DNA of 64,000 nucleotides, taken from the NCBI RefSeq assembly GCF_001418325.1, contig NZ_LIPN01000062.1:1-64000 (forward strand), in the 5' to 3' direction. Every line of letters begins with the position of its first letter. Within the stretch, counting starts at the first letter, position 1. Below are positions 1 to 64,000 of this stretch, piece by piece. The notes under the pieces were generated by a model. The model was not told the origin of the DNA. It ran no database searches and worked only from the letters and a program-made list of their open reading frames with translations. The DNA comes from Streptomyces atriruber (GTDB taxonomy: Bacteria > Actinomycetota > Actinomycetes > Streptomycetales > Streptomycetaceae). Both the position numbers and the translations under genes were made by a program.

Positions 1-1
1 C

Positions 2-85
2 CCCGCCGACGACCCCAAGCCGACGAAGCCCCCGGAGCCGACCCCGACCGAGACGTGCGACCGCTTCCTGTGGTGGTGCACGTAA
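2..85 (+). CDS. C-terminal tail of a Pro/Thr-rich protein (partial)
   Basis: Only the last 27 codons are in the window; the reading frame closes at TAA 83-85. The tail alternates proline, threonine, lysine and aspartate and then ends in a short hydrophobic motif, CDRFLWWCT. Such Pro/Thr linkers are usual in exported or membrane-anchored Streptomyces proteins, but the fragment carries no domain and the family cannot be named. A 17-bp direct repeat (85-101 and 102-118) follows the stop. Confidence 0.5.
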   Translation, partial: PADDPKPTKPPEPTPTETCDRFLWWCT

Positions 86-144
86 GCGCCTGGAGCCCGT
101 CAGCGCCTGGAGCCCGTCGTGGACCGTGGTCCGGCCGAGCGCGA

Positions 145-528
145 TCAGCCGCAGCCACCTTTTTGAAGGGAGCTGAACACGTTGTCCAATGAGGGGAACC
201 TCGTGGGCAGGTCGGCCTGCGCGCCCGCATGGACGGTGAAGCAGCCCGTGCCGTAGTTGTATCCGTCGTACAGGGCCCACTGATCCCCGTTGCGGTTCCA
301 GTACGAGGTGGTCCGATTGTCCATGGACTGGCCTCGTAGGTCCGGGGATCCGGAGCGGAACCAGGCGATCGTCCCGGTTCCGTTGCGCCCGTCGAAGACG
401 CAGAAGGAACCGTTGGGACAGCGGTCCCACCCGGCTGCCGGGGCGGCCGATGCGGGCTGCGCCGAGGCCGTGCCAAGAGCGAGGACGAGGGCGGCTGTGG
501 AGCCCAGCGTCGCAAGTTTCACGCGCAT
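145..528 (-). CDS. Secreted peptidase inhibitor family I36 protein
   Basis: A 127-residue exported protein. Residues 1-28 form a Sec signal peptide (Arg/Lys start, Leu/Ala-rich core, ASAQPASA cleavage region). The mature part has the compact aromatic and cysteine-containing pattern of peptidase inhibitor family I36: Cys-Pro-x-Gly-x-Phe-Cys near its start (CPNGSFCVF), then Gly/Trp/Tyr-rich strands and a paired Cys at the end (GGCG). In the family (prototype SMI of Streptomyces) members inhibit secreted metalloproteases. A start at 528 gives a full signal peptide with GGAGGAAC upstream. A distant relative lies at 57729-58103. The next gene on the same strand is another small secreted protein. 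Confidence 0.8.
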   Translation of the reverse strand: MRVKLATLGSTAALVLALGTASAQPASAAPAAGWDRCPNGSFCVFDGRNGTGTIAWFRSGSPDLRGQSMDNRTTSYWNRNGDQWALYDGYNYGTGCFTVHAGAQADLPTRFPSLDNVFSSLQKGGCG

Positions 529-612
529 TGCGGTTCCTCCGATGGGCGATTGGGCGATGTCCAGAGGGGGATCCGGGTGGCGTGCGGGGTGGCCGCGCCC
601 GGTTCGGGGGTG

Positions 613-924
613 TTACGGCGTGCAGCCCACCCCGTCGGCGTACTTGGAACTGCTGATGAACCAGGTCGGCCCCAGAGTGTAGGTGGAGTGGGCCGCCACA
701 CACTGGTAGCTCTTGCTGGCGCCCAGCGCCCAGGTCTCGATCAGGTGATTGAAGTTTCCGCAGTTCCTCCACACCGCCCGGCCGCCCCAGTTGTCGGTGT
801 AGCCACAGTTCGGCTCGGCGGCTGCCGTGGGCCGCTCCGCCGCTTGTGCCGATGTCGGCATCACCAGGAGGCCCGACAGAGCCAGTCCCAGTGCCGCTGC
901 GGTGATCGGGAGTTTCCGGAGCAT
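613..924 (-). CDS. Small secreted protein of unknown function
   Basis: A 103-residue protein with a clear signal peptide: MLRKLPITAAALGLALSG, then an AQA cleavage region around residues 26-29. ATG 924 was chosen over an upstream in-frame start because GGAAAGGAAAC lies directly before it and the longer version would put charged residues in front of the signal. The mature domain of about 70 residues is rich in Trp, Asn, Ser and Tyr and has four cysteines, spaced for two disulfides. It resembles the small secreted proteins that accompany I36 inhibitors in Streptomyces, but no catalytic motif is visible and I do not assign a function. It is oriented like the I36 gene downstream, with 84 nt between them. 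Confidence 0.6.
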   Translation of the reverse strand: MLRKLPITAAALGLALSGLLVMPTSAQAAERPTAAAEPNCGYTDNWGGRAVWRNCGNFNHLIETWALGASKSYQCVAAHSTYTLGPTWFISSSKYADGVGCTP

Positions 925-1160
925 CGCTTGTTTCCTTTCCGGTTCCGTCCTGGCCCTCCTCTGTGAGGGGCAGGCGGCTGTCACCGTGGCACGGCCCGGA
1001 TGGCTGTCGCCATCGTTTCAAGCACCGCTGAAAGGATCGCTCCGCCCGGTGGGGACGAGGTATGGCGTCGCGCGAAGGAGGCCCGGCCGCCGCATCGGTG
1101 TCAGGGGCACCGGGGAGACTGGAGAGGTCCACGAAGGCGGCGGTGCGGAGGGCGGGGGCC

Positions 1161-2168
1161 GTGAAACGCATTCATTTCACCGCGGAGGATCTTGCACGGA
1201 CCAGGGTGGCCGTGTCCCTCGGGGTGGCGGCAGAGACGTTCGACGGCGTGCGGCTGCTTCGGGCGAGCGCGGACACTCCGGCCCTGGCGCCGTTCCTACG
1301 GTGGCGGGCCGCGGTCGGCGGGCGGCTGGGCGAACGGGCGGGGCCTTTGGCCGCGTTGATGCCCGGACGCGGACCGGTGTTCGACGCGATGAGCCTGATG
1401 GGGAACACGGCGGACCTCGACGAGGCGGTGGAGAATCTCCTGGCGGCTCCGCGGGCCCTGCTGCGGACGGAGCTGGAGAACCTTCGTATCCGGCCCGCGC
1501 ACCGCAACTGGGCCCGGAATCTGGCGGACGGCGACCGCGAGGCCCGGCTCCAGGTGGCCGCGGCGCTGCGGACGTGCCACGCGGTGACCATGGCGCCTTA
1601 CTGGCCGCGGATGCGCTCGTTCCTCACCTCTGTGCGAGACGGCCATGTGCGCGCGATGGGCGAGGGCGGGACCGAGAGGATGCTGGAGTCGCTCGATCCG
1701 TCCCTGGTGCGCTGGCGGCCGCCGGTGCTCGAAGTCCGCCATCGCCACGAGGCGGACGTCCACTTGGGCGGGCGCGGCCTGGTCGTCTCCTCGGCCGTGT
1801 TCTCCTTGCGACAGGCTGAACTGCTGGCCTGTCCAGGGGACTCGGCGCAGGCACCGGTGCTCGCCCTGCCGGCCTTGGGGGCCGAGCCGCCGGGGGCGGG
1901 TCTGTGGAGCGTCGGTGACACGGCGGGCCGGCCGCTGGAGGAGTTGCTGGGACGTACCCGGGCAGCGGTGCTCGAAGCGGTGGCGGACGGTTGCAGCACC
2001 ACGGACCTTGCCCGTCGGGTACGGGTGTCCGCCAGCTCCGCCAGCCAGCACGCGACCGTGCTCCGCAAGGTCGGCCTGATCACCACCGGCCGCGACGGCA
2101 AGGCCGCCCGCCACACCCTGACCCCGCTGGGCGCAGCGCTGCTGGAATCCGGCGTCCGCCACCCCTGA
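1161..2168 (+). CDS. Winged-helix (ArsR-like, DUF5937-type) transcriptional regulator
   Basis: A 335-residue regulator. The N-terminal 200 residues (beginning VKRIHFTAEDLARTRVAVS) match the DUF5937-type domain of Streptomyces regulators. The C-terminal 70 residues are a winged helix: LLGRTRAAVLEAVADGCST, a recognition helix around VSASSASQHATVLRKVGLI, and a wing with GRDGKAARHTLTPLG. GTG 1161 was preferred to ATG 1062 because GGAGG precedes it and the family starts at KRIHF. Such proteins are usually repressors, but no effector or target can be read from the sequence; neighbours are the secreted proteins (divergent) and an IS element 25 bp downstream. Confidence 0.8.
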   Translation: MKRIHFTAEDLARTRVAVSLGVAAETFDGVRLLRASADTPALAPFLRWRAAVGGRLGERAGPLAALMPGRGPVFDAMSLMGNTADLDEAVENLLAAPRALLRTELENLRIRPAHRNWARNLADGDREARLQVAAALRTCHAVTMAPYWPRMRSFLTSVRDGHVRAMGEGGTERMLESLDPSLVRWRPPVLEVRHRHEADVHLGGRGLVVSSAVFSLRQAELLACPGDSAQAPVLALPALGAEPPGAGLWSVGDTAGRPLEELLGRTRAAVLEAVADGCSTTDLARRVRVSASSASQHATVLRKVGLITTGRDGKAARHTLTPLGAALLESGVRHP

Positions 2169-2193
2169 CCGGAGAGAACGACCTCTGAAACGA

Positions 2194-3793
2194 CCTCTCA
2201 GCTTGACTCTGTCGGGGATCTTGGAGTTCCGGGTGCGGCAGCACGGTCAACGGGCATGCTCGGGTAGTTCGGCCGACCGATGCAGCTGTCGAGGCGCCCG
2301 TTGTCCCTGCGCCCCCGTTCCGGTGAGCAAGTCCCTCCTCTGACTGCGCAGGTGGCGCGGGCGAGCAACTCGGTTGGTACGACGCCGATATGGGTGCGGG
2401 ATCGCCTCGATGGGCTGTGGCGTGACGAGGACTTCGCCGACTGGTACCCGCGGGACGGGCCTCCGGGGCTTTCGCCTGCTCAACTGGCCACCGTCTGTGT
2501 GCTGCAGTTCCTGTTCGGCCTGTCGGACCGGCAGGCCGCCGAGGCGGTCCGCTGCCGCATTGACTTCAAGTACGCGTTGGCGATGGAGCTGGACGATCCG
2601 GGCTTCCACTACAGTGTGCTGGCCGACTTTCGCGACCGTCTCACCGAGGGCGACCGTGCTGACCGCCTCCTCGACCTCGCGCTGGACCGCCTCAAGGAGG
2701 CCGGCCTGGTGCGTGAGCGCACCACGCAACGCACCGACTTCACCCATGTCCCGGCCGCGGTGCGCGACTTGACCCGCCTGGAGCTGGTCAATGAGGCGGT
2801 CCGCGCCGCACTCGAAGAAGTCGCCAGCACCTCCTCTCACCTGCTTGACGATCTGGTCGGCGAGGACTGGGGGCGCCGCTACGGCCGGCCGGTCCGCCTG
2901 GGCAAGAACCCCACCAGACCCAAGACCAGGATCCTCGCCACCGGAAACGACGCCGTCCGGCTCCTGGAACACCTCTACCGGCATGGGGCAGATCGCGTGT
3001 CTGGCCCTCAAGTCCAGGCCCTGCGGCAGATCGTGGTGCAGCACTACCACCGTGACGCCGCAGGGCACCTGCGCTGGCGCAGCGCCGAGAAAGAAGGCGG
3101 AGCCGGGTTGCCGCCCTCGTCCCGGGCGATCATCTCTCCCTACGACACCGCGGCCCGCTACGCACGGCACGGACACATCATCAGCTGGAAGGGCTTCGCC
3201 GCCCATCTCACCGAGACCTGTGCTCCGGACAGCCCCAACGTGATTACGGACGTGGCCACCACGGCGGCAACCACCCACGACAGCCGGGTCCTTCCCGGCA
3301 TTCACACCCGCCTGGCCCGCCGCGGACTGCTGCCCGCCGAGCACTTGGTCGACGGCGGCTACACCTCACTGATCCGCCTGGAGCAGGCCGCCCGCGAACA
3401 CCAGATCACTGTCAGCGGCCCGCTCACGGTCAACCCCACCCGCCAGCACCGCCGGGGCGACGGATTCGGCCGGGAAGACTTCCACATCGACTACGACCGC
3501 CACCAGGTGACCTGCCCGAATGGCCAGCGCGAGAGCTCCGCGAGCTGCAACTCCGCGTCCGCGCTGAACAGCAGACACCCGAGTGGAAAACCCGTTACGC
3601 AGTCCGCTCCGGCATCGAGGGCACCGTCAACGAGTTCGCCCACGGACATGGCATGCGCCGCTGCCGCTACCGAGGCCTCCGACCGCCTTCCAGACCTACC
3701 TAGACCAGCACCAGATCCCCCGGCCCAAGTCCTGGCGGACCCTCGGAACCTGACCCCGCTCATCAAGATCCCCGACAGAGCCAAGCTAAGAGG
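2194..3793. mobile_element. IS1182-family insertion sequence
   Basis: The element is bounded by 30-bp terminal inverted repeats, 2194-2223 and 3764-3793, that match at 28 of 30 positions; the inner 18 bp (CTCTGTCGGGGATCTTG region) are perfect. It holds one transposase gene, now broken. No convincing target duplication was found in the flanks (CGA on the left, CCAGC on the right). The ends are well preserved, so the element could still be mobilised in trans by a related intact transposase. Confidence 0.8.
2280..3753 (+). pseudogene. Broken IS1182-family transposase
   Basis: The N-terminal 400 residues read well as an IS1182-type DDE transposase: [10 protein letters not shown] and [11 protein letters not shown] at the start, [25 protein letters not shown], the first catalytic region (QRTDFTHV, where the family normally has DSTHV), the central [15 protein letters not shown] and HLVDGGYTS blocks, and VTCPNGQ. 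After codon 418 the frame shifts: the expected [29 protein letters not shown] is in another frame (about 3593-3675), and the family C-terminus [15 protein letters not shown] reads in a further frame ending at TGA 3751-3753. Part of the cysteine-rich region before the last Glu is also deleted. The gene therefore cannot make a full transposase. Confidence 0.85.
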
Positions 3794-3973
3794 CCAGCGC
3801 GGAACATAATCAACTCAAAGCTCCTAAAACGTAAAAAAATGTCTCAGACATCATCAGAGATGGGCAAACGCCGCTCGGTATTCCCAACGCACGGGCCGGT
3901 CTCCGGCACTGTCCTGCGGTCGGTGAGGTCCGTTGGTTCTGATGAATCCCCAGGTTCGGACACGTTGAAGGGA

Positions 3974-3987
3974 AACCCTATCGCCAT
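3974..3987 (+). promoter_or_regulatory. Putative LysR-type operator upstream of the organosulfur operon
   Basis: AACCCTATCGCCAT here is identical to 14827-14840, next to the LysR gene at 13838-14767. The site lies about 55-60 bp before the transcription start predicted from the promoter at 4002-4031, the usual activator position for LysR proteins. Six bases of a partial upstream arm (GACACG, 3959-3964) mirror the GATAGG arm seen at the LysR gene. Binding is inferred, not shown. Confidence 0.5.
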
Positions 3988-4001
3988 CCCGTCAATTGCT
4001 T

Positions 4002-4031
4002 TTCGACCTGGTGTGGCAACCTGGGTAAACT
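4002..4031 (+). promoter_or_regulatory. Putative promoter of the sfn/ssu operon
   Basis: TTCGAC (4002-4007) and TAAACT (4026-4031) are separated by 18 bp, an acceptable housekeeping sigma promoter. It would start transcription near 4038, about 65 nt ahead of the leader peptide. Confidence 0.35.
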
Positions 4032-4103
4032 TCTGGGCGCGGCGAGCAGAAGCTGACCAGGGGTGTCTGTGGCGCCCAATTGTTGCGAGGAGGTGACGTG
4101 TTG

Positions 4104-4190
4104 ATGAAAGAGCCCTCATGGCTTACTCAGAGACGTCATGTGGACCTCGGGCGTGTCTCCAGCGCCCTGTGTCGGCGCGCCGACCGGTAG
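4104..4190 (+). CDS. Putative cysteine-responsive leader peptide of the organosulfur operon
   Basis: A 28-codon ORF, ATG 4104 to TAG 4190, with a near-perfect ribosome binding site (GAGGAGGTGA, 4087-4096). Its product contains RRHVDLGRVSSALCRR, which has the hallmark Arg-Arg-His-Val-Asp-Leu and Ser-Ser-Ala-Leu-Cys pattern of the short 'putative leader peptides' found before sulfur assimilation and organosulfur genes in Streptomyces. In related actinobacteria, Cys codons in such leaders let the ribosome sense cysteine supply and attenuate the downstream operon. A 264-nt spacer separates it from the sfnG-like start, long enough for attenuator structures, though I could not pick out one convincing terminator/antiterminator pair by eye. 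Confidence 0.75.
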   Translation: MKEPSWLTQRRHVDLGRVSSALCRRADR

Positions 4191-4454
4191 CAAGGTCTCA
4201 TCTGACCTGCTTATCCCGAGCCGCCTATTTTCCTATTTCCCGGGGCCGGCCCACTTCTGCCGCCATTCTGGCGCCTCACCTTCTTGACGGCTTTCTCGAG
4301 GCATGCCCCAAACATTGCTTTCGTGCGCCGATTCTCCAGCTTCTAAGACGTGCGGAAACGTGTGCCGATGCCGTATTCACCTGCTCTTCCCGCGGAAGCG
4401 CCCACGTGCCCCGGGGACGCCGGCCCGCTCTTACAGACCCACTGGGAGTACCTC

Positions 4455-5561
4455 ATGCCCACCCCCTACCCTTCCGACCCGCTGCGTTTCGCCTACTGGG
4501 TCCCCAACGTCAGTGGCGGCCTGGTTACCAGCACCGTCGAGCAGCGCACCGACTGGAGCTACGACTACAACCGCGAACTGGCCGTTCTGGCCGAGAACAA
4601 CGGTTTTGACTACGCGCTCACTCAGGTCCGATACATGGCCAGTTATGGCGCCGAGTACCAGCACGAATCCACCTCCTTCAGCCTGGCGCTGCTGCTCGCC
4701 ACCGAGCGTCTGAAGGTCATCGCCGCCGTCCTCCCCGGTCTCTGGAATCCCGGCGTGCTGGCCAAGTTCGGAGCTACTGCGGACCAGTTGTCCGGTGGCC
4801 GGTTTGCGGTCAACGTCGTCAGCGGCTGGTTCAAGGGCGAGTTCACCGCGCTTGGCGAGCCCTGGCTGGAGCACGACGAACGCTACCGGCGGGCTGAGGA
4901 GTTCATCACTGCGCTCCGCAGTATTTGGACCCAGGACCATGCACGATTGGCGGGCGACTTCTACCGGATCCGCGACTTCTCGCTCAAGCCCAAGCCGGTC
5001 ACCTTCCCGTCGCGGCCGCACCCGGAAATCTTCCAAGGCGGCAACTCCACCGCGGCCCGCGCCATGGCCGGACGCGTATCCGACTGGTATTTCAGCAACG
5101 GTAAGGACTTCGACGGTGTCACGGAACAGCTCACCGACGTGCGGGCGTCGGCCGCGGCGGCCGGGCGGCCCGCGCCGCGTTTCGGGCTGAACGGCTTCAT
5201 GATCGCGCGGGACACCGAGACAGAGGCACGTGACGCGCTGCGGGAGATCATCGCCAAGGCGGACACCGAGGCCGTAGGCGGCTTCGGGGAAGCCGTGAAA
5301 CAGGCGGGTCAGTCCGCCGCCGACGGCAAGGGCATGTGGCAGGACTCCTCGTTCGAGGACCTCATCCAGTACAACGACGGGTTCCGTACGGGGCTGATCG
5401 GCACTCCGGAGCAGATCGCCAAACGCATCGTCTCCTACAAGCGCCTCGGCGTGGACCTTTTCCTCCTCGGATTCCTGCACTACCTGGAAGAGGTCGAGTA
5501 CTTCGGCCGGCGCGTCCTGCCGCTCGTGCGCGAGCTGGAAGCCCAGCTGCCCAACGAGTAG
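4455..5561 (+). CDS. sfnG: FMNH2-dependent dimethylsulfone monooxygenase (SfnG-like)
   Basis: A 368-residue luciferase-like monooxygenase (bacterial luciferase TIM barrel). It follows SfnG closely along its length: FAYWVPNVSGG at the start, FDYALTQVRYMASYGAE, HESTSFSLALLLATE, GGRFAVNVVSGWFKGEF, HPEIFQGGNS, FEDLIQYNDGFRTGLIGTPEQIAKR and FLHYLEEVEYFGRRVLPLVRELEAQ. SfnG oxidises dimethylsulfone to methanesulfinate using reduced FMN delivered by a partner reductase, which here is the next gene. ATG 4455 was chosen over 4350 because GGGAG lies 7 nt upstream and family members start just before the FAYWVPN block. First structural gene of a four-gene operon behind a Cys leader; expression is expected under sulfate or cysteine starvation. 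Confidence 0.92.
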   Translation: MPTPYPSDPLRFAYWVPNVSGGLVTSTVEQRTDWSYDYNRELAVLAENNGFDYALTQVRYMASYGAEYQHESTSFSLALLLATERLKVIAAVLPGLWNPGVLAKFGATADQLSGGRFAVNVVSGWFKGEFTALGEPWLEHDERYRRAEEFITALRSIWTQDHARLAGDFYRIRDFSLKPKPVTFPSRPHPEIFQGGNSTAARAMAGRVSDWYFSNGKDFDGVTEQLTDVRASAAAAGRPAPRFGLNGFMIARDTETEARDALREIIAKADTEAVGGFGEAVKQAGQSAADGKGMWQDSSFEDLIQYNDGFRTGLIGTPEQIAKRIVSYKRLGVDLFLLGFLHYLEEVEYFGRRVLPLVRELEAQLPNE

Positions 5562-5658
5562 GCGCAGCAACCAGTCCGAGCGGTGGTCTGACCGGCCCGC
5601 CCGGGCCGCTGGCCAATCCGTTTACTACCGCCGCCCCTTCAAGACCTAGGTGACCGCC

Positions 5659-6213
5659 ATGTCCACTGTCCTGTCCGTCTCCGGGAGTCCCTCCGCGACC
5701 TCCCGCACCGCCCGCTTGCTGCGACACCTGAACACCAGGCTCACCGACGACGGCCACCGAGTCCTGGAACTCGACGTGCGCACGTTGTCCGCCCAGGCGC
5801 TGTTCGGCGCCGACTTCCAGCACCCCGACATCGTCACCGTCACCGAGCTGTTCGCGCAGGCCGACGGCGTGATCATCGGAACGCCCGTCTACAAGGCCGC
5901 CTACTCCGGACTCCTGAAGTCGTTGCTCGACCTGCTGCCTCAGCACGCGCTGGCGGGCAAGACCGTGCTGCCGCTCGCCACCGGCGGCAGCACGGCCCAC
6001 GCCCTGGCCGTCGACTACGCGCTGCGGCCAGTGCTCTCCTCCATGGGCGCCGCGCACATCGTCCAGGGGTGGTTCGTCCCGGACCGACAACTCGACCTGC
6101 GGGAGGACGGCACGCTCGCCACTGAGCCGGCCACCACCGAGGCCCTGCACCGCGTCACCGACCAGTTCTCCAGCGCCCTCGGCCGGGCTCCACTGCTCGC
6201 CGCGGCGAGCTGA
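5659..6213 (+). CDS. NADPH-dependent FMN reductase (SsuE/MsuE family)
   Basis: A 184-residue flavodoxin-like protein. The phosphate-binding loop SVSGSPSATSRT sits at residues 6-17, GTPVYKAAYSGLLKSLLDLLP near residue 75 contacts flavin in the family, and a SsuE-type Gly-Gly-Ser turn (LATGGSTAHALAVDYALRP) follows. It supplies FMNH2 to the two luciferase-like monooxygenases encoded on either side. ATG 5659 is preferred to GTG 5650 because AGGTGA overlaps the latter and is well spaced for the former. It lies 97 nt after the sfnG-like gene and 22 nt before the next start, so it belongs to the same transcript. Confidence 0.88.
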   Translation: MSTVLSVSGSPSATSRTARLLRHLNTRLTDDGHRVLELDVRTLSAQALFGADFQHPDIVTVTELFAQADGVIIGTPVYKAAYSGLLKSLLDLLPQHALAGKTVLPLATGGSTAHALAVDYALRPVLSSMGAAHIVQGWFVPDRQLDLREDGTLATEPATTEALHRVTDQFSSALGRAPLLAAAS

Positions 6214-6235
6214 TCCACCACCGTAAGGAACCTCC

Positions 6236-7471
6236 GTGACTACCCCCACCCCCACCACAGCGGCGCATCCGGACCAGCCCGCACCTGACCACGTTCACGT
6301 GATCACTGACGACGCCGAAGCGATCGCAGTGGCAGCCGCACTGGCCGACGCTTTCCGCCCCGGTGCGGCGGAACGAGACGCCCAGCGACAACTGCCGCAC
6401 GCCGAAATCGAGCAGCTCTCGTCAAGCGGCCTCCTCGGCATCACCGTGCCGCGGGCACACGGTGGTGCCGACGTCTCCGCCCGAACGCTGGCTGAGATCT
6501 TCCGACTGCTGGCCACCGCCGACCCCAGCATCGCCCAGATCCCACAGAGCCACTTCGTGTACGTCAACGTCTTGCGCGCCCAAGGCAGCCCTGGCCAGAA
6601 GGAGTTCTTCTTCCGCGAGGTGCTGACCGGGCGCCGCTTCGGCAACGCGCAGGCAGAGGCAGGCACCCGGCACACCCAAGACATCCGCACCCTCCTGGAA
6701 CCTGACGGCGACGGTGACTACATCCTGACCGGAACCAAGCACTACTGCACCGGCGCCCTGTTCGCCCATTGGATCCCGGTGCTGGCCCGCGGTGCCGAGG
6801 ACAAGCTGCACGTCGCATACGTACCGCGTGGCGCGCCCGGCGTGACGGTCGTCGACGACTGGGACGGCATGGGGCAACGCACCACCGCCAGCGGCACGGT
6901 CAGTCTCGACGGCGTCGCCGTACCGGCCGACCGCATCGTGGCCCACCACCTCACCTTCGAGGGCCCGCAACTGCACGGGGCGTTGGCCCAGTTGTTGCAT
7001 GCGGCCATCGACAGCGGTGCAGCCCAGGCAACACTGACCGAAGCGGCCGAGTTCGTCCGGACGAAGAGCCGCCCCTGGTTCGAAAGCGGCTCCGCCACGG
7101 CCGCCGAGGACCCGCTCCTCATCCAGCGCTTCGGCGCCCTCGAACTAAGAGTCCGGGCTGCGACGGCCCTCTTGGAGTCCGCGGCCCAGGCCGTGGACAC
7201 CGCCGCCGCCCGCCTCACCGACGACACAGCCGCCGAAGCGTCGATCGCGGTCGCCGCAGCGAAGGCGTACGCGGCAGAGACGGCCGTGGACACGGGAAGC
7301 GCGCTCTTCGAAGTGGCCGGCACCCGGGCCGCCCTGGACGGCCTCAACCTGCACCGGCACTGGCGCGACGCGCGCACCCACACGCTGCACGACCCGGTGC
7401 GCTGGAAGGTGCAGCACCTCGGCCGGTACGTCCTCAACGGCACCAAGCCGCCCCGACACGGTCTCTTGTGA
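6236..7471 (+). CDS. sfnB: SfnB-like acyl-CoA-dehydrogenase-fold flavoprotein of sulfur acquisition
   Basis: A 411-residue protein of the acyl-CoA dehydrogenase / DszC-type fold. Visible blocks are the N-terminal helical domain (PHAEIEQLSSSGLLGITVPRAHGG, residues 50-75), the FAD-binding middle region (GNAQAEAGTRHTQDI and a TGTKHYCTGALFAHW loop) and the C-terminal helix bundle with HRHWRDARTHTLHDP, where DszC- and SfnB-type proteins keep the conserved HxxWRDxRTHTLHD. Such enzymes are reduced-flavin dependent and lack an acyl-CoA base; the exact substrate of SfnB is not settled. Start at GTG 6236 behind AAGGAAC. Lies 22 nt after the FMN reductase and 49 nt before SsuD. Confidence 0.88.
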   Translation: MTTPTPTTAAHPDQPAPDHVHVITDDAEAIAVAAALADAFRPGAAERDAQRQLPHAEIEQLSSSGLLGITVPRAHGGADVSARTLAEIFRLLATADPSIAQIPQSHFVYVNVLRAQGSPGQKEFFFREVLTGRRFGNAQAEAGTRHTQDIRTLLEPDGDGDYILTGTKHYCTGALFAHWIPVLARGAEDKLHVAYVPRGAPGVTVVDDWDGMGQRTTASGTVSLDGVAVPADRIVAHHLTFEGPQLHGALAQLLHAAIDSGAAQATLTEAAEFVRTKSRPWFESGSATAAEDPLLIQRFGALELRVRAATALLESAAQAVDTAAARLTDDTAAEASIAVAAAKAYAAETAVDTGSALFEVAGTRAALDGLNLHRHWRDARTHTLHDPVRWKVQHLGRYVLNGTKPPRHGLL

Positions 7472-7520
7472 CCGCGCTTCCCCTCCCGGCCCTGCTTCTT
7501 TCCCTGTTCCCGGAGATACC

Positions 7521-8675
7521 GTGAGCCTCACCTTCCACTGGTTCCTGCCGACCTACGGCGACAGCCGGCACATCGTCGGCGGCGGCCACGGCCTGCCCGC
7601 CGGTGTCGCGGGCGGGCAGCGCCCCGCCACCCTCGGCTACCTCACCCAAATCGCCCGCGCCGCCGAACAACTCGGCTTCGAAGGCGCCCTGACCCCCACC
7701 GGAGCCTGGTGCGAAGACGCCTGGCTCACCACGGCCATGCTCGCCCGGGAGACCGAGCACCTGAAATTCCTCATCGCTCTCCGGCCCGGCGATATCTCCC
7801 CCACCCTGGCCGCCCAGATGGCGGCCACCTTTCAGCGGCATGCACCCGGCCGGCTGCTCCTCAACATCGTCACCGGCGGCGAGAGCCACGAGCAGCGCGC
7901 GTACGGCGACTTCCTGGACAAGAACGCCCGCTACGCCCGTACCGGCGAGTTCCTGAGCATCGTGCGGGGCCTGTGGCAGGGACGGACAGTCGATTTCGAC
8001 GGGGAGCACCTGCGGGTCGAACAGGCGCGGTTGGCCCGTGTGCCTGCCCCCGTACCGCCCATCTACTTTGGCGGATCATCGGCGGCGGCGGGGGAGGTCG
8101 CTGCCCGCTTCAGCGACGTGTACTTGACCTGGGGCGAGCCGCCCGCGCAGGTTGCCGAGAAGATTGCCCGGATCCGCAAGCTTGCCGCCGACGCGGGGCG
8201 CACGGTGCGTTTCGGCATCCGGCTGCACGTGATGACACGGGACACCGCCGACCAGGCATGGGCCGAGGCCCGCCGCCTGCTGGACGGCTTCTCGCCGGAG
8301 GCGATCCGCGCTGTACAGGAAGGACTGGCCCGCAGCGAGTCCGAGGGACAGCGGCGGATGATGGCCCTGCACGGCGGCAGCACGGACGGACTGGAGGTCG
8401 CGCCCAACCTCTGGGCCGGCATCGGCCTGGTCCGCGGTGGCGCGGGCACCGCTCTGGTGGGCAGCCACGCCGAGGTAGCCGAGCGGATCGTCGAGTACCA
8501 GAAGCTCGGCATCGAGGAATTCGTCCTGTCCGGCCACCCACACCTCGAGGAAGCGTACTGGTTCGGGGAAGGGGTGCTGCCGCGCCTGGCAGAGGCAGGG
8601 CTGTGGTGGCGGCCGGCAGGTGTTGGGGAGCAGGGGGCAGGGACTGAGGTGCAGATCCCTTTCGCGGGACGGTGA
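7521..8675 (+). CDS. ssuD: FMNH2-dependent alkanesulfonate monooxygenase (SsuD)
   Basis: A 384-residue luciferase-like monooxygenase. SsuD signatures are FHWFLPTYGDSR at the start, GYLTQIARAAEQLGFEGALTPTGAWCEDAW, LIALRPG, GRLLLNIVTGGE, DKNARYARTGEFL, PPIYFGGSS and the C-terminal EFVLSGHPHLEEAYWFGEGVLP. SsuD cleaves the C-S bond of alkanesulfonates with O2 and FMNH2, giving sulfite and an aldehyde. GTG 7521 is placed by the family N-terminus. Last gene of the operon; a strong hairpin lies at 8789-8822. No ABC transporter genes (ssuABC) accompany it, so uptake must be encoded elsewhere. Confidence 0.92.
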   Translation: MSLTFHWFLPTYGDSRHIVGGGHGLPAGVAGGQRPATLGYLTQIARAAEQLGFEGALTPTGAWCEDAWLTTAMLARETEHLKFLIALRPGDISPTLAAQMAATFQRHAPGRLLLNIVTGGESHEQRAYGDFLDKNARYARTGEFLSIVRGLWQGRTVDFDGEHLRVEQARLARVPAPVPPIYFGGSSAAAGEVAARFSDVYLTWGEPPAQVAEKIARIRKLAADAGRTVRFGIRLHVMTRDTADQAWAEARRLLDGFSPEAIRAVQEGLARSESEGQRRMMALHGGSTDGLEVAPNLWAGIGLVRGGAGTALVGSHAEVAERIVEYQKLGIEEFVLSGHPHLEEAYWFGEGVLPRLAEAGLWWRPAGVGEQGAGTEVQIPFAGR

Positions 8676-8788
8676 TGAGCGGCTCCACGGAACCGGGCTG
8701 ATCAGTCCTCACTCCTTGCCGGAGCCTCCGGCGTGATCATCCAACCGGACCCGTCGGCGCACCGGACTCCTGGTGAGCTGTGGCACCC

Positions 8789-8822
8789 GCCTCGACGCGG
8801 CAGTCCCATGCCGCGTCGAGGC
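8789..8822 (+). terminator. Hairpin terminator after the sfn/ssu operon
   Basis: A perfect 14-bp stem (8789-8802 with 8809-8822) closes a 6-nt loop, 114 nt after the ssuD stop. There is no U-tract, which is common in Streptomyces terminators. Confidence 0.6.
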
Positions 8823-9174
8823 GCTGAACATCGCTGTGCCAGGGAGTCCGCGGGCCCGGACACGGCGCGGGACCCGCCGAGGTCAGCAGGCCACCGGCCA
8901 CCACCCCGTGGAAATCCCTTGCCCGCACGAACCCGGTCCGCCGTGAATGCCTCACCTTGGCCGGCGCCGTCGTTCAGGAAAGCCACCACTCGGCCAGGGC
9001 GCGGCACAGACTGAGCAACTCCCATCAGGTCCCGTCCCTCAGAGGATTTCCCAGGTCGGTTCGTTCTCGTCGGCTACGCGCAACCGCCAGGCCCTGGCGA
9101 TGTCCCGCACCTTCAGCAGGGACCAGCAGGGCGGCAGCAGGTCGTAGTGGCCCGGCTACCGCAGCCGGTGGACC
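8823..9174. other. Intergenic stretch without a supported gene
   Basis: About 350 bases between the operon terminator and the IS630 remnant. One minus-strand frame is open from about 9150 to 8702, but it has no ribosome binding site, no family resemblance and weak codon bias, so I do not call it. It may be eroded DNA belonging to the adjacent insertion remnant. Confidence 0.5.
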
Positions 9175-9481
9175 GGGTGGTGGCCATGTGGATGACGAAG
9201 TCCTCGTCGCCACTGCTCAGTAGGCGGGGACGGCTTCCCGCCCACTGAGGGTTCAGGCATACGAGCCGATCTCGTTGAGACGGTGGATCACATCATGGAC
9301 GGTGCCCTCGCGTGCCTGGACCAGACGCGCGATCACCAGAACCGTGCTATCGCCGGTCGAGGCCAGCAGCATCATCGCCCGCCCCGAATCTCACCGAGCT
9401 GGTACTGCCCCGGCGCGCGATGTGCTGGAGCTTCTGCCCTTCCTGCTCCGTCAGCCTCCGGACGTCGACCGGTGGTGCCAT
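9175..9481 (-). pseudogene. IS630-family transposase, 5' remnant with frameshift
   Basis: From ATG 9481 the minus strand reads MAPPVDVRRLTEQEGQKLQHI and then ARRGSTSSVR, the usual N-terminus of IS630-type transposases in Streptomyces. A one-base shift follows: RAMMLLAS and VIARLVQAREGTVHDVIHRLNEIG are in the next frame, and GDEDFVI in a third. The rest of the transposase, including the DDE residues, is missing. Confidence 0.75.
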
Positions 9482-9555
9482 CCCGCCTCTCTGCTGGTTG
9501 GAAGTTGTCGCTTCTAACCAGCCCAACGAGCAAGTCGGTGAACTTATGTGGATCC

Positions 9556-9601
9556 GTGAAAGGGAATCCTTGTCACCGGATAGGAATTTCCTAATCGACT
9601 G
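9556..9601 (+). promoter_or_regulatory. Conserved regulatory element upstream of the DUF5133 gene
   Basis: GTGAAAGG (9556-9563), a GAATCC block and GGAATTTCCTAATCGACTG (9583-9601, 19 nt) recur with the same spacing on the opposite strand at 13123-13168, before an unrelated secreted-protein gene. The same head (GTGAAAGG, then CCCTATCGC and CGGAA) is present at 14817-14849. Similarity between the two upstream regions continues to the GCCGAGTCGCGC block near 9674-9685. Confidence 0.6.
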
Positions 9602-9659
9602 CAGTCAAGTCTTCAAGTAAAGTCCGACTGCGGAATAGGTGAGCGGCGTCCATTGAGGC

Positions 9660-9740
9660 GTGGGCTACGCATTGCCGAGTCGCGCCTGTTGCTGCCGAAG
9701 GTGGAACGCTTCTGCCGTTAAGAGAAATAGAGAGACTTGA
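9660..9740 (+). CDS. Possible cysteine-rich short leader ORF
   Basis: GTG 9660 to TGA 9740 encodes 26 residues with three consecutive Cys codons (ALPSRACCCRRWN) and stops one base before the DUF5133 start. In the homologous upstream region of the gene at 12377-13000 (minus strand), a 14-codon ORF (13078-13034) contains ALPSRA followed by a stop; over these six codons the two copies differ only at two synonymous third positions. That is weak evidence that the frame was translated. Runs of Cys codons in short ORFs act as cysteine sensors in mycobacteria. It could equally be chance, since GAGG lies only one base before the start. Confidence 0.3.
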   Translation: MGYALPSRACCCRRWNASAVKRNRET

Positions 9741-9741
9741 C

Positions 9742-10020
9742 GTGCACGTTTCCCGGAAAAGAATGAGAGACCTTCTCTCTATCTACGCGGATCTCCGCTC
9801 CGTCTACGACGAGCTGCAGGTTGCGAAAGCCGGTCAGGATGAAGAACAAGTTCGCCAGAGACTGGATGACATCACGTATGCCTTGTGCATTGCCACATAT
9901 ACCTTGTGCGTGGTCACGAACGCTCGGAACATCGATGCCGCCCTGGCGGCTGCAAGGCTCCACTCGATGAATCAGGCCGAGCCCCAAATAGGACGCAAGC
10001 CGGACCAGTTGGAAACGTGA
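9742..10020 (+). CDS. DUF5133-like small protein
   Basis: A 92-residue, soluble, mostly helical protein. It resembles the DUF5133 family of short Streptomyces proteins: an N-terminal helix with LLSIYADLRSVYDEL, a glutamate/arginine-rich linker, and the block VRQRLDDITYALCIATYTLCVVTNARNIDAALAAAR (cited in parts) near residues 38-72, where family members read a TLC-x-T-T-x-R-D/N pattern. The function is unknown; members are thought to be regulatory or stress-linked. GTG 9742 is preferred (AGAGAG upstream); ATG 9763 is an alternative. Third-position GC is lower than in the core genes, pointing to acquisition with the island. Confidence 0.6.
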   Translation: MHVSRKRMRDLLSIYADLRSVYDELQVAKAGQDEEQVRQRLDDITYALCIATYTLCVVTNARNIDAALAAARLHSMNQAEPQIGRKPDQLET

Positions 10021-10381
10021 GATGTGGTCCATTGTTTTCCGTAGCCACTGGTGAATATCTGGCGGCAGGCACAGGGGCCGAGCCGTAGCGTTACGCCAAC
10101 CAGGAGGCGGCTTGCGCGCTGCCGCAGCTCGCGCCTAAGGGTCATTGCGACAGATGCAAGCTCTCTCTTTTGGTTCAGTCGACTCGGAACATCGCTGATG
10201 CTGCCTGGCTAGATCGTATGCCCAGGAGATTCGCACCCGCCAGGCAATCCATTAGCGAAGAGACGCGGGAGTATGTCGACATCTCTGCGTAATACTCGAT
10301 ATGAATTTCGCCGAGGCTTCACCCTGATCGACTCACCCGCATTCCCTCCTTTCGGATTCTATTTCAAAGAAAGAGAAAGCA
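10021..10381. other. Intergenic region, nothing supported
   Basis: About 360 bases between the DUF5133 gene and the secreted-protein gene at 10382. A short plus-strand frame at 10273 overlaps that gene and has no ribosome binding site. No terminator hairpin or promoter stands out, and the conserved element seen at 9556 and 13168 is absent here. Confidence 0.5.
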
Positions 10382-10912
10382 GTGAAGAAGAGTCACATTC
10401 GAATGGTTGCCGCTACTGCAATGACTGCAGTACTCTTCGGGTTTGCTGCACCTGTTGTCAACGCAGTCGAGGATCGCCGTGACCTGGCCGAGGTATCGCA
10501 GTCAGCAGAGTCGCTGCGGCCTACTCCCGACGATGTCCGCGACCTCATATCTCACATGAGGGAAGACGGCGCAGATGCCAAGCAGGTGCGGGAGTTCGAG
10601 CAGTATGCAAAGTGGCTCGAGAACCCTGACGCCCGCAAGGGCAGCGAGCGGATCCTGGGGTCGGGCACGATCGTTCGTAAGCTGATCGTCGCTGGACTGC
10701 GCCACGGTGGCGTGTGGGCCGGCAAGATCGTAGGAAAGCTCCACAAGAAGAGCGGCGCCTTCCTCAAGCGCAACGGCGGCAAGGTCGCTGACGCGATTGA
10801 GGACGTCGAGAGCTGGAGCGAAACTGCGTTGACCATCGCTCTGGTCAAGGCCGGTGTTCCAGCTGACATTGCCAAGGATCTCGCCACGGCCATCATGCTG
10901 GTCGCCGCCTGA
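10382..10912 (+). CDS. Secreted protein with cationic glycine-rich C-terminal domain (putative peptide effector)
   Basis: A 176-residue protein of no family I recognise. Residues 1-28 are a signal peptide (KK near the start, AATAMTAVLFGFAAP core, VNA cleavage). Residues 30-95 form an acidic, probably helical segment (many D/E; RPTPDDVRDLISHMRED). Residues 96-176 are cationic and glycine-rich, then hydrophobic: a Lys/Gly segment with GKIVGKLHKKSGAFLKRNGGK, then an amphipathic stretch ending DLATAIMLVAA. Signal, acidic pro-like region and cationic helical C-terminus together resemble precursors of secreted antimicrobial peptides, but this is inference. GTG 10382 has a weak purine-rich site upstream. 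A four-helix membrane protein starts 84 nt downstream, as in the convergent pair at 11853-13000. Confidence 0.55.
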   Translation: MKKSHIRMVAATAMTAVLFGFAAPVVNAVEDRRDLAEVSQSAESLRPTPDDVRDLISHMREDGADAKQVREFEQYAKWLENPDARKGSERILGSGTIVRKLIVAGLRHGGVWAGKIVGKLHKKSGAFLKRNGGKVADAIEDVESWSETALTIALVKAGVPADIAKDLATAIMLVAA

Positions 10913-10996
10913 GGCCGCTGATTTCGCGGGTGGCACCGGCCGGCCGGTCCGAGTGTCACCCGCTACCCCGATTTTCCCACGGAAAGGAGGCATATT

Positions 10997-11491
10997 GTGG
11001 AGCCCCTGCGGCCGGATGGCGAACCCACCTGGGCCTCACTGTCAAGGCGTGAGAAGGTGTCCGCTGGCCTCGGCATGACCGGCCTGGGGCTCGGCATCCT
11101 CGCCGCCCTGGCTGTAGCAGCCGTAGGAGGCACCCTGGCTGTCGCTTTTCTCTCCGGTGACTTGATCCAAGCCGACAGCGGCAGCACTCTCGTCTGGGCA
11201 CTCGTGCTGCTCCTACCCTGTGGCCTACTCGCGGGTGCATGCGCTGTTCCTGTACGTCTTGCGCTGCGCCTGATAGGTGTTCATGGAAGAGCAAAAAGTA
11301 TCTCGGACGCGGCCATATCCATGGCGACTACCTTTCTGGGGGTGCTGCTCGTAGAAGCCTTCACTCCCGGACTTAACGTCGAACACTCATGGCTCCCAGC
11401 GCTGCTGGCAACACTGTTGGTCGCTCTTGTCAATCTAGTGATCGACCGTATTGAGTGCCGGAAGGGCAACCTCAAGAGCGGCGTACGTTGA
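10997..11491 (+). CDS. Four-helix membrane protein, partner of the secreted protein (putative immunity-type)
   Basis: A 164-residue integral membrane protein with hydrophobic segments at about 25-54, 63-92, 106-124 and 131-148, a polar N-terminus (RPDGEPTWASLSRREK) and a basic C-terminal tail. GTG 10997 sits 7 nt after a very strong ribosome binding site (GGAAAGGAGG, 10980-10989). No conserved catalytic motif is visible. It is co-directional with and directly downstream of the secreted-protein gene, so a protective or export-related role for that product is a reasonable guess only. Confidence 0.5.
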   Translation: MEPLRPDGEPTWASLSRREKVSAGLGMTGLGLGILAALAVAAVGGTLAVAFLSGDLIQADSGSTLVWALVLLLPCGLLAGACAVPVRLALRLIGVHGRAKSISDAAISMATTFLGVLLVEAFTPGLNVEHSWLPALLATLLVALVNLVIDRIECRKGNLKSGVR

Positions 11492-11745
11492 GCCCAAGGC
11501 GCACGCATATAGGTCTGCGGTGGTCAAGAAAATGTCCCGGAGGCCAACTCGCCAGTGGCGGGGAACGGGAGGTGCCGTCACTGAACCGCGGCCACAATCA
11601 GCGCAATGCTGTCGAACGATGCATCAACCGGCTCACGCAGTGGCGCGACTGGCACTGCGAACGGACAAGTTCGCCATCGCCCACGATCCGGCGCCACAGC
11701 CGCATACGCCAGGGGGCACATGTCCAGTTTCAGTGATGTGCAGAA
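11492..11745 (+). pseudogene. IS5-family transposase, 3' remnant
   Basis: The plus strand carries the C-terminal signature of IS5-type transposases: NQRNAVERCINRLTQWR (about 11599-11649), containing the last catalytic Glu context. It then shifts frame to LRTDKFAIAH (about 11654-11685) and AAYARGH-like remains. The N-terminal two thirds, the start codon and the first two Asp residues are absent. It lies in the gap between the two convergent secreted-protein modules. Confidence 0.65.
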
Positions 11746-11852
11746 GGCTGTTCGTGCAGAGAAGTTCCGGATTTGGTTCACATGAATGTGTGGGGGTGCT
11801 GCGAGGCCGCTGTTCACCCAGCAGGCCGGAATAGCGGTGCCGAGAACAGCTT

Positions 11853-12362
11853 CTAAATATCCTCAGAACCTCGATCGCTGATCCGCGGAACAGGTCGATA
11901 CGGCCCCAGCTGTGGCCGCTGCATTTTCCAAAGATGCCGGTGCCACCACTTGATACACCAGATAGCGCATGAGATCGGCACGACGGACAAAAGCGTGGGG
12001 ACCGCTGGCGGTAGCCACGGCAAGACGGAGTTGGGCCATACCACGGCGAGGACGATGGGGAGTACGAAACTTTGACCGAGCATGAGGGTTCCCCACCCAT
12101 ACTCCACCCGAGACCACCACGATAGCCCTTCAAGATACGTCTCCAACCGAAACATGACGCTAATAATCAGCGCCACGGCCGGTGCGATCACCCAAGGAGA
12201 AGTGGGCAAACCGCGGTTGCCGATACATTCACCGATAAGGGTGCCGGGTATATAGGCCACCAGAAGGAACATGGCCGTATAAAGAACGCCTCCCCCTATG
12301 GCCCCAAGCTCATCATCTGAGTCAGCAACGGGACTTTTTTCATCGCTTTTCACGGCGCCCAC
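11853..12362 (-). CDS. Four-helix membrane protein of the second secreted-protein module
   Basis: A 169-residue membrane protein with hydrophobic segments at about 25-44, 55-71, 88-109 and 117-139, an acidic N-terminus (KSDEKSPVADSDDE) and a basic tail (WHRHLWKMQRPQ). Its start (GTG 12362; GTG 12353 is possible) follows the stop of the secreted-protein gene by 14 nt with GAAGGGAA between, so the two form an operon. Size and topology match the 164-residue partner at 10997-11491, although I see no clear sequence identity between them. Function unknown; immunity or accessory export would fit the arrangement. Confidence 0.5.
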   Translation of the reverse strand: MGAVKSDEKSPVADSDDELGAIGGGVLYTAMFLLVAYIPGTLIGECIGNRGLPTSPWVIAPAVALIISVMFRLETYLEGLSWWSRVEYGWGTLMLGQSFVLPIVLAVVWPNSVLPWLPPAVPTLLSVVPISCAIWCIKWWHRHLWKMQRPQLGPYRPVPRISDRGSEDI

Positions 12363-12376
12363 TTCCCTTCGTTATC

Positions 12377-13000
12377 CTACAGGCACGCCTCTGCCAGTGC
12401 GGGGAGTCCCGTGGAGTTGACTATGAGGTTAGCAATGTCCTCGTCGATGCCAGTGGGGCGCTTCTTGTGCTTTATCCAAGCCCAAACAGCTTTGATCACC
12501 TTCTTACCCCCCTTGGCGATCTTGTAGACCTTGGCGACTCCGATCGCGTTCTCAGCGGAAAGCTTTGCCACCCCAGCCGCGCACTGGAACCATCCCCGCG
12601 TTGCGGGTTCTGCACTAGCAGCCTGGTTCAGAAAATCTGCCAACTCCTGCTGCGCCCCATGGTCACCGGCCTCGATACGCTGAATGAGCGAATCGGGAAT
12701 TGAACCAATAATGTCGAACGCTTGCTGGAGTGCGGCCACTCCCTCCTCGTCGCTGACGCCATCAAGGCGACCGGAGCGAATGAGGGCAGAGGTTGCATCT
12801 CCGGTTGACTTCCGTACCTCGATACGGATTACGGAATCCTGCAGACTCTGCAGCGCATCAACAGATGCTGCCGCCTGCGGCGTCTTCTCTTTCTCTTGCG
12901 TTCGATCGGCGGCAGCGGCTGCCCCGGAGGCAGCGGTGCCAATCATGGCTGCGGCGACAAGAGTGGCAACTCCTGCCGCGACAAGGCGACGGTGAGCCAT
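12377..13000 (-). CDS. Secreted protein with cationic C-terminal domain (second putative peptide effector)
   Basis: A 207-residue exported protein. ATG 13000, behind GAGAGAAC, gives a standard signal peptide (MAHRRLVAAGVATLVAAAMIG, cleavage near AAAAADR). An acidic helical region of about 110 residues follows (LQSLQDSVIRIEV, SDEEGVAALQQAFDIIGS, GAQQELADFLNQ). The last 65 residues are cationic, between two cysteines: CAAGVAKLSAENAIGVAKVY, then KIAKGGKKVIKAVWAWIKHKK, ending with EACL. The plan is the same as in 10382-10912, with no evident identity, suggesting analogous or distantly related products. The two Cys could form a disulfide enclosing the cationic helix. Codon use is more AT-tolerant than in core genes. 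Confidence 0.55.
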   Translation of the reverse strand: MAHRRLVAAGVATLVAAAMIGTAASGAAAAADRTQEKEKTPQAAASVDALQSLQDSVIRIEVRKSTGDATSALIRSGRLDGVSDEEGVAALQQAFDIIGSIPDSLIQRIEAGDHGAQQELADFLNQAASAEPATRGWFQCAAGVAKLSAENAIGVAKVYKIAKGGKKVIKAVWAWIKHKKRPTGIDEDIANLIVNSTGLPALAEACL

Positions 13001-13122
13001 GTTCTCTCGCACAACAGTCCTTTTGCTCTGAGTTCAAGCGCGACTCGGCAACGCGTCGGTCCAGTCCGCAGTCGCCACAGATCGCCTCTATTGCGAGAGG
13101 ACATTACTTACATCTTCAGCCC

Positions 13123-13168
13123 CAGTCGATTAGGAAATTCCGTTATAGCGATAGGGATTGCCTTTCAC
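13123..13168 (-). promoter_or_regulatory. Conserved regulatory element upstream of the secreted-protein gene at 12377-13000
   Basis: Read on the minus strand from 13168, GTGAAAGG, AATCCCTATCGC, then GGAATTTCCTAATCGACTG (13141-13123). The 19-nt block is identical to 9583-9601. It lies about 125-170 bp before the start codon. The two upstream regions remain alignable down to the GCCGAGTCGCGC block (13050-13039). Confidence 0.6.
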
Positions 13169-13423
13169 CTCTTCCCGCCCCGTCCAATTGGCTGGCCTGT
13201 CATGAGTCCTGGGGCGGCCTGCTGGGCGCACAGAAAGGCATAAATGCGGTGGGCGAGGTCGGGAATCTACTGCGGCAGTAAGTCCCCGGTGGCGCAAACT
13301 GGAGGTGAAAGAACTTGATGGAGCCGGCCGGAGCCGTGCGAGCCACTATCAGAAGTGGCTACGTCGCGCTGCTCACAGCCCAGACGATCAACGGCCTGCC
13401 CGTGACGGCACGACTCTCCGATA
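13169..13423. other. Intergenic region with a possible truncated ORF
   Basis: At 13318 a plus-strand ATG with GGAGGTGA about 10 nt upstream opens a frame (MEPAGAVRATIRSGYVALL and on) that runs into the IS256 remnant. It may be a 5' gene fragment cut by that insertion; the translation resembles nothing I recognise. Confidence 0.35.
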
Positions 13424-13747
13424 TCACCTTCCTCGGCCGGTGCCCGTTGCAGGCGCACCCGAGTGGGAGGCGCACCCGCCGATGCGGCAGGATTCCTCGG
13501 CCAGGTGCAGGTTCATCTCCGCCTCGACAGCGGCCTGCATCAACTCGCGCGTGAGCTCGACCAGGAGGCCGCCCTCACCCATCAACCGCTGTCCGCCATC
13601 GCGGCCCTTGTCCGCGGCGAGCTCAGCCAGTTCGTCCATCAGGCCGGGACTCAGCCTGCGCTCGGATGCCGCCCGGCGGCTCGCCGCTGTCGTCTTCGAT
13701 GCAGCACCGGCACCGGCAACGTCCATGTCCAGCACCGCAACCGACAC
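13424..13747 (-). pseudogene. IS256-family transposase, N-terminal remnant
   Basis: The minus strand reads LSPGLMDELAELA, then GGLLVELTRELMQAAVEAEMNLHL over 13654-13502. This matches the N-terminal region of IS256-type (Mutator-like) transposases, which normally continues with HLGYEKHDPAGR; here the match stops at the Leu and unrelated sequence follows. The catalytic two thirds are lost. Confidence 0.6.
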
Positions 13748-13837
13748 GCCGCCAGCGTCCTAGACCGGGTGACCGTTCTCCGTGTCCATCAGGGGGCCCT
13801 TCCGAGCGGGCGCCCACCTGATTCATGACACTCCCAA

Positions 13838-14767
13838 TCAGAGCTGTTTGGCTCCGGCGTGTGGGTTCGTGCGCTGTTCTATGGCCCGGCGTATGAGGAT
13901 GGCGTGTAGAGCGTGTGCGGCTGGCGGCACCGATTGTGTGTGGCGTCGTTGAATCATGACGCGAAGTTCGGTGGCGTCGTCTGCGAGAGGGCGGTAGGTG
14001 ATGGTGCCGCTGCGTTCCAGTGGGTCGCCGTGCACGCTGTAGTCGGGCAGGACGGTGGTGCCGAGTCCCTCGGCGACCATGAGTTTACCCATTTCGGCGC
14101 CGTCGGCCGAGTAGGAGAAGGCTGGTGCTCTGCCGCTGAGGAGCCGGTGGACATAACGGTGCATGACGTAGCCGGCTCGCATGGCGATCAGAGGCTGAGC
14201 CAGTAGGTCGGCGACGGTAACTGTGCTGAGTGCGGCCAGTGGGCTGTCCTGGCGCATGCAGACGACTGGGCGTCCGCGGAGCAACTCGGTGGTGTGCAGG
14301 CCGGGCGGAAGGTCGTCATCGCGGAGATAGCTGACGAGCCCGAGGTCGAATCCGCCCTCGGCGAGGTGTTGTTGGATACCGTCGTGCCGGTCTGCGATTA
14401 CTTCCACAGGGGTGGATGGGTGGGTGGTGTGGAACTCGCGGATGGCTGGTGTCAGGAGGGTAACGGTGGCCGCGTTGACCGTACCCAGTCGCAGTGTGCG
14501 GCCGCTGTGGTGCTGCTCGCCAGCTGCTCGGCGCAGACGGTCGACTGCGTCCAGTACCGCGGCGATGTGCGGCAGCAGTTCGCGTCCCTCGTAACTGATC
14601 TTTGAACCGGACCGTTTGCGTTCCAGGAGCTCCACTCCCAGTTCCCGCTCCAGTTTGCGTAGCGTCTCACCCAATGCCGGCTGGGACAGGTGCAGTTCTT
14701 CCGCAGCGCGACGTAGTGACCCCAGGCGTGTGACTGCCTCCAGGTATTCCAACTGTTCCACGCGCAT
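13838..14767 (-). CDS. LysR-family transcriptional regulator
   Basis: A 309-residue LysR protein. The N-terminal winged helix is clear (EQLEYLEAVTRLGSLRRAAEELHLSQPALGETLRKLERELG, residues 4-44, cited in parts), followed by a linker helix and a periplasmic-binding-like effector domain (LRLGTVNAATVTLLTPAIREF; DLGLVSYLRDDDLPPGL; VAEGLGTTVLPDYSV). ATG 14767 has GGAGG at a good distance. Upstream, at 14812-14840, lies an inverted repeat GATAGG-N12-CCTATC whose right arm is embedded in a 14-nt sequence identical to 3974-3987 in front of the organosulfur operon. It is therefore the best candidate to regulate that operon and itself. LysR activators of sulfonate genes (Cbl, CysB, SsuR) give precedent, but effector and targets are inferred. 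Confidence 0.85.
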   Translation of the reverse strand: MRVEQLEYLEAVTRLGSLRRAAEELHLSQPALGETLRKLERELGVELLERKRSGSKISYEGRELLPHIAAVLDAVDRLRRAAGEQHHSGRTLRLGTVNAATVTLLTPAIREFHTTHPSTPVEVIADRHDGIQQHLAEGGFDLGLVSYLRDDDLPPGLHTTELLRGRPVVCMRQDSPLAALSTVTVADLLAQPLIAMRAGYVMHRYVHRLLSGRAPAFSYSADGAEMGKLMVAEGLGTTVLPDYSVHGDPLERSGTITYRPLADDATELRVMIQRRHTQSVPPAAHALHAILIRRAIEQRTNPHAGAKQL

Positions 14768-14811
14768 ATCCAGCTACCTCCGATGCGCATCATAAGCCAA
14801 CCACCGGTACG

Positions 14812-14849
14812 GATAGGTGAAAGGTGAACCCTATCGCCATATCGGAAAT
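14812..14849 (+). promoter_or_regulatory. Putative LysR autoregulatory site and copy of the island element
   Basis: GATAGG (14812-14817) and CCTATC (14830-14835) form an inverted repeat with 12 bp between. AACCCTATCGCCAT (14827-14840) is identical to 3974-3987. GTGAAAGG (14817-14824), CCCTATCGC, ATA and CGGAA match the element at 13168-13136 (minus strand) with equal spacing. Position is 45-82 bp before the LysR start. Confidence 0.55.
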
Positions 14850-15135
14850 CGTCGATAGACGCCACCAGGAATGCTCGTTAGAGTTGCCCCCAGAGGGCCT
14901 GGTCGGCTTCCCTCATCTCCCGTTCAGCGGCCGACCAGGCCCCATTTTTCATCGCACCCAAGGATCTCTCATTCCGTTTATTGAACGGATTGACAGAAGA
15001 GTTTCCTTGGGGAGTCTTCATCTCTTCTGATGGCTGACTTCCTGTCCATTTCGCCATCAATGGAATCCGCGGAACCGCCAAATAGGCAGGAGCGTGAGGC
15101 GCCGGAATCTAAGCCACTCGAAGAAAGGAGGAACC
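14850..15135. other. Intergenic region, nothing supported
   Basis: About 290 bases between the LysR control region and the miniprotein at 15136. An AT-richer stretch near 14960-15050 (ATTCCGTTTATTGAACGGATT contains the inverted repeat CCGTTTATTGAACGG) may hold a promoter or a weak hairpin, but I see no gene. Confidence 0.4.
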
Positions 15136-15396
15136 GTGAGGCAATCCACCCATCAAGTGCTGCTGGCTGCTACTAAGAATGAGGCATCAGGTGTCACGTC
15201 CGTTGTCGCTATCTGCGCCTGCATCGGCGCTGCCCTGTTGTTTGTTGGCGCGCTTATCAGTATCGCGCGGTCACGTCTGACTGGAGGTATGAAGTTTGCT
15301 TGGCTGGTCTTCGCTTTCGTGCTCCCCTTCCTGGGAAGCCTGCTTTGGTTTCTCTTCGGTCGCCGTGACTCCCTACGTGAACCACGAACGCGGTGA
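15136..15396 (+). CDS. PLDc_N (phospholipase D-nuclease N-terminal) membrane miniprotein
   Basis: An 86-residue protein with two transmembrane helices at about 17-42 and 50-72. The second helix ends in the PLDc_N pattern (WLVFAFVLPFLGSLLWFLFGRRD), as in the N-terminal anchor of cardiolipin synthases and in many stand-alone miniproteins of Gram-positive bacteria. GTG 15136 follows AAAGGAGG by 5 nt. Stand-alone versions are often found near secreted toxins or immunity genes, but the role is unknown. Confidence 0.7.
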   Translation: MRQSTHQVLLAATKNEASGVTSVVAICACIGAALLFVGALISIARSRLTGGMKFAWLVFAFVLPFLGSLLWFLFGRRDSLREPRTR

Positions 15397-16112
15397 CTCA
15401 TTCAGGAATTGAGGGCGCCTGGGGCTTTGAGGCATGGCCGTAGCCGCCTTTCTTCCCAGCTTGCAGGGGGACTTGGTCAAGCTCACCTCTGAGTTTGGCC
15501 AATCCAAAATTCACAAATGTTGACGATTCAAGGGTAGGGGCAAAGGTACTGACAAATTCAGGCCCTTCGGCCGTATGCTTTGGGGCTTTGTCCCCTGTCG
15601 GCGAACGATCTGGTTCGTGACGCCGGGCGTCGTCATCCGGATCGCAGAGGCCTCAATTGGGAGTAGCAGGCGTCGGAGCTCCGGCAAGGGTTGTTGCTGC
15701 ACTGTGCGGGCGCTTCGTTGGCCTGCTTGGCTGATGCCGTGCATGCGAGAGATGAACGTCCATTTCATGAATCCGAATTCGGATCGAATCGGAAACTCCA
15801 TCAAGGCTTTGGGTGAGCCAGAGGGCGTGCGCCCCCTAGGTGCTGTTGTCTCGCTCGGCGTATCCCTTGGGGGGCCTCTTCGTAGCGACCGATGGGACCA
15901 TCCTGCCGGTTGGATTAGATATTTACTCGATGGCTCTCGATTGGGTGATCCTGGGGAATTTTGTCGCTTTTTTATAGTGTCTTCAATGCTTTACCTCTTT
16001 GTTGTTTACCCTATCGGGTGCGGCTTGAAGGGGAGGAGCTTCGACTGATCTCGGCACGTTTTGAAGATGGATAATTGTTAAGTTCCCCCCCTGGGTAGGT
16101 GTTACGTACGGC
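15397..16112. other. Gene-poor region, probably decayed DNA
   Basis: About 715 bases with modest GC and no frame showing Streptomyces codon bias. A plus-strand frame (15575-16048) and a minus-strand frame (15804-15511) are open but lack ribosome binding sites and recognisable motifs. TTTACCCTATCGGGT (16006-16020) repeats the ACCCTATCG core of the island element about 100 bp before the regulator at 16113. The missing ParB-like N-terminus of that regulator may once have been here. Confidence 0.4.
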
Positions 16113-16676
16113 GTGAAGAATATATATCTATTGTCCGACGTCGAGCAAAGGTTGGCCATTGAAGGAATTCTGCGCGCCTATCCTGATTGGAGCGACGAAG
16201 GGATAGCGGAACTCACAGGAATCGGCATGCAGAGGATCGCTGCTGTGCGCCGCCTGTCAGCTGAAAAGACCTCCCCGTCGATGCCAAGGGCACCGCACGG
16301 CGGTTCAGCACGTAGATCTGCCGTCAAGACTGGACGGAAAAGAGCTGCGGAGCGAGCAGAAATAGTCAGTAATGCTCGAACGGATCTCCGCGCCCAGTCA
16401 GAGGAAACCGAGGGGGATCCGCAGAAGAGGATCGGATCAACGGCCGACTACTACCGGCTCCTGCGCGCCCTGCGCAATGATCCTTCTGTCCGAATGACGG
16501 AAACGGGGAGACTCCTTATCCAGTGGCTCGGCATCCTCTCGCTCGATTCAGAGCTCTTGGACAGTCTCATCACCTCTGTGCCGACGCACCAGACCGGTTC
16601 AATGGCGAAGCTTGCTGAACAGTGTGCTGCTACCTGGCAGAAATTGTCCGATCAATTCGCGCAGCGGACATGCTAG
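16113..16676 (+). CDS. N-terminally truncated StrR/NovG-like (ParB-type) regulator
   Basis: A 187-residue protein corresponding to the second half of StrR/NovG-type regulators. Residues 8-48 form the helix-turn-helix (VEQRLAIEGILRAYPDWSD, then GIAELTGIGMQRIAAVRRL), where family members read SLADRRAAAARI...P.WSDR.IA..TGLS.KTV. Residues 118-185 match their C-terminal domain (LRALRNDPSVRMTETGRLLIQWL; VPTHQTGSMAKLAEQCAATWQKL). The N-terminal ParB/sulfiredoxin-like domain of about 100 residues (DGMHR-type motif) is missing, and GTG 16113 falls exactly at the boundary. It is either a decayed gene or a DNA-binding half still expressed. Full-length relatives are activators of antibiotic gene clusters; none is present here. 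Confidence 0.6.
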   Translation: MKNIYLLSDVEQRLAIEGILRAYPDWSDEGIAELTGIGMQRIAAVRRLSAEKTSPSMPRAPHGGSARRSAVKTGRKRAAERAEIVSNARTDLRAQSEETEGDPQKRIGSTADYYRLLRALRNDPSVRMTETGRLLIQWLGILSLDSELLDSLITSVPTHQTGSMAKLAEQCAATWQKLSDQFAQRTC

Positions 16677-16824
16677 GGTCCAGCATCGGAGAGCTGAGGA
16701 ATATGCCATACCTGCCGACGGCCACTGCATACAGCCCAGGCAGCACATGCGACTGTTTGAACGGCTCAGCGGGATCCCTGCCACCTGGCGCCCACCCGAC
16801 GCGACGGCCGGGCCACCACCATTC

Positions 16825-16911
16825 TCACGAGTAGCCCGCAACAGAGGCAGGGATGGTGTCTTGTTCGGAGAGTAGTTCGTACTCAATCGGGGTGCGGTAG
16901 CCCAGTGCTGA
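16825..16911 (-). pseudogene. IS3-family transposase, C-terminal remnant
   Basis: The minus strand ends with SALGYRTPIEYE, then LLSEQDTIPASVAGYS and TGA (16827-16825), the characteristic C-terminus of IS3-type OrfB (…HSALGYRTP…). Upstream sequence no longer matches, so only the last 28 codons survive. Confidence 0.75.
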
Positions 16912-17046
16912 GCTTGTTCTTCAACCTCTGGGGTCGAACTGGGCGTCGTGCAAGGTCACTCAACTGAGGATTCGTCGGTCAGGCGGACGGCCCTCGCATG
17001 ATCCTGCGTTCCGCCACGGAAACAGATTCATACGAAGGCCGCAGAG

Positions 17047-18235
17047 GTGAGCTGGCTGCATCACGATGCCCGGCGCGACGCGTTCGACGTCACGTCACAC
17101 TTCCGGGGAGACCTGTACGCGTGCCTGTCCCGGCGCGGTGACACCTTGTTCGAGCTGTGCGACGCGATGCTCTGCGAGAACGGGCCGGTGACCTCGCCGG
17201 TCGATCTGACGCTGCCGGCCGAGCACCGCCGTGGGCACGGTGCGCTCTAGACGCGCTGAACTGCGGGCGCATCGAGGCGGCGGGGTCGCGCCGTGCGCCG
17301 GCGGTGCTGCCGCAGCCCAAGGCCGCGGACGACCGGCTCGTCCTGGCGGTCGACGTGACCAACTGGCTTCGCTCGGACGCCCCGTGCAGCCCCGAGCGGC
17401 TGTTCTGCCACGTCTATGGGCGCTCGGGCCGCTCCAGCGACCAGTTCATCCCCGGGCGGCCGTACTCGTTCCTCGCTGCACCGGAGACCGGCCGCACTTC
17501 GTGGTGCCAGCTGCCGGACGCGGTCCGCCCCGGCCCTGACGACGACATCGCCGAGGTCACTGCCGCCCAGGTCCGCGGCGTCGTCAAGGACCTGATCGAC
17601 GGCGGCCAGTGGGAGCCAGCGGATCCCGACATCCCTGGTCGTCTTCGACGCCGGCTACGACGCCCCCGCGCATGGCCTACCTCCTCGACGGCCTCCCGGT
17701 CGAGGCTCTGGGGCGGATGCGCTCCGACCGCGTCATGCGCCGTCCGGCGCCCTCCCGCGAGGAGTTCTACCGGGCCGACCCCCGCGGCGGACACCCACCC
17801 AAGCACGGCGGCGAGTTCCGCTTCGCCAAGCCGGACTCCTGGGGCGATCCCGACGCGGCAACGGTGCAGGGCACCGACCGCTACGGCACCGCCCAGGCCA
17901 TGGCCTGGGACCGTATCCGCCCCAGGGTGACCACCCGCAACGCCCGGATCGACCACGACGGTGAACTCCCCGTCCCCGAAGGAACCCTGATACGCCTCCA
18001 AGTCGACCACCTGCCCGGCGGCCAGGACGCGCTGCCCATCTGGCGGTGGTCCTCGAAGACCGGCATGAAAGCCACGGACATCGACCTTGCGATGGCAGAC
18101 GTTCCTCCGCAGATTCGACCTCGAACACACCTTCCGCATGATCAAGCAGACGCTCGGCTGGACCCGGCCGAAGCTCCGCACTCCCGAGGCCGCGGACCGC
18201 TGGACCTGGCTCGTCATCACCGCCCGCAAAGGTCA
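17047..18235 (+). pseudogene. IS701-like transposase, frameshifted and 3'-truncated
   Basis: At least four segments in changing frames rebuild most of one IS701-type transposase: HHDARRDAFDVTSHFRGDLY (17050-17250); DALNCGRIEAAGSRRA, DDRLVLAVDVTNWLRSDAP, LFCHVYGRSGRSSDQFIPG (17251-17640); MAYLLDGLPVEALGRMRSDRVMRR to WSSKTGMKATDIDL (17672-18090); and FLRRFDLEHTFRMIKQTLGWTRPKLRTPEAADRWTWLV (18100-18220, cited in parts). The similarity stops at 18235, where unrelated sequence with a MarR fragment takes over. The element is not functional. Confidence 0.8.
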
Positions 18236-18314
18236 AAGAACAAGCTCAGCAGATGTGCGGGCTGCGGCGCTCGGCCAGCACCATCCATATGCCCAGGCAG
18301 CAAATCAGGCGAGC

Positions 18315-18470
18315 GATGAAGGGACGGCGGTGTTCTTCAGCGATCTGGTGCGGTGCGAGACCCGCCTGTACAACACGCTCAACGACCGGCTGCGCAAGGG
18401 CTACGGGATCACCGCGTCCCAGTACGAGTTCCTGCGCCATCTGCGCGAGCACCCGCACGCCCGCGCGCGA
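18315..18470 (+). pseudogene. MarR-family regulator fragment
   Basis: DEGTAVFFSDLVRCETRLYN, then LNDRLRKGYGITASQYEFLRHLREHPHAR, matches the first two helices and turn of MarR proteins (…RLETELWNALDARLR…HGLTLSRFEFLRVL…). After HPHAR the expected DNA-binding helices are replaced by unrelated codons. It lies directly behind the truncated transposase, so the 5' and 3' ends of the original gene were probably lost in the rearrangement that left it there. Confidence 0.6.
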
Positions 18471-18571
18471 AGCCCGTACATCGCATCAGCCGGAGAGAGC
18501 TACTCGTCACTTCACCGGAGCTTCGGGAGGACCGGGCACAGAGACCCGCGAGTTCGCGAAAACTGAAGCGG

Positions 18572-19024
18572 TCAGATCTCTTCGCCCAGCATCCTGCGCA
18601 GCAGCCCCCGCAGCGCGAGCCGCTCCTCGCGCGAGAGCTCCGCCAGCGGCTCGCGCGCGAAGTTCAGCGACTCCCGCAGGCCGCGGGCGACCTCGACGCC
18701 CTCCGCCGTGGGCGCCGCCAGCTTCACGCGCCGGTCGGCCGCGTCGGGGCGCCGCTCGACGAGGCCGCGCGCCTCCAGGCGGTCGACGATCCCCGTGATG
18801 TTCGACGGCTCGCACTTCAGCTTCTGCGCGATGTGGCGCATCGGCATGGGTTCGAGGGAGAGCAGCCCGAGGACGCGTGCCTGCGCTCCGGTCAGCGCGT
18901 GCTCGGCGGCCGCCTCCTCGTACTCCTCGTAGTAGCGCGCCACGACCGTGCCGATCAGCTCGACGACTTCGAGTGTCAGCGGGTCGGTGCGGGGGGTGCG
19001 GGCGCTGGAGCTACTGGTGGGCAT
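18572..19024 (-). CDS. MarR-family transcriptional regulator
   Basis: A 150-residue winged-helix protein with the MarR layout: a dimerisation helix (LTLEVVELIGTVVARYYEEYEEA), the winged helix (TGAQARVLGLLSLEPMPMRHIAQ, recognition helix CEPSNITGIVDRLEARGLV) and the wing RRPDAADRRVKLAAPT. It is divergent from a quinone-oxidoreductase-type gene, with 131 bp between starts, and is likely its repressor. Its single Cys lies in the recognition helix rather than near the N-terminus, so it is not a classical OhrR despite the Ohr gene 1.3 kb away. Confidence 0.85.
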   Translation of the reverse strand: MPTSSSSARTPRTDPLTLEVVELIGTVVARYYEEYEEAAAEHALTGAQARVLGLLSLEPMPMRHIAQKLKCEPSNITGIVDRLEARGLVERRPDAADRRVKLAAPTAEGVEVARGLRESLNFAREPLAELSREERLALRGLLRRMLGEEI

Positions 19025-19155
19025 GCTCGCCAGGCTACCCGTTTACTTGACATCATGAAATATTCAGGAGCATGGTTGTTTTACAACCTCAAGCATTTTT
19101 CGTGACCCCCGGCGCTGGCACACGACAGCCCGCACGCAGTAGGAGGACGCCCCCC

Positions 19156-20187
19156 ATGACCGTCACCCCCGAGCAGCTTCCCTCCGTCAGCCGCGAATGG
19201 CACCTCGTGCGGCGCCCGTCCGGCTGGCCGGTCCCGGAGGACTTCGCGCTGCGCGAGGTCCCGGTGGAGGCCCCGGCCCAGGGCCGCGTCCTGGTCCGCA
19301 ACCTGCACTTCTCCGTGGACCCGTACATGCGGGGCCGCATGAACGACGTGAAGTCGTACGTGCCGCCGTTCCAGCTCGACCGTCCCATGGAGGGTGGCGC
19401 GGTCGGCGAGGTCGTCGCGTCGAACGCCGAGGGCTTCGCGGTGGGCGACCACGTCCTGCACTTCGCGGGCTGGCGCGAGTACGCCTCCGTGCCCGCCCAG
19501 CACGCCACCAAGGTCGACCCGCAGGCCGCTCCGCTCTCCGCCTACCTCGGCGTGCTCGGCATGACGGGCCTGACCGCGTACGCCGGGCTGCTCGAAGTGG
19601 CCTCCTTCAAGGAGGGCGACGCCGTCTTCGTCTCCGGCGCCGCCGGTGCGGTCGGCGGCCAGGTCGGCCAGATCGCCAAGCTGAAGGGCGCCTCGCGCGT
19701 CGTCGGCTCGGCCGGTTCGGACGAGAAGGTGAAGCTGCTCGTCGAGGAGTACGGCTTCGACGCGGCCTTCAACTACAAGGACAAGAAGTCCGTCGCCGAG
19801 CAGCTCAAGGAGGTGGCCCCCGACGGCATCGACGTCTACTTCGACAACGTCGGCGGCGAGCACCTGGAGGCTGCCATCAGCCGCCTGAACCTGCACGGCC
19901 GCGTCACCATCTGCGGCATGATCGCGGGCTACAACGACACCGAGCCGACCCCGGCCCCGCGCAACCTCGCCATGGTCATCGGCAAGCGGCTGCGCCTGCA
20001 GGGCATGCTCGTGCAGGACCACGCGGCGCTGCAGCCCGAGTTCGTCCGCGAGGTCGGCGGCTGGATCCGCTCCGGCGAGCTCAAGTACCGCGAGACGGTC
20101 GTCGAGGGCGTGGAGAACGGCGTCGAGGCCTTCCTGGGCATGCTCCGCGGCGAGAACACCGGAAAGATGATCGTCTCCCCGGGCTGA
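19156..20187 (+). CDS. NADP-dependent oxidoreductase (MDR superfamily, leukotriene B4 dehydrogenase/CurA type)
   Basis: A 343-residue zinc-free medium-chain reductase. The N-terminal catalytic domain carries VDPYMRGRMND, and the central Rossmann fold has VFVSGAAGAVGGQVGQIAKLKG and SAGSDEKVKLL, with IDVYFDNVGGEHLEAAI and GRVTICGMIAGYN downstream; this is the typical CurA/LTB4-dehydrogenase series. Such enzymes reduce alpha,beta-unsaturated carbonyls with NADPH. ATG 19156 follows AGGAGG. A TTGACA (near 19047) in the space shared with the divergent MarR gene, followed by the palindrome TCATGA, may mark the promoter and operator. Confidence 0.88.
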   Translation: MTVTPEQLPSVSREWHLVRRPSGWPVPEDFALREVPVEAPAQGRVLVRNLHFSVDPYMRGRMNDVKSYVPPFQLDRPMEGGAVGEVVASNAEGFAVGDHVLHFAGWREYASVPAQHATKVDPQAAPLSAYLGVLGMTGLTAYAGLLEVASFKEGDAVFVSGAAGAVGGQVGQIAKLKGASRVVGSAGSDEKVKLLVEEYGFDAAFNYKDKKSVAEQLKEVAPDGIDVYFDNVGGEHLEAAISRLNLHGRVTICGMIAGYNDTEPTPAPRNLAMVIGKRLRLQGMLVQDHAALQPEFVREVGGWIRSGELKYRETVVEGVENGVEAFLGMLRGENTGKMIVSPG

Positions 20188-20294
20188 GCGACTCCGGCCG
20201 CCCCATCGGAAAACTTCCGGTATCCGATAACCTAATTCCGCAAACCGTGGTTGTGGGCGCGCGCCACGTCATGTCTCAGGAGGAAAAGGCAGTT

Positions 20295-20723
20295 ATGTCC
20301 ATCCAGAAGATCGACGTCAAGTACACCGCCGTAGCCACCGCGGAGAACGGCCGCGACGGCCGTGTGGCCAGCGACGACGGCAAGCTCGACGTCGTCGTGA
20401 ACCCGCCGAAGGAGATGGGCGGCAGCGGCGCGGGCACCAACCCGGAGCAGCTCTTCGCGGCGGGCTACAGCGCCTGCTTCCAGGGCGCCCTCGGCGTGGT
20501 CGCCCGCAAGGAGAACGCCGACATCACCGGCTCGACCGTGACCGCCAAGGTCGGCATCGGCCAGAACGAGGCCGGCGGCTTCGGCCTGGAGGTCGTCATC
20601 ACGGCCGCCATCCCGAACGTGGACGCGGCCACCGCGCAGTCCCTGGTCGAGAAGGCGCACCAGGTGTGCCCCTACTCGAACGCCACGCGCGGCAACATCA
20701 AGGTCGAGGTCTCGGCCGCCTGA
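20295..20723 (+). CDS. ohr: Organic hydroperoxide resistance protein (Ohr/OsmC family)
   Basis: A 142-residue OsmC-fold thiol peroxidase. Both redox cysteines are present in their Ohr contexts: FAAGYSACFQGAL (Cys about residue 60) and VCPYSNATRGN (Cys about residue 126); NPEQLFAAGYSAC is diagnostic. It reduces fatty acid and other organic hydroperoxides using lipoylated or thiol partners. ATG 20295 lies behind AGGAGGAAAAGG. It is 107 nt downstream of the oxidoreductase gene and may be co-transcribed with it. Confidence 0.92.
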   Translation: MSIQKIDVKYTAVATAENGRDGRVASDDGKLDVVVNPPKEMGGSGAGTNPEQLFAAGYSACFQGALGVVARKENADITGSTVTAKVGIGQNEAGGFGLEVVITAAIPNVDAATAQSLVEKAHQVCPYSNATRGNIKVEVSAA

Positions 20724-20739
20724 CCGCAGGCCGTACGTA

Positions 20740-20778
20740 CGTGAGGGCCGCACCCCGCTCCGGGGGGCGGCCCTCACG
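20740..20778. terminator. Bidirectional hairpin between ohr and the serine hydrolase gene
   Basis: CGTGAGGGCCGC... pairs with ...GCGGCCCTCACG (20740-20751 with 20767-20778), with additional C/G pairs closing a short loop. It separates two convergent genes. Confidence 0.7.
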
Positions 20779-20815
20779 CGTGCGCGGGGCGCGTGGCCCG
20801 CTTCGGCCGGGGCGC

Positions 20816-21976
20816 TCAGCCCGCCGCGAGCGCCGCCTCGTGGACCGCCCTGACCAGCCGCTCGTTCTCCGTGGCGGGGCCGCCGGGGTAGGCGAACCGC
20901 CGCCGCGTGTAGCCGTAGGCGAGCCCGCTGCGCGGATCGGCGAACGCCTGCGAGCCGCCCGCGCCGCTGTGCCCGATCGTGCCCGCGCCCAGGAACGGGT
21001 ACACGGCCACCGAAGTCGCCTGGAAGCCGACGGCGAACGCCTTGAAGGCCCCCGCCACCAGATCGTGGCCGACCGACTGGATCTGCCCGAACTCGGCGAC
21101 CGTGTCCGGTTCGAGCAGCGCCTCGCGGCCGTCGACGCCGGTGACCGCCGCCGCGTACATCCCGGCGAGGCCCCGCGCGGACGCCGCACCGCCGACCGAA
21201 GCGGGCCCGGCGGCGCGCAGCGGGCGGGAGTTGGGCACCGCCTCCAGATCGGTGGGCTCGGCGGTGTGGCGGTTGAAGGCGATGGAGCCGAGGCTCTGCG
21301 GCCGGGGCGGCAGCGCGTCGAGCAGGGCCGCCTGCTCGGGCGTGGGCGCCATCGGCTGCACGGCACGGAACCGGCTCTCGTGCTCCTCGGGCAGCCCCAG
21401 GAAGAAGTCGAGCCCGTACGGGGCGCGCACCCGCTCCTCGTACACCTGCTGCAGGGTCTGCCCGGTGGCGCGGAACACCACCTCTCCGGAGAGCGCTCCG
21501 ATGGCGAGCGCGTGGTAGCCGAAGGCGGTGCCCGGGCGCCAGAAGGGGCGCTGCGCGGCCAGGCGCGCGGCGATCGCCCGGTCGTCGGCGATCTCCTCGG
21601 CCCGGAAGCCGGAGTCGGCGCCCGGGACGCCGGCGCGGTGCGCGAGCAGCTCCCGCAGGGTCACCGCGCCCTTGCCCTCGGCCGCGAACTCCGGCCAGTA
21701 GTGGGCGACGGCCCGGTCCAGGTCCAGGACCCCGTCCTGCACGAGGAGGGCCACGACGAGGTGGGCGGCGCCCTTGGTGGAGGAGTAGACGCCGTAGAGG
21801 CTCTCGCCCGTGACGTCCGGGCCCACCCACAGGTCGACGACCTTGCGGCCCCGCACATGGGCGGCCAGCTGCCCCTCGTACAGGGGCAGCTCGTTCGCGA
21901 GTACGGCGGTGAACTCCTCGCGCACCGCCTCGTATCCGTCGGCGACCGTGCCCTGCACTCGGATCTCACGGGTCAT
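20816..21976 (-). CDS. Serine hydrolase, beta-lactamase/esterase (class C-like) family
   Basis: A 386-residue serine beta-lactamase-fold protein. The SxxK motif is SSTK (Ser65-Lys68, counted from ATG 21976), Tyr of the YxN-like motif is in GYHALAIGAL, and a late HSGAGG replaces the KTG box. This pattern is that of EstB-type esterases and D-aminopeptidase-like proteins rather than true beta-lactamases. No signal peptide, so it is probably cytoplasmic. ATG 21976 has GGAGG at 10 nt and fits the family start (MTREIRVQGTV). Substrate unknown. Confidence 0.82.
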   Translation of the reverse strand: MTREIRVQGTVADGYEAVREEFTAVLANELPLYEGQLAAHVRGRKVVDLWVGPDVTGESLYGVYSSTKGAAHLVVALLVQDGVLDLDRAVAHYWPEFAAEGKGAVTLRELLAHRAGVPGADSGFRAEEIADDRAIAARLAAQRPFWRPGTAFGYHALAIGALSGEVVFRATGQTLQQVYEERVRAPYGLDFFLGLPEEHESRFRAVQPMAPTPEQAALLDALPPRPQSLGSIAFNRHTAEPTDLEAVPNSRPLRAAGPASVGGAASARGLAGMYAAAVTGVDGREALLEPDTVAEFGQIQSVGHDLVAGAFKAFAVGFQATSVAVYPFLGAGTIGHSGAGGSQAFADPRSGLAYGYTRRRFAYPGGPATENERLVRAVHEAALAAG

Positions 21977-22051
21977 GGCGGAGAAACCTCCAGGGGCGCG
22001 GCGGTGTGGCAGTGACATGATCAACCGCCGCGCCCCCGAACTGCATTCCCG

Positions 22052-24640
22052 CTATCGGCCGACGCTCAGCAGCGCCCGGCCGACCTGCGGGAACATCCCC
22101 TTCGGGTGGTCGCGGAAGAGCGGTTCGGTACCGAAGAGGACCACGTCCGTGCCGCCGTCCGACCCACTGACGACCGCGGCGCGGCCCGCGGCGTCCGCGG
22201 GCCCTCCCGTGCCGTCCTCCGCGGCCCGCCAGTGCCCGGACACCAGCGGATTGCCGGTGCCGTACTTCTGCTCCACGCGCACACCGGGGCCGAGGTCGGT
22301 GAACCACGACGGCGAGTAGACGAAGCCGTGGTCCGGCGCCCCGCCGGTGACGGTGCCGCCCGCGTTCACCACGCGGACCACGCCGTTGGCGTCGCCGTTG
22401 CCCCCGACGGCCTTGACGGCGAGGAGCCCGGCGTCGGCGTTGAGCGCGGCGCCGGTCGCGCCCCGCCCCACCAGACCGCCGCCCCCGGCGAGGAACCGGT
22501 CGAGCCGTTCCCTGGCGGCCGCGTTCAGCTCGCCGCGGTCCAGTCCGGCCGACACGAAGAGCGCGTCCGTCTTCTTCCAGTCGAAGCCGGAGTTGAGCAC
22601 GGCCGTCGACACGGGCACCACGTCGAAGTTCATCTCCCGCAGCGCGAACAGCTCGCCCGGCGTGACGGCCGCGGCGACCCGCGTACGGTGCAGGGCCGTG
22701 CCGCCCTTCGCCTTCGTGGCGTCGAAGGCGACGTCGTACTTCTTCGCCGCGACGGCCGCGGCACGGCGCGCCGAGGACGGCAGGACGGCGCTCCCGTCAC
22801 GGTCGCGGCGTGCAGAGACCCCCTGCGCGAGAAGGGAGTTGAGTGCGGCGATCTCGCGCGGGTCGTCGAGCCGCAGCCGCAGGTCGCCGCGCGGCGCCAC
22901 GTACCCGACCTGCGAGGCCGCCCGTACCGGACGCGCGTGCACGCCCGTCAGGCCGCCGCCCTTGACCGCGTCCACGCTCGCGCCCCACAGCCGTCCGAGG
23001 CTCCAGCCCGAGATGTCGTACATCGTCGACACCTTGTCGCTGATGTCCCGCCCGTCGGCCAGCATCACATTGGCCAGGCCCCGCTTGGGCTGGTGCATGT
23101 CGACGACGTACGAACCCTTCGCGTACGTCCGCCCGCCGAGCCGGAAGGCGTGGCTCGCGCGTTCCACGCGGACGTCGTTGGCGATCAGATGGTCCACGAG
23201 GCGCGACGCCGCCGCGGCGGAGCGCTGGCCGCGCCCGCCCTCGGCGCCGTCCGCCGGAATCACGTACGCCCGGGGGAACTCGGTCGTGTACACGTCCTCG
23301 GGACCGATCCCGGGCACGCCCGGCACGGTCTCCTCCGACACCGGCACCTGCTTCGCGCCCGTCGCGCCCCGCCGGAAGACCTCGATCTGGTCGGCGATCA
23401 CCGAGGCGCGGTGCCGGTCGGTGTAGTCGAGGGTGGCGCGCATCGCGGCGCCCGCGATGTCCGTGTTGATCCTGGCCCTGCGGCGCAGCTCGGCGACCGG
23501 CTGCGACTCGTACTCCCCGTTGTTCACCTGCATCGGGAACTCGATGGTGTGCGTGGCGACCGCGCCGTGGAAGGGCATGTACTGCGGGGTGAAGATCGGC
23601 GGCCAGTCGTCCCAGCCCTCCTTCTGGTCACGGAAGGGGATGACGGCGGGCCGCACGCCGTCCTTCGCCTCCGTGTACCCGAGGCCGTTGACGGCCGCCT
23701 CCATGCCGAGGGCGTTGGCGTAGGAGTTCTTGAGGAAGAGGTCGTACTCGTAGTTCTCGCCGTGCGGGGGAGTGGTCGGCTCGATCAGCGTGCCGTTCAC
23801 ATAGCCGTGCAGGTCGATCATGACCGCGGGCTGCTTGGCGATGGCGATCTCGCGGACTGCGCGGGCCTCGGGCTGCGAGGCGGTGATGAAGTCGCGGTTC
23901 AGGTCGAAGCCGTTGGCGTTGGCGCGGGTGCCCGCTATGCGGCCGTCGGGGTTGGTGGTGACGTTGAAGTAGAGGCGGTGGTGCGCGAGCAGGTCCCGGC
24001 TCTTCTCGTCCTCGGCCTTCGCGAGCTTCTCGATGAGCTTGAGGGCCGCGTCGGTGCCCTCCCACTCGTTGCCGTGGATGTTGTTGTTGATGAAGACGGG
24101 CGTCTTGTACGAGGACTTGATCGCCCCGTCCTTCGCGGCTGCCGCGGGGTCGTTCTCCATCTTCTCCCGCATCCGCGCCTGCCGGGCCGTCTCGCGCGCG
24201 GACTCGGGGGCGGTGACGGTCACGAGGTAGAGCTGGTGTCCGCCCGCCGAACGGCCCGCGATCTCCACGCTCACGCGGTCGCCGATGCGCTGCAGGTCGT
24301 TCAGCTTCGGGGCTATGCCGTGGTACGGCGTCAGCCCCAGTTTTATCGACTTGTCGGCAGGGTTCTCCGGGGGCGGTTCGAGCTTCCGCTCGCGCGGGTA
24401 CCCGCGGCCCCGGTCGCCGAGCCTCGCAGCGCCGGACCTCGCGTCGCCGAGGGCGCGTTCGGCCGCGGCCTCCGGGGTCCTGGCGGCCCGGTCGGCGCCG
24501 GGCGGCGTCCCCTCGCGGATGACCGGGCGCGGCGTCGGGTCGGCGGTCGCGCTGCCCGGGACAAGCGCGGTGAGGACCAGCGCACCCGCGGTGGCGGCGG
24601 TGGTGAGCAGAACGGGTCTGGATGGCCGGGACATACCCAT
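22052..24640 (-). CDS. Secreted M14-family zinc carboxypeptidase with C-terminal extension
   Basis: An 862-residue exported metallopeptidase. Residues 1-34 are a signal peptide (RPSRPVLLTTAATAGALVLT, ATA cleavage). The M14 domain (about 100-450) shows zinc ligands His189 and Glu192 in NNNIHGNEWEGTD, then NVTTNPDGRIAGTRANANGFDLNRDF and the third-ligand region MIDLHGYVNG. The late THTIEFPM could supply the catalytic Glu. The last 250 residues are a separate domain that looks like the class I glutamine-amidotransferase-like extension common in large Streptomyces M14 enzymes (FDWKKTDALFVSAGL; FLAGGGGLVGRG). ATG 24640 follows GGAGG by 5 nt. The likely role is removing C-terminal residues from extracellular peptides. 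Confidence 0.88.
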   Translation of the reverse strand: MGMSRPSRPVLLTTAATAGALVLTALVPGSATADPTPRPVIREGTPPGADRAARTPEAAAERALGDARSGAARLGDRGRGYPRERKLEPPPENPADKSIKLGLTPYHGIAPKLNDLQRIGDRVSVEIAGRSAGGHQLYLVTVTAPESARETARQARMREKMENDPAAAAKDGAIKSSYKTPVFINNNIHGNEWEGTDAALKLIEKLAKAEDEKSRDLLAHHRLYFNVTTNPDGRIAGTRANANGFDLNRDFITASQPEARAVREIAIAKQPAVMIDLHGYVNGTLIEPTTPPHGENYEYDLFLKNSYANALGMEAAVNGLGYTEAKDGVRPAVIPFRDQKEGWDDWPPIFTPQYMPFHGAVATHTIEFPMQVNNGEYESQPVAELRRRARINTDIAGAAMRATLDYTDRHRASVIADQIEVFRRGATGAKQVPVSEETVPGVPGIGPEDVYTTEFPRAYVIPADGAEGGRGQRSAAAASRLVDHLIANDVRVERASHAFRLGGRTYAKGSYVVDMHQPKRGLANVMLADGRDISDKVSTMYDISGWSLGRLWGASVDAVKGGGLTGVHARPVRAASQVGYVAPRGDLRLRLDDPREIAALNSLLAQGVSARRDRDGSAVLPSSARRAAAVAAKKYDVAFDATKAKGGTALHRTRVAAAVTPGELFALREMNFDVVPVSTAVLNSGFDWKKTDALFVSAGLDRGELNAAARERLDRFLAGGGGLVGRGATGAALNADAGLLAVKAVGGNGDANGVVRVVNAGGTVTGGAPDHGFVYSPSWFTDLGPGVRVEQKYGTGNPLVSGHWRAAEDGTGGPADAAGRAAVVSGSDGGTDVVLFGTEPLFRDHPKGMFPQVGRALLSVGR

Positions 24641-24779
24641 ATGTACCTCCGGAAGATCGGTAAGCGAGGTCTTACCGGTTCAACTCCCGTTCAACAAGAG
24701 GGCCTTGATTGCCAGCTGTGACAGTCCCGGCACACGACCCCGAACAAACCCCCGGCGACCTGCGGCTAAGGTGTGCCGC

Positions 24780-25598
24780 ATGCGCGATCTGGGTGTGGGC
24801 TTCGGCTACTTGATGAAGGGGCAGCGCTGGGTCGCCCAGCACGGCAGGCAGTACGGATGGGGGCTGCTGCCCGGCCTCATCACGCTTGTCCTCTATGCGG
24901 CCGCGCTCGTCTCGCTCGCCCTGTGGGGCATCGACCTCGTCGGCTGGGCCACGCCGTTCGCCGACGACTGGTCCTCGCCCTGGCCCGGCCTCTTCCGCGG
25001 CTTCCTGACGGCCCTGCTCTTCGCCCTCGCGCTGCTGCTCTCCGTCGTCACCTTCACCGCGGTGACCCTGCTCATCGGGGATCCCTTCTACGAATCGCTG
25101 TCCGAGCAGGTCGACATCTCCGAGTGCGGCCACGCCCCCGAGTCGGGCCTGCCGCTCTGGCGAGACCTGTGGATCTCCGCGCGGGACAGCCTGCGCATCG
25201 TGGTGCGCGCGCTGGTGTGGGGCGTGCTGCTCTTCGCGCTCGGCTTCATCCCCGTCGTCGGCCAGACCGTCGTCCCGGTGATCGGCTTCTGCGTCACCGG
25301 CTTCTTCCTCGCCGAGGAGCTCTCCGCGGTCGCGATGCAGCGCCGCGGCGTCGAACTCCGCGAGCGGCTCGCTCTGTTGCGCTCCCGCAAGCGGCTCGCC
25401 TGGGGCTTCGGCACGCCGCTCGCCGTCGCCTTCCTGGTGCCGTTCGTCGCCGTGTTCCTGATGCCGGGCGCGGTCGCGGGCGCGACGCTGATGGCACGGG
25501 ACCTGCTGGGCGAGAACGGCTCGGACGGCGACGGCTCACGCCATGGCGTCGGCGGTCAGGACGACGACGCGGCGACCCCGAGGATCTCCCGCACCTGA
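24780..25598 (+). CDS. EI24-domain integral membrane protein
   Basis: A 272-residue protein of the EI24/CysZ-like fold: MRDLGVGFGYLMKGQRWV at the start, membrane segments at about 32-55, 75-100, 142-170 and 205-235, the characteristic LLIGDPFYESLSEQVD and an ALGFIPVVGQTVVPVIGF re-entrant segment. CysZ relatives move sulfate, but most actinobacterial EI24 proteins are uncharacterised. ATG 24780 has AAGGTG upstream. Its 3' end overlaps the convergent gene by 43 nt. Confidence 0.85.
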   Translation: MRDLGVGFGYLMKGQRWVAQHGRQYGWGLLPGLITLVLYAAALVSLALWGIDLVGWATPFADDWSSPWPGLFRGFLTALLFALALLLSVVTFTAVTLLIGDPFYESLSEQVDISECGHAPESGLPLWRDLWISARDSLRIVVRALVWGVLLFALGFIPVVGQTVVPVIGFCVTGFFLAEELSAVAMQRRGVELRERLALLRSRKRLAWGFGTPLAVAFLVPFVAVFLMPGAVAGATLMARDLLGENGSDGDGSRHGVGGQDDDAATPRISRT

Positions 25599-26812
25599 GC
25601 GATGATGTCGAGCCGGTTCCGCACGAACTCGGGATCGGTGACGTCACCCGTCGCCGGGTCGGTGTTCCCCGCGCCGAACTGCAGCACCGGCGTGTGGACA
25701 TGGCCGCCGGGCAGCCGGTCGTGCAGCCCGAGCCGGTCCCGCAGCAGGGTGGCGCGGTAGGCGATCTCGTTCGACAGGTAGTCCCCGCCGCCGCCCGCCC
25801 GCGCCGCCGACCCCTCGGTGGGGCCGTCGGGCCGGACCACGGGCTCGCCGCCGCCCGCCGGTATCTCGGTCACCGACGTGTTGTCGTACACCGGGAAGCG
25901 CCCGGTCTTCGCGGCCGCGATCTCCTTGTACGGGAGGGTCGTGGACGTCCACTGGGGTTGCGTCGCGGGATCGCTCACCGGGACGATCCCGGTGCGTGAC
26001 AGGTTCTCGTTGTCGGCGAAGCCGCCGCGCCAGGCGCCGTTGGTCCGCTCGATGTCGAACTTCCCCACGCGGCCCTGGCTGATGGTGGTGAACAGGTCGA
26101 CGCGGGGCAGATACGGCCGCAGCGCCCGCTCCACCGCGCCGTCGGCGAAGTCGTCCCAGCGGACCGGGAAGACGACCGCCTCGACGCGCGCGGGCCCGTC
26201 GGCGGTCCGGATCGTCGTGCCGTCCAGGGCCAGGGCGGCGGCGCCCGACGGATTGCTGATGCGGACGTCGCGGTCGAGGGTGAAGGGGTCGAACCCGGTG
26301 ACGAGGATGCGCTTGACGTGCCCGCGCCCGTGTCCGTGCTTTCCGGGGCGGTGATCGACGGTGTCCTGTCCGCGGGACGACCGCTCCAGGGCGCCCATGA
26401 GCCGGTCCCGCTGCTCAGGGGTGAGGGCGAAACGATTCGGCTCCCACTGCCGCAGCTCGCGCGTCATCCCGAGCCGTGCCCAGTACAGCGGCCGGTCGTC
26501 GTCCTTGCTGAGGCCCGACTGCTGCTTCCCCTGCGCCCGGTCGACGGCCCGCCGCCACAGCGACTGTCCTTCGCGTACGACCAGACGCTGCGCCTGGCCG
26601 TAGGAGCGGACCTTCTCCAGCGCGTCGGCGAGCTCCGGGGCCACGGAGTCGAATCCGCTGCGCCGCAGGATCTCCTGCGGGGCGGCGCGGTCGAGTCGGG
26701 CCTCCTCGGCGGTGGGGGCCGTGCGCCCGGCCGGGGCGGCGGAGGCGGAGGCCGGGACACCGAGCCCGGTCAGCAGGGCGGCGACGCCGAGGGCGCCAAG
26801 TCGTGAGAGCAC
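25556..26812 (-). CDS. Secreted pyroglutamyl-peptidase-like protein lacking the catalytic Cys
   Basis: A 418-residue protein with a signal peptide (1-26) and a C-terminal peptidase C15 fold starting near residue 166 (VKRILVTGFDPFTLD, then NPSGAAALALDG). In C15 enzymes the triad is Glu-Cys-His. Here Glu255 (KFDIERTNGA) and a His (GGHVHTPVL, 371/373) are kept, but the Cys of the usual YVCN motif is Ser347 (DYLSNEIAYR). The residues 27-160 extension is not part of the C15 core. A Ser could act as nucleophile, or the protein could be a non-catalytic binder. GTG 26812 follows GGAAGGA. Convergent with the EI24 gene. Confidence 0.75.
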   Translation of the reverse strand: MLSRLGALGVAALLTGLGVPASASAAPAGRTAPTAEEARLDRAAPQEILRRSGFDSVAPELADALEKVRSYGQAQRLVVREGQSLWRRAVDRAQGKQQSGLSKDDDRPLYWARLGMTRELRQWEPNRFALTPEQRDRLMGALERSSRGQDTVDHRPGKHGHGRGHVKRILVTGFDPFTLDRDVRISNPSGAAALALDGTTIRTADGPARVEAVVFPVRWDDFADGAVERALRPYLPRVDLFTTISQGRVGKFDIERTNGAWRGGFADNENLSRTGIVPVSDPATQPQWTSTTLPYKEIAAAKTGRFPVYDNTSVTEIPAGGGEPVVRPDGPTEGSAARAGGGGDYLSNEIAYRATLLRDRLGLHDRLPGGHVHTPVLQFGAGNTDPATGDVTDPEFVRNRLDIIAQVREILGVAASSS

Positions 26813-26881
26813 GCGAGTCCTTCCGTGACGGGTGAGGTGGCGGAAGTATCGCGGGACGGGCGGCGTGAGCGCTACGGCACG

Positions 26882-27154
26882 TCAGGGTGCGTTGCGCGGA
26901 CTCCGGGCGCGGGCCGCCGCCGCGAGCAGCGCGCAGCCGACCGCGCCGACCACCAGATCCACCCAGGCCGGCGCCCCCGCCTCCCGCAGCACGGCGGAGA
27001 CCCCGAACGAGGTGTCCCACCCCGACTCCGTGATCGCGGAGCCGAAGCCCTGCACGAGCAGGATGGCGCCGAAGAGGGCGAGGAGCCCGCCGGTGGACTT
27101 CTTGGACTTGGTCCTGGGCTTGCCCTGGAGCGTGGTCCGGTTGCGGCTGGTCAT
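26882..27154 (-). CDS. Small two-helix membrane protein
   Basis: A 90-residue protein with a basic N-terminus (RNRTTLQGKPRTKSKKS), hydrophobic helices at about 22-42 and 63-82, and no recognisable domain. ATG 27154 has a GGGGAGATGAG site. It is divergent from a TetR gene, with two copies of a GATGC-N4-GCATC palindrome between them, so the TetR protein probably controls it. Confidence 0.65.
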   Translation of the reverse strand: MTSRNRTTLQGKPRTKSKKSTGGLLALFGAILLVQGFGSAITESGWDTSFGVSAVLREAGAPAWVDLVVGAVGCALLAAAARARSPRNAP

Positions 27155-27203
27155 GCGTGTCTCATCTCCCCGATGGCGATGCCTCGCGGCGTCACGTTTT
27201 TCC

Positions 27204-27255
27204 GATGCGGTCGCATCAGATCATGCACCTCTCCGCGATATGATGCAACCGCATC
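27204..27255. promoter_or_regulatory. Double TetR-type operator
   Basis: Two palindromes, GATGC-GGTC-GCATC (27204-27217) and GATGC-AACC-GCATC (27242-27255), sit 38 bp apart centre to centre between divergent starts at 27154 and 27302. Extended by TTTTCC/GAAAA flanks, the two also form one large inverted repeat. Confidence 0.7.
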
Positions 27256-27301
27256 GAAAAGGCCCGAGGATCGAGAAGGCCCGAGGAAAGGCGCCACCGA
27301 C

Positions 27302-27901
27302 ATGCCCAAGCAGGTCGACTACGAGGACCGTCGGAGCCGCATCGCCGAAGCGGTCTGCCTGCTGATCGCCCGCTCCGGAATGGAGTCCGTCAGCCTGCGG
27401 GACGTGGCCGCCGAGGCCGGGGTGTCGATGGGGGCGGTACAGCGCTGCTTCCGCACGAAGGACGAGATGCTGCTCTTTGCCCTCGAAGGCATCTCGGAAC
27501 GGATCGGGGACCGGGCGAAGGCCCGCATCGAGGCGTCGGGCACCCCGGAGTCGGCCGTGACGCTGCTGGACCAGGCCCTGTCCGCGCTCGCGCTCGTCGA
27601 GCCCGAGGACAGGACGGAGGCGCAGGTCTGGGGGGCGTTCGTCGCGCATGCGGCGGTGAGCGAGGAGTTGGCGGGGGTACTGCGGGACACGTACGCGAAG
27701 CTCCACGAACTCCTCGTCTGGCTCCTCGACTACGGCCGCACCACGGGGGAGCTGCGCCCCGACGTGGACGCGTCGACGGAGGCCCGCGTCCTGCTGGCCC
27801 TGACGGACGGCCTCACGGCCCAAACGGTGGTGGGCCACCACACGCCGGAGTCGGCGCGGGGGGTGTTGAGGGGGTACGCGAAGGGGTTGGAGGTCTACTA
27901 G
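27302..27901 (+). CDS. TetR-family transcriptional regulator
   Basis: A 199-residue TetR protein. The helix-turn-helix is RRSRIAEAVCLLIARSGMES, then VSLRDVAAEAGVSMGAVQRCFRTKDEMLLFAL (residues 9-60, cited in parts). The ligand-binding part ends with the TetR_C-type LLVWLLDYGRTTGELRPDVD block. ATG 27302 is the only start fitting the family length. Two perfect half-palindromic operators lie 47-98 bp upstream and should give autorepression and control of the divergent membrane protein. Confidence 0.88.
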   Translation: MPKQVDYEDRRSRIAEAVCLLIARSGMESVSLRDVAAEAGVSMGAVQRCFRTKDEMLLFALEGISERIGDRAKARIEASGTPESAVTLLDQALSALALVEPEDRTEAQVWGAFVAHAAVSEELAGVLRDTYAKLHELLVWLLDYGRTTGELRPDVDASTEARVLLALTDGLTAQTVVGHHTPESARGVLRGYAKGLEVY

Positions 27902-28030
27902 AGGCTCCTCCCCCCGCTGGACGCCGCGGAGCGGCGGTCTTGAGGCTCCTGCCCAGCAGGACGTCGCAGGGCAACAGGCCGGACCGTAAACCGGTTGCCG
28001 CCCCCTCCCCGCCTCCGCGAGGCTGACCGC

Positions 28031-28660
28031 ATGAGCGCGGTCATGATCGCGGGCCTGCTCGCCGGTTACGGCATCGCGATGCCAGTGGGCGCCGTAGGCG
28101 CCTACCTCGTGGCCCTCACCGCGAGGACGACCTTGAAGGTCGGCGCCTGCGCCGCGTTGGGCGTGGCGACCGCCGACGGACTCTACGCACTCGTGGCCGC
28201 ACTCGGCGGCGCCTCCCTCACCGACGTCGTCGAGCCGGTCATGGAGACGCTGCGCTGGGCCTCGGTCCTGGTGCTCGTCGTGATGGCGGCACGCGGTGCG
28301 GTGACGGCGGTCCGCGAGCACCGCGCAGGCGACGCCGCCACCGTCAGGACCGGCGCCCCCCTCGGCCCCGCCCGCGCCTGCGCCGCCCTGCTCGGCCTCA
28401 CCCTCCTGAACCCGGCCACCGTCATCTACTTCGGCGAGCTCGTCCTCGGCAGTCCCGCCACGGCATCGCTGACGCGCACGGAACAGGCGGTGTTCGCGCT
28501 GGCCGCCTTCCTCGCGTCCGCGAGCTGGCAACTGCTCCTGGCGGGCGGCGGCGCGCTGTTGGGCAGGGCCCTGACGGGCCGCGCGGGCCGACTGGTCACC
28601 GCGCTGGCGTCGAGCGCGCTGATCACGGGCCTGGCGGTCCACCTGCTGCTGAGCGCCTGA
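28031..28660 (+). CDS. LysE-family translocator
   Basis: A 209-residue membrane protein with six hydrophobic segments and the LysE/RhtB signatures GYGIAMPVGAVGAYLVALTAR at the N-terminus and LLGLTLLNPATVIYFGELV in the middle (Asn-Pro motif). LysE-type carriers export basic or other amino acids by proton antiport; the substrate here is unknown. ATG 28031, GCGAGG upstream. It stands alone, 129 nt after the TetR gene. Confidence 0.87.
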   Translation: MSAVMIAGLLAGYGIAMPVGAVGAYLVALTARTTLKVGACAALGVATADGLYALVAALGGASLTDVVEPVMETLRWASVLVLVVMAARGAVTAVREHRAGDAATVRTGAPLGPARACAALLGLTLLNPATVIYFGELVLGSPATASLTRTEQAVFALAAFLASASWQLLLAGGGALLGRALTGRAGRLVTALASSALITGLAVHLLLSA

Positions 28661-28693
28661 CGCCGGGTGGAAGCCGGGTGCGGGCCGGATCCG

Positions 28694-29593
28694 TCAGTCG
28701 GCGAGCCCGGTGAGCCGACCGATCACGCACCGCGCGGTGTCGGCCATCACGGGGTTCGTCTCCTGGTAGTACGAGAGCTCCATGAGCGCGATCGTGAGCG
28801 CCCAGCCCTGCCCGCGCGCCCACATGTCGTCGTCGACGGCCGCTCCGAGGGCGGTACGGAAGACGGGGCGGGCCGCGGCGTCCATCAGGTACCACGCGGC
28901 GATCAGGTCGACGGCGGGGTCGGCCGTACCCATGCACTCGAAGTCGATGACGGCACCGAGTCGGCCTTCGTGGACCAGTACGTTCCCCGGCTGGAGGTCG
29001 CCGTGCACCCAGACGCCGGGACCCTGCCACGGGGCGGCGCGCAGCGCGGCGTCCCATACGGCGGTGACGGCGTCGACGTCGACGACCCCGCGCAGCCCGC
29101 TGACGGCCTCGCGCGTGGCGGTGTCGCGCGACGCGAGGGCATCGCTGCGGTAGGCGGCGGGTGCGCCCGTCGGGTCGACCTCGCGCAGGGCGGTGATGAA
29201 CTCCGCCATGTCCTTCGCGAACAGGGCGGGTTCGGCGAGCGGCCGCCCCGCGACGGGCGTCTCGCCGTCGAGCCACCGGAAGACGGACCACGGGTACGGG
29301 TAACCGTCGCCCGGCCCGCCCATGCCGAGCGGCGCGGGCACGGGGACGGGGAGCGCCGCCGCCAGCCCGCGCAGCCACCGGTGCTCGCGCTCGATGTCCT
29401 CGACGGAGCCGGACAGTCGGGGCAGCCGCACCACCATGTCCGCGCCGAGCCGGTACATCGCGTTGGACGTCCCCGCGGAGTCCACACGCTCCACGGGCAG
29501 CCCGGCCCAGGCCGGGAACTGGTCCTCGACCAGCCGACGCACCAGCGCCCCGTCGATGTCGACCTCGTCGGCGTGCATCTTCCCCGTACTCAC
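28694..29593 (-). CDS. Aminoglycoside phosphotransferase (APH)-family kinase
   Basis: A 299-residue kinase-like protein. The N-lobe has AGTSNAMYRLGADMVVRLPR (phosphate loop and ATP-binding strand). The catalytic loop is VWVHGDLQPGNVLVHEG (Brenner motif HGD...N) and the metal-binding Asp is in AVIDFECMGTADPAVDL. Members phosphorylate small molecules such as aminoglycosides, homoserine or methylthioribose, so the substrate is unknown. GTG 29593 has GAAGGGGAC upstream. Divergent from the GNAT gene, 114 bp between starts. Confidence 0.87.
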   Translation of the reverse strand: MSTGKMHADEVDIDGALVRRLVEDQFPAWAGLPVERVDSAGTSNAMYRLGADMVVRLPRLSGSVEDIEREHRWLRGLAAALPVPVPAPLGMGGPGDGYPYPWSVFRWLDGETPVAGRPLAEPALFAKDMAEFITALREVDPTGAPAAYRSDALASRDTATREAVSGLRGVVDVDAVTAVWDAALRAAPWQGPGVWVHGDLQPGNVLVHEGRLGAVIDFECMGTADPAVDLIAAWYLMDAAARPVFRTALGAAVDDDMWARGQGWALTIALMELSYYQETNPVMADTARCVIGRLTGLAD

Positions 29594-29707
29594 ATGTCCC
29601 CTTCGTCCACCGGACCCGGGCCCGGATCCCGAGCCCGGACCGTATCCGCTTCCGTAGGGTCGGTCGAACAGAATTCGGTGAATCTCTCAGGAAGAAGCCG
29701 CATCCGA

Positions 29708-30301
29708 ATGACCGTGACCGTGAACCTGACCGTCGAACCAGCCCCCGGCAGACCGGGGTTGACGCTCCGCCCCTGGACCGCCCGAGACGTCCCCGCCCTC
29801 CTCGCGGCCCACCGCGACCCGGACCTGCGCCGCTGGCTCGTGCTGCGCCTGGAGAGCGCGGCGGACGCGCACCGCTGGGTGGGGGAGCAGCACGAGGCGT
29901 GGGCCGCGGGCACCTGGTTCAGCTTCGCGGTACTCGAAACCGACGGCGACACCCGTACCGACCACCCCGTCGTGGGCAACGTCGTGCTCAAGGCGGTACC
30001 CGACGGCTCGCGCCCCGGCGCCGCCTCGGAAGTCGGCTACTGGACCGCCCCCGAGGCCCGGGGCAAGGGCGTGGCCCCGCGCGCCCTCGAAGCCGTCTCA
30101 CGCTGGGCGTTCGCCTCCCTGACCCTGGCGGTGCCCGGCCGCCTCGAACTCCTCCACGCCGCCGCCAACGAGAACTCCTGCCGCGTCGCCCGGAAGTCCG
30201 GGTACGCCTTCCACTCCGTACTGCCGCCCTTCCCGCCCGACTATCCGGGCGAAGGCCACCTGCACGTCCGCGTCAACAACCCTGCGAGCCAATACACCTA
30301 G
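29708..30301 (+). CDS. GNAT N-acetyltransferase
   Basis: A 197-residue GNAT protein. The acetyl-CoA-binding motif A is VGYWTAPEARGKGVAPRALE (about residues 108-127), preceded by VVGNVVLKAV and followed by LLHAAANENSCRVARKSGYAF, the RimJ/RimL-type motif B. It may acetylate an N-terminal residue or small amine. ATG 29708. Its 3' 204 bp overlap, on the opposite strand, the run-on C-terminus of the LysR gene. Confidence 0.87.
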   Translation: MTVTVNLTVEPAPGRPGLTLRPWTARDVPALLAAHRDPDLRRWLVLRLESAADAHRWVGEQHEAWAAGTWFSFAVLETDGDTRTDHPVVGNVVLKAVPDGSRPGAASEVGYWTAPEARGKGVAPRALEAVSRWAFASLTLAVPGRLELLHAAANENSCRVARKSGYAFHSVLPPFPPDYPGEGHLHVRVNNPASQYT

Positions 30302-31315
30302 GCGTCGCGCGCCCCCAGTCCCCGCGCCGCCCCCCCGAAGCGCCGTCAGGAACGGCCGTACCGCGGGCGCGGGTGTCCGGCCCCGCGCCGTCGCCGCGTA
30401 CACCGCGCGCGGAGGCATCCCCTCGTCCCGTACCGGAACCAGCACGATGTCCGGCCGTACGCCCTCCGCCGCCAGCGCGGGGACCAGGGCGACGCCGAGC
30501 CCGGCCGCCACGTACCCCTGCTTCGCCGTCCACTCCGCGACGACGTGCGCGACGCGCGGCCGGAAGCCGTGCCGCAGCGCCGGGTCGAGCAGGGAACCCT
30601 CGATGCGGGCGCTGCCGGAGATCCAGTCCTCCGCGGCGAGCCTGCGGAGCCGCAGCTCTGGCTCGCCCGCCAGCGCGTGTCCCGCGGGCAGCGCGACGTA
30701 GAGCGTCTCGTCGAGCAGGTGGTGCAGCTCGTACGCCTCGCCGGGGCCGGGCAGCGTGCCGCCCGTCGCCGACACCACCGCCAGATCGAGCTCCCCCTCC
30801 GCGAGCCGGGACAGGAGCGCGGGTGTCAGGCCCTCCTCGCGGGTGAGGGTCACACCGGGGTGCCGGGAGCGGAAGGCGGCGATGGCCCGCGGCACGAGAC
30901 CCGCGTCCGCCGTCGCGAACGCCCCGACCCGCAGCAGCCCGCCCGCCGCGTCCCGCAGGGCCGTCAACTCCCGTGCCATGGAGTGCAGTCGTGTCAGCAG
31001 CTCCTCCGCGTGCGGCAGCAGCGCCCGGCCCTGCGCCGTCGGCCGCACCCCGCGCGGCAGCCGGTCGAAGAGCGGCGCCCCGCCGAGCGCCGCCTCCAGC
31101 GCGGCGATCTGCCGCGACACCGCGGACTGCGTCCACCCCAGCTCCCGCGCGGCCACCGTGAACGACCCGTGCCGGGCCACGTCCAGGAAGGTGCGGAGCC
31201 AGCCGGTCGACAGCTCGGGCGGGGCGGTGTCCGCTCCGTGGGCGGGCTGTGCGCCGCGGGCGGATCGTGTGCCGTGGGCAGAGGGTGCGGCATGCGGGTT
31301 CGGCATGGCTGGCAT
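30098..31315 (-). CDS. LysR-family transcriptional regulator with run-on C-terminus
   Basis: A LysR protein of about 405 codons, where 300-310 is usual. The helix-turn-helix is plain (GWLRTFLDVARHGSFTVAAR, ELGWTQSAVSRQIAALEAAL), as is the effector domain (LLRVGAFATADAGLVPRAIA to VAAGLGVALVPALA). Family similarity ends near FLTALRGG (about 30330); the remaining 80 codons read antisense to the GNAT gene until TGA 30098, suggesting loss of the original stop. The start is uncertain: ATG 31324, 31315 or 31306. Divergent from a beta-hydroxyacid dehydrogenase gene it may regulate. Confidence 0.75.
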   Translation of the reverse strand: MPAMPNPHAAPSAHGTRSARGAQPAHGADTAPPELSTGWLRTFLDVARHGSFTVAARELGWTQSAVSRQIAALEAALGGAPLFDRLPRGVRPTAQGRALLPHAEELLTRLHSMARELTALRDAAGGLLRVGAFATADAGLVPRAIAAFRSRHPGVTLTREEGLTPALLSRLAEGELDLAVVSATGGTLPGPGEAYELHHLLDETLYVALPAGHALAGEPELRLRRLAAEDWISGSARIEGSLLDPALRHGFRPRVAHVVAEWTAKQGYVAAGLGVALVPALAAEGVRPDIVLVPVRDEGMPPRAVYAATARGRTPAPAVRPFLTALRGGGAGTGGARRLGVLARRVVDADVQVAFARIVGREGRQYGVEGVPGLPGDAAGVLVGGGVEEFEAAGHRQGQGGERPA

Positions 31316-31364
31316 GCTAGACATTCGCTTGTCGCATCGCGCGGCCGGGCCTAGCGTCGGACGC

Positions 31365-32183
31365 ATGGAAAAGATCGCATTCCTCGGTCTGGGACACATG
31401 GGCGAGCCGATGGCCCGTCAACTGCTGCTGGCCGGGCATCCCTTGAGCGTGTGGAACCGCACCCCCGAGAAGGCCGACGCTCTCGTCTCGGCGGGGGCCA
31501 CGGCCGCCGCGAGCCCCGCCGACGCCGTGCGCGAGGCCGACGTCGTCATCACGATGCTCGCCGGGCCCGACGCCGTGCGGGAGGTCGCGGACGCCGTGGT
31601 CCCGGCGCTGCGCCCCGGCGCGCACTGGGTGGAGATGTCGACCGTCGGGCCGGAAGCGGTGCGGGAGCTGGCGGGCCGCGTCCCGGACGGCGTGACCCTC
31701 GTCGACGCCCCCGTCATGGGCAGCACGGACAAGGCCGCAGAGGGGCGGCTCGGCATCCTGGCGGGCGGTGACGCGGCGGGCGTGGAGCAGGTCCTCGCCC
31801 GCTTCGGCCCCGTCACCCGCACCGGCGCCCTCGGCTCCGGGGCCGCGCTCAAGCTCGTCGTCAACACCGCCGTCATCGGCGGGGTGGCCCTGGTCGCCGA
31901 GGCGATGAAGCTCGCCGACGCGCTCGGCCTGGACGAGGACACCGCCAGGAGCGCCCTCGCCGCGGGCCCGCTCGGCGGCGCCGTCGCCCGCGCCTTCGCG
32001 ACCGACGTGCACTTCGGCAGCGACCTCGCCGTCAAGGACGTCTCCCTCGCGACGGGGGTGGCACGACTGCCCGCGATGGACGCCGTGTTGAGCCACTTCG
32101 AAGCGGCCGCCGCCGACCCGGACGTCGTCCACGAGGACATCGCCCGCGCCGTCACCCACATCCGCGCCCGCCGTGACAGCTGA
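31365..32183 (+). CDS. NAD(P)-dependent beta-hydroxyacid dehydrogenase (3-hydroxyisobutyrate dehydrogenase family)
   Basis: A 272-residue two-domain dehydrogenase. The dinucleotide-binding motif FLGLGHMGEPMARQLLLAGH is at residues 5-24, WNRTPEK follows the second strand, the substrate-binding DAPVMGSTDKAAEGRL is near residue 115, and the catalytic Lys is in GAALKLVVNTAVI (about residue 165). The family oxidises beta-hydroxyacids such as 3-hydroxyisobutyrate, tartronate semialdehyde or glyoxylate-type substrates. Followed 17 nt later by a RidA gene, so probably a two-gene operon under the divergent LysR. Confidence 0.88.
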   Translation: MEKIAFLGLGHMGEPMARQLLLAGHPLSVWNRTPEKADALVSAGATAAASPADAVREADVVITMLAGPDAVREVADAVVPALRPGAHWVEMSTVGPEAVRELAGRVPDGVTLVDAPVMGSTDKAAEGRLGILAGGDAAGVEQVLARFGPVTRTGALGSGAALKLVVNTAVIGGVALVAEAMKLADALGLDEDTARSALAAGPLGGAVARAFATDVHFGSDLAVKDVSLATGVARLPAMDAVLSHFEAAAADPDVVHEDIARAVTHIRARRDS

Positions 32184-32199
32184 GGAGAACGGAACAGCC

Positions 32200-32613
32200 A
32201 TGCAGATATCCATCGACAACCCCGTCGGCGCCCCGCAGCCCTTCGGCCCTTACTCGCAGGTCGCCCGTGTCGAACACGCCGACGGAGGCGTCCTGTTGTA
32301 CGTCTCCGGGCAGTGCGCGGAAGGGGACGGCACGGCCGCCCAGTCCCGCGGTGTCTTCGAGGCCCTGCGGCTGCTGCTCGCGGCGCACGGCGCGGGGCTC
32401 GACGACATCATCAACATCCGTACGTACCTCACCGACATGGACGGCTTCGCCGATTACGCCGCCGTGCGCAAGGAGTTCCTCACCGGGACCCCGCCCACCA
32501 GCACCACCGTCGCGGTCTCACGGCTCGTCCCGCCGCGGGCGCTGGTCGAGGTCGAGGTCGTCGCCGCCGTCGGCACCGGGGGAGCCGCCGCCGGGGGAGC
32601 CGGCGCCCAGTAG
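32200..32613 (+). CDS. RidA-family (YjgF) enamine/imine deaminase
   Basis: A 137-residue RidA-like protein: FGPYSQVARV (start of the fold), YVSGQCAE, INIRTYLTDMDGFADYAAVR and the active-site region PPTSTTVAVSRLVPPRALVEVEVVA, where true RidA has PARxxV with a catalytic Arg; here that position reads PPTSTTVAV, so activity may differ. The glycine/alanine tail is unusual. GAGGAG precedes ATG 32200. Its last 96 bp overlap the convergent TetR gene. Confidence 0.85.
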   Translation: MQISIDNPVGAPQPFGPYSQVARVEHADGGVLLYVSGQCAEGDGTAAQSRGVFEALRLLLAAHGAGLDDIINIRTYLTDMDGFADYAAVRKEFLTGTPPTSTTVAVSRLVPPRALVEVEVVAAVGTGGAAAGGAGAQ

Positions 32614-33153
32614 CCGCAGGAAGTCCCTGAACGCCCCCGGCATGTCCACCGCGTCGGGGGCGAGCAGCCACTGGTACTGCAGGCCGTCCATCGCCGCCAC
32701 CATCAGCGGCGCGGCGGCCTCCGGGGTGAGACCGCCCGGCAGCCGGTCGCCGTACTCGGCGCGCAGCACCGCCGCGAAGTTCTCGCGCACCGCCTCGTAC
32801 CGCTTCGTGAAGAAGGCGCGGGCGGGGTGCCCGTGCGTGACGCTCTCGCCGAGCAGGGCGGAGAAGGTCTGCACGATGCCGGGGCGCATCGCGTTGTACT
32901 CGACCAGCGAGCCCAGCAGATCCAGGCGCCACTCGCCGCGCGGCACCGCGTCCCACTGGTCGCGCGCCTCCAGGACGGCGACCAGCAGGGCCTCCTTGGT
33001 GGGGAAGTAGTGCAGCAGGCCCTGCTGGGTCAGCCCGACCCGCTCGGCGACCGCCCCGAGGCTCGCGCCCCGGTAACCGCGCTCGGCGATCACCTCGAAC
33101 GCCGCCCGGAGGATCTCCGCGCGCCGCTCCTCGCTCCTGGCCCTGGCCGCCAT
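32518..33153 (-). CDS. TetR-family transcriptional regulator
   Basis: A 211-residue TetR protein with the helix-turn-helix RRAEILRAAFEVIAERGYRG, ASLGAVAERVGLTQQGLLHYFPTKEALLVAVLEARD (cited in parts). The C-terminal domain has the TetR_C_6-like block (YNAMRPGIVQTFSALLGE). The tail (GSPGGGSPGADGGDD) is low complexity where the gene overlaps ridA. ATG 33153, AAGGGG upstream. Divergent from a GH3 beta-glucosidase gene, its most likely target. Confidence 0.86.
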   Translation of the reverse strand: MAARARSEERRAEILRAAFEVIAERGYRGASLGAVAERVGLTQQGLLHYFPTKEALLVAVLEARDQWDAVPRGEWRLDLLGSLVEYNAMRPGIVQTFSALLGESVTHGHPARAFFTKRYEAVRENFAAVLRAEYGDRLPGGLTPEAAAPLMVAAMDGLQYQWLLAPDAVDMPGAFRDFLRLLGAGSPGGGSPGADGGDDLDLDQRPRRDEP

Positions 33154-33321
33154 GGCCCGCACCCCTTCCCTGTGTCCTCGCTCGGAGGACCGTACGACAT
33201 CTTCGAAAACGGACCACAGATAACGACAGGGTAACGAAACCTACCTCTCTACAGGTGGCCGATGCACGATGGAAGGACCGGCGCGGACGGCACGAGACGG
33301 ACGGAACGAGGAGGCACCGCC

Positions 33322-35814
33322 ATGGCGGAGACCCAGCCCACCGAGCAGCGGCAGGACCACGAGCGGGACCGGCACGGGGAGCGGGCGCGCGAGGCGGCCG
33401 TCGAGGCCGCACTCGGCAAGCTCGACCTCGACGCCAAGGCCCGCCTCCTGGGCGGCCGGAACATGTGGGCCCTGCACGCCCTGCCGGAGATCGGCCTCCG
33501 GTCGCTCGTGATGTCCGACGGCCCGGTCGGCGTGCGCGGCGTCCGCTGGACCGCCGACGACCCGTCCGTCGCGCTGCCCTCCCCGACCGCGCTCGCCGCC
33601 ACCTGGGACCAGGACCTGGCCCGCCGCGCCGGTGCCCTGCTCGCGCAGGAGGCCCGCCGCAAGGGCGTGCACGTCCTGCTCGCCCCCACCGTCAATCTCC
33701 ACCGCTCCCCGCTCGGCGGCCGCCACTTCGAGGCGTACAGCGAGGACCCGTTCCTGACCGGCGTCATCGGCACCGGCTATGTGCGGGGCGTGCAGTCCGG
33801 CGGCGTCGGCACGACCGTCAAGCACTTCGTCGCCAACGACGCCGAGACCGACCGCTTCACCGTCGACAACAAGGTGCCCCCGCGCGCCTTGCGCGAGCTG
33901 TATCTGGCGCCCTTCGAAGCGATCGTCGCCCATGCCCACCCGTGGGGCATCATGACCGCGTACAACCAGGTCAACGGCGTGACCATGACCGAGCACCGTC
34001 ACCTCGTCGGCGAGGTCCTGCGCGGTGAATGGGGCTTCGACGGCTACAACGTCTCCGACTGGATGGCCGCCCGCTCCACCACCGGCGACATCGAGGGCGG
34101 CCTCGACGTCGCCATGCCGGGACCGAGGACCGTCTACGGCGAGCCGCTCGCCGCCGCCGTACGCGCGGGCGAGGTCGCCGAGGAGACCGTCGACGCGGCC
34201 GTCCGCAACGTCCTGCGCCTCGCCGCCCGCGTCGGCGTCCTCGAGGGCGCCGAGCCGGTCGTCGCCCCGCGGGACCTCCCGGCCGGGATCGACGGCGACG
34301 CCCTGGCCCGCGAGATCGCCCGCCGCGCCTTCGTCCTCGTGCGCAACGAGAACCGGGCCCTGCCGCTCGGCCCCGACGGCACCGGCGCGGGCACCGTCGC
34401 CCTCATCGGCGCCGCCGCCCGCGACGCCCGCATCCTCGGCGGCGGCTCCGCCACCGTCTTCCCCGACCACGTCGTCTCCCCGCTCGACGGCCTGACCGCC
34501 GCCCTGCCCGAGGGCGCGCTCACGTACGCCGTCGGCGCCGACCCCAGCGACGAACTCGCCGCCGCCGACAAGGGGTTCGCGCTCCGCGCGATCTGCCGCG
34601 ACGCCACGGGCGCCGTCCTCGGCGAGGGCAACCTCCCCTCCGGCCACGTCCAGTGGATCGGCGACGACCTGCCCGACGGCGTCACCCACGAGACCCTGGC
34701 GGGCGTCGACGTGGTCGGCACCTTCACCCCGCGCGAGAGCGGCGAGCACGTCTTCGGCACCAGCGGCCTCGGCGCCTTCACCCTCACCGTCGGCGGCGAG
34801 ACCCTGTACGACGGCGTCCAGGGGATGGGCTCCGCGTCCGACCCCTTCGAGGCGTTCTTCGGCTCGCCCGTCGAGCGCGGCAGGGTGCGGCTCACCGCCG
34901 GTGAACCCGTCGAGATCTCCCTGCGGCACCCGCTCACCGAGGACTTCGAGGCCCCGCTGCGGGGCGTCGTGTTCTCCCTCGTCCACCTCGGCCCGCGGCG
35001 CGATCCCGACGAGCTGATCGCCGAGGCCGTCGGCGCCGCCCGCGCCGCCGACACCGCCGTCGTGGTCGTCGGCACCACCGAACGCGTCGAGTCCGAGGGC
35101 TTCGACCGCCGCGATCTGCGGCTGCCGGGCCGCCAGGACGACCTGGTCCGTGCCGTGGCCGCCGCCAACCCGAACACCGTGGTCGTCGTCAACTCCGGCT
35201 CACCCGTGGAGCTGCCCTGGCGCGACGACGTCGCGGCCGTCCTGCTCGGCTGGTTCCCCGGCCAGGAGGGCGGCGCGGCCCTCGCCGACGTCCTGCTCGG
35301 CGTCGAGGAGCCCGGCGGCCGCCTCCCCACCACCTGGGGCGACCTGGCCGCCGCCCCCGTCACCGACGTCACCCCCGCCGAAGGCGAACTGGCCTACGCC
35401 GAGGGCGTGTTCATCGGCTACCGGGCCTGGGAGGAGGCGGGCGCCACGCCCTCCTACGCCTTCGGACACGGACTCGGCTACACCGACTGGACGTACGAGT
35501 CGCTGACCGTCGAAGGCACGACGGCCACGATCCGCGTCCGCAACACCGGTGACCGCACGGGCCGCGAGGTCGTCCAGGTCTACCTGGCCCCCGCCCCCGG
35601 CGACCCCGACCGCCCGGCCCGCTGGCTGGCCGGCTTCGCGGGCGCGGTGGCGGCGCCGGGCGAGACCGTCGAGGTGACCGTGGAACTCCCGCGCAGGGCC
35701 TTCGAGACCTGGGACGAGGGCACGGACTCCTGGACGTACCGGAGCGGCACGTACGAGGTCCAGGCGGGCCGCTCGGTGGCCGACCGCCGACTGACCGAGA
35801 CGCTCATCGCCTGA
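33322..35814 (+). CDS. Glycoside hydrolase family 3 beta-glucosidase with PA14 domain
   Basis: An 830-residue GH3 enzyme, cytoplasmic by lack of a signal peptide. The (beta/alpha)8 domain (about 30-260) carries the substrate-binding KHFVANDAE (167-175) and the nucleophile Asp246 in GFDGYNVSDWMAA. A PA14 sugar-binding insertion spans about 440-570 (GTFTPRESGEHVFGTSGLG, GGETLYDG). The second GH3 domain (AVVVVGTTERVESEGFDRRDLRLPG) and a fibronectin-III-like C-terminus (VRNTGDRTGREVVQVYLAP) follow. Such enzymes release glucose from oligosaccharides or glycosides taken up by the cell. ATG 33322 behind GAGGAGG. The divergent TetR may repress it. Confidence 0.92.
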   Translation: MAETQPTEQRQDHERDRHGERAREAAVEAALGKLDLDAKARLLGGRNMWALHALPEIGLRSLVMSDGPVGVRGVRWTADDPSVALPSPTALAATWDQDLARRAGALLAQEARRKGVHVLLAPTVNLHRSPLGGRHFEAYSEDPFLTGVIGTGYVRGVQSGGVGTTVKHFVANDAETDRFTVDNKVPPRALRELYLAPFEAIVAHAHPWGIMTAYNQVNGVTMTEHRHLVGEVLRGEWGFDGYNVSDWMAARSTTGDIEGGLDVAMPGPRTVYGEPLAAAVRAGEVAEETVDAAVRNVLRLAARVGVLEGAEPVVAPRDLPAGIDGDALAREIARRAFVLVRNENRALPLGPDGTGAGTVALIGAAARDARILGGGSATVFPDHVVSPLDGLTAALPEGALTYAVGADPSDELAAADKGFALRAICRDATGAVLGEGNLPSGHVQWIGDDLPDGVTHETLAGVDVVGTFTPRESGEHVFGTSGLGAFTLTVGGETLYDGVQGMGSASDPFEAFFGSPVERGRVRLTAGEPVEISLRHPLTEDFEAPLRGVVFSLVHLGPRRDPDELIAEAVGAARAADTAVVVVGTTERVESEGFDRRDLRLPGRQDDLVRAVAAANPNTVVVVNSGSPVELPWRDDVAAVLLGWFPGQEGGAALADVLLGVEEPGGRLPTTWGDLAAAPVTDVTPAEGELAYAEGVFIGYRAWEEAGATPSYAFGHGLGYTDWTYESLTVEGTTATIRVRNTGDRTGREVVQVYLAPAPGDPDRPARWLAGFAGAVAAPGETVEVTVELPRRAFETWDEGTDSWTYRSGTYEVQAGRSVADRRLTETLIA

Positions 35815-35856
35815 GGGGGCCGGCGGACCATCGCCCGAGGGGTCCGGCGGACCGTG

Positions 35857-36846
35857 CTAGCGCGACGAGAAGCCGTACACCGTCTCCGACGCGTACACCC
35901 CGCCCGGCCGCAGCTCCGTCCCGGGGAACCGCGGCCGGTTCGGGGAGTCGGGGAAGTGCTGCGTCTCCAGCGCGATCCCGCCGCCCGGCGCGAACGGCAG
36001 GTCCGCCGCGAAGTGGTCCGCCGTGTAGAGCTGCAGCCCCGGCTCCGTCGTCGAGACGGTCAGTATCCGCCCGGAGCCGGGATCGCTCAGCCCGGCCACC
36101 TCGACCGGCTCCGCGGTGACCCCCTTGTCGAGCACGTAGTTGTGGTCGAAGCCGGGTCCGACCTCGCGTGCCGCGCGGAAGTCGCACCGCGTGCCCGCCA
36201 CGTCCTCGTACTCCCCGGTGGGAATCCCGTCCCCGTCCACCGGGGTGACGCGGGACGCGGCGATCCGCAGCTCGTGCCCGAGCGCGGTCCCGGTGCCCGC
36301 CCCCGCGAGGTTCCAGTACGTGTGGTTGGTGAGGTTCACGACGGTCGGCGCGTCGGTCGTCGCCTCGTACGCGATCCGCAGCGCCCCGGTCTCGTCGAGC
36401 GTGTACGTCACCGAGACCGCGAGCCGCCCGGGATAGCCCTCCTCGCCGTCGGGGGAGATCCGCGAGAGCCGCACCCCGTGCCCGTCGGCGGGCTCCGCGT
36501 CCCAGACGTGCTTGTCGAAGCCGCGCTCGCCGCCGTGCAGCGCGTTGGGCCCGTTGTTCCGCGCGAGGCGGTACGCACGCCCGTCGACCTCGAAGGCGCC
36601 GCCCGCGATCCGGTTCGCGTACCGCCCCACCACCGCCCCGAAGTACGGCCCCGGATGCGCCAGATACCCCGCCAGCTCCTCGAACCCCAGCGCCACCGAC
36701 GCCATCCGCCCGAAACGGTCGGGCACTTGCGCCGACTGCACGATTCCGCCGTACGTCAGGACGCGTACCCGTACCCCGGCCCTCTCCAGGGTCCAGCGGT
36801 GGACGGGGCTGCCGTCGGGAAGCGTTCCGAAGAGTTCACTACGCAT
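35857..36846 (-). CDS. galM: Aldose 1-epimerase (mutarotase)
   Basis: A 329-residue GalM-fold protein. FGAVVGRYANRIAGG and NNGPNALHGGERGFDKHVW are the substrate-binding blocks, VNLTNHTYWNLAG contains the catalytic His, and a late Glu (GGIALETQHFPDSPN) is the second catalytic residue. It interconverts alpha and beta anomers of aldohexoses. Convergent with the beta-glucosidase gene 42 bp away, which fits glucose use. Confidence 0.92.
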   Translation of the reverse strand: MRSELFGTLPDGSPVHRWTLERAGVRVRVLTYGGIVQSAQVPDRFGRMASVALGFEELAGYLAHPGPYFGAVVGRYANRIAGGAFEVDGRAYRLARNNGPNALHGGERGFDKHVWDAEPADGHGVRLSRISPDGEEGYPGRLAVSVTYTLDETGALRIAYEATTDAPTVVNLTNHTYWNLAGAGTGTALGHELRIAASRVTPVDGDGIPTGEYEDVAGTRCDFRAAREVGPGFDHNYVLDKGVTAEPVEVAGLSDPGSGRILTVSTTEPGLQLYTADHFAADLPFAPGGGIALETQHFPDSPNRPRFPGTELRPGGVYASETVYGFSSR

Positions 36847-36870
36847 GATCGAGACCCTACGCGGCCCCCG

Positions 36871-37782
36871 TCACGCCACGGGCTTCCTCGACGTCACCTG
36901 CCGATAGGCGATCTCGGCGAGCCGTGACTGCCCGTTCTTGCTGGGGTGGAACCAGTCCCAGTGGCTCAACTGGTCGCCGTCGAAGCGGTAGTCGAAGACC
37001 GCCCCGCCGTCGTAACGGCAGCGCCGGTCCTTGTCGCACACGTCTTCAAGGACCTTGTTGTACGCGACCACGCGGTCCTGCACCGAGTCGCGCCGCTCGG
37101 TCGCGGCCGCGTTCAGGTCGTCGGGGTCGGCCAGCATCGAGGAGCAGATGCCCAGCTTCCACACCTGCTTGCCCAGCGGATTGGTCCGCCCCTGCGACCA
37201 GAGCCGCTTCAGGTCCGGCACGGACGCCACGTACACCTGCGCCTTCGGCAGCTCGCGGCGCAGGGTGCGCAGCGCCTGCTCGAAGTCGGCGCGGAACTCG
37301 CCGACGGGCGTCATCGCGGCGGCCGACGAGCGGCACGCGTCGTTGGCGCCCGTCATCACCGTGACCAGCTCGGGACGGTCCGCGGCGGCCGCCTGGATCT
37401 GTCCGTCCAGATCCTCCATGCGGGCGCCGGTCTTCGCGTGGTTCCAACTGTGCGAGGCGGCCCGCTCCTTCCCGAGCAGCCGCGTCGCCAGGCTGTCGAC
37501 CTCGCTGTCGGTGCCGGTCGCCCAGGACGCCTCGGGGCAGTCGGAGAGCACCGAGCAGGCGTCGAAGCCGCGCGTGATGGAGTCGCCGACCGCGGCCAGC
37601 GAGCGGGGCGAGGTGTCCCAGGCGGGAGTGGGTTTCGGCGACGGCTTGCCGTGGGCGGACTCACCGCCCGGTGCCCCCGAGTTCCCGCCCTGCGCGTCGC
37701 AGGCGGTGAGCGCCCCGCCGCAGAGAAGGGCCGCCGTCGCGACTGCGACGACGGCGCGTGAGCGGCGCCTGCGGTTCCGCAT
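36871..37782 (-). CDS. Lipoprotein SGNH/GDSL hydrolase
   Basis: A 303-residue lipoprotein. Residues 1-24 (RRRRSRAVVAVATAALLCGG) end in the lipobox LTAC, so the mature protein is lipid-anchored outside. SGNH blocks are: I, AAVGDSITRGFDAC (catalytic Ser); III, VMTGANDACRS (Asn); V, HWDWFHPSKNG (Asp and His). Members are lipases, acetylxylan esterases or lysophospholipases. ATG 37782 follows GAGGGGAG and gives the correct signal peptide; a longer frame to 37908 does not. Stop lies 24 nt before galM's start on the same strand. Confidence 0.88.
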   Translation of the reverse strand: MRNRRRRSRAVVAVATAALLCGGALTACDAQGGNSGAPGGESAHGKPSPKPTPAWDTSPRSLAAVGDSITRGFDACSVLSDCPEASWATGTDSEVDSLATRLLGKERAASHSWNHAKTGARMEDLDGQIQAAAADRPELVTVMTGANDACRSSAAAMTPVGEFRADFEQALRTLRRELPKAQVYVASVPDLKRLWSQGRTNPLGKQVWKLGICSSMLADPDDLNAAATERRDSVQDRVVAYNKVLEDVCDKDRRCRYDGGAVFDYRFDGDQLSHWDWFHPSKNGQSRLAEIAYRQVTSRKPVA

Positions 37783-38124
37783 CCCTGCTCCCCTCGGTCG
37801 TTCAACGTGACGTCGTGCGCGTGCCCAAGGTTGCGCCCCGCCGGGTGAAAGGTCGGAGTTTCCTGGCCTCTGGACCGACGGTACGTCACACTCCTTGCGC
37901 CGCCGCACGGTAGCCTCGGGCCCGTAGCCGCCGGGCCACTGCTGTCACGGCAGCGACAGGGCGGGTGGTCCACCCGGTGACGCCTCGCTCTTGTGGTTCC
38001 GCTAAATTACATCACGTCACATCTGTCCCCTTTTCCCAGGTTTATCTAGTATTTGGGGAAAACTGCTCGGCACGGGCGCGAGGCCGCTGGGGAAGGCGAA
38101 CCTCGACCCACACTGGAGGTCCCG
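37783..38124. other. Intergenic control region of the DUF3145 gene
   Basis: About 340 bases between divergent genes. An AT-rich stretch (37998-38065, including TTTATCTAGTATTTGG) probably contains the promoter of the DUF3145 gene; no gene or clear operator was found. Confidence 0.4.
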
Positions 38125-38619
38125 GTGACGACACGTGGAGTTCTGTATGTGCACTCCGCTCCGCGCGCGCTGTGCCCACACGTCGAGTGGGCTGTCGCGG
38201 GCGTGCTCGGTGCGCGTGTGAGCCTCGACTGGATCAGGCAGCCCGCGGCGCCGGGCACCTGGAGATCCGAATTCTCCTGGCAGGGCTCGGTGGGCACCGC
38301 CTCCAAGCTCGCCTCCGCCCTGCGCGGCTGGGATCTGCTGCGCTTCGAGGTCACGGCGGAGCCCTGCGCAAGCGCCGAGGGCGAGCGCTACAGCGCCACG
38401 CCCGAGCTCGGCATCTATCACGCCGTCACCGGCATCCACGGGGACATCCTCATCCCCGAGGACCGGCTCCGCGCCGCGCTGGCCCGCTCGCAGCGCGGCG
38501 AGAGCGACCTGGAGGCCGAGCTCGCCAAGCTCCTCGGCAAGCCGTGGGACGACGAGCTCGAACCGTTCAGGTACGCGGGCGAGGGCGCGCCCGTGCGCTG
38601 GCTGCACCAAGTGGTCTGA
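38125..38619 (+). CDS. DUF3145 protein
   Basis: A 164-residue soluble protein of the actinobacterial DUF3145 family: TTRGVLYVHSAPRALCPHVEWAV at the start, GWDLLRFEVTAEPC and YSATPELGIYHAVTGIHGDI, ending in EPFRYAGEGAPVRWLHQVV (cited in parts). The family is nearly universal in Streptomyces and sits beside the fab cluster; its function is unknown. GTG 38125 follows TGGAGG. Convergent with fabF. Confidence 0.88.
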   Translation: MTTRGVLYVHSAPRALCPHVEWAVAGVLGARVSLDWIRQPAAPGTWRSEFSWQGSVGTASKLASALRGWDLLRFEVTAEPCASAEGERYSATPELGIYHAVTGIHGDILIPEDRLRAALARSQRGESDLEAELAKLLGKPWDDELEPFRYAGEGAPVRWLHQVV

Positions 38620-38641
38620 CCGCGGTCTGAAAAGTGGTCCG

Positions 38642-38688
38642 ACGTACGCGAAGGGCCCCACCGGATCGGTGGGGCCCTTCGCGTACGT
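38642..38688. terminator. Bidirectional terminator between DUF3145 and fabF
   Basis: A perfect 22-bp stem (38642-38663 with 38667-38688) with a 3-nt loop, shared by the two convergent genes. Confidence 0.9.
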
Positions 38689-38712
38689 ACGGCAGGTTCA
38701 GCCGCAGCGGAC

Positions 38713-39975
38713 TCAGACGGTCCGGAACGCCAGGACGACGTTGTGGCCGCCGAAGCCGAACGAGTCGTTCAGCGCCGCGATCCTGCCCTCGGGCAGCGCG
38801 CGGGCCTCGCCGCGGACGACGTCCGCGTCGACCTCGGGGTCGAGGTTCTCGATGTTGATCGTCGGCGGGGCGACGCGGTTCTTCAGCGCGAGGACCGTGG
38901 CCACGGTCTCCACGCCGCCCGCGCCACCGAGCAGGTGACCGGTCATCGACTTGGTGCTGGAGATCGCCATGTGGTCGACGTCGTCGCCGAACGCCTTGCG
39001 CAGCGCCTTGATCTCCGCGACGTCACCCTGCGGCGTCGAGGTCGCGTGCGCGTTCACGTGCGCGATCTCGGCGGGCTTGAGGTCCGTCGTGTCGATCAGG
39101 TTCTGCAGCGCCGCGGCGATGCCGTTGCCGGACGGCTCGGGCTGCGTGATGTGGTGGGCGTCGGCCGAGATGCCCTGGCCGACGGCCTCCGCGTAGATCT
39201 TCGCGCCGCGGGCCTTGGCGTGCTCCTCGGACTCCAGGACGATGACGCCGGCGCCCTCGCCGAGCACGAAGCCGTTGCGGGAGGCGTCGTAGGGACGCGA
39301 GGCGCCCTGCGGATCGTCGTTGTCCTTGGACATCGCCATCATGTTGCCGAACGCGACGATCGGCAGCGGGTGGATCGCCGCCTCCGTGCCGCCCGCGACG
39401 ACGACGTCGGCGCGGCCGGTGCGGATCATCTCGATCGCGTAGCCGATGGCCTCGGCGCCCGAGGCGCAGGCCGACACCGGGGTGTGGACGCCCGCGTGGG
39501 CACCCAGCTCGATGCCGACGTTGGCCGCCGGGGAGTTGGGCATCAGCATCGGCACGGTGTGCGGGGAGACGCGGCGTACGCCCTTCTCCTTGAGCACGTC
39601 GTACTGGTCGAGCAGCGTGGTCACGCCGCCGATGCCGGAGGCGATGACCGCGCCCAGGCGGTGCGGGTCCACCGAGGTGTCCTCGCCCGCCTTGGCGGTG
39701 TAGCCGGCGTCCGCCCAGGCCTCCTTGGCCGCGATCAGCGCGAACTGCGCCGACCGGTCCAGCTTGCGGGCCTGCGGGCGGGGGATGACCTCGCCGGGCT
39801 CCACGGCGATCTGACCGGCGATGCGGACGGGCAGCTCGGCTGCCCAGTCCTGCTCCAGCGCGCTGACGCCGGAGCGGCCCGCGAGCAGGCCCTCCCACGT
39901 CGACGCTGCGTCGCCACCCAGCGGTGTGGTTGCGCCGATACCGGTGACGACCACGGTGCGATTGGTCGAGTTCAC
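38713..39975 (-). CDS. fabF: Beta-ketoacyl-ACP synthase II (FabF)
   Basis: A 420-residue condensing enzyme. The catalytic Cys170 is in VSACASGAEAIGYA; the two active-site histidines are in NAHATSTPQGD and STKSMTGHLLGGAGG; the N-terminus is VVVTGIGATTPLG and the C-terminal glycine loop is NDSFGFGGHN. It elongates acyl-ACP with malonyl-ACP in type II fatty acid synthesis. GTG 39975 was chosen over GTG 39990 because GGAG then lies 9 nt upstream and the protein starts at NSTNRTVVV. Last gene of fabD-fabH-acpP-fabF. Confidence 0.96.
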   Translation of the reverse strand: MNSTNRTVVVTGIGATTPLGGDAASTWEGLLAGRSGVSALEQDWAAELPVRIAGQIAVEPGEVIPRPQARKLDRSAQFALIAAKEAWADAGYTAKAGEDTSVDPHRLGAVIASGIGGVTTLLDQYDVLKEKGVRRVSPHTVPMLMPNSPAANVGIELGAHAGVHTPVSACASGAEAIGYAIEMIRTGRADVVVAGGTEAAIHPLPIVAFGNMMAMSKDNDDPQGASRPYDASRNGFVLGEGAGVIVLESEEHAKARGAKIYAEAVGQGISADAHHITQPEPSGNGIAAALQNLIDTTDLKPAEIAHVNAHATSTPQGDVAEIKALRKAFGDDVDHMAISSTKSMTGHLLGGAGGVETVATVLALKNRVAPPTINIENLDPEVDADVVRGEARALPEGRIAALNDSFGFGGHNVVLAFRTV

Positions 39976-40045
39976 AGGAAAATTCTCCACGGTGTTGAGG
40001 GGATCAGCGGCGCCACCGCCGGGTGGCGACAGAGCACGGGCTGGG

Positions 40046-40294
40046 TCAGCCCTGGTGCTCGAGGATGTACTTGGTCGCGTCGCCGACCGTCTTGAGGTTC
40101 TTGACGTCGTCGTCCGGGATCTTCACGTCGAAGCGCTCTTCGGCGGCGACGACGACCTCGACCATGGACAGCGAGTCGACGTCCAGGTCGTCGGTGAAGG
40201 ACTTGTCCAGCTGGACGTCCTCGACCGGGATGCCGGCGATCTCGTTGACGATCTCCGCGAGACCGGCGACGATCTCTTCCTGAGTGGCGGCCAT
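40046..40294 (-). CDS. acpP: Acyl carrier protein
   Basis: An 82-residue acidic four-helix ACP. The 4'-phosphopantetheine attachment Ser41 is in DLDVDSLSMVEVV. It carries the growing chain as a thioester. 70 nt upstream of fabF and 98 nt downstream of fabH, in the conserved fabD-H-P-F order. Confidence 0.97.
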   Translation of the reverse strand: MAATQEEIVAGLAEIVNEIAGIPVEDVQLDKSFTDDLDVDSLSMVEVVVAAEERFDVKIPDDDVKNLKTVGDATKYILEHQG

Positions 40295-40392
40295 GTTGGC
40301 GCTCCTTCTTACGTATCCAGAGGGTGTGGCGCCCGCCGCGGCAGCGGCAGGTTGGTTTCAGCGGTACGGATCGGATGATCCGGACGTGTTGC

Positions 40393-41397
40393 CTAGGGGA
40401 GGGTAACGACCGTCGCGGCGTACACGAGACCCGCCCCGAAGCCGATGACGAGGGCAGTGTCGCCGCTCTTCGCCTCCCCGGTCGCCAGGAGCCGCTCCAT
40501 CGCGAGCGGGATCGAGGCGGCCGAGGTGTTGCCGGTGGTGCGCACGTCACGGGCCACCGTGACGTGTTCCGGCAGTTTCAGAGTCTTCACCATCGAGTCG
40601 ATGATCCGCTCGTTGGCCTGATGCGGAATGAAGACATCCAGGTCGTCCGCGGTGATTCCGGCCGCGTCCAGCGCCTGCTGGGCGACCTTCGCCATCTCGA
40701 ACACGGCCCAGCGGAACACCGCCTGGCCCTCCTGCGTGATGGCAGGGTACTTGGCAGGCGCACCGCCGTTGCGGTACACGTCCCAGGCCTCGGTCTGCTT
40801 GATCGTCTCGGCCTTGTCGCCCTCCGAGCCCCAGACCGTCGGGCCGATCCTCGGCTCCTTGGCGGGGCCCACGATCACGGCGCCCGCGCCGTCACCGAAC
40901 AGGAACGCCGTCGCGCGGTCGTGCAGGTCGGTGAGGTCGCTCAGCCGCTCCACGCCGATGACCAGGACGTACTCGGCGGAACCCTCGACGACCATGCCCT
41001 TGGCGAGCGTGAGGCCGTAACCGAATCCGGCGCAGCCCGCGGAGATGTCGAACGCGGCGGGCTTGCCCGCGCCGATCTTGTCCGCGATCTCGGTCGCGAT
41101 GGCCGGGGTCTGCTTGAAGTGCGAGACGGTGGAGACGATCACGGCTCCGACCTGCTCGGGCGTGATGCCGGCGTCGGCGATCGCCTTGCCCGCGGCCTCG
41201 ACGGACATCGCGGCCACGGTCTCCTCGTCGGAGGCCCAGTGGCGCGTCGCGATGCCGGAGCGGGAGCGGATCCATTCGTCGGACGAGTCGATCGTCTCGA
41301 GGATGACCTCGTTCGGCACGACACGGGTGGGACGGTAGCCGCCGACGCCCATGATCCGCGCGTACGGATGGCCCTGGCTGGCCTTGATCTTCGTCAT
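40393..41397 (-). CDS. fabH: Beta-ketoacyl-ACP synthase III (FabH)
   Basis: A 334-residue KAS III. Catalytic triad: Cys122 (DISAGCAGFGYG), His in VFIPHQANERI, Asn in TTGNTSAASI. It starts fatty acid chains from acyl-CoA; in Streptomyces it accepts branched starters (isobutyryl-, isovaleryl-CoA). ATG 41397 lies 28 nt after the fabD stop. Confidence 0.96.
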   Translation of the reverse strand: MTKIKASQGHPYARIMGVGGYRPTRVVPNEVILETIDSSDEWIRSRSGIATRHWASDEETVAAMSVEAAGKAIADAGITPEQVGAVIVSTVSHFKQTPAIATEIADKIGAGKPAAFDISAGCAGFGYGLTLAKGMVVEGSAEYVLVIGVERLSDLTDLHDRATAFLFGDGAGAVIVGPAKEPRIGPTVWGSEGDKAETIKQTEAWDVYRNGGAPAKYPAITQEGQAVFRWAVFEMAKVAQQALDAAGITADDLDVFIPHQANERIIDSMVKTLKLPEHVTVARDVRTTGNTSAASIPLAMERLLATGEAKSGDTALVIGFGAGLVYAATVVTLP

Positions 41398-41425
41398 GCG
41401 CTACGGCTCCTTGTCTGTCGTCGGC

Positions 41426-42337
41426 TCAGGAATGCTCGGCGACGAGCGCGCGGGCCGCGTCGAGGTCATCGGGGGTCTTCACCGCGAGCGTCTTGACGCC
41501 GGGCAGGGCACGCTTGGCCAGACCGGTCAGCGTACCGCCGGGGCACACCTCGACCAGCGCCGTCACGCCGAGCTCCTTGAACGTCTCCATGCACAGGTCC
41601 CAGCGGACCGGGTTGGCGACCTGGCCGACCAGCCGGGAGATCACGTCGGCGCCGGTGGTGACCGCCTTGCCGTCGCGGTTCGAGACGTAGGTGAGCCTCG
41701 GGTCGGCGACGGTGAGACCTGCGGCGGCCTCCTCCAGACGCGTCACGGCGGGCGCCATGTGCTCGGTGTGGAACGCGCCCGCGACCTTGAGGGCGACGAC
41801 CTTGCGGACGCCTTCGGGCTTGTCCTCCTGCAGCGCGGCGAGCTGCTCCAGGGTGCCTGCGGCAACGATCTGGCCGGCGCCGTTCACGTTCGCCGGGGTC
41901 AGCCCGAGCTTCTCCAGGTGCGGGACGGTGACGTCGGGGTCGCCGCCGAGCAGCGCGGCCATGCCGGTCTCGGTGACGGCGGCGGCGTCGGCCATGGCCA
42001 GGCCACGGGTGCGGACCAGGCCGAGGGCGTCGTCTTCGGTGATGACACCGGCGTACGCGGCCGCGGTGATCTCGCCGACGCTGTGCCCGGCCACGGCGCC
42101 CGGCGTGATGTCACCGAGTGCCGCGGCGGAGAGTAGACCGGCGGCCACGAGCAGCGGCTGGGCCACGGCCGTGTCACGGATCGCGTCCGCGTCGGCCTGG
42201 GTGCCGTAGTGGGCGAGGTCGAGCCCGATGGCGTCCGACCAGGCGGCGATGCGGTCGGCAGCACCGGGGAGGTCGAGCCAGGGGGTCAGGAAGCCGGGCG
42301 TCTGAGCGCCTTGGCCGGGAGCGACGAGTACGAGCAC
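41426..42337 (-). CDS. fabD: Malonyl-CoA:ACP transacylase (FabD)
   Basis: A 303-residue transacylase: oxyanion-hole GQGAQ (8-12), nucleophile Ser86 in AGHSVGEI, active-site His in GAFHTEHMAP and the specificity loop NVNGAGQIV. It loads malonate onto ACP for the fab enzymes. GTG 42337 with GAGAGAG about 8 nt upstream. First gene of the operon; the 100-bp gap to the fasR stop holds the operon promoter (TACAAAT on the minus strand near 42405 may be its -10) and is where FasR is expected to bind. Confidence 0.96.
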   Translation of the reverse strand: MLVLVAPGQGAQTPGFLTPWLDLPGAADRIAAWSDAIGLDLAHYGTQADADAIRDTAVAQPLLVAAGLLSAAALGDITPGAVAGHSVGEITAAAYAGVITEDDALGLVRTRGLAMADAAAVTETGMAALLGGDPDVTVPHLEKLGLTPANVNGAGQIVAAGTLEQLAALQEDKPEGVRKVVALKVAGAFHTEHMAPAVTRLEEAAAGLTVADPRLTYVSNRDGKAVTTGADVISRLVGQVANPVRWDLCMETFKELGVTALVEVCPGGTLTGLAKRALPGVKTLAVKTPDDLDAARALVAEHS

Positions 42338-42437
42338 TCTTACACTCTCTCTTGTGGACGGTGGGAGCCGCCCGTGGGGACAGGGACGAAGAACGGCTGG
42401 GGGATTTGTAGAGGGCCGACAAACCCGCCGCCAAACT

Positions 42438-43646
42438 CTATGACTGAGGATCGCCGTCGGCCAGACGTCCCAGGATCAGTGCGATACGCAGCGTGAAAGC
42501 GGAGCGCACATCGGAAGGCGACCAGCCGGTGACGTCAGTCACACGTCGGAGCCGGTAGCGCACGGTGTTCGGGTGGACGAAGAGCATCCTGGCCGCACCT
42601 TCGAGACTGCTGGCCTGTTCCAGATACACGCTGAGCGTTTCCAGGAGCGCGGAGCCCGCTTCCTCCAGTGGTCTGTAGATCTCCTCCACCAACTGCTCGC
42701 GCGCCGCCGGATCCCCCGCGATCGCGCGTTCCGGCAGCAGATCGTCCGCGAGGACGGGCCTCGGGGCGTCCTGCCAGGCGGCGGAGGCCTTGAGTCCGGC
42801 GGCCGCGGCCTGCGCGGAACGGGTCGCGGCGAGCAGATCGGGGACGATCGGCCCGGCCACGACGGGGCCCGCGGCATACGGTCCGATGAGGGACTTCGCC
42901 ACATGCAGCGGATTGTCGTTCCCACCCGCGATGACGACCAGACGGTCACCGAGGACACCCGTCAGGACCTGCAGCTTCGCGTGCCGGGCGGCGCGGCGGA
43001 TGGCCTCGACGGTCAGCTCGCTGTCTCCGTCGGGGGCCGTGCCGAGGACCACGCACACATGCTCGGGGGAGTTCCACCCGAGAGCGGCGGCGCGCGAGAC
43101 GGCCCCTTCGTCGGCCTCTCCGGACAGCACCGCGTTCACGACCAGCGACTCGAGCCGGGCGTCCCAGGCACCGCGTGCCTCGGCGGCCTGCGCGTACACC
43201 TGTGCGGTGGCGAAGGCGATCTCGCGTGCGTAGACGAGGAGCGCCTCGCGCAGCACCGACTCGTCACCCGGGGCGGCGACCTCGTCGATCGCCGACTCCA
43301 TCACCTCGATCGTCGTACGCACCATCTCCACGGTCTGGCGCAGGGTGATCGCCCTGGTCAGCTCGCGGGGGGCGGTGCCGAAGACGTCGGTGGAGATGGC
43401 CTGCGGGGCGTCCGGGTGCCGGAACCACTCGGTGAACGCGGCGATACCGGCCTGGGCGACCAGACCGATCCAGGACCGGTTCTCCGGCGGCATCGCCCGG
43501 TACCAGGACAGCGTCTCGTCCATGCGCGCGATGGCCTGCGCCGCGAGGCTCCCGGACGACTTCTCCAGACGCTTCAGGGTCGCGGCATGGGCATGGGCGG
43601 ACCGGCGGGCGTTCTGGTGGGCTTCGTTCGCTGAAGGTTCGGGCAC
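42438..43646 (-). CDS. fasR: PucR-type transcriptional activator of fatty acid synthesis (FasR)
   Basis: A 402-residue regulator with the FasR layout: a GGDEF-like central domain (NSPEHVCVVLGTAP, KLQVLTGVLGDRLVVIAGG) and the PucR C-terminal helix-turn-helix (LETLSVYLEQASSLEGAARM, LFVHPNTVRYRLRRVTDVTG). In Streptomyces coelicolor the orthologue upstream of fabD activates the fabDHPF operon, and the position here is the same. Start GTG 43646 (PEPSANEAHQN) is set by the family length; a longer open frame to 43946 is antisense to the pirin gene. Confidence 0.93.
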   Translation of the reverse strand: MPEPSANEAHQNARRSAHAHAATLKRLEKSSGSLAAQAIARMDETLSWYRAMPPENRSWIGLVAQAGIAAFTEWFRHPDAPQAISTDVFGTAPRELTRAITLRQTVEMVRTTIEVMESAIDEVAAPGDESVLREALLVYAREIAFATAQVYAQAAEARGAWDARLESLVVNAVLSGEADEGAVSRAAALGWNSPEHVCVVLGTAPDGDSELTVEAIRRAARHAKLQVLTGVLGDRLVVIAGGNDNPLHVAKSLIGPYAAGPVVAGPIVPDLLAATRSAQAAAAGLKASAAWQDAPRPVLADDLLPERAIAGDPAAREQLVEEIYRPLEEAGSALLETLSVYLEQASSLEGAARMLFVHPNTVRYRLRRVTDVTGWSPSDVRSAFTLRIALILGRLADGDPQS

Positions 43647-43715
43647 GGGACAAGACTGCCTTATCGGGGCGGGGACGTGCGGTGCCGGGGCCGCGACCTG
43701 TCCTACCGTGGAGGC

Positions 43716-44378
43716 GTGATTGACGTACGGCGCTCCGGCGACCGGTACCGCGGCGGGGAGACCGCGGCCGGTATCGAGTCCTGCCACGCCTTCTCCTTCG
43801 GCCCTCATTACGACCCCGACAATCTCCGCTTCGGCGCGGTCCTGGCCTGCAACGAAGAACGCCTCGCACCCGGCGCGGGCTTCGACGAGCACCCGCACAG
43901 CCACACGGAGATCGTGACCTGGGTCGTCGAGGGCGAGCTCACCCACCGCGACTCGACGGGCCGTGCGTCACAGGTCCGCCCCGGCGACGTCCAGCACCTC
44001 TCCTCGGCGGGCGGTGTCCGCCATGTGGAACGCAACGACGGCCCGGACCCCCTCGTCTTCGTCCAGATGTGGCTGGCCCCCCTCGCGCCGGGCGGCGACC
44101 CGTCCTACGAGGTGGTCCGCGGAATAGCCGACTCCACGCCGTACGCGGTGCCCGGCGCGGGCGCACTCCTCCACGTGCGCCGCCTGGCGACGGGGGAGCG
44201 GCTGGCGGTCCCGGACGCGCCGTTCGTCTACGTCCACGTGGTGCACGGCGAACTGGCCCTCGCCGACGACCGGCTGGGCCCCGGCGACTCCGCGCGGATC
44301 AGCGACGAATCGGCCCTGGAAGGGACGGCCTCGGACGCCGCGGAACTACTGATCTGGGAGATGACGAGCGCCCCATAG
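43716..44378 (+). CDS. Pirin-family protein
   Basis: A 220-residue bicupin of the pirin type. The metal-binding HxH is in GFDEHPHSHTEIVTWVVEGEL, followed by VRPGDVQHLSSAGGVRHVE; the second cupin (PFVYVHVVHGELALADDRLGPGD) lacks ligands. Related proteins (YhaK, quercetinase-like pirins) bind iron or oxidise flavonols, so the activity is unassigned. GTG 43716 has GGAGG immediately upstream at an unusually short distance. Divergent from fasR, 69 bp between starts. Confidence 0.85.
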   Translation: MIDVRRSGDRYRGGETAAGIESCHAFSFGPHYDPDNLRFGAVLACNEERLAPGAGFDEHPHSHTEIVTWVVEGELTHRDSTGRASQVRPGDVQHLSSAGGVRHVERNDGPDPLVFVQMWLAPLAPGGDPSYEVVRGIADSTPYAVPGAGALLHVRRLATGERLAVPDAPFVYVHVVHGELALADDRLGPGDSARISDESALEGTASDAAELLIWEMTSAP

Positions 44379-44415
44379 CCGCGGGGACGCCGTCAGGCGC
44401 GGTCGGCCCGGTCGT

Positions 44416-45237
44416 TCACCCGCGGACCTCGGCGAGCACCGCGTCGGTGAACGGCGGCCACACCTCGGCCGCCCACGGCCCGAAGGGCCGGTCGGTGAGC
44501 GCGACACAGGCCGCCTGCGCATCGGGGTCGATCCACAAGAACGTCCCCGCCTGCCCGAAGTGCCCGAACGTCCGCGGCGACGACGAACTCCCCGTCCAAT
44601 GCGGGGCCTTGGAGTCCCGGATCTCGAACCCGAGCCCCCAGTCGTTGGGATTCTGGTGCCCGTACCCGGGAAGGACGCCCTTCAGCCCCGGATACGTCAC
44701 TGTCATCGCCGCCGCCACGGTCCGCGCGTCCAGCAACCGCGGAGCCTGCACCTCCGCCGCGAACCGCACCAGGTCGTCGACCGTCGACACCCCGTCCTTG
44801 GCGGGCGAGAGCCCACCCTCGAGCGTGGTGGACGTCATCCCCAGCGGCACGAGGACCGCCTGCCGCAGATACTCCTCGAAGGGAATGTCCGTCGCCTTGG
44901 CGATGTGCTCCCCCAGCACCTCGAACCCGGCGTTCGAGTACAGCCGCCGAGTCCCCGGCGCCGACGTCACCCGGTGCTCGTCGAACGCGAGCCCACTGGT
45001 GTGCGCGAGCAGATGCCGCACCGTCGACCCCTCGGGCCCCGCGGGTTCGTCGAGCTCGATCGCCCCCTCCTCGTACGCGACGAGCGCCGCGTACGCCGCG
45101 AGGGGTTTGGTGACCGAGGCGAGCGCGAAACGCCGGTCCGTGGGGCCGTGCGTCCCCGCGACGGTGCCGTCCGCACGGACGACGGCCGCGGCAGCGGTGG
45201 GGACCGGCCAGTTCTCGATCAACGCCAGGCTCTGCAT
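44416..45237 (-). CDS. Serine hydrolase, class C beta-lactamase-like
   Basis: A 273-residue serine hydrolase of the beta-lactamase fold. The SxxK motif is in FALASVTKPLAAY, the YxN motif in RRLYSNAGFEVLGEH, and HFGQAGTFLW replaces KTG near the C-terminus. No signal peptide. ATG 45237, GGGGG upstream; the frame stays open far beyond it but without motifs. Likely an esterase or peptidase rather than a resistance enzyme. A GNAT gene precedes it on the same strand by 19 nt. Confidence 0.83.
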   Translation of the reverse strand: MQSLALIENWPVPTAAAAVVRADGTVAGTHGPTDRRFALASVTKPLAAYAALVAYEEGAIELDEPAGPEGSTVRHLLAHTSGLAFDEHRVTSAPGTRRLYSNAGFEVLGEHIAKATDIPFEEYLRQAVLVPLGMTSTTLEGGLSPAKDGVSTVDDLVRFAAEVQAPRLLDARTVAAAMTVTYPGLKGVLPGYGHQNPNDWGLGFEIRDSKAPHWTGSSSSPRTFGHFGQAGTFLWIDPDAQAACVALTDRPFGPWAAEVWPPFTDAVLAEVRG

Positions 45238-45256
45238 GCCCCCGAGCCTATGCGTC

Positions 45257-45769
45257 CTACAGGTTGAGCCGCATCGAGGGGTCGGCCTTGCGCACGAAGC
45301 CGAGCGACGCGTACAGCGGCTCCGCCTCGACCGACGCGTTGAGGTCCACGCTGCCCGCCCCGTGCTCCCGGAACCAGTCGAGCAGCGCCTCCATCGCCGC
45401 CCGCGCATACCCCTTGCGCCGCTGGTCCGGGTCGGTGGCGACGCTGAACACGCAGCCGACCCTGCCGTGCGGATTGCCCGCCCGCCCGATCCGGTATTCG
45501 AGCGACCCGGCGACCAGCGCCGCGAGCCCGTCCGGCCGCTCCGGATGATCGACGACGAACGCCACGAAGCTTCCCTCGGGCTCCGCGAGCCGATGCCGCA
45601 CGGTCGCCAGGGACTCGGCGTGCCAACTGGTATCGGAGCCGGAGCCGGAGCCGGACCCAGCGCCAGCCCCGGGCCCGGATTCCACGGCAAAGACAGAGTC
45701 GATCATCACCTGCCTCAGTCTGAGCAGTTCCTCGGCATCCTCTGGCGTGGCCCGTCGTACGAGATTCAT
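45257..45769 (-). CDS. GNAT N-acetyltransferase
   Basis: A 170-residue GNAT. VRRATPEDAEELLRLR is the usual first strand and helix; acetyl-CoA motif A is CVFSVATDPDQRRKGYARAAM; SVDLNASVEAEPLYASLGF is motif B. A GPGAGAGSGSGSGSD run (residues 32-46), encoded by GGA/GCC-type repeats, forms a flexible loop after helix 1. Substrate unknown. Probably co-transcribed with the serine hydrolase. Confidence 0.87.
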   Translation of the reverse strand: MNLVRRATPEDAEELLRLRQVMIDSVFAVESGPGAGAGSGSGSGSDTSWHAESLATVRHRLAEPEGSFVAFVVDHPERPDGLAALVAGSLEYRIGRAGNPHGRVGCVFSVATDPDQRRKGYARAAMEALLDWFREHGAGSVDLNASVEAEPLYASLGFVRKADPSMRLNL

Positions 45770-45824
45770 GCCGGGACCGTAGTGAACACGAGCCGAGACG
45801 TCTCCGGAATTTCTCCTGGATCAG

Positions 45825-45856
45825 CTTGCTTGGAGTGCACTCCAGGGTTCTAGCGT
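45825..45856 (+). promoter_or_regulatory. MerR-type promoter with central palindrome
   Basis: GGAGTGCACTCC (45832-45843) is a perfect 12-bp palindrome lying between a -35-like TTGCTT (45826-45831) and a -10-like TAGCGT (45851-45856) with an extended 19-bp spacer. That is the typical MerR arrangement, directly before the MerR gene. Confidence 0.65.
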
Positions 45857-45863
45857 GAGGGGC

Positions 45864-46325
45864 ATGACGGTGATGGAGACCAGGACCGAAGCGAGCGGGA
45901 CCGCTGTCCGCGCACCCGGACCGGCCGCGCCCCCGAGCCCGGACGGCCAGGACCACTACACGATCAGCGAAGTCGCCGCCCACACCGGTCTCTCCGCCTA
46001 CACCCTGCGGTGGTACGAGCGGATCGGCCTGATGCCGCACATCGACCGCTCCCACACGGGCCAGCGCCGCTACCGCAACCGGGACCTGAACTGGCTCGCC
46101 TTCGTCGGCAAACTCCGCCTGACCGGGATGCCGGTGGCGGACATGGTCCGCTACGCGGAGCTGGTGCGCGAGGGCGAGCACACCTTCCCCGACCGCCAGG
46201 AACTCCTGGAGCAGACCCGACGCGACGTCCGCGCCCGCATCACGGAGCTGCAGGACACCCTCGCCGTCCTCGACTACAAGATCGACAACTATGCATGCGC
46301 CCGCCAGGCGTCGGAAAGGCCCTGA
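45864..46325 (+). CDS. MerR-family transcriptional regulator
   Basis: A 153-residue MerR protein. After a 30-residue Pro/Ala-rich leader comes the winged helix YTISEVAAHTGLSAYTLRWYERIGLMPHIDRS (cited in parts), then RRYRNRDLNWLAFVGKLRLTGMP and a coiled-coil dimerisation helix (RRDVRARITELQDTLAVLDYKIDNY). The tail has one Cys (YACARQASERP). ATG 45864 is likely, ATG 45873 possible. It probably activates its own operon with the aldo-keto reductase 3 nt downstream. Confidence 0.88.
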   Translation: MTVMETRTEASGTAVRAPGPAAPPSPDGQDHYTISEVAAHTGLSAYTLRWYERIGLMPHIDRSHTGQRRYRNRDLNWLAFVGKLRLTGMPVADMVRYAELVREGEHTFPDRQELLEQTRRDVRARITELQDTLAVLDYKIDNYACARQASERP

Positions 46326-46328
46326 CTG

Positions 46329-47345
46329 ATGACGGACAAGGCAATGGCAAAGGTTCGGCTCGGCACGGGCGGCCCCGAAGTCGGCGTCCAGGGCCTGGGC
46401 TGCATGGGCATGAGCTTCGCCTACGGCCCCACGGACACCGACCAGGCCAGGGCCACGCTGGACCGCGCCCTGGAACTGGGCGTCACCCTCTATGACACCG
46501 CCGACGTCTACGGCATGGGCGAGAACGAGAAATTCCTGGCCCCCTTCATCAAGGCCCACCGCGACGAGATCGTCCTCGCCACCAAGTTCGCCCTGGCCAT
46601 CGACCCGGCCGAGCCGACGAAGCGGCGCATCGACAACAGCCCCGTGTACATCCGCTCCAGCGTCGACGCCAGCCTCCGCCGCCTCGGCACGGACGTCATC
46701 GACCTCTACTACATGCACCGCCGCGACCCGAACGTGCCCATCGAGGAGACGGTCGGCGTGCTCGCCGAGCTCGTCACCGCGGGCAAGGTCAAGCACGTCG
46801 GCCTGAGTGAGGTCACCGGCGGCGAACTGCGCGCCGCACACGCCGTCCATCCCATCGCCGCCGTCCAGTCGGAGTGGTCCCTCTTCAGCCGCGACATCGA
46901 GCGCGGCGTCGTCCCCACGGCCGCCGAGCTCGGCGTGGCCCTCGTGCCCTACTCCCCGCTCGGCCGCGGTTTCCTCACCGGCTCGTTCGTCAGCGCCGAA
47001 AAGGAGCTCGGCGAGGACGACTTCCGCCGCCAGCAGCCCCGCTTCACCGGCGCCAACGCCACCGCCAACGCGGCCCTCCTGGACCCCGTCCGCTCCATCG
47101 CCGACGCCCACGGAGCCAGCCTCGGCCAGGTCGCACTGGCCTGGGTCCAGCAGCAGGCCGACGTCCACGGCCTGGCCGTCGTCCCGATCCCCGGCACCCG
47201 CAAGCCGACCCGGGTCGAGGAGAACACCGCGGCCACCCGCATCACCCTCACCGAGGACGAGCTCGCCCTGCTGTCCCCGATCGCCGCCGCCGTCGCGGGC
47301 GACCGCTACGCCGACATGACGTCCACGTCGGCGGGCCGCGAGTAG
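46329..47345 (+). CDS. Aldo-keto reductase
   Basis: A 338-residue (beta/alpha)8 reductase. The catalytic tetrad is visible: Asp and Tyr in LYDTADVYGMGENE, Lys in VLATKFAL, His in DLYYMHRRDPN. NADPH-binding PIPGTRKPTRVEEN lies near the C-terminus. It reduces aldehydes and ketones. It starts 3 nt after the MerR stop; MerR/AKR pairs of this sort are induced by aldehydes or related electrophiles. Confidence 0.92.
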   Translation: MTDKAMAKVRLGTGGPEVGVQGLGCMGMSFAYGPTDTDQARATLDRALELGVTLYDTADVYGMGENEKFLAPFIKAHRDEIVLATKFALAIDPAEPTKRRIDNSPVYIRSSVDASLRRLGTDVIDLYYMHRRDPNVPIEETVGVLAELVTAGKVKHVGLSEVTGGELRAAHAVHPIAAVQSEWSLFSRDIERGVVPTAAELGVALVPYSPLGRGFLTGSFVSAEKELGEDDFRRQQPRFTGANATANAALLDPVRSIADAHGASLGQVALAWVQQQADVHGLAVVPIPGTRKPTRVEENTAATRITLTEDELALLSPIAAAVAGDRYADMTSTSAGRE

Positions 47346-47392
47346 GGACGGTCTCGGTGCGCGGGTAGGTAGGCCGGACTGCAGGCTGGGCT

Positions 47393-47521
47393 TCTCCGTC
47401 GTGGCAGGGAGGCTGGTGGGGAGGTCGGCCTTCTGCGTCGTGGCGGGGGCGCTGGTGGGGAGGCCGGGCTCCTGCGTCGTGGCGGGGACACCGATGGAGA
47501 GGTCGGGCTCCTGCGTCGTGG
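47393..47521. repeat. 39-bp tandem repeat, three full copies plus a partial one
   Basis: Units at 47393-47431, 47432-47470 and 47471-47509, with a partial copy to 47521, each around CTGCGTCGTGGC...GGGGAGGYCGG. The period of 39 equals 13 codons: a minus-strand frame through it would encode PATTQEPGLPTSA-type repeats, but no start, ribosome binding site or domain accompanies it. The whole gap 47346-47683 contains no other feature. Confidence 0.8.
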
Positions 47522-47683
47522 TGGCTATGTGGGGTGTCTGTGCGGGCGGTCTGGGGGTCTGCCCGGGTGCCCGGTGCATCCCCGTGCTCACACCAAGCCC
47601 CCGGGCGGGCGGGTAGGACACCTGCGCGGGTGGCTGCAGGCGCGGCCTGGGAGTTCGCCGGAGCACCCGGTTCAACCCCGCAC

Positions 47684-49126
47684 TCACGCCAGCCCCAAGG
47701 CGAAGACCGCGAAGCCCGCCGCCAAGAGCCCGGCGAGGGCGCGCCGTGCGCGGGATGCCCGGGTCCACGGGGCCTCGAACCCGCGTGCGTACCGCCCTAT
47801 CAGGAGCAGCAGCCCCGCGAAGATCGGAAGCCAGGCGACGCGCCAGGCCGTCCACCCGAACGTATCGGGGCTGGTGGTCAGCCCGGGCACCTCGCCGAGG
47901 AACGAGCCGGGCACCGCCGCCGTGAGCAGCGCGGTCTGATGCCAGCACAGGATCGTCATCGCGGAGAGATTGATGACGACGACCGGAGCCCACAGGGCCG
48001 GTCTGCGCAGCAGCCTGCCGATGCGGTCCCGCAGGAGGATCGCCGCACCGCTCTGCGCCGCGGCGAGAGCGAGGACCAGGAGCGACGGCGGGTGCGAGTT
48101 GGTGCGGGCCTCGCCGGGAACCCCGACCATCGACGCGGGGTAGTGGAAGAGGAGGAGCAGCATGACGAAGAGTGCGGTACCGCCCACGAGGAGCAGCCAC
48201 GCACCACGCTTCCCCAGCCTCTTCTCGCCCCAGCAGACGCCCAGTTGATAGGCGAAGAGCCAGCCCGGCAGCAGATTCAGCAGGCTCAGCCAGGAGGGCA
48301 TCGCCTCCGCATACGGGCCGTAGCGCAGGAAGTCGACGACGGCCACCGACCCGAGCAGCGGCACCGCGGCCCAGCCCTTCAATCGTTCCGCCGCACGGAT
48401 GCACCCCGGGGTGAGGGCCGTGATCACCGCATAGACGCCCACGAACCACAGCGGCTGGATGACCAACGTGGAGGCGGTGCGCAGGGTCGCACCCGGCACT
48501 CCCAGCGCGGACAGCGTCGGGATCAGCGCGGCCCACACGGCGGTTACGCCGAGGACCGGCCGACCGAGCCGGGCGAGTCGCCCCCGCAGCCAGCCGCCGG
48601 TCGACTCGCCTCGCGCTCTCGCCCGGCGGTACGACAGCGTGGAGGCATAGCCGCCGACCAGGAAGAAGATGCCCAGCATCTGCAGCACCCAGCTGACCGG
48701 GGAGAGGAAGCCGAACGAGGCGAGCGGGCTGGCATTGTGCAGGGCGCCGTCGGAGTCGAGGGTGAATCCGCCGAGGAGCCAGTGCCCGGTCGGGACGGCG
48801 AGCAGGGCGAGGGCACGCAGCCCGTCTATCGCCCGGTCACGATGGGCGGGGGTCTTGGCATCGATGGCGGACGCGGTGCCGCGCAGCGCGCTCAGGGCGC
48901 GGCGTGTGGTGGGGGTGCTTCGTGTGCTGAGGATGCTTCCTGTGCTCGGGGTGCTTCCTGTGCTCGGGGTGCGTCGAGCGTTGACGGTGGGCGGCTTGCG
49001 CGCGGTGCGGGGCTGGCTCACGGTTCGGGGCGCGTTCGCGGTGCGCGGTGTGTTCATGATGTGCGGTGTGTTCGCGGTGCGCGGTGCGTTCAGGCTGCGC
49101 GGCGCGCTCGGGGCGGGAAGGCTCAT
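47684..49126 (-). CDS. Acyltransferase-3-family integral membrane protein
   Basis: A 480-residue membrane protein of the acyltransferase 3 family. Residues 1-85 are a low-complexity Arg/Thr/Pro/Asn tail with nine-residue-like repeats (NTPRTANAPRT). The family domain starts at RDRAIDGLRALALLAVPTGHWLLGG, with about ten transmembrane segments and RLARLGRPVLGVTAVW in the second loop. Such proteins O-acylate polysaccharides, glycolipids or antibiotics. ATG 49126 overlaps the stop of the DUF1023 hydrolase gene as ATGA, so the two are translationally coupled. Confidence 0.85.
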   Translation of the reverse strand: MSLPAPSAPRSLNAPRTANTPHIMNTPRTANAPRTVSQPRTARKPPTVNARRTPSTGSTPSTGSILSTRSTPTTRRALSALRGTASAIDAKTPAHRDRAIDGLRALALLAVPTGHWLLGGFTLDSDGALHNASPLASFGFLSPVSWVLQMLGIFFLVGGYASTLSYRRARARGESTGGWLRGRLARLGRPVLGVTAVWAALIPTLSALGVPGATLRTASTLVIQPLWFVGVYAVITALTPGCIRAAERLKGWAAVPLLGSVAVVDFLRYGPYAEAMPSWLSLLNLLPGWLFAYQLGVCWGEKRLGKRGAWLLLVGGTALFVMLLLLFHYPASMVGVPGEARTNSHPPSLLVLALAAAQSGAAILLRDRIGRLLRRPALWAPVVVINLSAMTILCWHQTALLTAAVPGSFLGEVPGLTTSPDTFGWTAWRVAWLPIFAGLLLLIGRYARGFEAPWTRASRARRALAGLLAAGFAVFALGLA

Positions 49127-50286
49127 GTCCGTGCTCCGGTAGGTGTGGTGCCGTCGGGGGAGACTTCTCCGTCGGCGATGAGGGCGAAGGCGCGCAGGGA
49201 GTCCGTGCCGGGGGCGAAGTAGCCGGTGTGGCCCTCGGCCTGCTCGGCAGGGAGCCGGCGGGCACCGAAGGCGGGGTCGGTCGGGTCCTCGCCGTGCCCG
49301 AGGCCGAACAGCTCGACGCTCGGCACGTTGTCGATCCAGTCGCTGTCGTCCTTGGCGGCCCAGACGCGTGCGGTGGTGTGCAGGTCGGAGACGCTGTCGG
49401 CGCGCATTCCCGGGGAGCCGAAGACCACTAGGTCGGCTGCGGGCAGCCGCGGTGCGGCGAGGCCGCACACCACCGAGCCGTAGCTGTGGCAGAAGACGGC
49501 GGGCCGCGGGGCGCCGGCCGCCGTCAGGCCTTGGGCGAAGCGCGCGAGGCGCGGAGCGCCGGCCTCGGCCAGTCGGCCCGTGGCGGCGTCGGGGCCGAGG
49601 CCGACCGGGGTGGTGTACCCGACCCAGGCGATCACGGCGGTGCGGGCGTCCGCTGCCGCGCGCAGGGAGCGGCCCATGCCCGCCGGTGTCCCGTACTTGT
49701 CCTTGCTGCGGTCGAAGGTGCTGAGGTCGATGTCGGAGCCCGGCACGACGACGGAGACATGCTCGGCAGTGGGCAAGTCGCCGTACACTTCCGCGATTTG
49801 CCCTCGGCCTCGTGGGTCGAACGCCATTATCTGCCGTCCCGGGGCCAGCAGCTCTTCGTAGCGAACGGCCAGGGAGCGGGCCCGCTCATGGTCCTGGAGG
49901 GTGAGGTCGGGGTCGGTCGATCGGGCGCGCTCGCGGGCGAGCTCCTGCTTCAGGAAACGGGAGTTGGCCTCATACCGGAGGGAGATGGGGGCGCCGTCCA
50001 GGTTTCCGACGACGGACGGGTGGCGTGCTACCAGTCGCTGCCGATCGGCGGGGCTCAACGAGTCGAAGAACGCTGAGATCCGGGCGGGGGACGCGGTCGC
50101 CGGGTCGGGCAGCCGCACGTTCAGTGAACGGTCCGCCCGCCAGGAACTCGTGCCGGGTGGTGGGCCCGTGAGCGGCTGCTGTTCATTTCCGATGGCCCAA
50201 CCCGCCGTGCCCACCACGACTGTCGTCATGAGTGAGGCGGCGACGAGCGCCCTCTTGCTCCGTGCTTTCCAGGACCGAAGCCGCAT
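49123..50286 (-). CDS. DUF1023 alpha/beta hydrolase, secreted or membrane-anchored
   Basis: A 387-residue protein with an N-terminal signal or anchor helix (RALVAASLMTTVVVGTAGWAIG, about 12-33). The DUF1023 hydrolase core has VSVVVPGSDIDLSTF, TAVIAWVGYTTPVGLG, the nucleophile elbow FCHSYGSVVCGLA (Ser catalytic) and VVFGSPGMRADSVSDL; the late HTGYF supplies the His. The family is actinobacterial with unknown substrates. A paralogue (53637-54848) lies on the other side of the two-component genes. Palindromes ATACC-N2-GGTAT at 50387-50426 lie 100-140 bp upstream. Confidence 0.85.
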   Translation of the reverse strand: MRLRSWKARSKRALVAASLMTTVVVGTAGWAIGNEQQPLTGPPPGTSSWRADRSLNVRLPDPATASPARISAFFDSLSPADRQRLVARHPSVVGNLDGAPISLRYEANSRFLKQELARERARSTDPDLTLQDHERARSLAVRYEELLAPGRQIMAFDPRGRGQIAEVYGDLPTAEHVSVVVPGSDIDLSTFDRSKDKYGTPAGMGRSLRAAADARTAVIAWVGYTTPVGLGPDAATGRLAEAGAPRLARFAQGLTAAGAPRPAVFCHSYGSVVCGLAAPRLPAADLVVFGSPGMRADSVSDLHTTARVWAAKDDSDWIDNVPSVELFGLGHGEDPTDPAFGARRLPAEQAEGHTGYFAPGTDSLRAFALIADGEVSPDGTTPTGART

Positions 50287-50386
50287 GGCCCGTCTCCCTC
50301 CCCGCTTCGTGGCGCGCTGTGGCCTGACGAAGCGAAAGGTAGGGAGACGGTGGGCCGGGGCACGTCACACCGAGGAGCCAACTCGC

Positions 50387-50426
50387 AGGTGATACCGGGG
50401 TATGTCCAGGTGATACCCCGGTAGGG
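50387..50426. promoter_or_regulatory. Two palindromic sites, putative response-regulator operator
   Basis: AGGTGATACCGGGGTATG (50387-50404) contains the palindrome ATACC-GG-GGTAT, and AGGTGATACCCCGGTAGGG (50408-50426) contains ATACC-CC-GGTA. The same sequence, GGTGATACC-TGGGTATGAG, occurs on the minus strand at 52644-52626 before the kinase gene. Confidence 0.6.
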
Positions 50427-50443
50427 GGTGGGGCTGGGACGGG

Positions 50444-51118
50444 CTACTGCTCGCCTGGTGTGACCAGCCCTGATTCATAGGCGAAGATCACGGCCTGGGC
50501 GCGATCCCGCAGGTCCAGCTTGTTGAGCACGCGGCCGATGTGGGTCTTCACCGTCTGCTCGGCGAGCACGAGGCGTTCGGCGATCTCCTGGTTGGACAGG
50601 CCGCGTGCGATCAGCACCAGTACCTCGGTCTCACGCGGCGTCAGGCCGTTGAGGCGGAGGGCGTCCTTGCGGGGCGCGGACCGCTGCTTGGCGAAGTCCG
50701 CGATCAGACGGCGGGTCACCGACGGGGCGAGCAGGGCCTCGCCGGACGCCACCACACGTACGGCCGAGATGAGGTCGGCGGGCGGCGCGTCCTTCAGCAG
50801 GAACCCGGAGGCTCCGGCGCGCAGCGCCTCGTACACGTAGTCGTCCACGTCGAAGGTGGTGAGCATGAGCACCTTCGGCCGGTGCACCACGCCAGGCGGC
50901 GGGTCCAACAGGGCTCGGGCGGCATCGAGTCCGTCCATCTCCGGCATGCGGACGTCCATCAGGACGACGTCGGGGTGAGTGCTGCGGCTGACCTCGACGC
51001 CCTTCGTGCCGTCCGGGGCTTCGCCCACCACGTCGATGTCGCTCTGCGCCGCGAGCAGTGCGGCGAATCCCGCCCGCACCATGGCCTGGTCGTCGACGAT
51101 GATCACGCGGATGGTCAT
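50444..51118 (-). CDS. NarL/LuxR-type response regulator
   Basis: A 224-residue response regulator. Receiver domain: acidic pair at 9-10 (IIVDDQAMVR), phosphorylated Asp55 (VVLMDVRMPEMDG), Thr in VLMLTTFDVDDYV and Lys in GFLLKDAPP. LuxR helix-turn-helix: LTPRETEVLVLIARGLSNQEIAERL, VLAEQTVKTHIGRVLNKL. ATG 51118 overlaps the kinase stop as ATGA. Its probable operator is the ATACC-N2-GGTAT palindrome found before the kinase and the DUF1023 gene. Confidence 0.93.
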   Translation of the reverse strand: MTIRVIIVDDQAMVRAGFAALLAAQSDIDVVGEAPDGTKGVEVSRSTHPDVVLMDVRMPEMDGLDAARALLDPPPGVVHRPKVLMLTTFDVDDYVYEALRAGASGFLLKDAPPADLISAVRVVASGEALLAPSVTRRLIADFAKQRSAPRKDALRLNGLTPRETEVLVLIARGLSNQEIAERLVLAEQTVKTHIGRVLNKLDLRDRAQAVIFAYESGLVTPGEQ

Positions 51119-52563
51119 GCGGTGCCGGAGTCCTTCGGGATGAGGGGGAGCCGGGCGGCCACGCGGAAGCCGCCGTCGGGGAGCGGACCGACGTCGACGG
51201 TGCCGCCGACCAACCGTACGCGCTCGCGCATGCCGACGAGGCCGTGCCCCGTGCCGCTGCCCTCCAGGCGGGCAGGTGGTGCGTCGGACGGGCCGTTGAC
51301 GACGAGGATCAGGAGGTTCCGGGTGTCCAGGGTCAGTGTGATCCTGGTGCGTGCGCCCGGCGCGTGGCGCATCACGTTCGACAGGGCTTCCTGCACGATG
51401 CGGTAGGCGGACAGGTCCACGGCCGGGGTCACCTTGGCCAGCTGGGTGAGGATCGACAATTCGAGGTGCGACAGCTCGATCGGTATACCTGCCCGCACCG
51501 TGGCCTCGACGAGGTGCGGCAGCCTCTCGAGCCCTGGCTGGGGCGCCCGTTCACCGTCCGCGCCTTCGCTGCGCAGCACCGAGAGCAGCCGCCGCATCTC
51601 GGTGAGGGATTCCCGTGCGCTCGCCGCGATGCTGTCGAACTCATCGCACACCTCGTCGGGCAGGTCATGGAGCCGGTAGGGCGCGGAGTCGGCCTGGACG
51701 GTGATCACCGACATGTGGTGGGCGACGACGTCGTGCAACTCGCGGGCGATGCGGGCCCGTTCCTCGAGGAGTGTGCGCTGGGCGCGCTCGGTCTCGCTGA
51801 TGCTCTCCTGCTCGACGAGCCTGCGCCGGGCGTCGCTGCGCTCCCGCAGCAGGGCGCCGAGGAGCAGCACGGCGCCGCTCAGCACGGTCAGCAGCACACC
51901 GGTGTCCTGGCTGCCGCCGTCGCGGAACGCACCGAGCACGACGCCGGCGACCACGGTGACCAGCCAGATTCCGAGGAGCGTGCGGCGGCTCTCCCGCACG
52001 GACAGCGCGATGCACAGGACCAGGTACCCCACGATGATCATGGGGGTCCAGGGGGCGGGGCGGGTCGGGTCCGCGGCCAGCGTCGCGACGGCCCCGAGGA
52101 CGTCCGCGACGATCACGATCCACCACGCCATCAGCGGCCGGGTGATAGCGAGGAGCAGCGGCGCGGCCTGGGCAACTCCCAGGGCACCGGCCAGGCCGCC
52201 GTCGACGCCGTAGTCGTTCGTCAGTACCTGGACGGTGACCGGGATGAGGACGGCGACGAAACAGGACGCGATGACCAGCGGCAGCATCCGCACCCAGCGC
52301 TTGGGAGCGTGTGCGAGCAGCGGCTCGTTCGGCCCCGAGGGCGCCGACAGTGCGGTCCCCGCCGTGCGCAGGCCGTCGAGGACTGCCGTCGTGGTGCGGC
52401 GGAAAGGGCCCGGTCGCCCGTCCGGCGCGGACGTGGGACGTCGGGGCGCGTGACCGGGAGGCGTCGTCTCGTGAGGTGCAGGGTCGGGCGATGTGAGAGG
52501 TGCCGGGTCAGGCGATGTGGGATGGGGCGGTATGGGATCGGGAGGTGTCGATGCGCTGCTCAT
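51115..52563 (-). CDS. Sensor histidine kinase (HisKA_3 type)
   Basis: A 482-residue kinase. Residues 1-75 are Pro-rich (SPDPAPLTSPDPAPHET); about 92-240 hold six transmembrane segments; the phosphoacceptor His277 is in ARIARELHDVVAHHMSV; ATP-binding motifs are NVMRHAPGARTRITL (N box) and GTGHGLVGMRERVRLVGG (G boxes). Without a large outer domain it is of the membrane-sensing type. ATG 52563. It forms an operon with its regulator by ATGA overlap. Confidence 0.92.
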   Translation of the reverse strand: MSSASTPPDPIPPHPTSPDPAPLTSPDPAPHETTPPGHAPRRPTSAPDGRPGPFRRTTTAVLDGLRTAGTALSAPSGPNEPLLAHAPKRWVRMLPLVIASCFVAVLIPVTVQVLTNDYGVDGGLAGALGVAQAAPLLLAITRPLMAWWIVIVADVLGAVATLAADPTRPAPWTPMIIVGYLVLCIALSVRESRRTLLGIWLVTVVAGVVLGAFRDGGSQDTGVLLTVLSGAVLLLGALLRERSDARRRLVEQESISETERAQRTLLEERARIARELHDVVAHHMSVITVQADSAPYRLHDLPDEVCDEFDSIAASARESLTEMRRLLSVLRSEGADGERAPQPGLERLPHLVEATVRAGIPIELSHLELSILTQLAKVTPAVDLSAYRIVQEALSNVMRHAPGARTRITLTLDTRNLLILVVNGPSDAPPARLEGSGTGHGLVGMRERVRLVGGTVDVGPLPDGGFRVAARLPLIPKDSGTA

Positions 52564-52602
52564 GGCCTGATCAGAGTAGGCATGAAGCTCTCGCCGTGGC
52601 GT

Positions 52603-52644
52603 CATACCGGGGAGCCGGACCGTGCCTCATACCCAGGTATCACC
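52603..52644. promoter_or_regulatory. Palindromic site upstream of the kinase gene
   Basis: CATACCCAGGTATCACC (52628-52644) contains ATACC-CA-GGTAT, and CATACCGGGGAG (52603-52614) a half-site with the same phase. They lie 40-80 bp before the kinase start. The shared motif suggests autoregulation. Confidence 0.55.
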
Positions 52645-52679
52645 AGGTCCCCTGCGGGCGGCACCAGCACCCGCAGGGA

Positions 52680-53561
52680 TCACAGTTCCGCCAGCAGTTC
52701 GGTCTTCTTCATCGTGAACTCGTCGTCCGTGAGCAGGCCCGCCTGGTGCAGTTCGCCCAGGTGCCGGATGCGTTCGGCGATGTCGGCCGGGTCGCGCCGC
52801 ACGGACGGTGTGGCGGAGGCGCCGCTGCCGACACCGTCCGAGTTCAGGGCCGAGCTCGATGCGCGCACCGCGGCGAGGACCGACGCGGCGAACGGCAGCG
52901 ACTCGTGGACCGGGCCGTAGCCGAGGCCGAAGACGACGGCCGCCGGGTCCTGGTCGGCCTGTGCGGGCTGCGCCACCGGGGTCTCGCGCCGCAGCAGGCG
53001 CAGGTGGCCCTCGAACACCTCGGGGGAACGCCACTCGATGCCGCTCAGGTCGGTGACGAGGAAGCTCTGGTCACCGGCCTTCCACTTCGCCGACGAGGCG
53101 CCCGTCCAGAACCACCGGAAGGACACCAGCTTCCCGTCGAAGCTCGCCTTCCCGTCGTACGCCTTGAACTGCAGGGGCGCCTCGGGCGACGCCACCAGAT
53201 AGCGCTCCGCGGGCTCGCCGTCGTCGGCGGAGATCTGTGCCCGCAGCTCGTCCGCGTAGTACTCGGCGAGCGTCTCCCGCTCCGCGGGCAGCACCAGGCG
53301 GTACGGGTCGCAGCTCTCCTTGAGCTGCCCCGCCGCGGCCTCCATCAGAGGATCGGCGCCCGGTCTCGGCACGGCATGCAGAATCACCGTCCCGCGTTTG
53401 CCGGGGGAGAGCGTCACCGCCGAGATCGCTTCATGGGGGATGCGCCGTTCACCGAGTGTCTGGAACAGCTTCGGTGTGCGGATTCCCCGTTCGAAGCGGA
53501 TGAGCACAGAGTCGGACTCGAACTCCCAGGCGGCATGAAATCCGGCCAGAACATCACCCAT
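52680..53561 (-). CDS. DUF4429 protein with C-terminal SHOCT domain
   Basis: A 293-residue soluble protein. Two DUF4429 repeats are recognisable (GFHAAWEFESDSVLIRFERG to YYADELRAQI, and LQFKAYDGKASFDGKLVSFRW to GHLRLLRRE), each a beta-sandwich resembling PH-like folds. The C-terminus ADIAERIRHLGELHQAGLLTDDEFTMKKTELLAEL (cited in parts) is a SHOCT helix hairpin. The family is widespread in Streptomyces with unknown function. ATG 53561. Confidence 0.85.
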   Translation of the reverse strand: MGDVLAGFHAAWEFESDSVLIRFERGIRTPKLFQTLGERRIPHEAISAVTLSPGKRGTVILHAVPRPGADPLMEAAAGQLKESCDPYRLVLPAERETLAEYYADELRAQISADDGEPAERYLVASPEAPLQFKAYDGKASFDGKLVSFRWFWTGASSAKWKAGDQSFLVTDLSGIEWRSPEVFEGHLRLLRRETPVAQPAQADQDPAAVVFGLGYGPVHESLPFAASVLAAVRASSSALNSDGVGSGASATPSVRRDPADIAERIRHLGELHQAGLLTDDEFTMKKTELLAEL

Positions 53562-53636
53562 GCGGCTCATCGTAGGCGGCACGCGCGCCTCCGTCCCTCC
53601 TGCGGCGGGCCGCTGTTTCATCGATTTCTACGCGCG

Positions 53637-54848
53637 TCAGGCCGCTGCCCCACCGGAAATACCCTTCCGGCAGGCACCGTCCTCACTCGCGCATCGCACC
53701 GCGTGGTACGAACCAGTTCCGATTTCTGCGAAGTTCCGCAGGCTCTCCGTGCCCGGCTCGAAATAGCCGGTGTGCCCTTGAGCGCCGGCCGCGGACAGCA
53801 CGCGCGCGCCGAACCCTTCGGCCACCGGGTCGGCGCCGTGGCCGAGCCCGCCGAACTCCATGTTCGGTACGTCCTGAATCCAGTCGTCGCCGTCCCGGGT
53901 GGCCCAGATCCGGGCACCCGTGCCCAACTGGGAGGCCGTGTCGGCGCGCATGCCGGGGCTTCCCGCTACCGCGATGTCGCTGACCCTCGAGGGCAGGTCC
54001 CGTGCGGCCACACCGCACACCACGGAGCCGTAGCTGTGGCAGTACAGCGCGACCGGGCTGCGGCCGGGCAGGCCGCGCACCATGGCTTCGAGGCGCGTGG
54101 CCCCGTCCTCGGCGCGCATGGCCGTCGCCGCGTCGACGCCGATCCCGACGGGTGCGGTGTAGTCGGCCCAGGCGATCACGGCGGTATGTCCGCGAGGGCT
54201 GACCGAGCGCTCCGCGCGGTAGAGCGATTTCGCCATCCCCACCGGTGCCGAGTACTTGCGGAACGTCCGCTCGAAGGTCAGCACGTTGGTGTCGACGCCG
54301 GGCACGACGACGGAGACGCGACGGGCCTTGTCTATGTCTCCGAAGACCTCTGCCATGCGTCCGGAGCCCATGGGGTCGAAGGCCAGGACCTGGCGTCCCG
54401 GGCGCATCATGACGCCGAACCGCTTCATCCTGCGCTCGGCCTCATGCTGCCCCAAGGGGGAGAGGCGCTTGTCGTGCATGCGCTCACGCTCGACCTTGCG
54501 GGCCTGCCCCAGGGCGATGTGGTTCGCGCGGTAGCGAAGCGTGGCGGGCGCGCCGTTCATGTTGCCGACCGCGAGCGGGTAGCGGCCGGCGAGCCGGTTG
54601 CGCTGGTGTCCGTCGAGCGAGGCGAAGAAGCGGGCGAGCTTGGTGGAGGAAGCGTCGGGGTCGGGCAGGCGGCGCCCGTCGATACTTCCCCGCTCCCAGG
54701 CGGAGAGCGCGGCTTGGAGGGGCGAGGCGTCGCCCCTGTTGTGGCGCACGGCGGTCCAGCCGGTGGTCGCAAGCATGACGAACACGACGGCCAGCGCGAG
54801 CAGAGCGCGCCACGCGTTGAGTTGGGGGGATGAGTCGAAGGAAGTCAC
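53637..54848 (-). CDS. DUF1023 alpha/beta hydrolase (second copy)
   Basis: A 403-residue paralogue of 49123-50286. Anchor helix about 12-32 (ALLALAVVFVMLATTGWTAV); hydrolase core VSVVVPGVDTNVLTFE, TAVIAWADYTAPVGIG, nucleophile YCHSYGSVVCGVA, AVAGSPGMRADTASQLG, HTGYFEPGTESLR. The C-terminal 25 residues (SEDGACRKGISGGAAA) are extra compared with the first copy. GTG 54848 fits the anchor helix. It lies downstream of the DUF4429 gene's opposite flank and, with the first copy, brackets the two-component genes. Confidence 0.85.
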   Translation of the reverse strand: MTSFDSSPQLNAWRALLALAVVFVMLATTGWTAVRHNRGDASPLQAALSAWERGSIDGRRLPDPDASSTKLARFFASLDGHQRNRLAGRYPLAVGNMNGAPATLRYRANHIALGQARKVERERMHDKRLSPLGQHEAERRMKRFGVMMRPGRQVLAFDPMGSGRMAEVFGDIDKARRVSVVVPGVDTNVLTFERTFRKYSAPVGMAKSLYRAERSVSPRGHTAVIAWADYTAPVGIGVDAATAMRAEDGATRLEAMVRGLPGRSPVALYCHSYGSVVCGVAARDLPSRVSDIAVAGSPGMRADTASQLGTGARIWATRDGDDWIQDVPNMEFGGLGHGADPVAEGFGARVLSAAGAQGHTGYFEPGTESLRNFAEIGTGSYHAVRCASEDGACRKGISGGAAA

Positions 54849-55060
54849 TACGGAACACCCTAGGAGAACCGTGATGCCTACCGTGCATCGCGTGAGGCAG
54901 ATCACGTTTCTGTAGGGGTAATTGAGGCAAAGCGGGCGCATCTGATCTCGACCGATCACGCTCCGTAAGTGGCGCACGCGCGCGGCGCGACGGGGGTGAC
55001 GGTGGCTCAGAGTGTACGTGCGAACACGTAACGCTTGGGAGAATTCAGCTGGTTGAAGAG

Positions 55061-55786
55061 CTACTCGGACGGTGTCGGCCGGTGTGTGCGCCAGCCCTGC
55101 GCCAACGCGGGCCCCAGGTGGTCGAGATACGTCTCCGTGAGCTCGCGGATCGACTCCGGACTGGTGTCCTCGCCTGCGCCCCACTGGCGCCCCGTGATCC
55201 GCATGACGCCGCTGAACGCGGCCACCGCCACGCGCGGGCGCGGATCGCTCTCCAGGTCGAGCCCCTCGCGTTCGGCGATCACGCGGGCGACCTCGTCCTC
55301 CATCTCGATGGAGCGGCGCAGGTGGGCGGCGACGAGGGTGGGTGTCGACTCGATCATCTGGTAGGTGCGCATGTGGAGTTCGACCGGGACCACCTCCTCG
55401 ATGGACTGGCCCATCGCCTCCCAAGTGCCGAGAACGGCACCGCGCAGCGCCTCCAGTGGGGCTTCGTGTGCGGGGCGGTCGCGCACGGCCTGGACGAACC
55501 GCGCCTCCACCATCTCCTGGACCGCGAAGGCGGCTTCCTGCTTGTTGGCGAAGTACCGGAAGAACGTGCGCTGCGAGACGTCGACCGCTTCGGCGATCTC
55601 GTCGACGGTCGTCTCCTCGTAGCCCTTGGTCGTGAAGAGTTCGAGTGCCGCACGCAGAAGGGCGTCCCGGGTGCGCTGCTTCTTCCGCTCGCGCAGTCCA
55701 GGCCTGCCGACGGGCTCGGCGGAAGCGTGCTCGGCGGTCTCCGTGCGCGCTTCCAGGCGGTCCGTCACTCGCTGCGTGGTCTTCAC
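55061..55786 (-). CDS. TetR-family regulator of the adjacent MFS exporter
   Basis: A 241-residue TetR protein. Helix-turn-helix: KQRTRDALLRAALELFTTKG, YEETTVDEIAEAVDVSQRTFFRYFANKQEAAFAV (cited in parts). GTG 55786 with GAGG upstream was chosen; an ATG at 55825 would add 13 residues. Divergent from a DHA2-type exporter gene with the inverted repeat TGACAGTTG-N21-CAACTGTCA between them, so it is very likely the exporter's repressor. Confidence 0.87.
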   Translation of the reverse strand: MKTTQRVTDRLEARTETAEHASAEPVGRPGLRERKKQRTRDALLRAALELFTTKGYEETTVDEIAEAVDVSQRTFFRYFANKQEAAFAVQEMVEARFVQAVRDRPAHEAPLEALRGAVLGTWEAMGQSIEEVVPVELHMRTYQMIESTPTLVAAHLRRSIEMEDEVARVIAEREGLDLESDPRPRVAVAAFSGVMRITGRQWGAGEDTSPESIRELTETYLDHLGPALAQGWRTHRPTPSE

Positions 55787-55839
55787 ACCGTGGTCCTCTT
55801 TCTCGCCGTTTTCCCAGTTCACCATACCTGTGAGCTACG

Positions 55840-55878
55840 TGACAGTTGCCGACTTGTGAAATGGTTTGTCAACTGTCA
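55840..55878. promoter_or_regulatory. TetR operator between regulator and exporter genes
   Basis: TGACAGTTG (55840-55848) and CAACTGTCA (55870-55878) are perfect 9-bp inverted arms 21 bp apart in the 116-bp divergent region. Confidence 0.7.
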
Positions 55879-55902
55879 GTCGCTGTCACTAACCTCGATC
55901 AC

Positions 55903-57513
55903 ATGACTAGTCAGATCACCGTCGACAAGGCGGACAAGGCGCCGGAGCCCGTGCCGGTTCCGGCCCCGGCCAAGGGGCTCCGTGGCCACCCCTGGCTGAC
56001 GCTGTTCGCCGTTGCGATCGGCGTGATGATGGTCGCCCTCGACGGCACCATCGTGGCGATAGCCAACCCGGCCATCCAGAAGGATCTCGGCGCCACCTTC
56101 GCGGAAGTCCAATGGATCACCAACGGCTACTTCCTCGCGCTCGCCGTCGCGCTGATCACCGCGGGCAAGCTGGGTGACCGCTTCGGCCACCGGCAGACGT
56201 TCCTCGTCGGTGTGGTCGGCTTCGCCGCCGCCTCCGGCGCCATCGGCCTGTCGGACAGCATCGCGCTGGTGGTCACTTTCCGCGTGCTCCAGGGTCTCTT
56301 CGGAGCCCTGCTGATGCCCGCCGCGCTCGGCCTCCTCCGGGCCACGTTCCCGGCCGAGAAGCTCAACATGGCCATCGGCATCTGGGGCATGGTGATCGGC
56401 GCCTCCACGGCCGGCGGCCCGATCCTCGGCGGCCTGCTCGTCCAGCACGTCAGCTGGCAGTCGGTCTTCTTCATCAACGTGCCGGTCGGCATCATCGCCC
56501 TTGTGCTCGGCGTGGTCATCCTCAAGGACCACCGCGCGGAGAACGCCCCGAAGTCCTTCGACATCGTCGGCATCGTGCTGCTCTCGGCGGCCATGTTCTG
56601 CCTGGTCTGGGCACTCATCAAGGCCCCGGAATGGGGCTGGGGCTCCGGCATGACCTGGACGTTCATCGGCATCTCCGTGGTGAGCTTCGCGCTCTTCGCG
56701 GTCTGGGAGTCGAAGGTCAAGGAACCGCTCATCCCGCTGGCCCTGTTCCGTTCGGTGCCGCTGTCCGCGGGCGTGGTGCTGATGGTGCTCATGGCCATCG
56801 CATTCATGGGCGGACTGTTCTTCGTCACCTTCTACCTGCAGAACGTGCACGGGATGAGCCCCGTCGACAGCGGTCTGCACCTGCTGCCGCTCACCGGCAT
56901 GATGATCATCGGCTCGCCGCTCGCGGGCGCGATGATCACCAAGATGGGCCCGCGCATCCCGCTGGCGGGCGGCATGCTGTGCACCGCCATCGCCATGTAC
57001 GGCATGTCCACGCTGGAGGCAGGCACGGGCAGCGGTCTCATGTCGATCTGGTTCGCGCTCCTCGGCCTCGGCCTCGCCCCGGTGATGGTCGGCGCCACCG
57101 AGGTCATCGTGGGCAACGCGCCGATGGAGCTCTCCGGCGTGGCCGGCGGCCTCCAGCAGGCCGCGATGCAGATCGGCGGCAGCCTCGGCACGGCCGTCCT
57201 CGGCGCCGTCATGGCCTCGAAGGTCGACAGCGACCTGCCCGACAACTGGGCCGAGGCGAAGCTTCCGCCGCTCAGCGAGGCCCAGCTCGACAAGGCGGCC
57301 GAGGCCGTCCAGGTCGGTGTGGCGCCGGTGCCGCCGAAGGCTCCGCCGTCCATCGCCGACCAGATCACCTCGGTCGCGCACGACACGTTCATGTCGGGCA
57401 TGGGTATGGCGTGCCTGGTCGCCACCGGCGTCGCCGTGGTCGCGGTCTTCGTCGCGTTCCTGACCAAGCGCGGCGACAACGCCGAGGCGGGCGCGGGCGT
57501 CGGTCACATCTGA
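55903..57513 (+). CDS. DHA2-family (14-TMS) MFS multidrug exporter
   Basis: A 536-residue transporter of the EmrB/QacA type: motif D1-like MVALDGTIVAIANPAI in helix 1, WITNGYFLALAVALITAGKLGDRFGHRQTFL (motif A, cited in parts), motif C GASTAGGPILGGLLV, and fourteen hydrophobic segments. It should expel drugs or toxic metabolites by proton antiport. ATG 55903. A strong hairpin follows at 57549-57581. Confidence 0.9.
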   Translation: MTSQITVDKADKAPEPVPVPAPAKGLRGHPWLTLFAVAIGVMMVALDGTIVAIANPAIQKDLGATFAEVQWITNGYFLALAVALITAGKLGDRFGHRQTFLVGVVGFAAASGAIGLSDSIALVVTFRVLQGLFGALLMPAALGLLRATFPAEKLNMAIGIWGMVIGASTAGGPILGGLLVQHVSWQSVFFINVPVGIIALVLGVVILKDHRAENAPKSFDIVGIVLLSAAMFCLVWALIKAPEWGWGSGMTWTFIGISVVSFALFAVWESKVKEPLIPLALFRSVPLSAGVVLMVLMAIAFMGGLFFVTFYLQNVHGMSPVDSGLHLLPLTGMMIIGSPLAGAMITKMGPRIPLAGGMLCTAIAMYGMSTLEAGTGSGLMSIWFALLGLGLAPVMVGATEVIVGNAPMELSGVAGGLQQAAMQIGGSLGTAVLGAVMASKVDSDLPDNWAEAKLPPLSEAQLDKAAEAVQVGVAPVPPKAPPSIADQITSVAHDTFMSGMGMACLVATGVAVVAVFVAFLTKRGDNAEAGAGVGHI

Positions 57514-57548
57514 GACGCCGACCCGGGGCGAGAGCCCCCGGTGTCAGG

Positions 57549-57581
57549 GAAAGCCCCTCAGGGACAACCTGGGGGGCTTTC
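57549..57581 (+). terminator. Hairpin terminator after the MFS gene
   Basis: GAAAGCCCCTCAGG pairs with CCTGGGGGGCTTTC (57549-57562 with 57568-57581, one wobble), loop of 5 nt, 35 nt after the stop. Confidence 0.8.
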
Positions 57582-57728
57582 GCCTATCAGGGTGACGCAC
57601 ATTCGTACCCCTTCCGATGCCCCGGCCGACGGGTCCACAGTGCAGTCAGAAGATCCGCACGGCCCGGACGATCGAGCCGTACGAGCGACACGTGGACAAC
57701 TGCGCCACATCACACGGGGGTTGAGCAC

Positions 57729-58103
57729 ATGCGTACGACCATCACCGCGACGATCACGGCAGCCGCACTCGCCGCAGTCATCCTCACACCCGCACACGCC
57801 GGAGCCGCCGCTCCGCCCACACTCCGCGGATGCGGCCCGGGCGAGCTCTGTCTCTGGCAGAAGGCGGGGTTCAAGGGCGCCCGCCATACGTACGAGCTGT
57901 CGGACATCGACATCGAGAGTTGCACCGCGCTGCCGGAGGGGGGCAGCGCGGAGTCTCTCGCCAACCGCACGGGACGGCCGGTCACCGTGTACCAGTCGGG
58001 GGAGTGCGCGGAGACCGGCGAGTTCAACACGTACCCGGGCAGCGGCACTTGGGCGCCCGAATCGCCCTATCGCGTACGAGCATTCAAAGTCTGGGAAAGC
58101 TGA
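57729..58103 (+). CDS. Secreted peptidase inhibitor family I36 protein
   Basis: A 124-residue exported protein. Signal peptide 1-27 (TTITATITAAALAAVILTPA, AHA-GA cleavage). The mature domain starts GCGPGELCLWQKAGFKGARH, the Cys-x-Pro-Gly-x-x-Cys-x-x pattern of I36, and continues with ESCTALPEGGSAESLANRTG and a terminal VRAFKVWES. The six-residue cysteine spacing matches the first I36 protein (145-528), though the two differ elsewhere. Probable role: inhibiting extracellular metalloproteases. ATG 57729 with GGGGG upstream. Confidence 0.82.
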   Translation: MRTTITATITAAALAAVILTPAHAGAAAPPTLRGCGPGELCLWQKAGFKGARHTYELSDIDIESCTALPEGGSAESLANRTGRPVTVYQSGECAETGEFNTYPGSGTWAPESPYRVRAFKVWES

Positions 58104-58150
58104 ACGGGGGTACCCGACGGAAAGGCCCGAACCAGCTGACATGAGGAGTG

Positions 58151-58456
58151 ATGATGGCGGGCTTCGGACACACCACGCGCAAGCGCCCCGGCTCACGCGG
58201 CCGTACGTGGTCGCGGAGTCGGCCGGATCGCGCGACGCTCGGGATCATAGGCGCCATCTGCGCAATCGCCGGATTCTTCGTGCTGGGGATCATCCTCGGC
58301 CCGATGGCGATTGCCTGCGGCTGGCTGGCCATGGGCCGAAGTTGGGCCGGCGCCCGTCCGGTGCCGGCTCTGGTGGCCCTGGTCCTGGGCTTGATCGACA
58401 CGGTCCTCGCACTCATATGGATAGCGGGGACGACCACGACGAACGGCATGTTCTGA
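58151..58456 (+). CDS. DUF4190-like two-helix membrane protein
   Basis: A 101-residue protein with a basic N-terminus (HTTRKRPGSRGRTWSRSR) and two helices, DRATLGIIGAICAIAGFFVLGIILGP (about 28-52) and LVALVLGLIDTVLALIWIAG (about 74-94), arranged as in DUF4190 proteins. Function unknown. GAGGAG precedes ATG 58151 (58154 possible). Confidence 0.65.
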   Translation: MMAGFGHTTRKRPGSRGRTWSRSRPDRATLGIIGAICAIAGFFVLGIILGPMAIACGWLAMGRSWAGARPVPALVALVLGLIDTVLALIWIAGTTTTNGMF

Positions 58457-58493
58457 CACCCAACGACCGGGCCCGAGAGCCGGGGCGGCGAGC

Positions 58494-59402
58494 TTACGCT
58501 CCGGCTCGGGACGCACCGGAACCATCGGTGCCGGTGCCGGTGCCGGTGCCGGTGCCAGCCGCACCTGCCCCCGAGCCGCCGTTCTCTGCCGCCCCCGGGC
58601 GGGGCACCGCACCCGCACGTACCCCCAGGCCCGGCACCCCGGGCGTTCCCGGCCCGCCTGCCACCCCGGGCGCACCCGGCGCCCCCGACAGCGAAGCCAC
58701 CTGCGCACGCAGCGCCTTCACCTCCGCCGTCAACGCCTCGATCGCGGCTGTCTGGCGCCGCTCCTCGACGTCGTCCTTCTCGAAGCGCGCGATGAACCAC
58801 GCCGCGATGTTCGCGGTGACCACACCCAGGAGCGCGATGCCCGACAGCATCAGACCGACCGCGAGCACCCTGCCGAGGCCCGTCGTCGGTGCGTGATCTC
58901 CGTACCCGACGGTCGTCATGGTGGTGAAGGACCACCACACCGCATCGCCAAGAGTCTTGATGTTCCCGTTCGGTGCCTCCCGCTCCACGGAGAGCACCGC
59001 CAGGGAACCGAACATCAACAGGCCCACCACCGAGCCCGCGACATACGTCGTCAGCTTTATCTGTGATGCCATCCGGGCCCGTCGCCCGACGAGCGCCAGT
59101 GTGGAGACGAGCCGCAGCAACCGCAGCGGCTGAATCATCGGAAGGACCACGGCACACAGGTCCAGCCAGTGGGTGCGGACGAACTGCTTGCGGTGATCGG
59201 AGAGGAGAAGACGCACGGAGTAGTCGACGACGAACGCAGCCCACACGAACCACTCCACCATCGAGCAGCTTCTCGTCACGGACTTGCTCGCTTCGGGCAT
59301 CACGATCGGCACGGCGTAGGCGACGGCGAATGCCACCGCGAGTACGAGCAGCGGGCGCTGAGTGCGCCGCTCCCAACGAGTCTGTGCCGGTTGTTCCTTC
59401 AT
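58494..59402 (-). CDS. Voltage-gated-type potassium channel with collagen-like tail
   Basis: A 302-residue ion channel. Six hydrophobic segments: S1 about 17-36, S2 48-67, S3 78-92, an arginine-bearing S4 (PLRLLRLVSTLALVGRRAR, 92-110), S5 118-138 and S6 175-205. The selectivity filter is TTVGYGD (163-169). A coiled-coil helix (EERRQTAAIEALTAEVKALRAQVASL) follows S6. The end is a collagen-like run, GAPGAPGVAGGPGTPGVPG, and a GTGTGTGTGTD repeat encoded by six-base units (GGTGCC, 58527-58556). K+ selectivity is clear from the filter. Confidence 0.88.
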   Translation of the reverse strand: MKEQPAQTRWERRTQRPLLVLAVAFAVAYAVPIVMPEASKSVTRSCSMVEWFVWAAFVVDYSVRLLLSDHRKQFVRTHWLDLCAVVLPMIQPLRLLRLVSTLALVGRRARMASQIKLTTYVAGSVVGLLMFGSLAVLSVEREAPNGNIKTLGDAVWWSFTTMTTVGYGDHAPTTGLGRVLAVGLMLSGIALLGVVTANIAAWFIARFEKDDVEERRQTAAIEALTAEVKALRAQVASLSGAPGAPGVAGGPGTPGVPGLGVRAGAVPRPGAAENGGSGAGAAGTGTGTGTGTDGSGASRAGA

Positions 59403-59441
59403 GGGCGCATCGTAGAAAGGCGACGCAGAAAAGGCAGAGCA

Positions 59442-59493
59442 GACAGCCAGAGCAGACAGCCGGAGAAGACAGCCAGAGCAGACAGCCGGAGAA
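59442..59493. repeat. 26-bp tandem repeat, two copies
   Basis: GACAGCCAGAGCAGACAGCC + GGAGAA occurs at 59442-59467 and again at 59468-59493, in the noncoding gap between the channel gene and aceE. Within each unit GACAGCC also recurs, so it is built from a shorter GA-rich motif. Confidence 0.8.
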
Positions 59494-59560
59494 GGACAGG
59501 CACAGCAGAAAAGCCGAAGGGCGACAGGACCACAGTCCTGCCACCCTCCGAATGGGGCGC

Positions 59561-59612
59561 GTGCCGTGTTACCGAGCCACGTGCCGTGTTACTGAGCCAC
59601 GTGCCGTGCTAC
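59561..59612. repeat. 20-bp tandem repeat across the aceE stop codon
   Basis: GTGCCGTGTTAC(C/T)GAGCCAC at 59561-59580 and 59581-59600, and a third partial copy to 59612 that includes the aceE stop (TAG on the minus strand, 59611-59609). The repeat contains the palindromic core GTGCC/GGCAC only imperfectly. Confidence 0.75.
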
Positions 59613-62341
59613 GCGTCGCCCCCAGCCGCGCCCGGGTCGGCCGCCGTGACGTCGAGGAGCTGGTAGCGGTCGACCGCCTGCTTCAGGACGGAGCGGTCCA
59701 CCTTGCCCTCGCGGGCCAGTTCGGTCAGCACGCCGACCACGATCGACTGCGCGTCGATGTGGAAGAAGCGGCGGGCCGCACCGCGGGTGTCGGCGAAGCC
59801 GAAGCCGTCCGCGCCCAGCGACTGGTACGTGCCGGGTACCCAGCGGGAGATCTGGTCGGGAACGCTCCGCATCCAGTCGGAGACGGCCACGAACGGGCCC
59901 TCGGCGCCGGACAGCTTCCGCGTGACGTACGGGACGCGCTGCTCCTCCTCGGGGTGCAGGAGGTTGTGGCGCTCCACGTCCACGGCCTCGCGGCGCAGCT
60001 CGTTCCAGGAGGTCGCCGACCAGACGTCTGCCTTGACGTTCCACTCCGAAGCGAGGATCTGCTGTGCCTCGACCGCCCACGGAACAGCGACACCGGAAGC
60101 GAGGATCTGAGCGGGGATGGCGCCCTGCTCACCGGACTTGAAGCGGTAGATGCCCTTGAGGATGCCGTCGACGTCCACGTCGGCGGGCTCGGCCGGGTGC
60201 TGGATCGGCTCGTTGTAGACGGTGAGGTAGTAGAAGACGTCCTCGCTGTCGGGGCCGTACATCCGACGGAGGCCGTCCTTGACGATGTGCGCGATCTCGT
60301 AGCCGAAGGCCGGGTCGTAGGCGACGCAGCCCGGGTTCGTGGAGGCGAGCAGCTGCGAGTGGCCGTCCGCGTGCTGCAGGCCCTCGCCGGTCAGGGTCGT
60401 GCGACCGGCGGTCGCGCCGAGGACGAAACCGCGCGCGAGCTGGTCGGCCATCTGCCAGAACTGGTCGCCGGTGCGCTGGAAACCGAACATCGAGTAGAAG
60501 ACGTACACCGGAATCAGGGGCTCGCCGTGGGTGGCGTAGGCCGAACCGGCGGCGATGAGGGACGCCGTGCAGCCTGCCTCCGAGATGCCGTCGTGCAGCA
60601 TCTGGCCCGTCGGCGACTCCTTGTAGGCAAGGAGGAGCTCGCGGTCCACGGCCTCGTACTGCTGGCCGAGCGGGTTGTAGATCTTCGCGCTCGGGAAGAA
60701 CGCGTCCATGCCGAAGGTGCGGTACTCGTCGGGGGCGATCAGCACGAAACGCTTGCCGATCTCCTTGTCCCGCATGAGGTCCTTCAGGATGCGGACGAAC
60801 GCCATGGTGGTGGCGATCGACTGCTGACCCGAGCCCTTCTTCGCGGCCGCGTACGTCTTGTCCTCGGGGAGCTGGAGCGGCTTGGAGCGCACGACGCGAG
60901 TCGGGACGTAGCCGCCCAGGCTCTTGCGGCGGTCGTGCATGTACTGGATCTCTTCGGAGTCGCGGCCCGGGTGGTAGTACGGCGGGGCGCCGTCCTCCAG
61001 CTGCTTGTCCGTGATCGGGATGTGCAGGCGGTCGCGGAAGCCCTTGAGGTCGTCGACCGTGAGCTTCTTCATCTGGTGCGTGGCGTTGCGGCCCTCGAAG
61101 TTCGGGCCGAGGGTCCAGCCCTTGACCGTCTGGGCGAGGATCACGGTCGGCTGGCCCTTGTGGGCCTTGGCCGCCGCGTACGCCGCGTAGACCTTCTTGT
61201 GGTCGTGGCCGCCGCGGCCCAGGTGCAGGATCTGCTCGTCGGTCATGTTCTCGACCATGGCGCGCAGGCGCTGGTCGTCGCCGAAGAAGTGTTCGCGGAT
61301 GTACGAACCGGTCTCGGTCGCGTACGTCTGGAACTGGCCGTCGGGCGTGGTGTTGAGGCGGTTGACCAGGAGGCCGTCGCGGTCCTGCGCGAGCAGCGGG
61401 TCCCAGCTGCGGTCCCAGACCAGCTTGATGACGTTCCAGCCGGCGCCGCGGAACTGGGACTCCAGCTCCTGGATGATCTTGCCGTTGCCGCGCACCGGGC
61501 CGTCGAGGCGCTGGAGGTTGCAGTTGACGACGAAGGTCAGGTTGTCCAGGCCCTCGCGGGCGGCGATGGAGAGCTGGCCGAGGGACTCGGGCTCGTCCAT
61601 CTCGCCGTCGCCGAGGTAGGCCCAGACGTGCGACTTGGAGGTGTCGGCGATGCCGCGCGCCTCCATGTAGCGGTTCATGCGGGCCTGGAAGATCGCGCCG
61701 AGCGGGCCGAGGCCCATGGAGACGGTCGGGAACTCCCAGAAGTCCGGCATCAGGCGCGGGTGCGGGTAGGAGGAAAGCCCGTTCGGGGCCTTCGACTTCT
61801 CCTGGCGGAACGCGTCGAGCTGCTGCTCGGAGAGCCGGTCGAGGAGGAAGGCGCGGGCGTAGATACCGGGGGACGCGTGCCCCTGGAAGAAGATCTGGTC
61901 GCCGCCGTCGCCCTCGTCCTTGCCGCGGAAGAAGTGGTTGAAGCCCACGTCGTAGAGCGAGGCGGAGGAAGCGAAGGTGGCGATGTGGCCGCCGACGCCG
62001 ATGCCGGGGCGCTGGGCGCGCGAGACCATCACCGCGGCGTTCCAGCGGGTGGCGTTCAGGACCTTGCGTTCGATTTCCTCGTTGCCGGGGAAGAACGGCT
62101 CGTCCTTGGTGGCGATCGTGTTGACGTAGTCCGTACTGCGCATTTCGGGCACGGCGACGCGCTTCTCCCGCGCGCGCTCGATCAACCGGAGCATCAGGTA
62201 GCGGGCCCGCTCGCGGCCGCGTTCGTCGACCGCGGCATCGAGGGAGTCGAGCCACTCCTGGGTTTCTTCGGGATCGAAGTCCGGGACCTGACTCGGCAGG
62301 CCGCCAATGATGATCGGGTTGCGATCGGATCCGGAAGCCAC
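59609..62341 (-). CDS. aceE: Pyruvate dehydrogenase E1 component (homodimeric)
   Basis: A 910-residue AceE. The thiamine diphosphate motif runs from [18 protein letters not shown] to [19 protein letters not shown] (GDG...NxN). The N-terminal PDH domain begins [20 protein letters not shown], as in E. coli AceE; the middle and C-terminal transketolase-like domains carry [13 protein letters not shown] and [13 protein letters not shown]. It decarboxylates pyruvate and transfers acetyl to E2, feeding acetyl-CoA to the fab system. GTG 62341 follows GAAGGAAC. E2 and E3 are not in the window. Confidence 0.96.
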
Positions 62342-62709
62342 GCTGTTCCTTCGCTGTTGGGGCTCTCGCCTGGGTTATGCCTGGCCGTGCACCGCTCCCC
62401 ATCGTGTACCTCGCGGACGCAAACGTCATGTCTACCGATAGGTAACCGAGACGTTCATCCGGCCACCCTGGGGTAGGCTCGGCCCAAATCGCAACGATAC
62501 GCCCATCCTGCCTAACCGCTTCGCAGAGCCGTTCGGTCTCGTACGGGTGTGGCGACAGTTGCGGCGACACGGTCGGGAACGTCACCGTTTCGGCGGTCTC
62601 GGCGGCCGGGTACTTGCGCGATCCGTCCCGCCCGTGTGGACTACGGCCAACGCCCCGCGCACGCGCGTGGCTGACAGGCATTCCCAAAAACATGATCAGG
62701 AGGCAATCC
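62342..62709. other. Divergent control region of aceE and the DUF3052 gene
   Basis: About 370 bases without a gene. TACC-GATA-GGTA (62433-62444) is a 12-bp interrupted palindrome about 90 bp before the aceE start and a candidate operator. GGGTAGGCT (62471-62479) could be a -10-like box for the DUF3052 gene. No terminator. Confidence 0.4.
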
Positions 62710-63141
62710 GTGAGCGCGACCGCGGACCACGCGGAGACGAACCTTGCCGTAAGGCTTGGTTTCCAGCCCGACCAGGTGGTCCAGGAGATCGGCTACGACG
62801 ACGACGTCGACCAGGAGCTCCGCGAGGCCATCGAGCAGGCCACAGGCACAGAGCTCGTCGACGAGGAGTACGACGACGTGGCCGACGCCGTGGTGCTCTG
62901 GTTCCGTGAGGACGACGGGGACCTGACTGATGCGCTGGTGGATGCCATCGCGTACATGGAGGAGGGCGGCTCGATTCTGCTGCTGACTCCGAAGACCGGT
63001 CGTGACGGTTACGTCGAGCCGAGCGAGATCGGCGAGGCGGCCACCACCGCCGGCCTGTCGGCAACCAAGAGCGTCAACGCCGGCAAGGACTGGAGCGGCA
63101 GCCGTCTCATCACGCCGAAGGCGGCCGCCAAGAAGCGGTAA
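62710..63141 (+). CDS. DUF3052 protein
   Basis: A 143-residue acidic protein of the actinobacterial DUF3052 family: NLAVRLGFQPDQVVQEIGYDDDVDQELREAIEQ (cited in parts), LVDEEYDDVADAVVLWFREDDGDLTDAL and the basic C-terminus SRLITPKAAAKKR. Its role is unknown; position between aceE and the peroxiredoxin gene is conserved in Streptomyces as I recall it. GTG 62710 behind AGGAGG. Confidence 0.88.
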   Translation: MSATADHAETNLAVRLGFQPDQVVQEIGYDDDVDQELREAIEQATGTELVDEEYDDVADAVVLWFREDDGDLTDALVDAIAYMEEGGSILLLTPKTGRDGYVEPSEIGEAATTAGLSATKSVNAGKDWSGSRLITPKAAAKKR

Positions 63142-63223
63142 CACTCCGTAGGGCGCTGATGCGCGGCCTCCGCGGCTACGACGCGGTCGGCCACGCGATT
63201 CCCCGCGCCCTTTCGGAGCGCTC

Positions 63224-63263
63224 TGAGGGCCCCCGTCGACATGTTCGTCGACGGGGGCCCTCA
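63224..63263 (+). terminator. Terminator after the DUF3052 gene
   Basis: TGAGGGCCCCCGTCGAC pairs perfectly with GTCGACGGGGGCCCTCA (63224-63240 with 63247-63263), loop of 6 nt. Confidence 0.85.
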
Positions 63264-63361
63264 CGCATGCGTGGGGTGCGGACCGTCAGGATTCGGCGGA
63301 CGTAGGGTGGAGTCACCCGAACAGCCCCACTCGAATGGGCCCGTCGAAGGGATGCGTACAC

Positions 63362-63829
63362 ATGGCGCTCGTTGGAATCGCGGCCGGCACCAAGGCCCCG
63401 GATTTCGAGCTGAAGGACAACCACGGCCGGACCGTGCGGCTCTCCGACTTCCGCGGTGAGAAGAACGTGGTGGTGCTCTTCTACCCGTTCGCATTCACCG
63501 GCGTGTGCACCGGCGAGCTCTGTGCGCTCCGCGACGAGCTGCCGAAGTTCGTCAACGACGACACCCAGCTGCTCGCCGTCTCCAACGACTCCATCCACAC
63601 GCTGCGCGTCTTCGCCGAGCAGGAGGGCCTGGAGTACCCGCTGGTCTCCGACTTCTGGCCGCACGGCGAGGTCTCGCGGGCGTACGGCGTCTTCGACGAG
63701 GAGAAGGGCTGCGCGGTGCGCGGCACCTTCATCATCGACAAGGAGGGCGTGGTGCGCTGGACCGTGGTCAATGACCTGCCGGACGCGCGTGACCTGAACG
63801 AGTACGTCAAGGCGCTCGAAACGCTCTGA
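63362..63829 (+). CDS. Peroxiredoxin (AhpE/AhpC-TSA family)
   Basis: A 155-residue peroxiredoxin: APDFELKDNHGRTVRLSDF, NVVVLFYPFAFTGVCTGELC with the peroxidatic Cys49, a second Cys54, and VRGTFIIDKEGVVRWTVVN. It matches the AhpE-type one-Cys group, which reduces peroxides with mycothiol or thioredoxin-like partners. ATG 63362. Confidence 0.93.
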   Translation: MALVGIAAGTKAPDFELKDNHGRTVRLSDFRGEKNVVVLFYPFAFTGVCTGELCALRDELPKFVNDDTQLLAVSNDSIHTLRVFAEQEGLEYPLVSDFWPHGEVSRAYGVFDEEKGCAVRGTFIIDKEGVVRWTVVNDLPDARDLNEYVKALETL

Positions 63830-63942
63830 GCGAGCTTTGTTTTCGCTCGCGGCCGGGAACCGGTCACTAGGATCCACACGTTGATCCGATGGCAACGCAA
63901 CGCTTGGGGCTCCCCGCCCCTGGACATCAATTGGGAGGATTC

Positions 63943-64000
63943 GTGGGAGTCAGCCTCAGCAAGGGCGGCAACGTATCGCTGAGCAAGGAGGCGCCGGGCC
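63943..64000 (+). CDS. TerD-family protein (partial)
   Basis: The first 19 codons (GVSLSKGGNVSLSKEAPG) are the conserved start of TerD calcium-binding stress proteins. GTG 63943 follows TGGGAGG. The gene continues past the window. Confidence 0.85.
   Translation, partial: MGVSLSKGGNVSLSKEAPG

Follow-up and report, generated by a model that had tools for sequence, protein, structure and literature searches.

In the accessible parts of the literature, cysteine leader open reading frames (ORFs) have been predicted in mycobacteria (PMC1262725, PMC4633059), leaderless polycysteine attenuators have been tested there (Canestrari 2020, via PMC9031893, PMC9094748, PMC13236596 and PMC13091356), and release of the Shine-Dalgarno (SD) sequence has been reported for these polycysteine leaders (PMC13236596, PMC13091356). 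The cys leader ORFs of Mycobacterium, P. acnes and B. longum carry runs of Cys codons near the stop and, like the leader described here, lack a terminator; the accessible text of that paper (PMC1262725) names no Streptomyces cys leader. Upstream of cysS in Rhodobacterales, uORFC-8-2 likewise places Cys codons in a leader ORF, in tandem and with UGC dominant, and has an intrinsic terminator, according to the accessible part of PMC8632094.

A stretch of 64,000 nucleotides from Streptomyces atriruber (contig NZ_LIPN01000062.1, positions 1 to 64,000, hereafter the window) contains a leader ORF whose closest kin are these mycobacterial polycysteine attenuators. Both have a short ORF with one or more Cys codons before a sulfur operon, and a motif in common; the mycobacterial elements are leaderless and hold a Cys tract, whereas the window leader appears to be SD-led and holds a single Cys codon, and SD release, reported for the former, is predicted only weakly for the window's own RNA. 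That single codon also sets it apart from the Cys runs of Mycobacterium, P. acnes and B. longum; from uORFC-8-2 it differs in the UGU fixed across its family and in the terminator, none having been found in the window copy. Trp-type transcription attenuators combine an intrinsic terminator with a run of regulatory codons, neither of which was found for the window leader. The nascent-chain residues conserved as amino acids that mark arrest peptides are found here at L-16, R-13, H-11, D-9, L-8 and R-6, counted from the Cys codon.

The preliminary description had placed a 28-codon ORF with a near-consensus ribosome-binding site 264 nt (leader stop to sfnG start) ahead of sfnG, and both the coordinates and the AGGAGG were verified (Table 1). 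The ATG is retained in the five closest aligned relatives (L051, L052, L058, L120 and L124), from some of which the GTG and the TTG just 5' of it are each absent, and a purine-rich site occurs at the AGGAGG position in close relatives too. The peptide has one Cys codon and no Cys tract. Upstream, all eight aligned sfnG upstream regions agree in the -35 element of a likely promoter and six in its -10 element, the remaining two having TACGCT. The putative -10 is some 72 nt 5' of the ATG, and together with the AGGAGG this speaks against a leaderless transcript. A consensus sigma-70 scan found no promoter for the leader region. Downstream, the four genes of the operon run on the same strand, separated by gaps of 88, 22 and 49 nt.

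Table 1. Coordinates of the leader, its putative control elements and the downstream genes in the window.
Feature	Position	Strand	Basis and details
Operator-like block TGAAGGGAAACCCTATCGCC, dyad AGGG-N3-CCCT, candidate LysR site	3966-3985	+	Alignment
Likely promoter, -35 TCGACC (4003-4008), 17-nt spacer, -10 TAAACT (4026-4031)	4003-4031	+	Alignment, chosen by eye
AGGAGG, ribosome-binding site of the leader ORF	4088-4093	+	Sequence; 10 nt ahead of the ATG
Leader peptide ORF, MKEPSWLTQRRHVDLGRVSSALCRRADR	4104-4190	+	ATG start, TAG stop at 4188-4190, 28 codons
CUCC in Val-Ser codons, predicted partner of the sfnG SD	4157-4160	+	Partition-function fold of the window, P ~0.65
Sensor codon UGU (Cys23)	4170-4172	+	Next base C at 4173
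Untranslated leader-sfnG spacer, C-rich	4191-4443	+	37% C, 24% G (composition of 4191-4437)
sfnG Shine-Dalgarno GGGAG	4444-4448	+	Sequence; GGAG-type sites there in relatives
sfnG, dimethylsulfone monooxygenase	4455-5561	+	TIGR04021, 616 bits (cut-off 383)
ssuE-like FMN reductase	5650-6213	+	TIGR03567, 220 bits (cut-off 164)
sfnB-family sulfur acquisition oxidoreductase	6236-7471	+	TIGR04022, 563 bits (cut-off 431)
ssuD-like alkanesulfonate monooxygenase	7521-8675	+	TIGR03565, 462 bits (under cut-off 518); PF00296
Intact lysR gene	13838-14767	-	ORF; 71% identical over 306 aa to relatives' divergent lysR

Judged by its profile score, the leader is a new member of a known family, NCBIfam NF042934 ('putative leader peptide'): the peptide scores 34.7 bits where the cut-off is 27 (E 9.5e-9), with residues 7-23 aligned to positions 3-19 of a 19-position profile, and the leader was matched in a whole-genome search at E 7.8e-7. 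NCBI thus has a model by which the ORF, called unannotated in the preliminary description, would receive a name. It has the family's motif, terminal Cys included, in a short ORF before a sulfur gene, and no essential difference separates it from the other members; the residue before the core Arg is Gly in the window and Cys in 63 of 221 leaders. Two Cys-rich leader models of NCBIfam gave about 24 bits each, under their cut-off of 45; these models, NF042936 and NF042933, we take to be probably the mycobacterial leaderless polycysteine attenuators.

The family is matched over cut-off in all 61 genomes of the genus that were searched and in none of 14 control genomes at E 0.001, and a sample of the phylum yielded it in 28 of 396 genomes and 8 of 236 genera (E up to 0.001). 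The S. atriruber genome itself has six matches over cut-off, and another two that fall short of it yet contain the full motif; the seven other leaders (L001, L002 and L004-L008, five of them over cut-off) precede different genes, L008 a flavin-reductase-like one. Named by representatives, the genes that follow family leaders are mostly sulfur genes: sulfatase (PF00884), cysteine dioxygenase (PF05995), sfnG, nitrite/sulfite reductase (PF01077), CysK/M-type cysteine synthase (TIGR01136, over cut-off), rhodanese-type sulfurtransferase (PF00581), a dicarboxylate-family symporter (PF00375), flavin reductase (PF01613) and an SfnB/DszC-like oxidoreductase. The earlier suggestion of an actinobacterial leader-peptide pattern before sulfur genes is borne out by the family score, by the sfnG downstream and by the other sulfur genes after relatives, and the use of dimethylsulfone in Streptomyces is thereby placed under a leader family found before many unrelated sulfur genes. 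Three leaders, L166 (rc 265), L268 (248) and L262 (254), keep R.HIDL.RV.SA and end in a stop, a stop and Gly instead of Cys; they precede one gene family, whose L166 member matches the GST C-terminal domain (PF13410), and this variant may not be cysteine-sensing.

The Cys codon, to which the preliminary description had drawn attention, turned out to be the most constrained element of the family. The collection comprised 238 matches, of which 226 were unique, and in 221 of these the final motif column is Cys; it left out L009-L020 (weak matches in the own genome) and 20 loci without a match over 12 bits, and the five unique leaders outside the 221 are L166 and L268 (stop), L262 (Gly), L259 (ends CLG) and L186 (doubtful). 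The conserved codon is TGT in 218 of the 221 distinct leaders and TGC in three, which are polycysteine-type and each have a TGT two codons earlier. Among Cys codons of 184 high-GC3 background ORFs, TGC outnumbers TGT by 188 to 35 (16% TGT of 223), and within the same leaders a Cys at -7 is TGC in 61 of 63 cases and TGT in two, while those at -2, at -1 and after the sensor are mixed. The base that follows the sensor TGT is C in 137 leaders, T in 72, A in nine and G in none (n=218), against a background in which 43% of codons are followed by G. The rule is more than shared ancestry, because it holds among representatives of identity clusters (built on the preceding 51 nt), with TGT in 69 of 71 at 90%, 39 of 40 at 80%, 35 of 35 at 75% and 26 of 26 at 70%, and with G after TGT at none of these levels.

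The peptide is conserved in a different manner. Leu-16, Arg-13, Asp-9, Leu-8 and Arg-6 are each retained in 213-221 of 221 leaders (Arg-13 in 221 and Arg-6 in 218, with mixed CGN and AGG codons) and His-11 in 201, and the codons of these residues vary, first positions included (CGN/AGG, CTN/TTG). The alignments thus demonstrate two conserved layers, the peptide R-x-H-V-D-L-x-R and the codon UGU without a following G. The two tRNA-Cys genes found among 62 tRNA matches (61 typed) both have the anticodon GCA, so that UGU would be read by G-U wobble, in an assembly of 703 contigs where a further tRNA-Cys gene could be missed. When a wobble codon is followed by a pyrimidine, decoding is expected to slow down. 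Hypomodified tRNAs appear to be more sensitive to 3' context, going by reference titles in PMC11805395. Tuning is the best reading of the UGU rule: one codon and a nascent-chain motif could together replace the codon runs of classical attenuators. It was not found in the literature searched, which leaves subscription papers largely outside, so it may be in print; as far as the searches reach it is new, and it is unexplained. As a sharp, family-wide regularity it is directly testable, and it offers a clean test of wobble decoding and 3' codon context as a metabolic sensor.

Leader and sfnG are conserved together. SfnG loci were collected by the protein and not by the leader: SfnG (E up to 1e-120) occurs in 47 of 199 genomes of the genus, and the best 80 loci of a public genome collection were added, giving 110 loci in which some places are present twice. 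A model seeded without sfnG leaders was then run over up to 900 nt upstream of each gene (E up to 1); it found a sense-strand leader in 87 of the 110 loci, the weakest at 5.6 bits (L136), no antisense match in any of the 110, and a leader in all 80 Streptomyces and Actinacidiphila loci. The 23 loci without a match include all those of Actinomadura, Microbispora, Nocardioides, Gordonia, Dietzia and Amycolatopsis among the 110, as well as L153 (Actinokineospora), in which a regular expression recovered a divergent leader. By regular expression, 87 sfnG loci with a leader yielded 81 distinct leader-to-gene sequences. Found regardless of their codon, the sfnG leaders have TGT in 81 of 81 distinct sequences. 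If repeats are counted and five leaders that precede a different gene are included, all 92 leaders at loci found only through SfnG have it. Four of the six Actinomadura loci (L128, L129, L132, L135) and L155 of Pseudonocardia have a leader just behind sfnG, near 4160-4215 there, and this leader precedes an acyl-CoA-dehydrogenase-like gene, SfnB/DszC-like in L155.

The ORF, an NF042934 member, probably gauges cysteine in cis on the sfnG-ssuE-sfnB-ssuD mRNA, and we regard it as a likely cysteine-gauging leader. A ribosome would translate the leader on this mRNA and, when cysteinyl-tRNA is short, would wait at the single UGU (Cys23), whereupon expression of the downstream operon would rise; with ample cysteine, the presumed signal, leader translation would be completed and expression would fall. 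In the least certain step, the stall would act by freeing a sequestered ribosome-binding site, as in the mycobacterial polycysteine leaders. Ribosomes, and not a regulator protein alone, may in this way coordinate a sulfur network. By classical standards, however, one Cys codon is a weak sensor. A tentative and rather doubtful extension supposes that UGU wobble, the missing G after it and the exit-tunnel motif make the single Cys codon the slowest step, with the same codons doubling as an anti-SD sequence in part of the family; such a one-codon sensor could respond to the condition of tRNA-Cys itself, such as the sulfur-dependent ms2i6A37 modification, besides its charging.

The conserved peptide invites another reading, in which RxHVDLxR stops the ribosome from within the exit tunnel in response to a metabolite (cysteine, sulfide or another), with TnaC as the model, and UGU does no more than fix the position. 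From 6 to 16 codons ahead of the sensor, residues are indeed conserved as amino acids while their codons vary, and the three leaders upstream of a GST-like gene family retain the peptide but end in a stop or Gly. A pure arrest peptide, however, needs no fixed synonymous codon, and yet UGU is fixed; this form of control appears somewhat improbable.

Of the cysteine-dependent attenuation proposed earlier, the constraint on the Cys codon is borne out; the codon is single and not part of a run, and a scan of 3810-4480 gave no intrinsic terminator (shuffled sequence would give 0.8), so that classical transcription attenuation at the sfnG leader is unlikely. A search for known RNA families gave two sub-threshold matches only. 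Without an intrinsic terminator, Rho might serve instead, loading on the naked C-rich spacer before sfnG once the ribosome has gone, with a stall altering its access. Rho has been proposed for mycobacterial cys leaders in the accessible part of PMC1262725, and the C/G ratio of the spacer is 1.6-1.9 in seven of eight gene groups (1.37 for SseA) as compared with about 1.06 in the sequence preceding 129 leaders. C-richness is also seen, however, in the gap between sfnG and ssuE, where there is no leader (43% C, 29% G), and a ribosome at UGU would shield only a short part of a 250-nt spacer, which makes protection by stalling hard to explain; Rho-dependent attenuation is accordingly an unlikely account.

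SD release is favoured over both Rho-dependent and intrinsic termination as the way in which a cysteine gauge would act, tentatively so for the window copy. A 31-nt, ribosome-sized block was slid along the 81 distinct leader-sfnG RNAs and SD accessibility was predicted. With the block over the Cys codon (offsets -16 to +14), accessibility gained a mean of +0.08 to +0.12, as against +0.05 at offset -22 and -0.00 to +0.03 elsewhere, and gains above 0.1 were seen in 30-33 of 81 RNAs with the codon covered, in 17 at -22 and in 3-13 at other offsets. The effect comes largely from one sfnG clade (SASC), in which UCC-UGU-UGC of the leader complements ACAGGAG and its flank over up to 11 bp. Measured against a synonymous-codon null, real sfnG leaders gained 0.112 versus 0.034, and 21 of 80 beat all 12 shuffles where 6.2 were expected. 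Cysteine dioxygenase leaders did not beat the null by this count (1 of 16, 1.2 expected); their SD is predicted to be paired (~0.9) with nucleotides +8 to +12, and for 7 of the 16 it is less exposed than in any of the 12 recoded versions.

Among the other gene groups, clusters 1-6 and 8 have 122 members, of which the 96 with a placeable gene start were folded. The block scan covered clusters 1, 2, 3, 5, 6 and 8, not 4; it showed no effect in the cysM, SirA and LLM groups. By local duplex energy, four of ten groups (the sfnG SASC clade, cysteine dioxygenase, SirA-type reductase and LLM oxidoreductase) have their best anti-SD stretch on the sensor codon or adjacent to it, and there is no such peak at the codon in the cysO-cysM, sulfatase, SseA, symporter and non-SASC sfnG groups, the window clade included. 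The cysM group has an equally sharp peak (z -3.5) at -39 to -26, away from the codon, and anti-SD peaks alone therefore prove little. Gene-specific pairing of leader and SD was considered as a general rule and rejected: in cross-paired duplex energies sfnG, SirA, cysM and others were not specific, and only cysteine dioxygenase clearly was, at -24.4 when matched. Combining its leaders with the genes of other groups gave -12.3 to -18.5, and combining its gene with leaders from elsewhere gave -14.8 to -19.3. An ungapped-helix score gave 18.7 for matched sfnG pairs versus 17.4 (sd 0.28) for cross-paired ones, a difference driven by one clade.

Folding from the leader to sfnG had been put forward as a check, and for the window it came out divided. 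The predicted pairing of CUCC with the sfnG SD speaks for release, and predicted SD accessibility rises from 0.07 to about 0.20 on stalling; the gain is not specific to the codon, as some blocks elsewhere do as much, and in L051, a relative 93% identical, the fold shows neither the CUCC/SD effect nor a stall gain. The window's own best local anti-SD duplex, at -9 to +4, covers the sensor codon. Across the eight sequences of its clade the mean best stretch lies 36-55 nt after the Cys codon, at +24 or beyond in six, and at the codon in the window alone, and RNAalifold found no convincing conserved structure in this clade. The folds thus support SD release in part of the family, and for the window's own RNA the model lends it weak support.

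The same complementarity raises the question of whether UGU is fixed for RNA pairing, as one strand of an anti-SD helix with ACA beside GGAG, and not for decoding. The CUCCUGUUGC of SASC sfnG leaders is complementary to GCAACAGGAG over 6-11 bp; L074 and L111 carry a matching two-sided change (UGUCG/CGACA), the SD flank of the cysM group is ACAGGAG in 33 of 36, and replacing UGU by UGC in silico cuts the sfnG stall gain from 0.112 to 0.084. Five SASC leaders (L065, L107, L115, L118 and L119), on the other hand, carry a C change without a matching one, UGU is as fixed where the SD has no ACA (the window clade, the MKRQ clade, cysteine dioxygenase and LLM), and UGC barely alters the gain of cysteine dioxygenase (0.239 versus 0.247). 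Pairing as the reason for the fixed codon is, on these grounds, distinctly unlikely. That 4104-4190 is a chance ORF of no function, an idea with its small size as the sole point in its favour, is hardly credible in view of the family score, the co-conservation with sfnG and the codon rule.

Beside a cysteine gauge, the locus may have a second input. The preliminary description had placed a LysR site upstream of the leader; an operator-like block does stand there, sharing AAGG-N3-ACCCTA with all eight aligned sfnG upstream regions, and 67 of 81 distinct relatives have a divergent lysR, recognised by its N-terminal motif, that starts next to the leader, 200-286 nt 5' of the Cys codon. The window is among the other 14, its own lysR place being occupied by an IS1182-type copy and an apparent lysR remnant. 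The block is a likely LysR operator. The T-N11-A pattern was discarded as evidence for such a site, as its 1837 occurrences in the window make it uninformative. An intact lysR gene, about 10 kb from the leader (Table 1), may still supply a LysR input in trans; the next best relative of the divergent lysR in the genome has 33% identity, and the gene's matches are to the LysR family, none of the 25 listed exceeding the cut-off of a named subfamily.

The IS1182-type element occupies 2194-3809, where relatives have lysR, with inverted repeats of 41 nt (2194-2234 and 3753-3793); its transposase ORF (2280-3809) scores 214 bits, under the cut-off of 270, and the copy is therefore probably decayed. 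A degraded stretch near 3855-3892 on the minus strand resembles, by eye and from its frames, the 5' end of lysR. The operator-like block GAAAGGNNAACCCTATCGCC has three matches in the window where 0.02 are expected, at 3966-3985 before sfn, at 14819-14838 before lysR and at 13147-13166 (minus strand) before an ORF with a signal-like start (12377-13012); an inverted repeat partner at 9556-9601 precedes another ORF with a signal-like start, at 10382, and neither ORF has an NCBIfam match. By sequence, the copies possibly mark a local LysR regulon or are shared promoter remnants.
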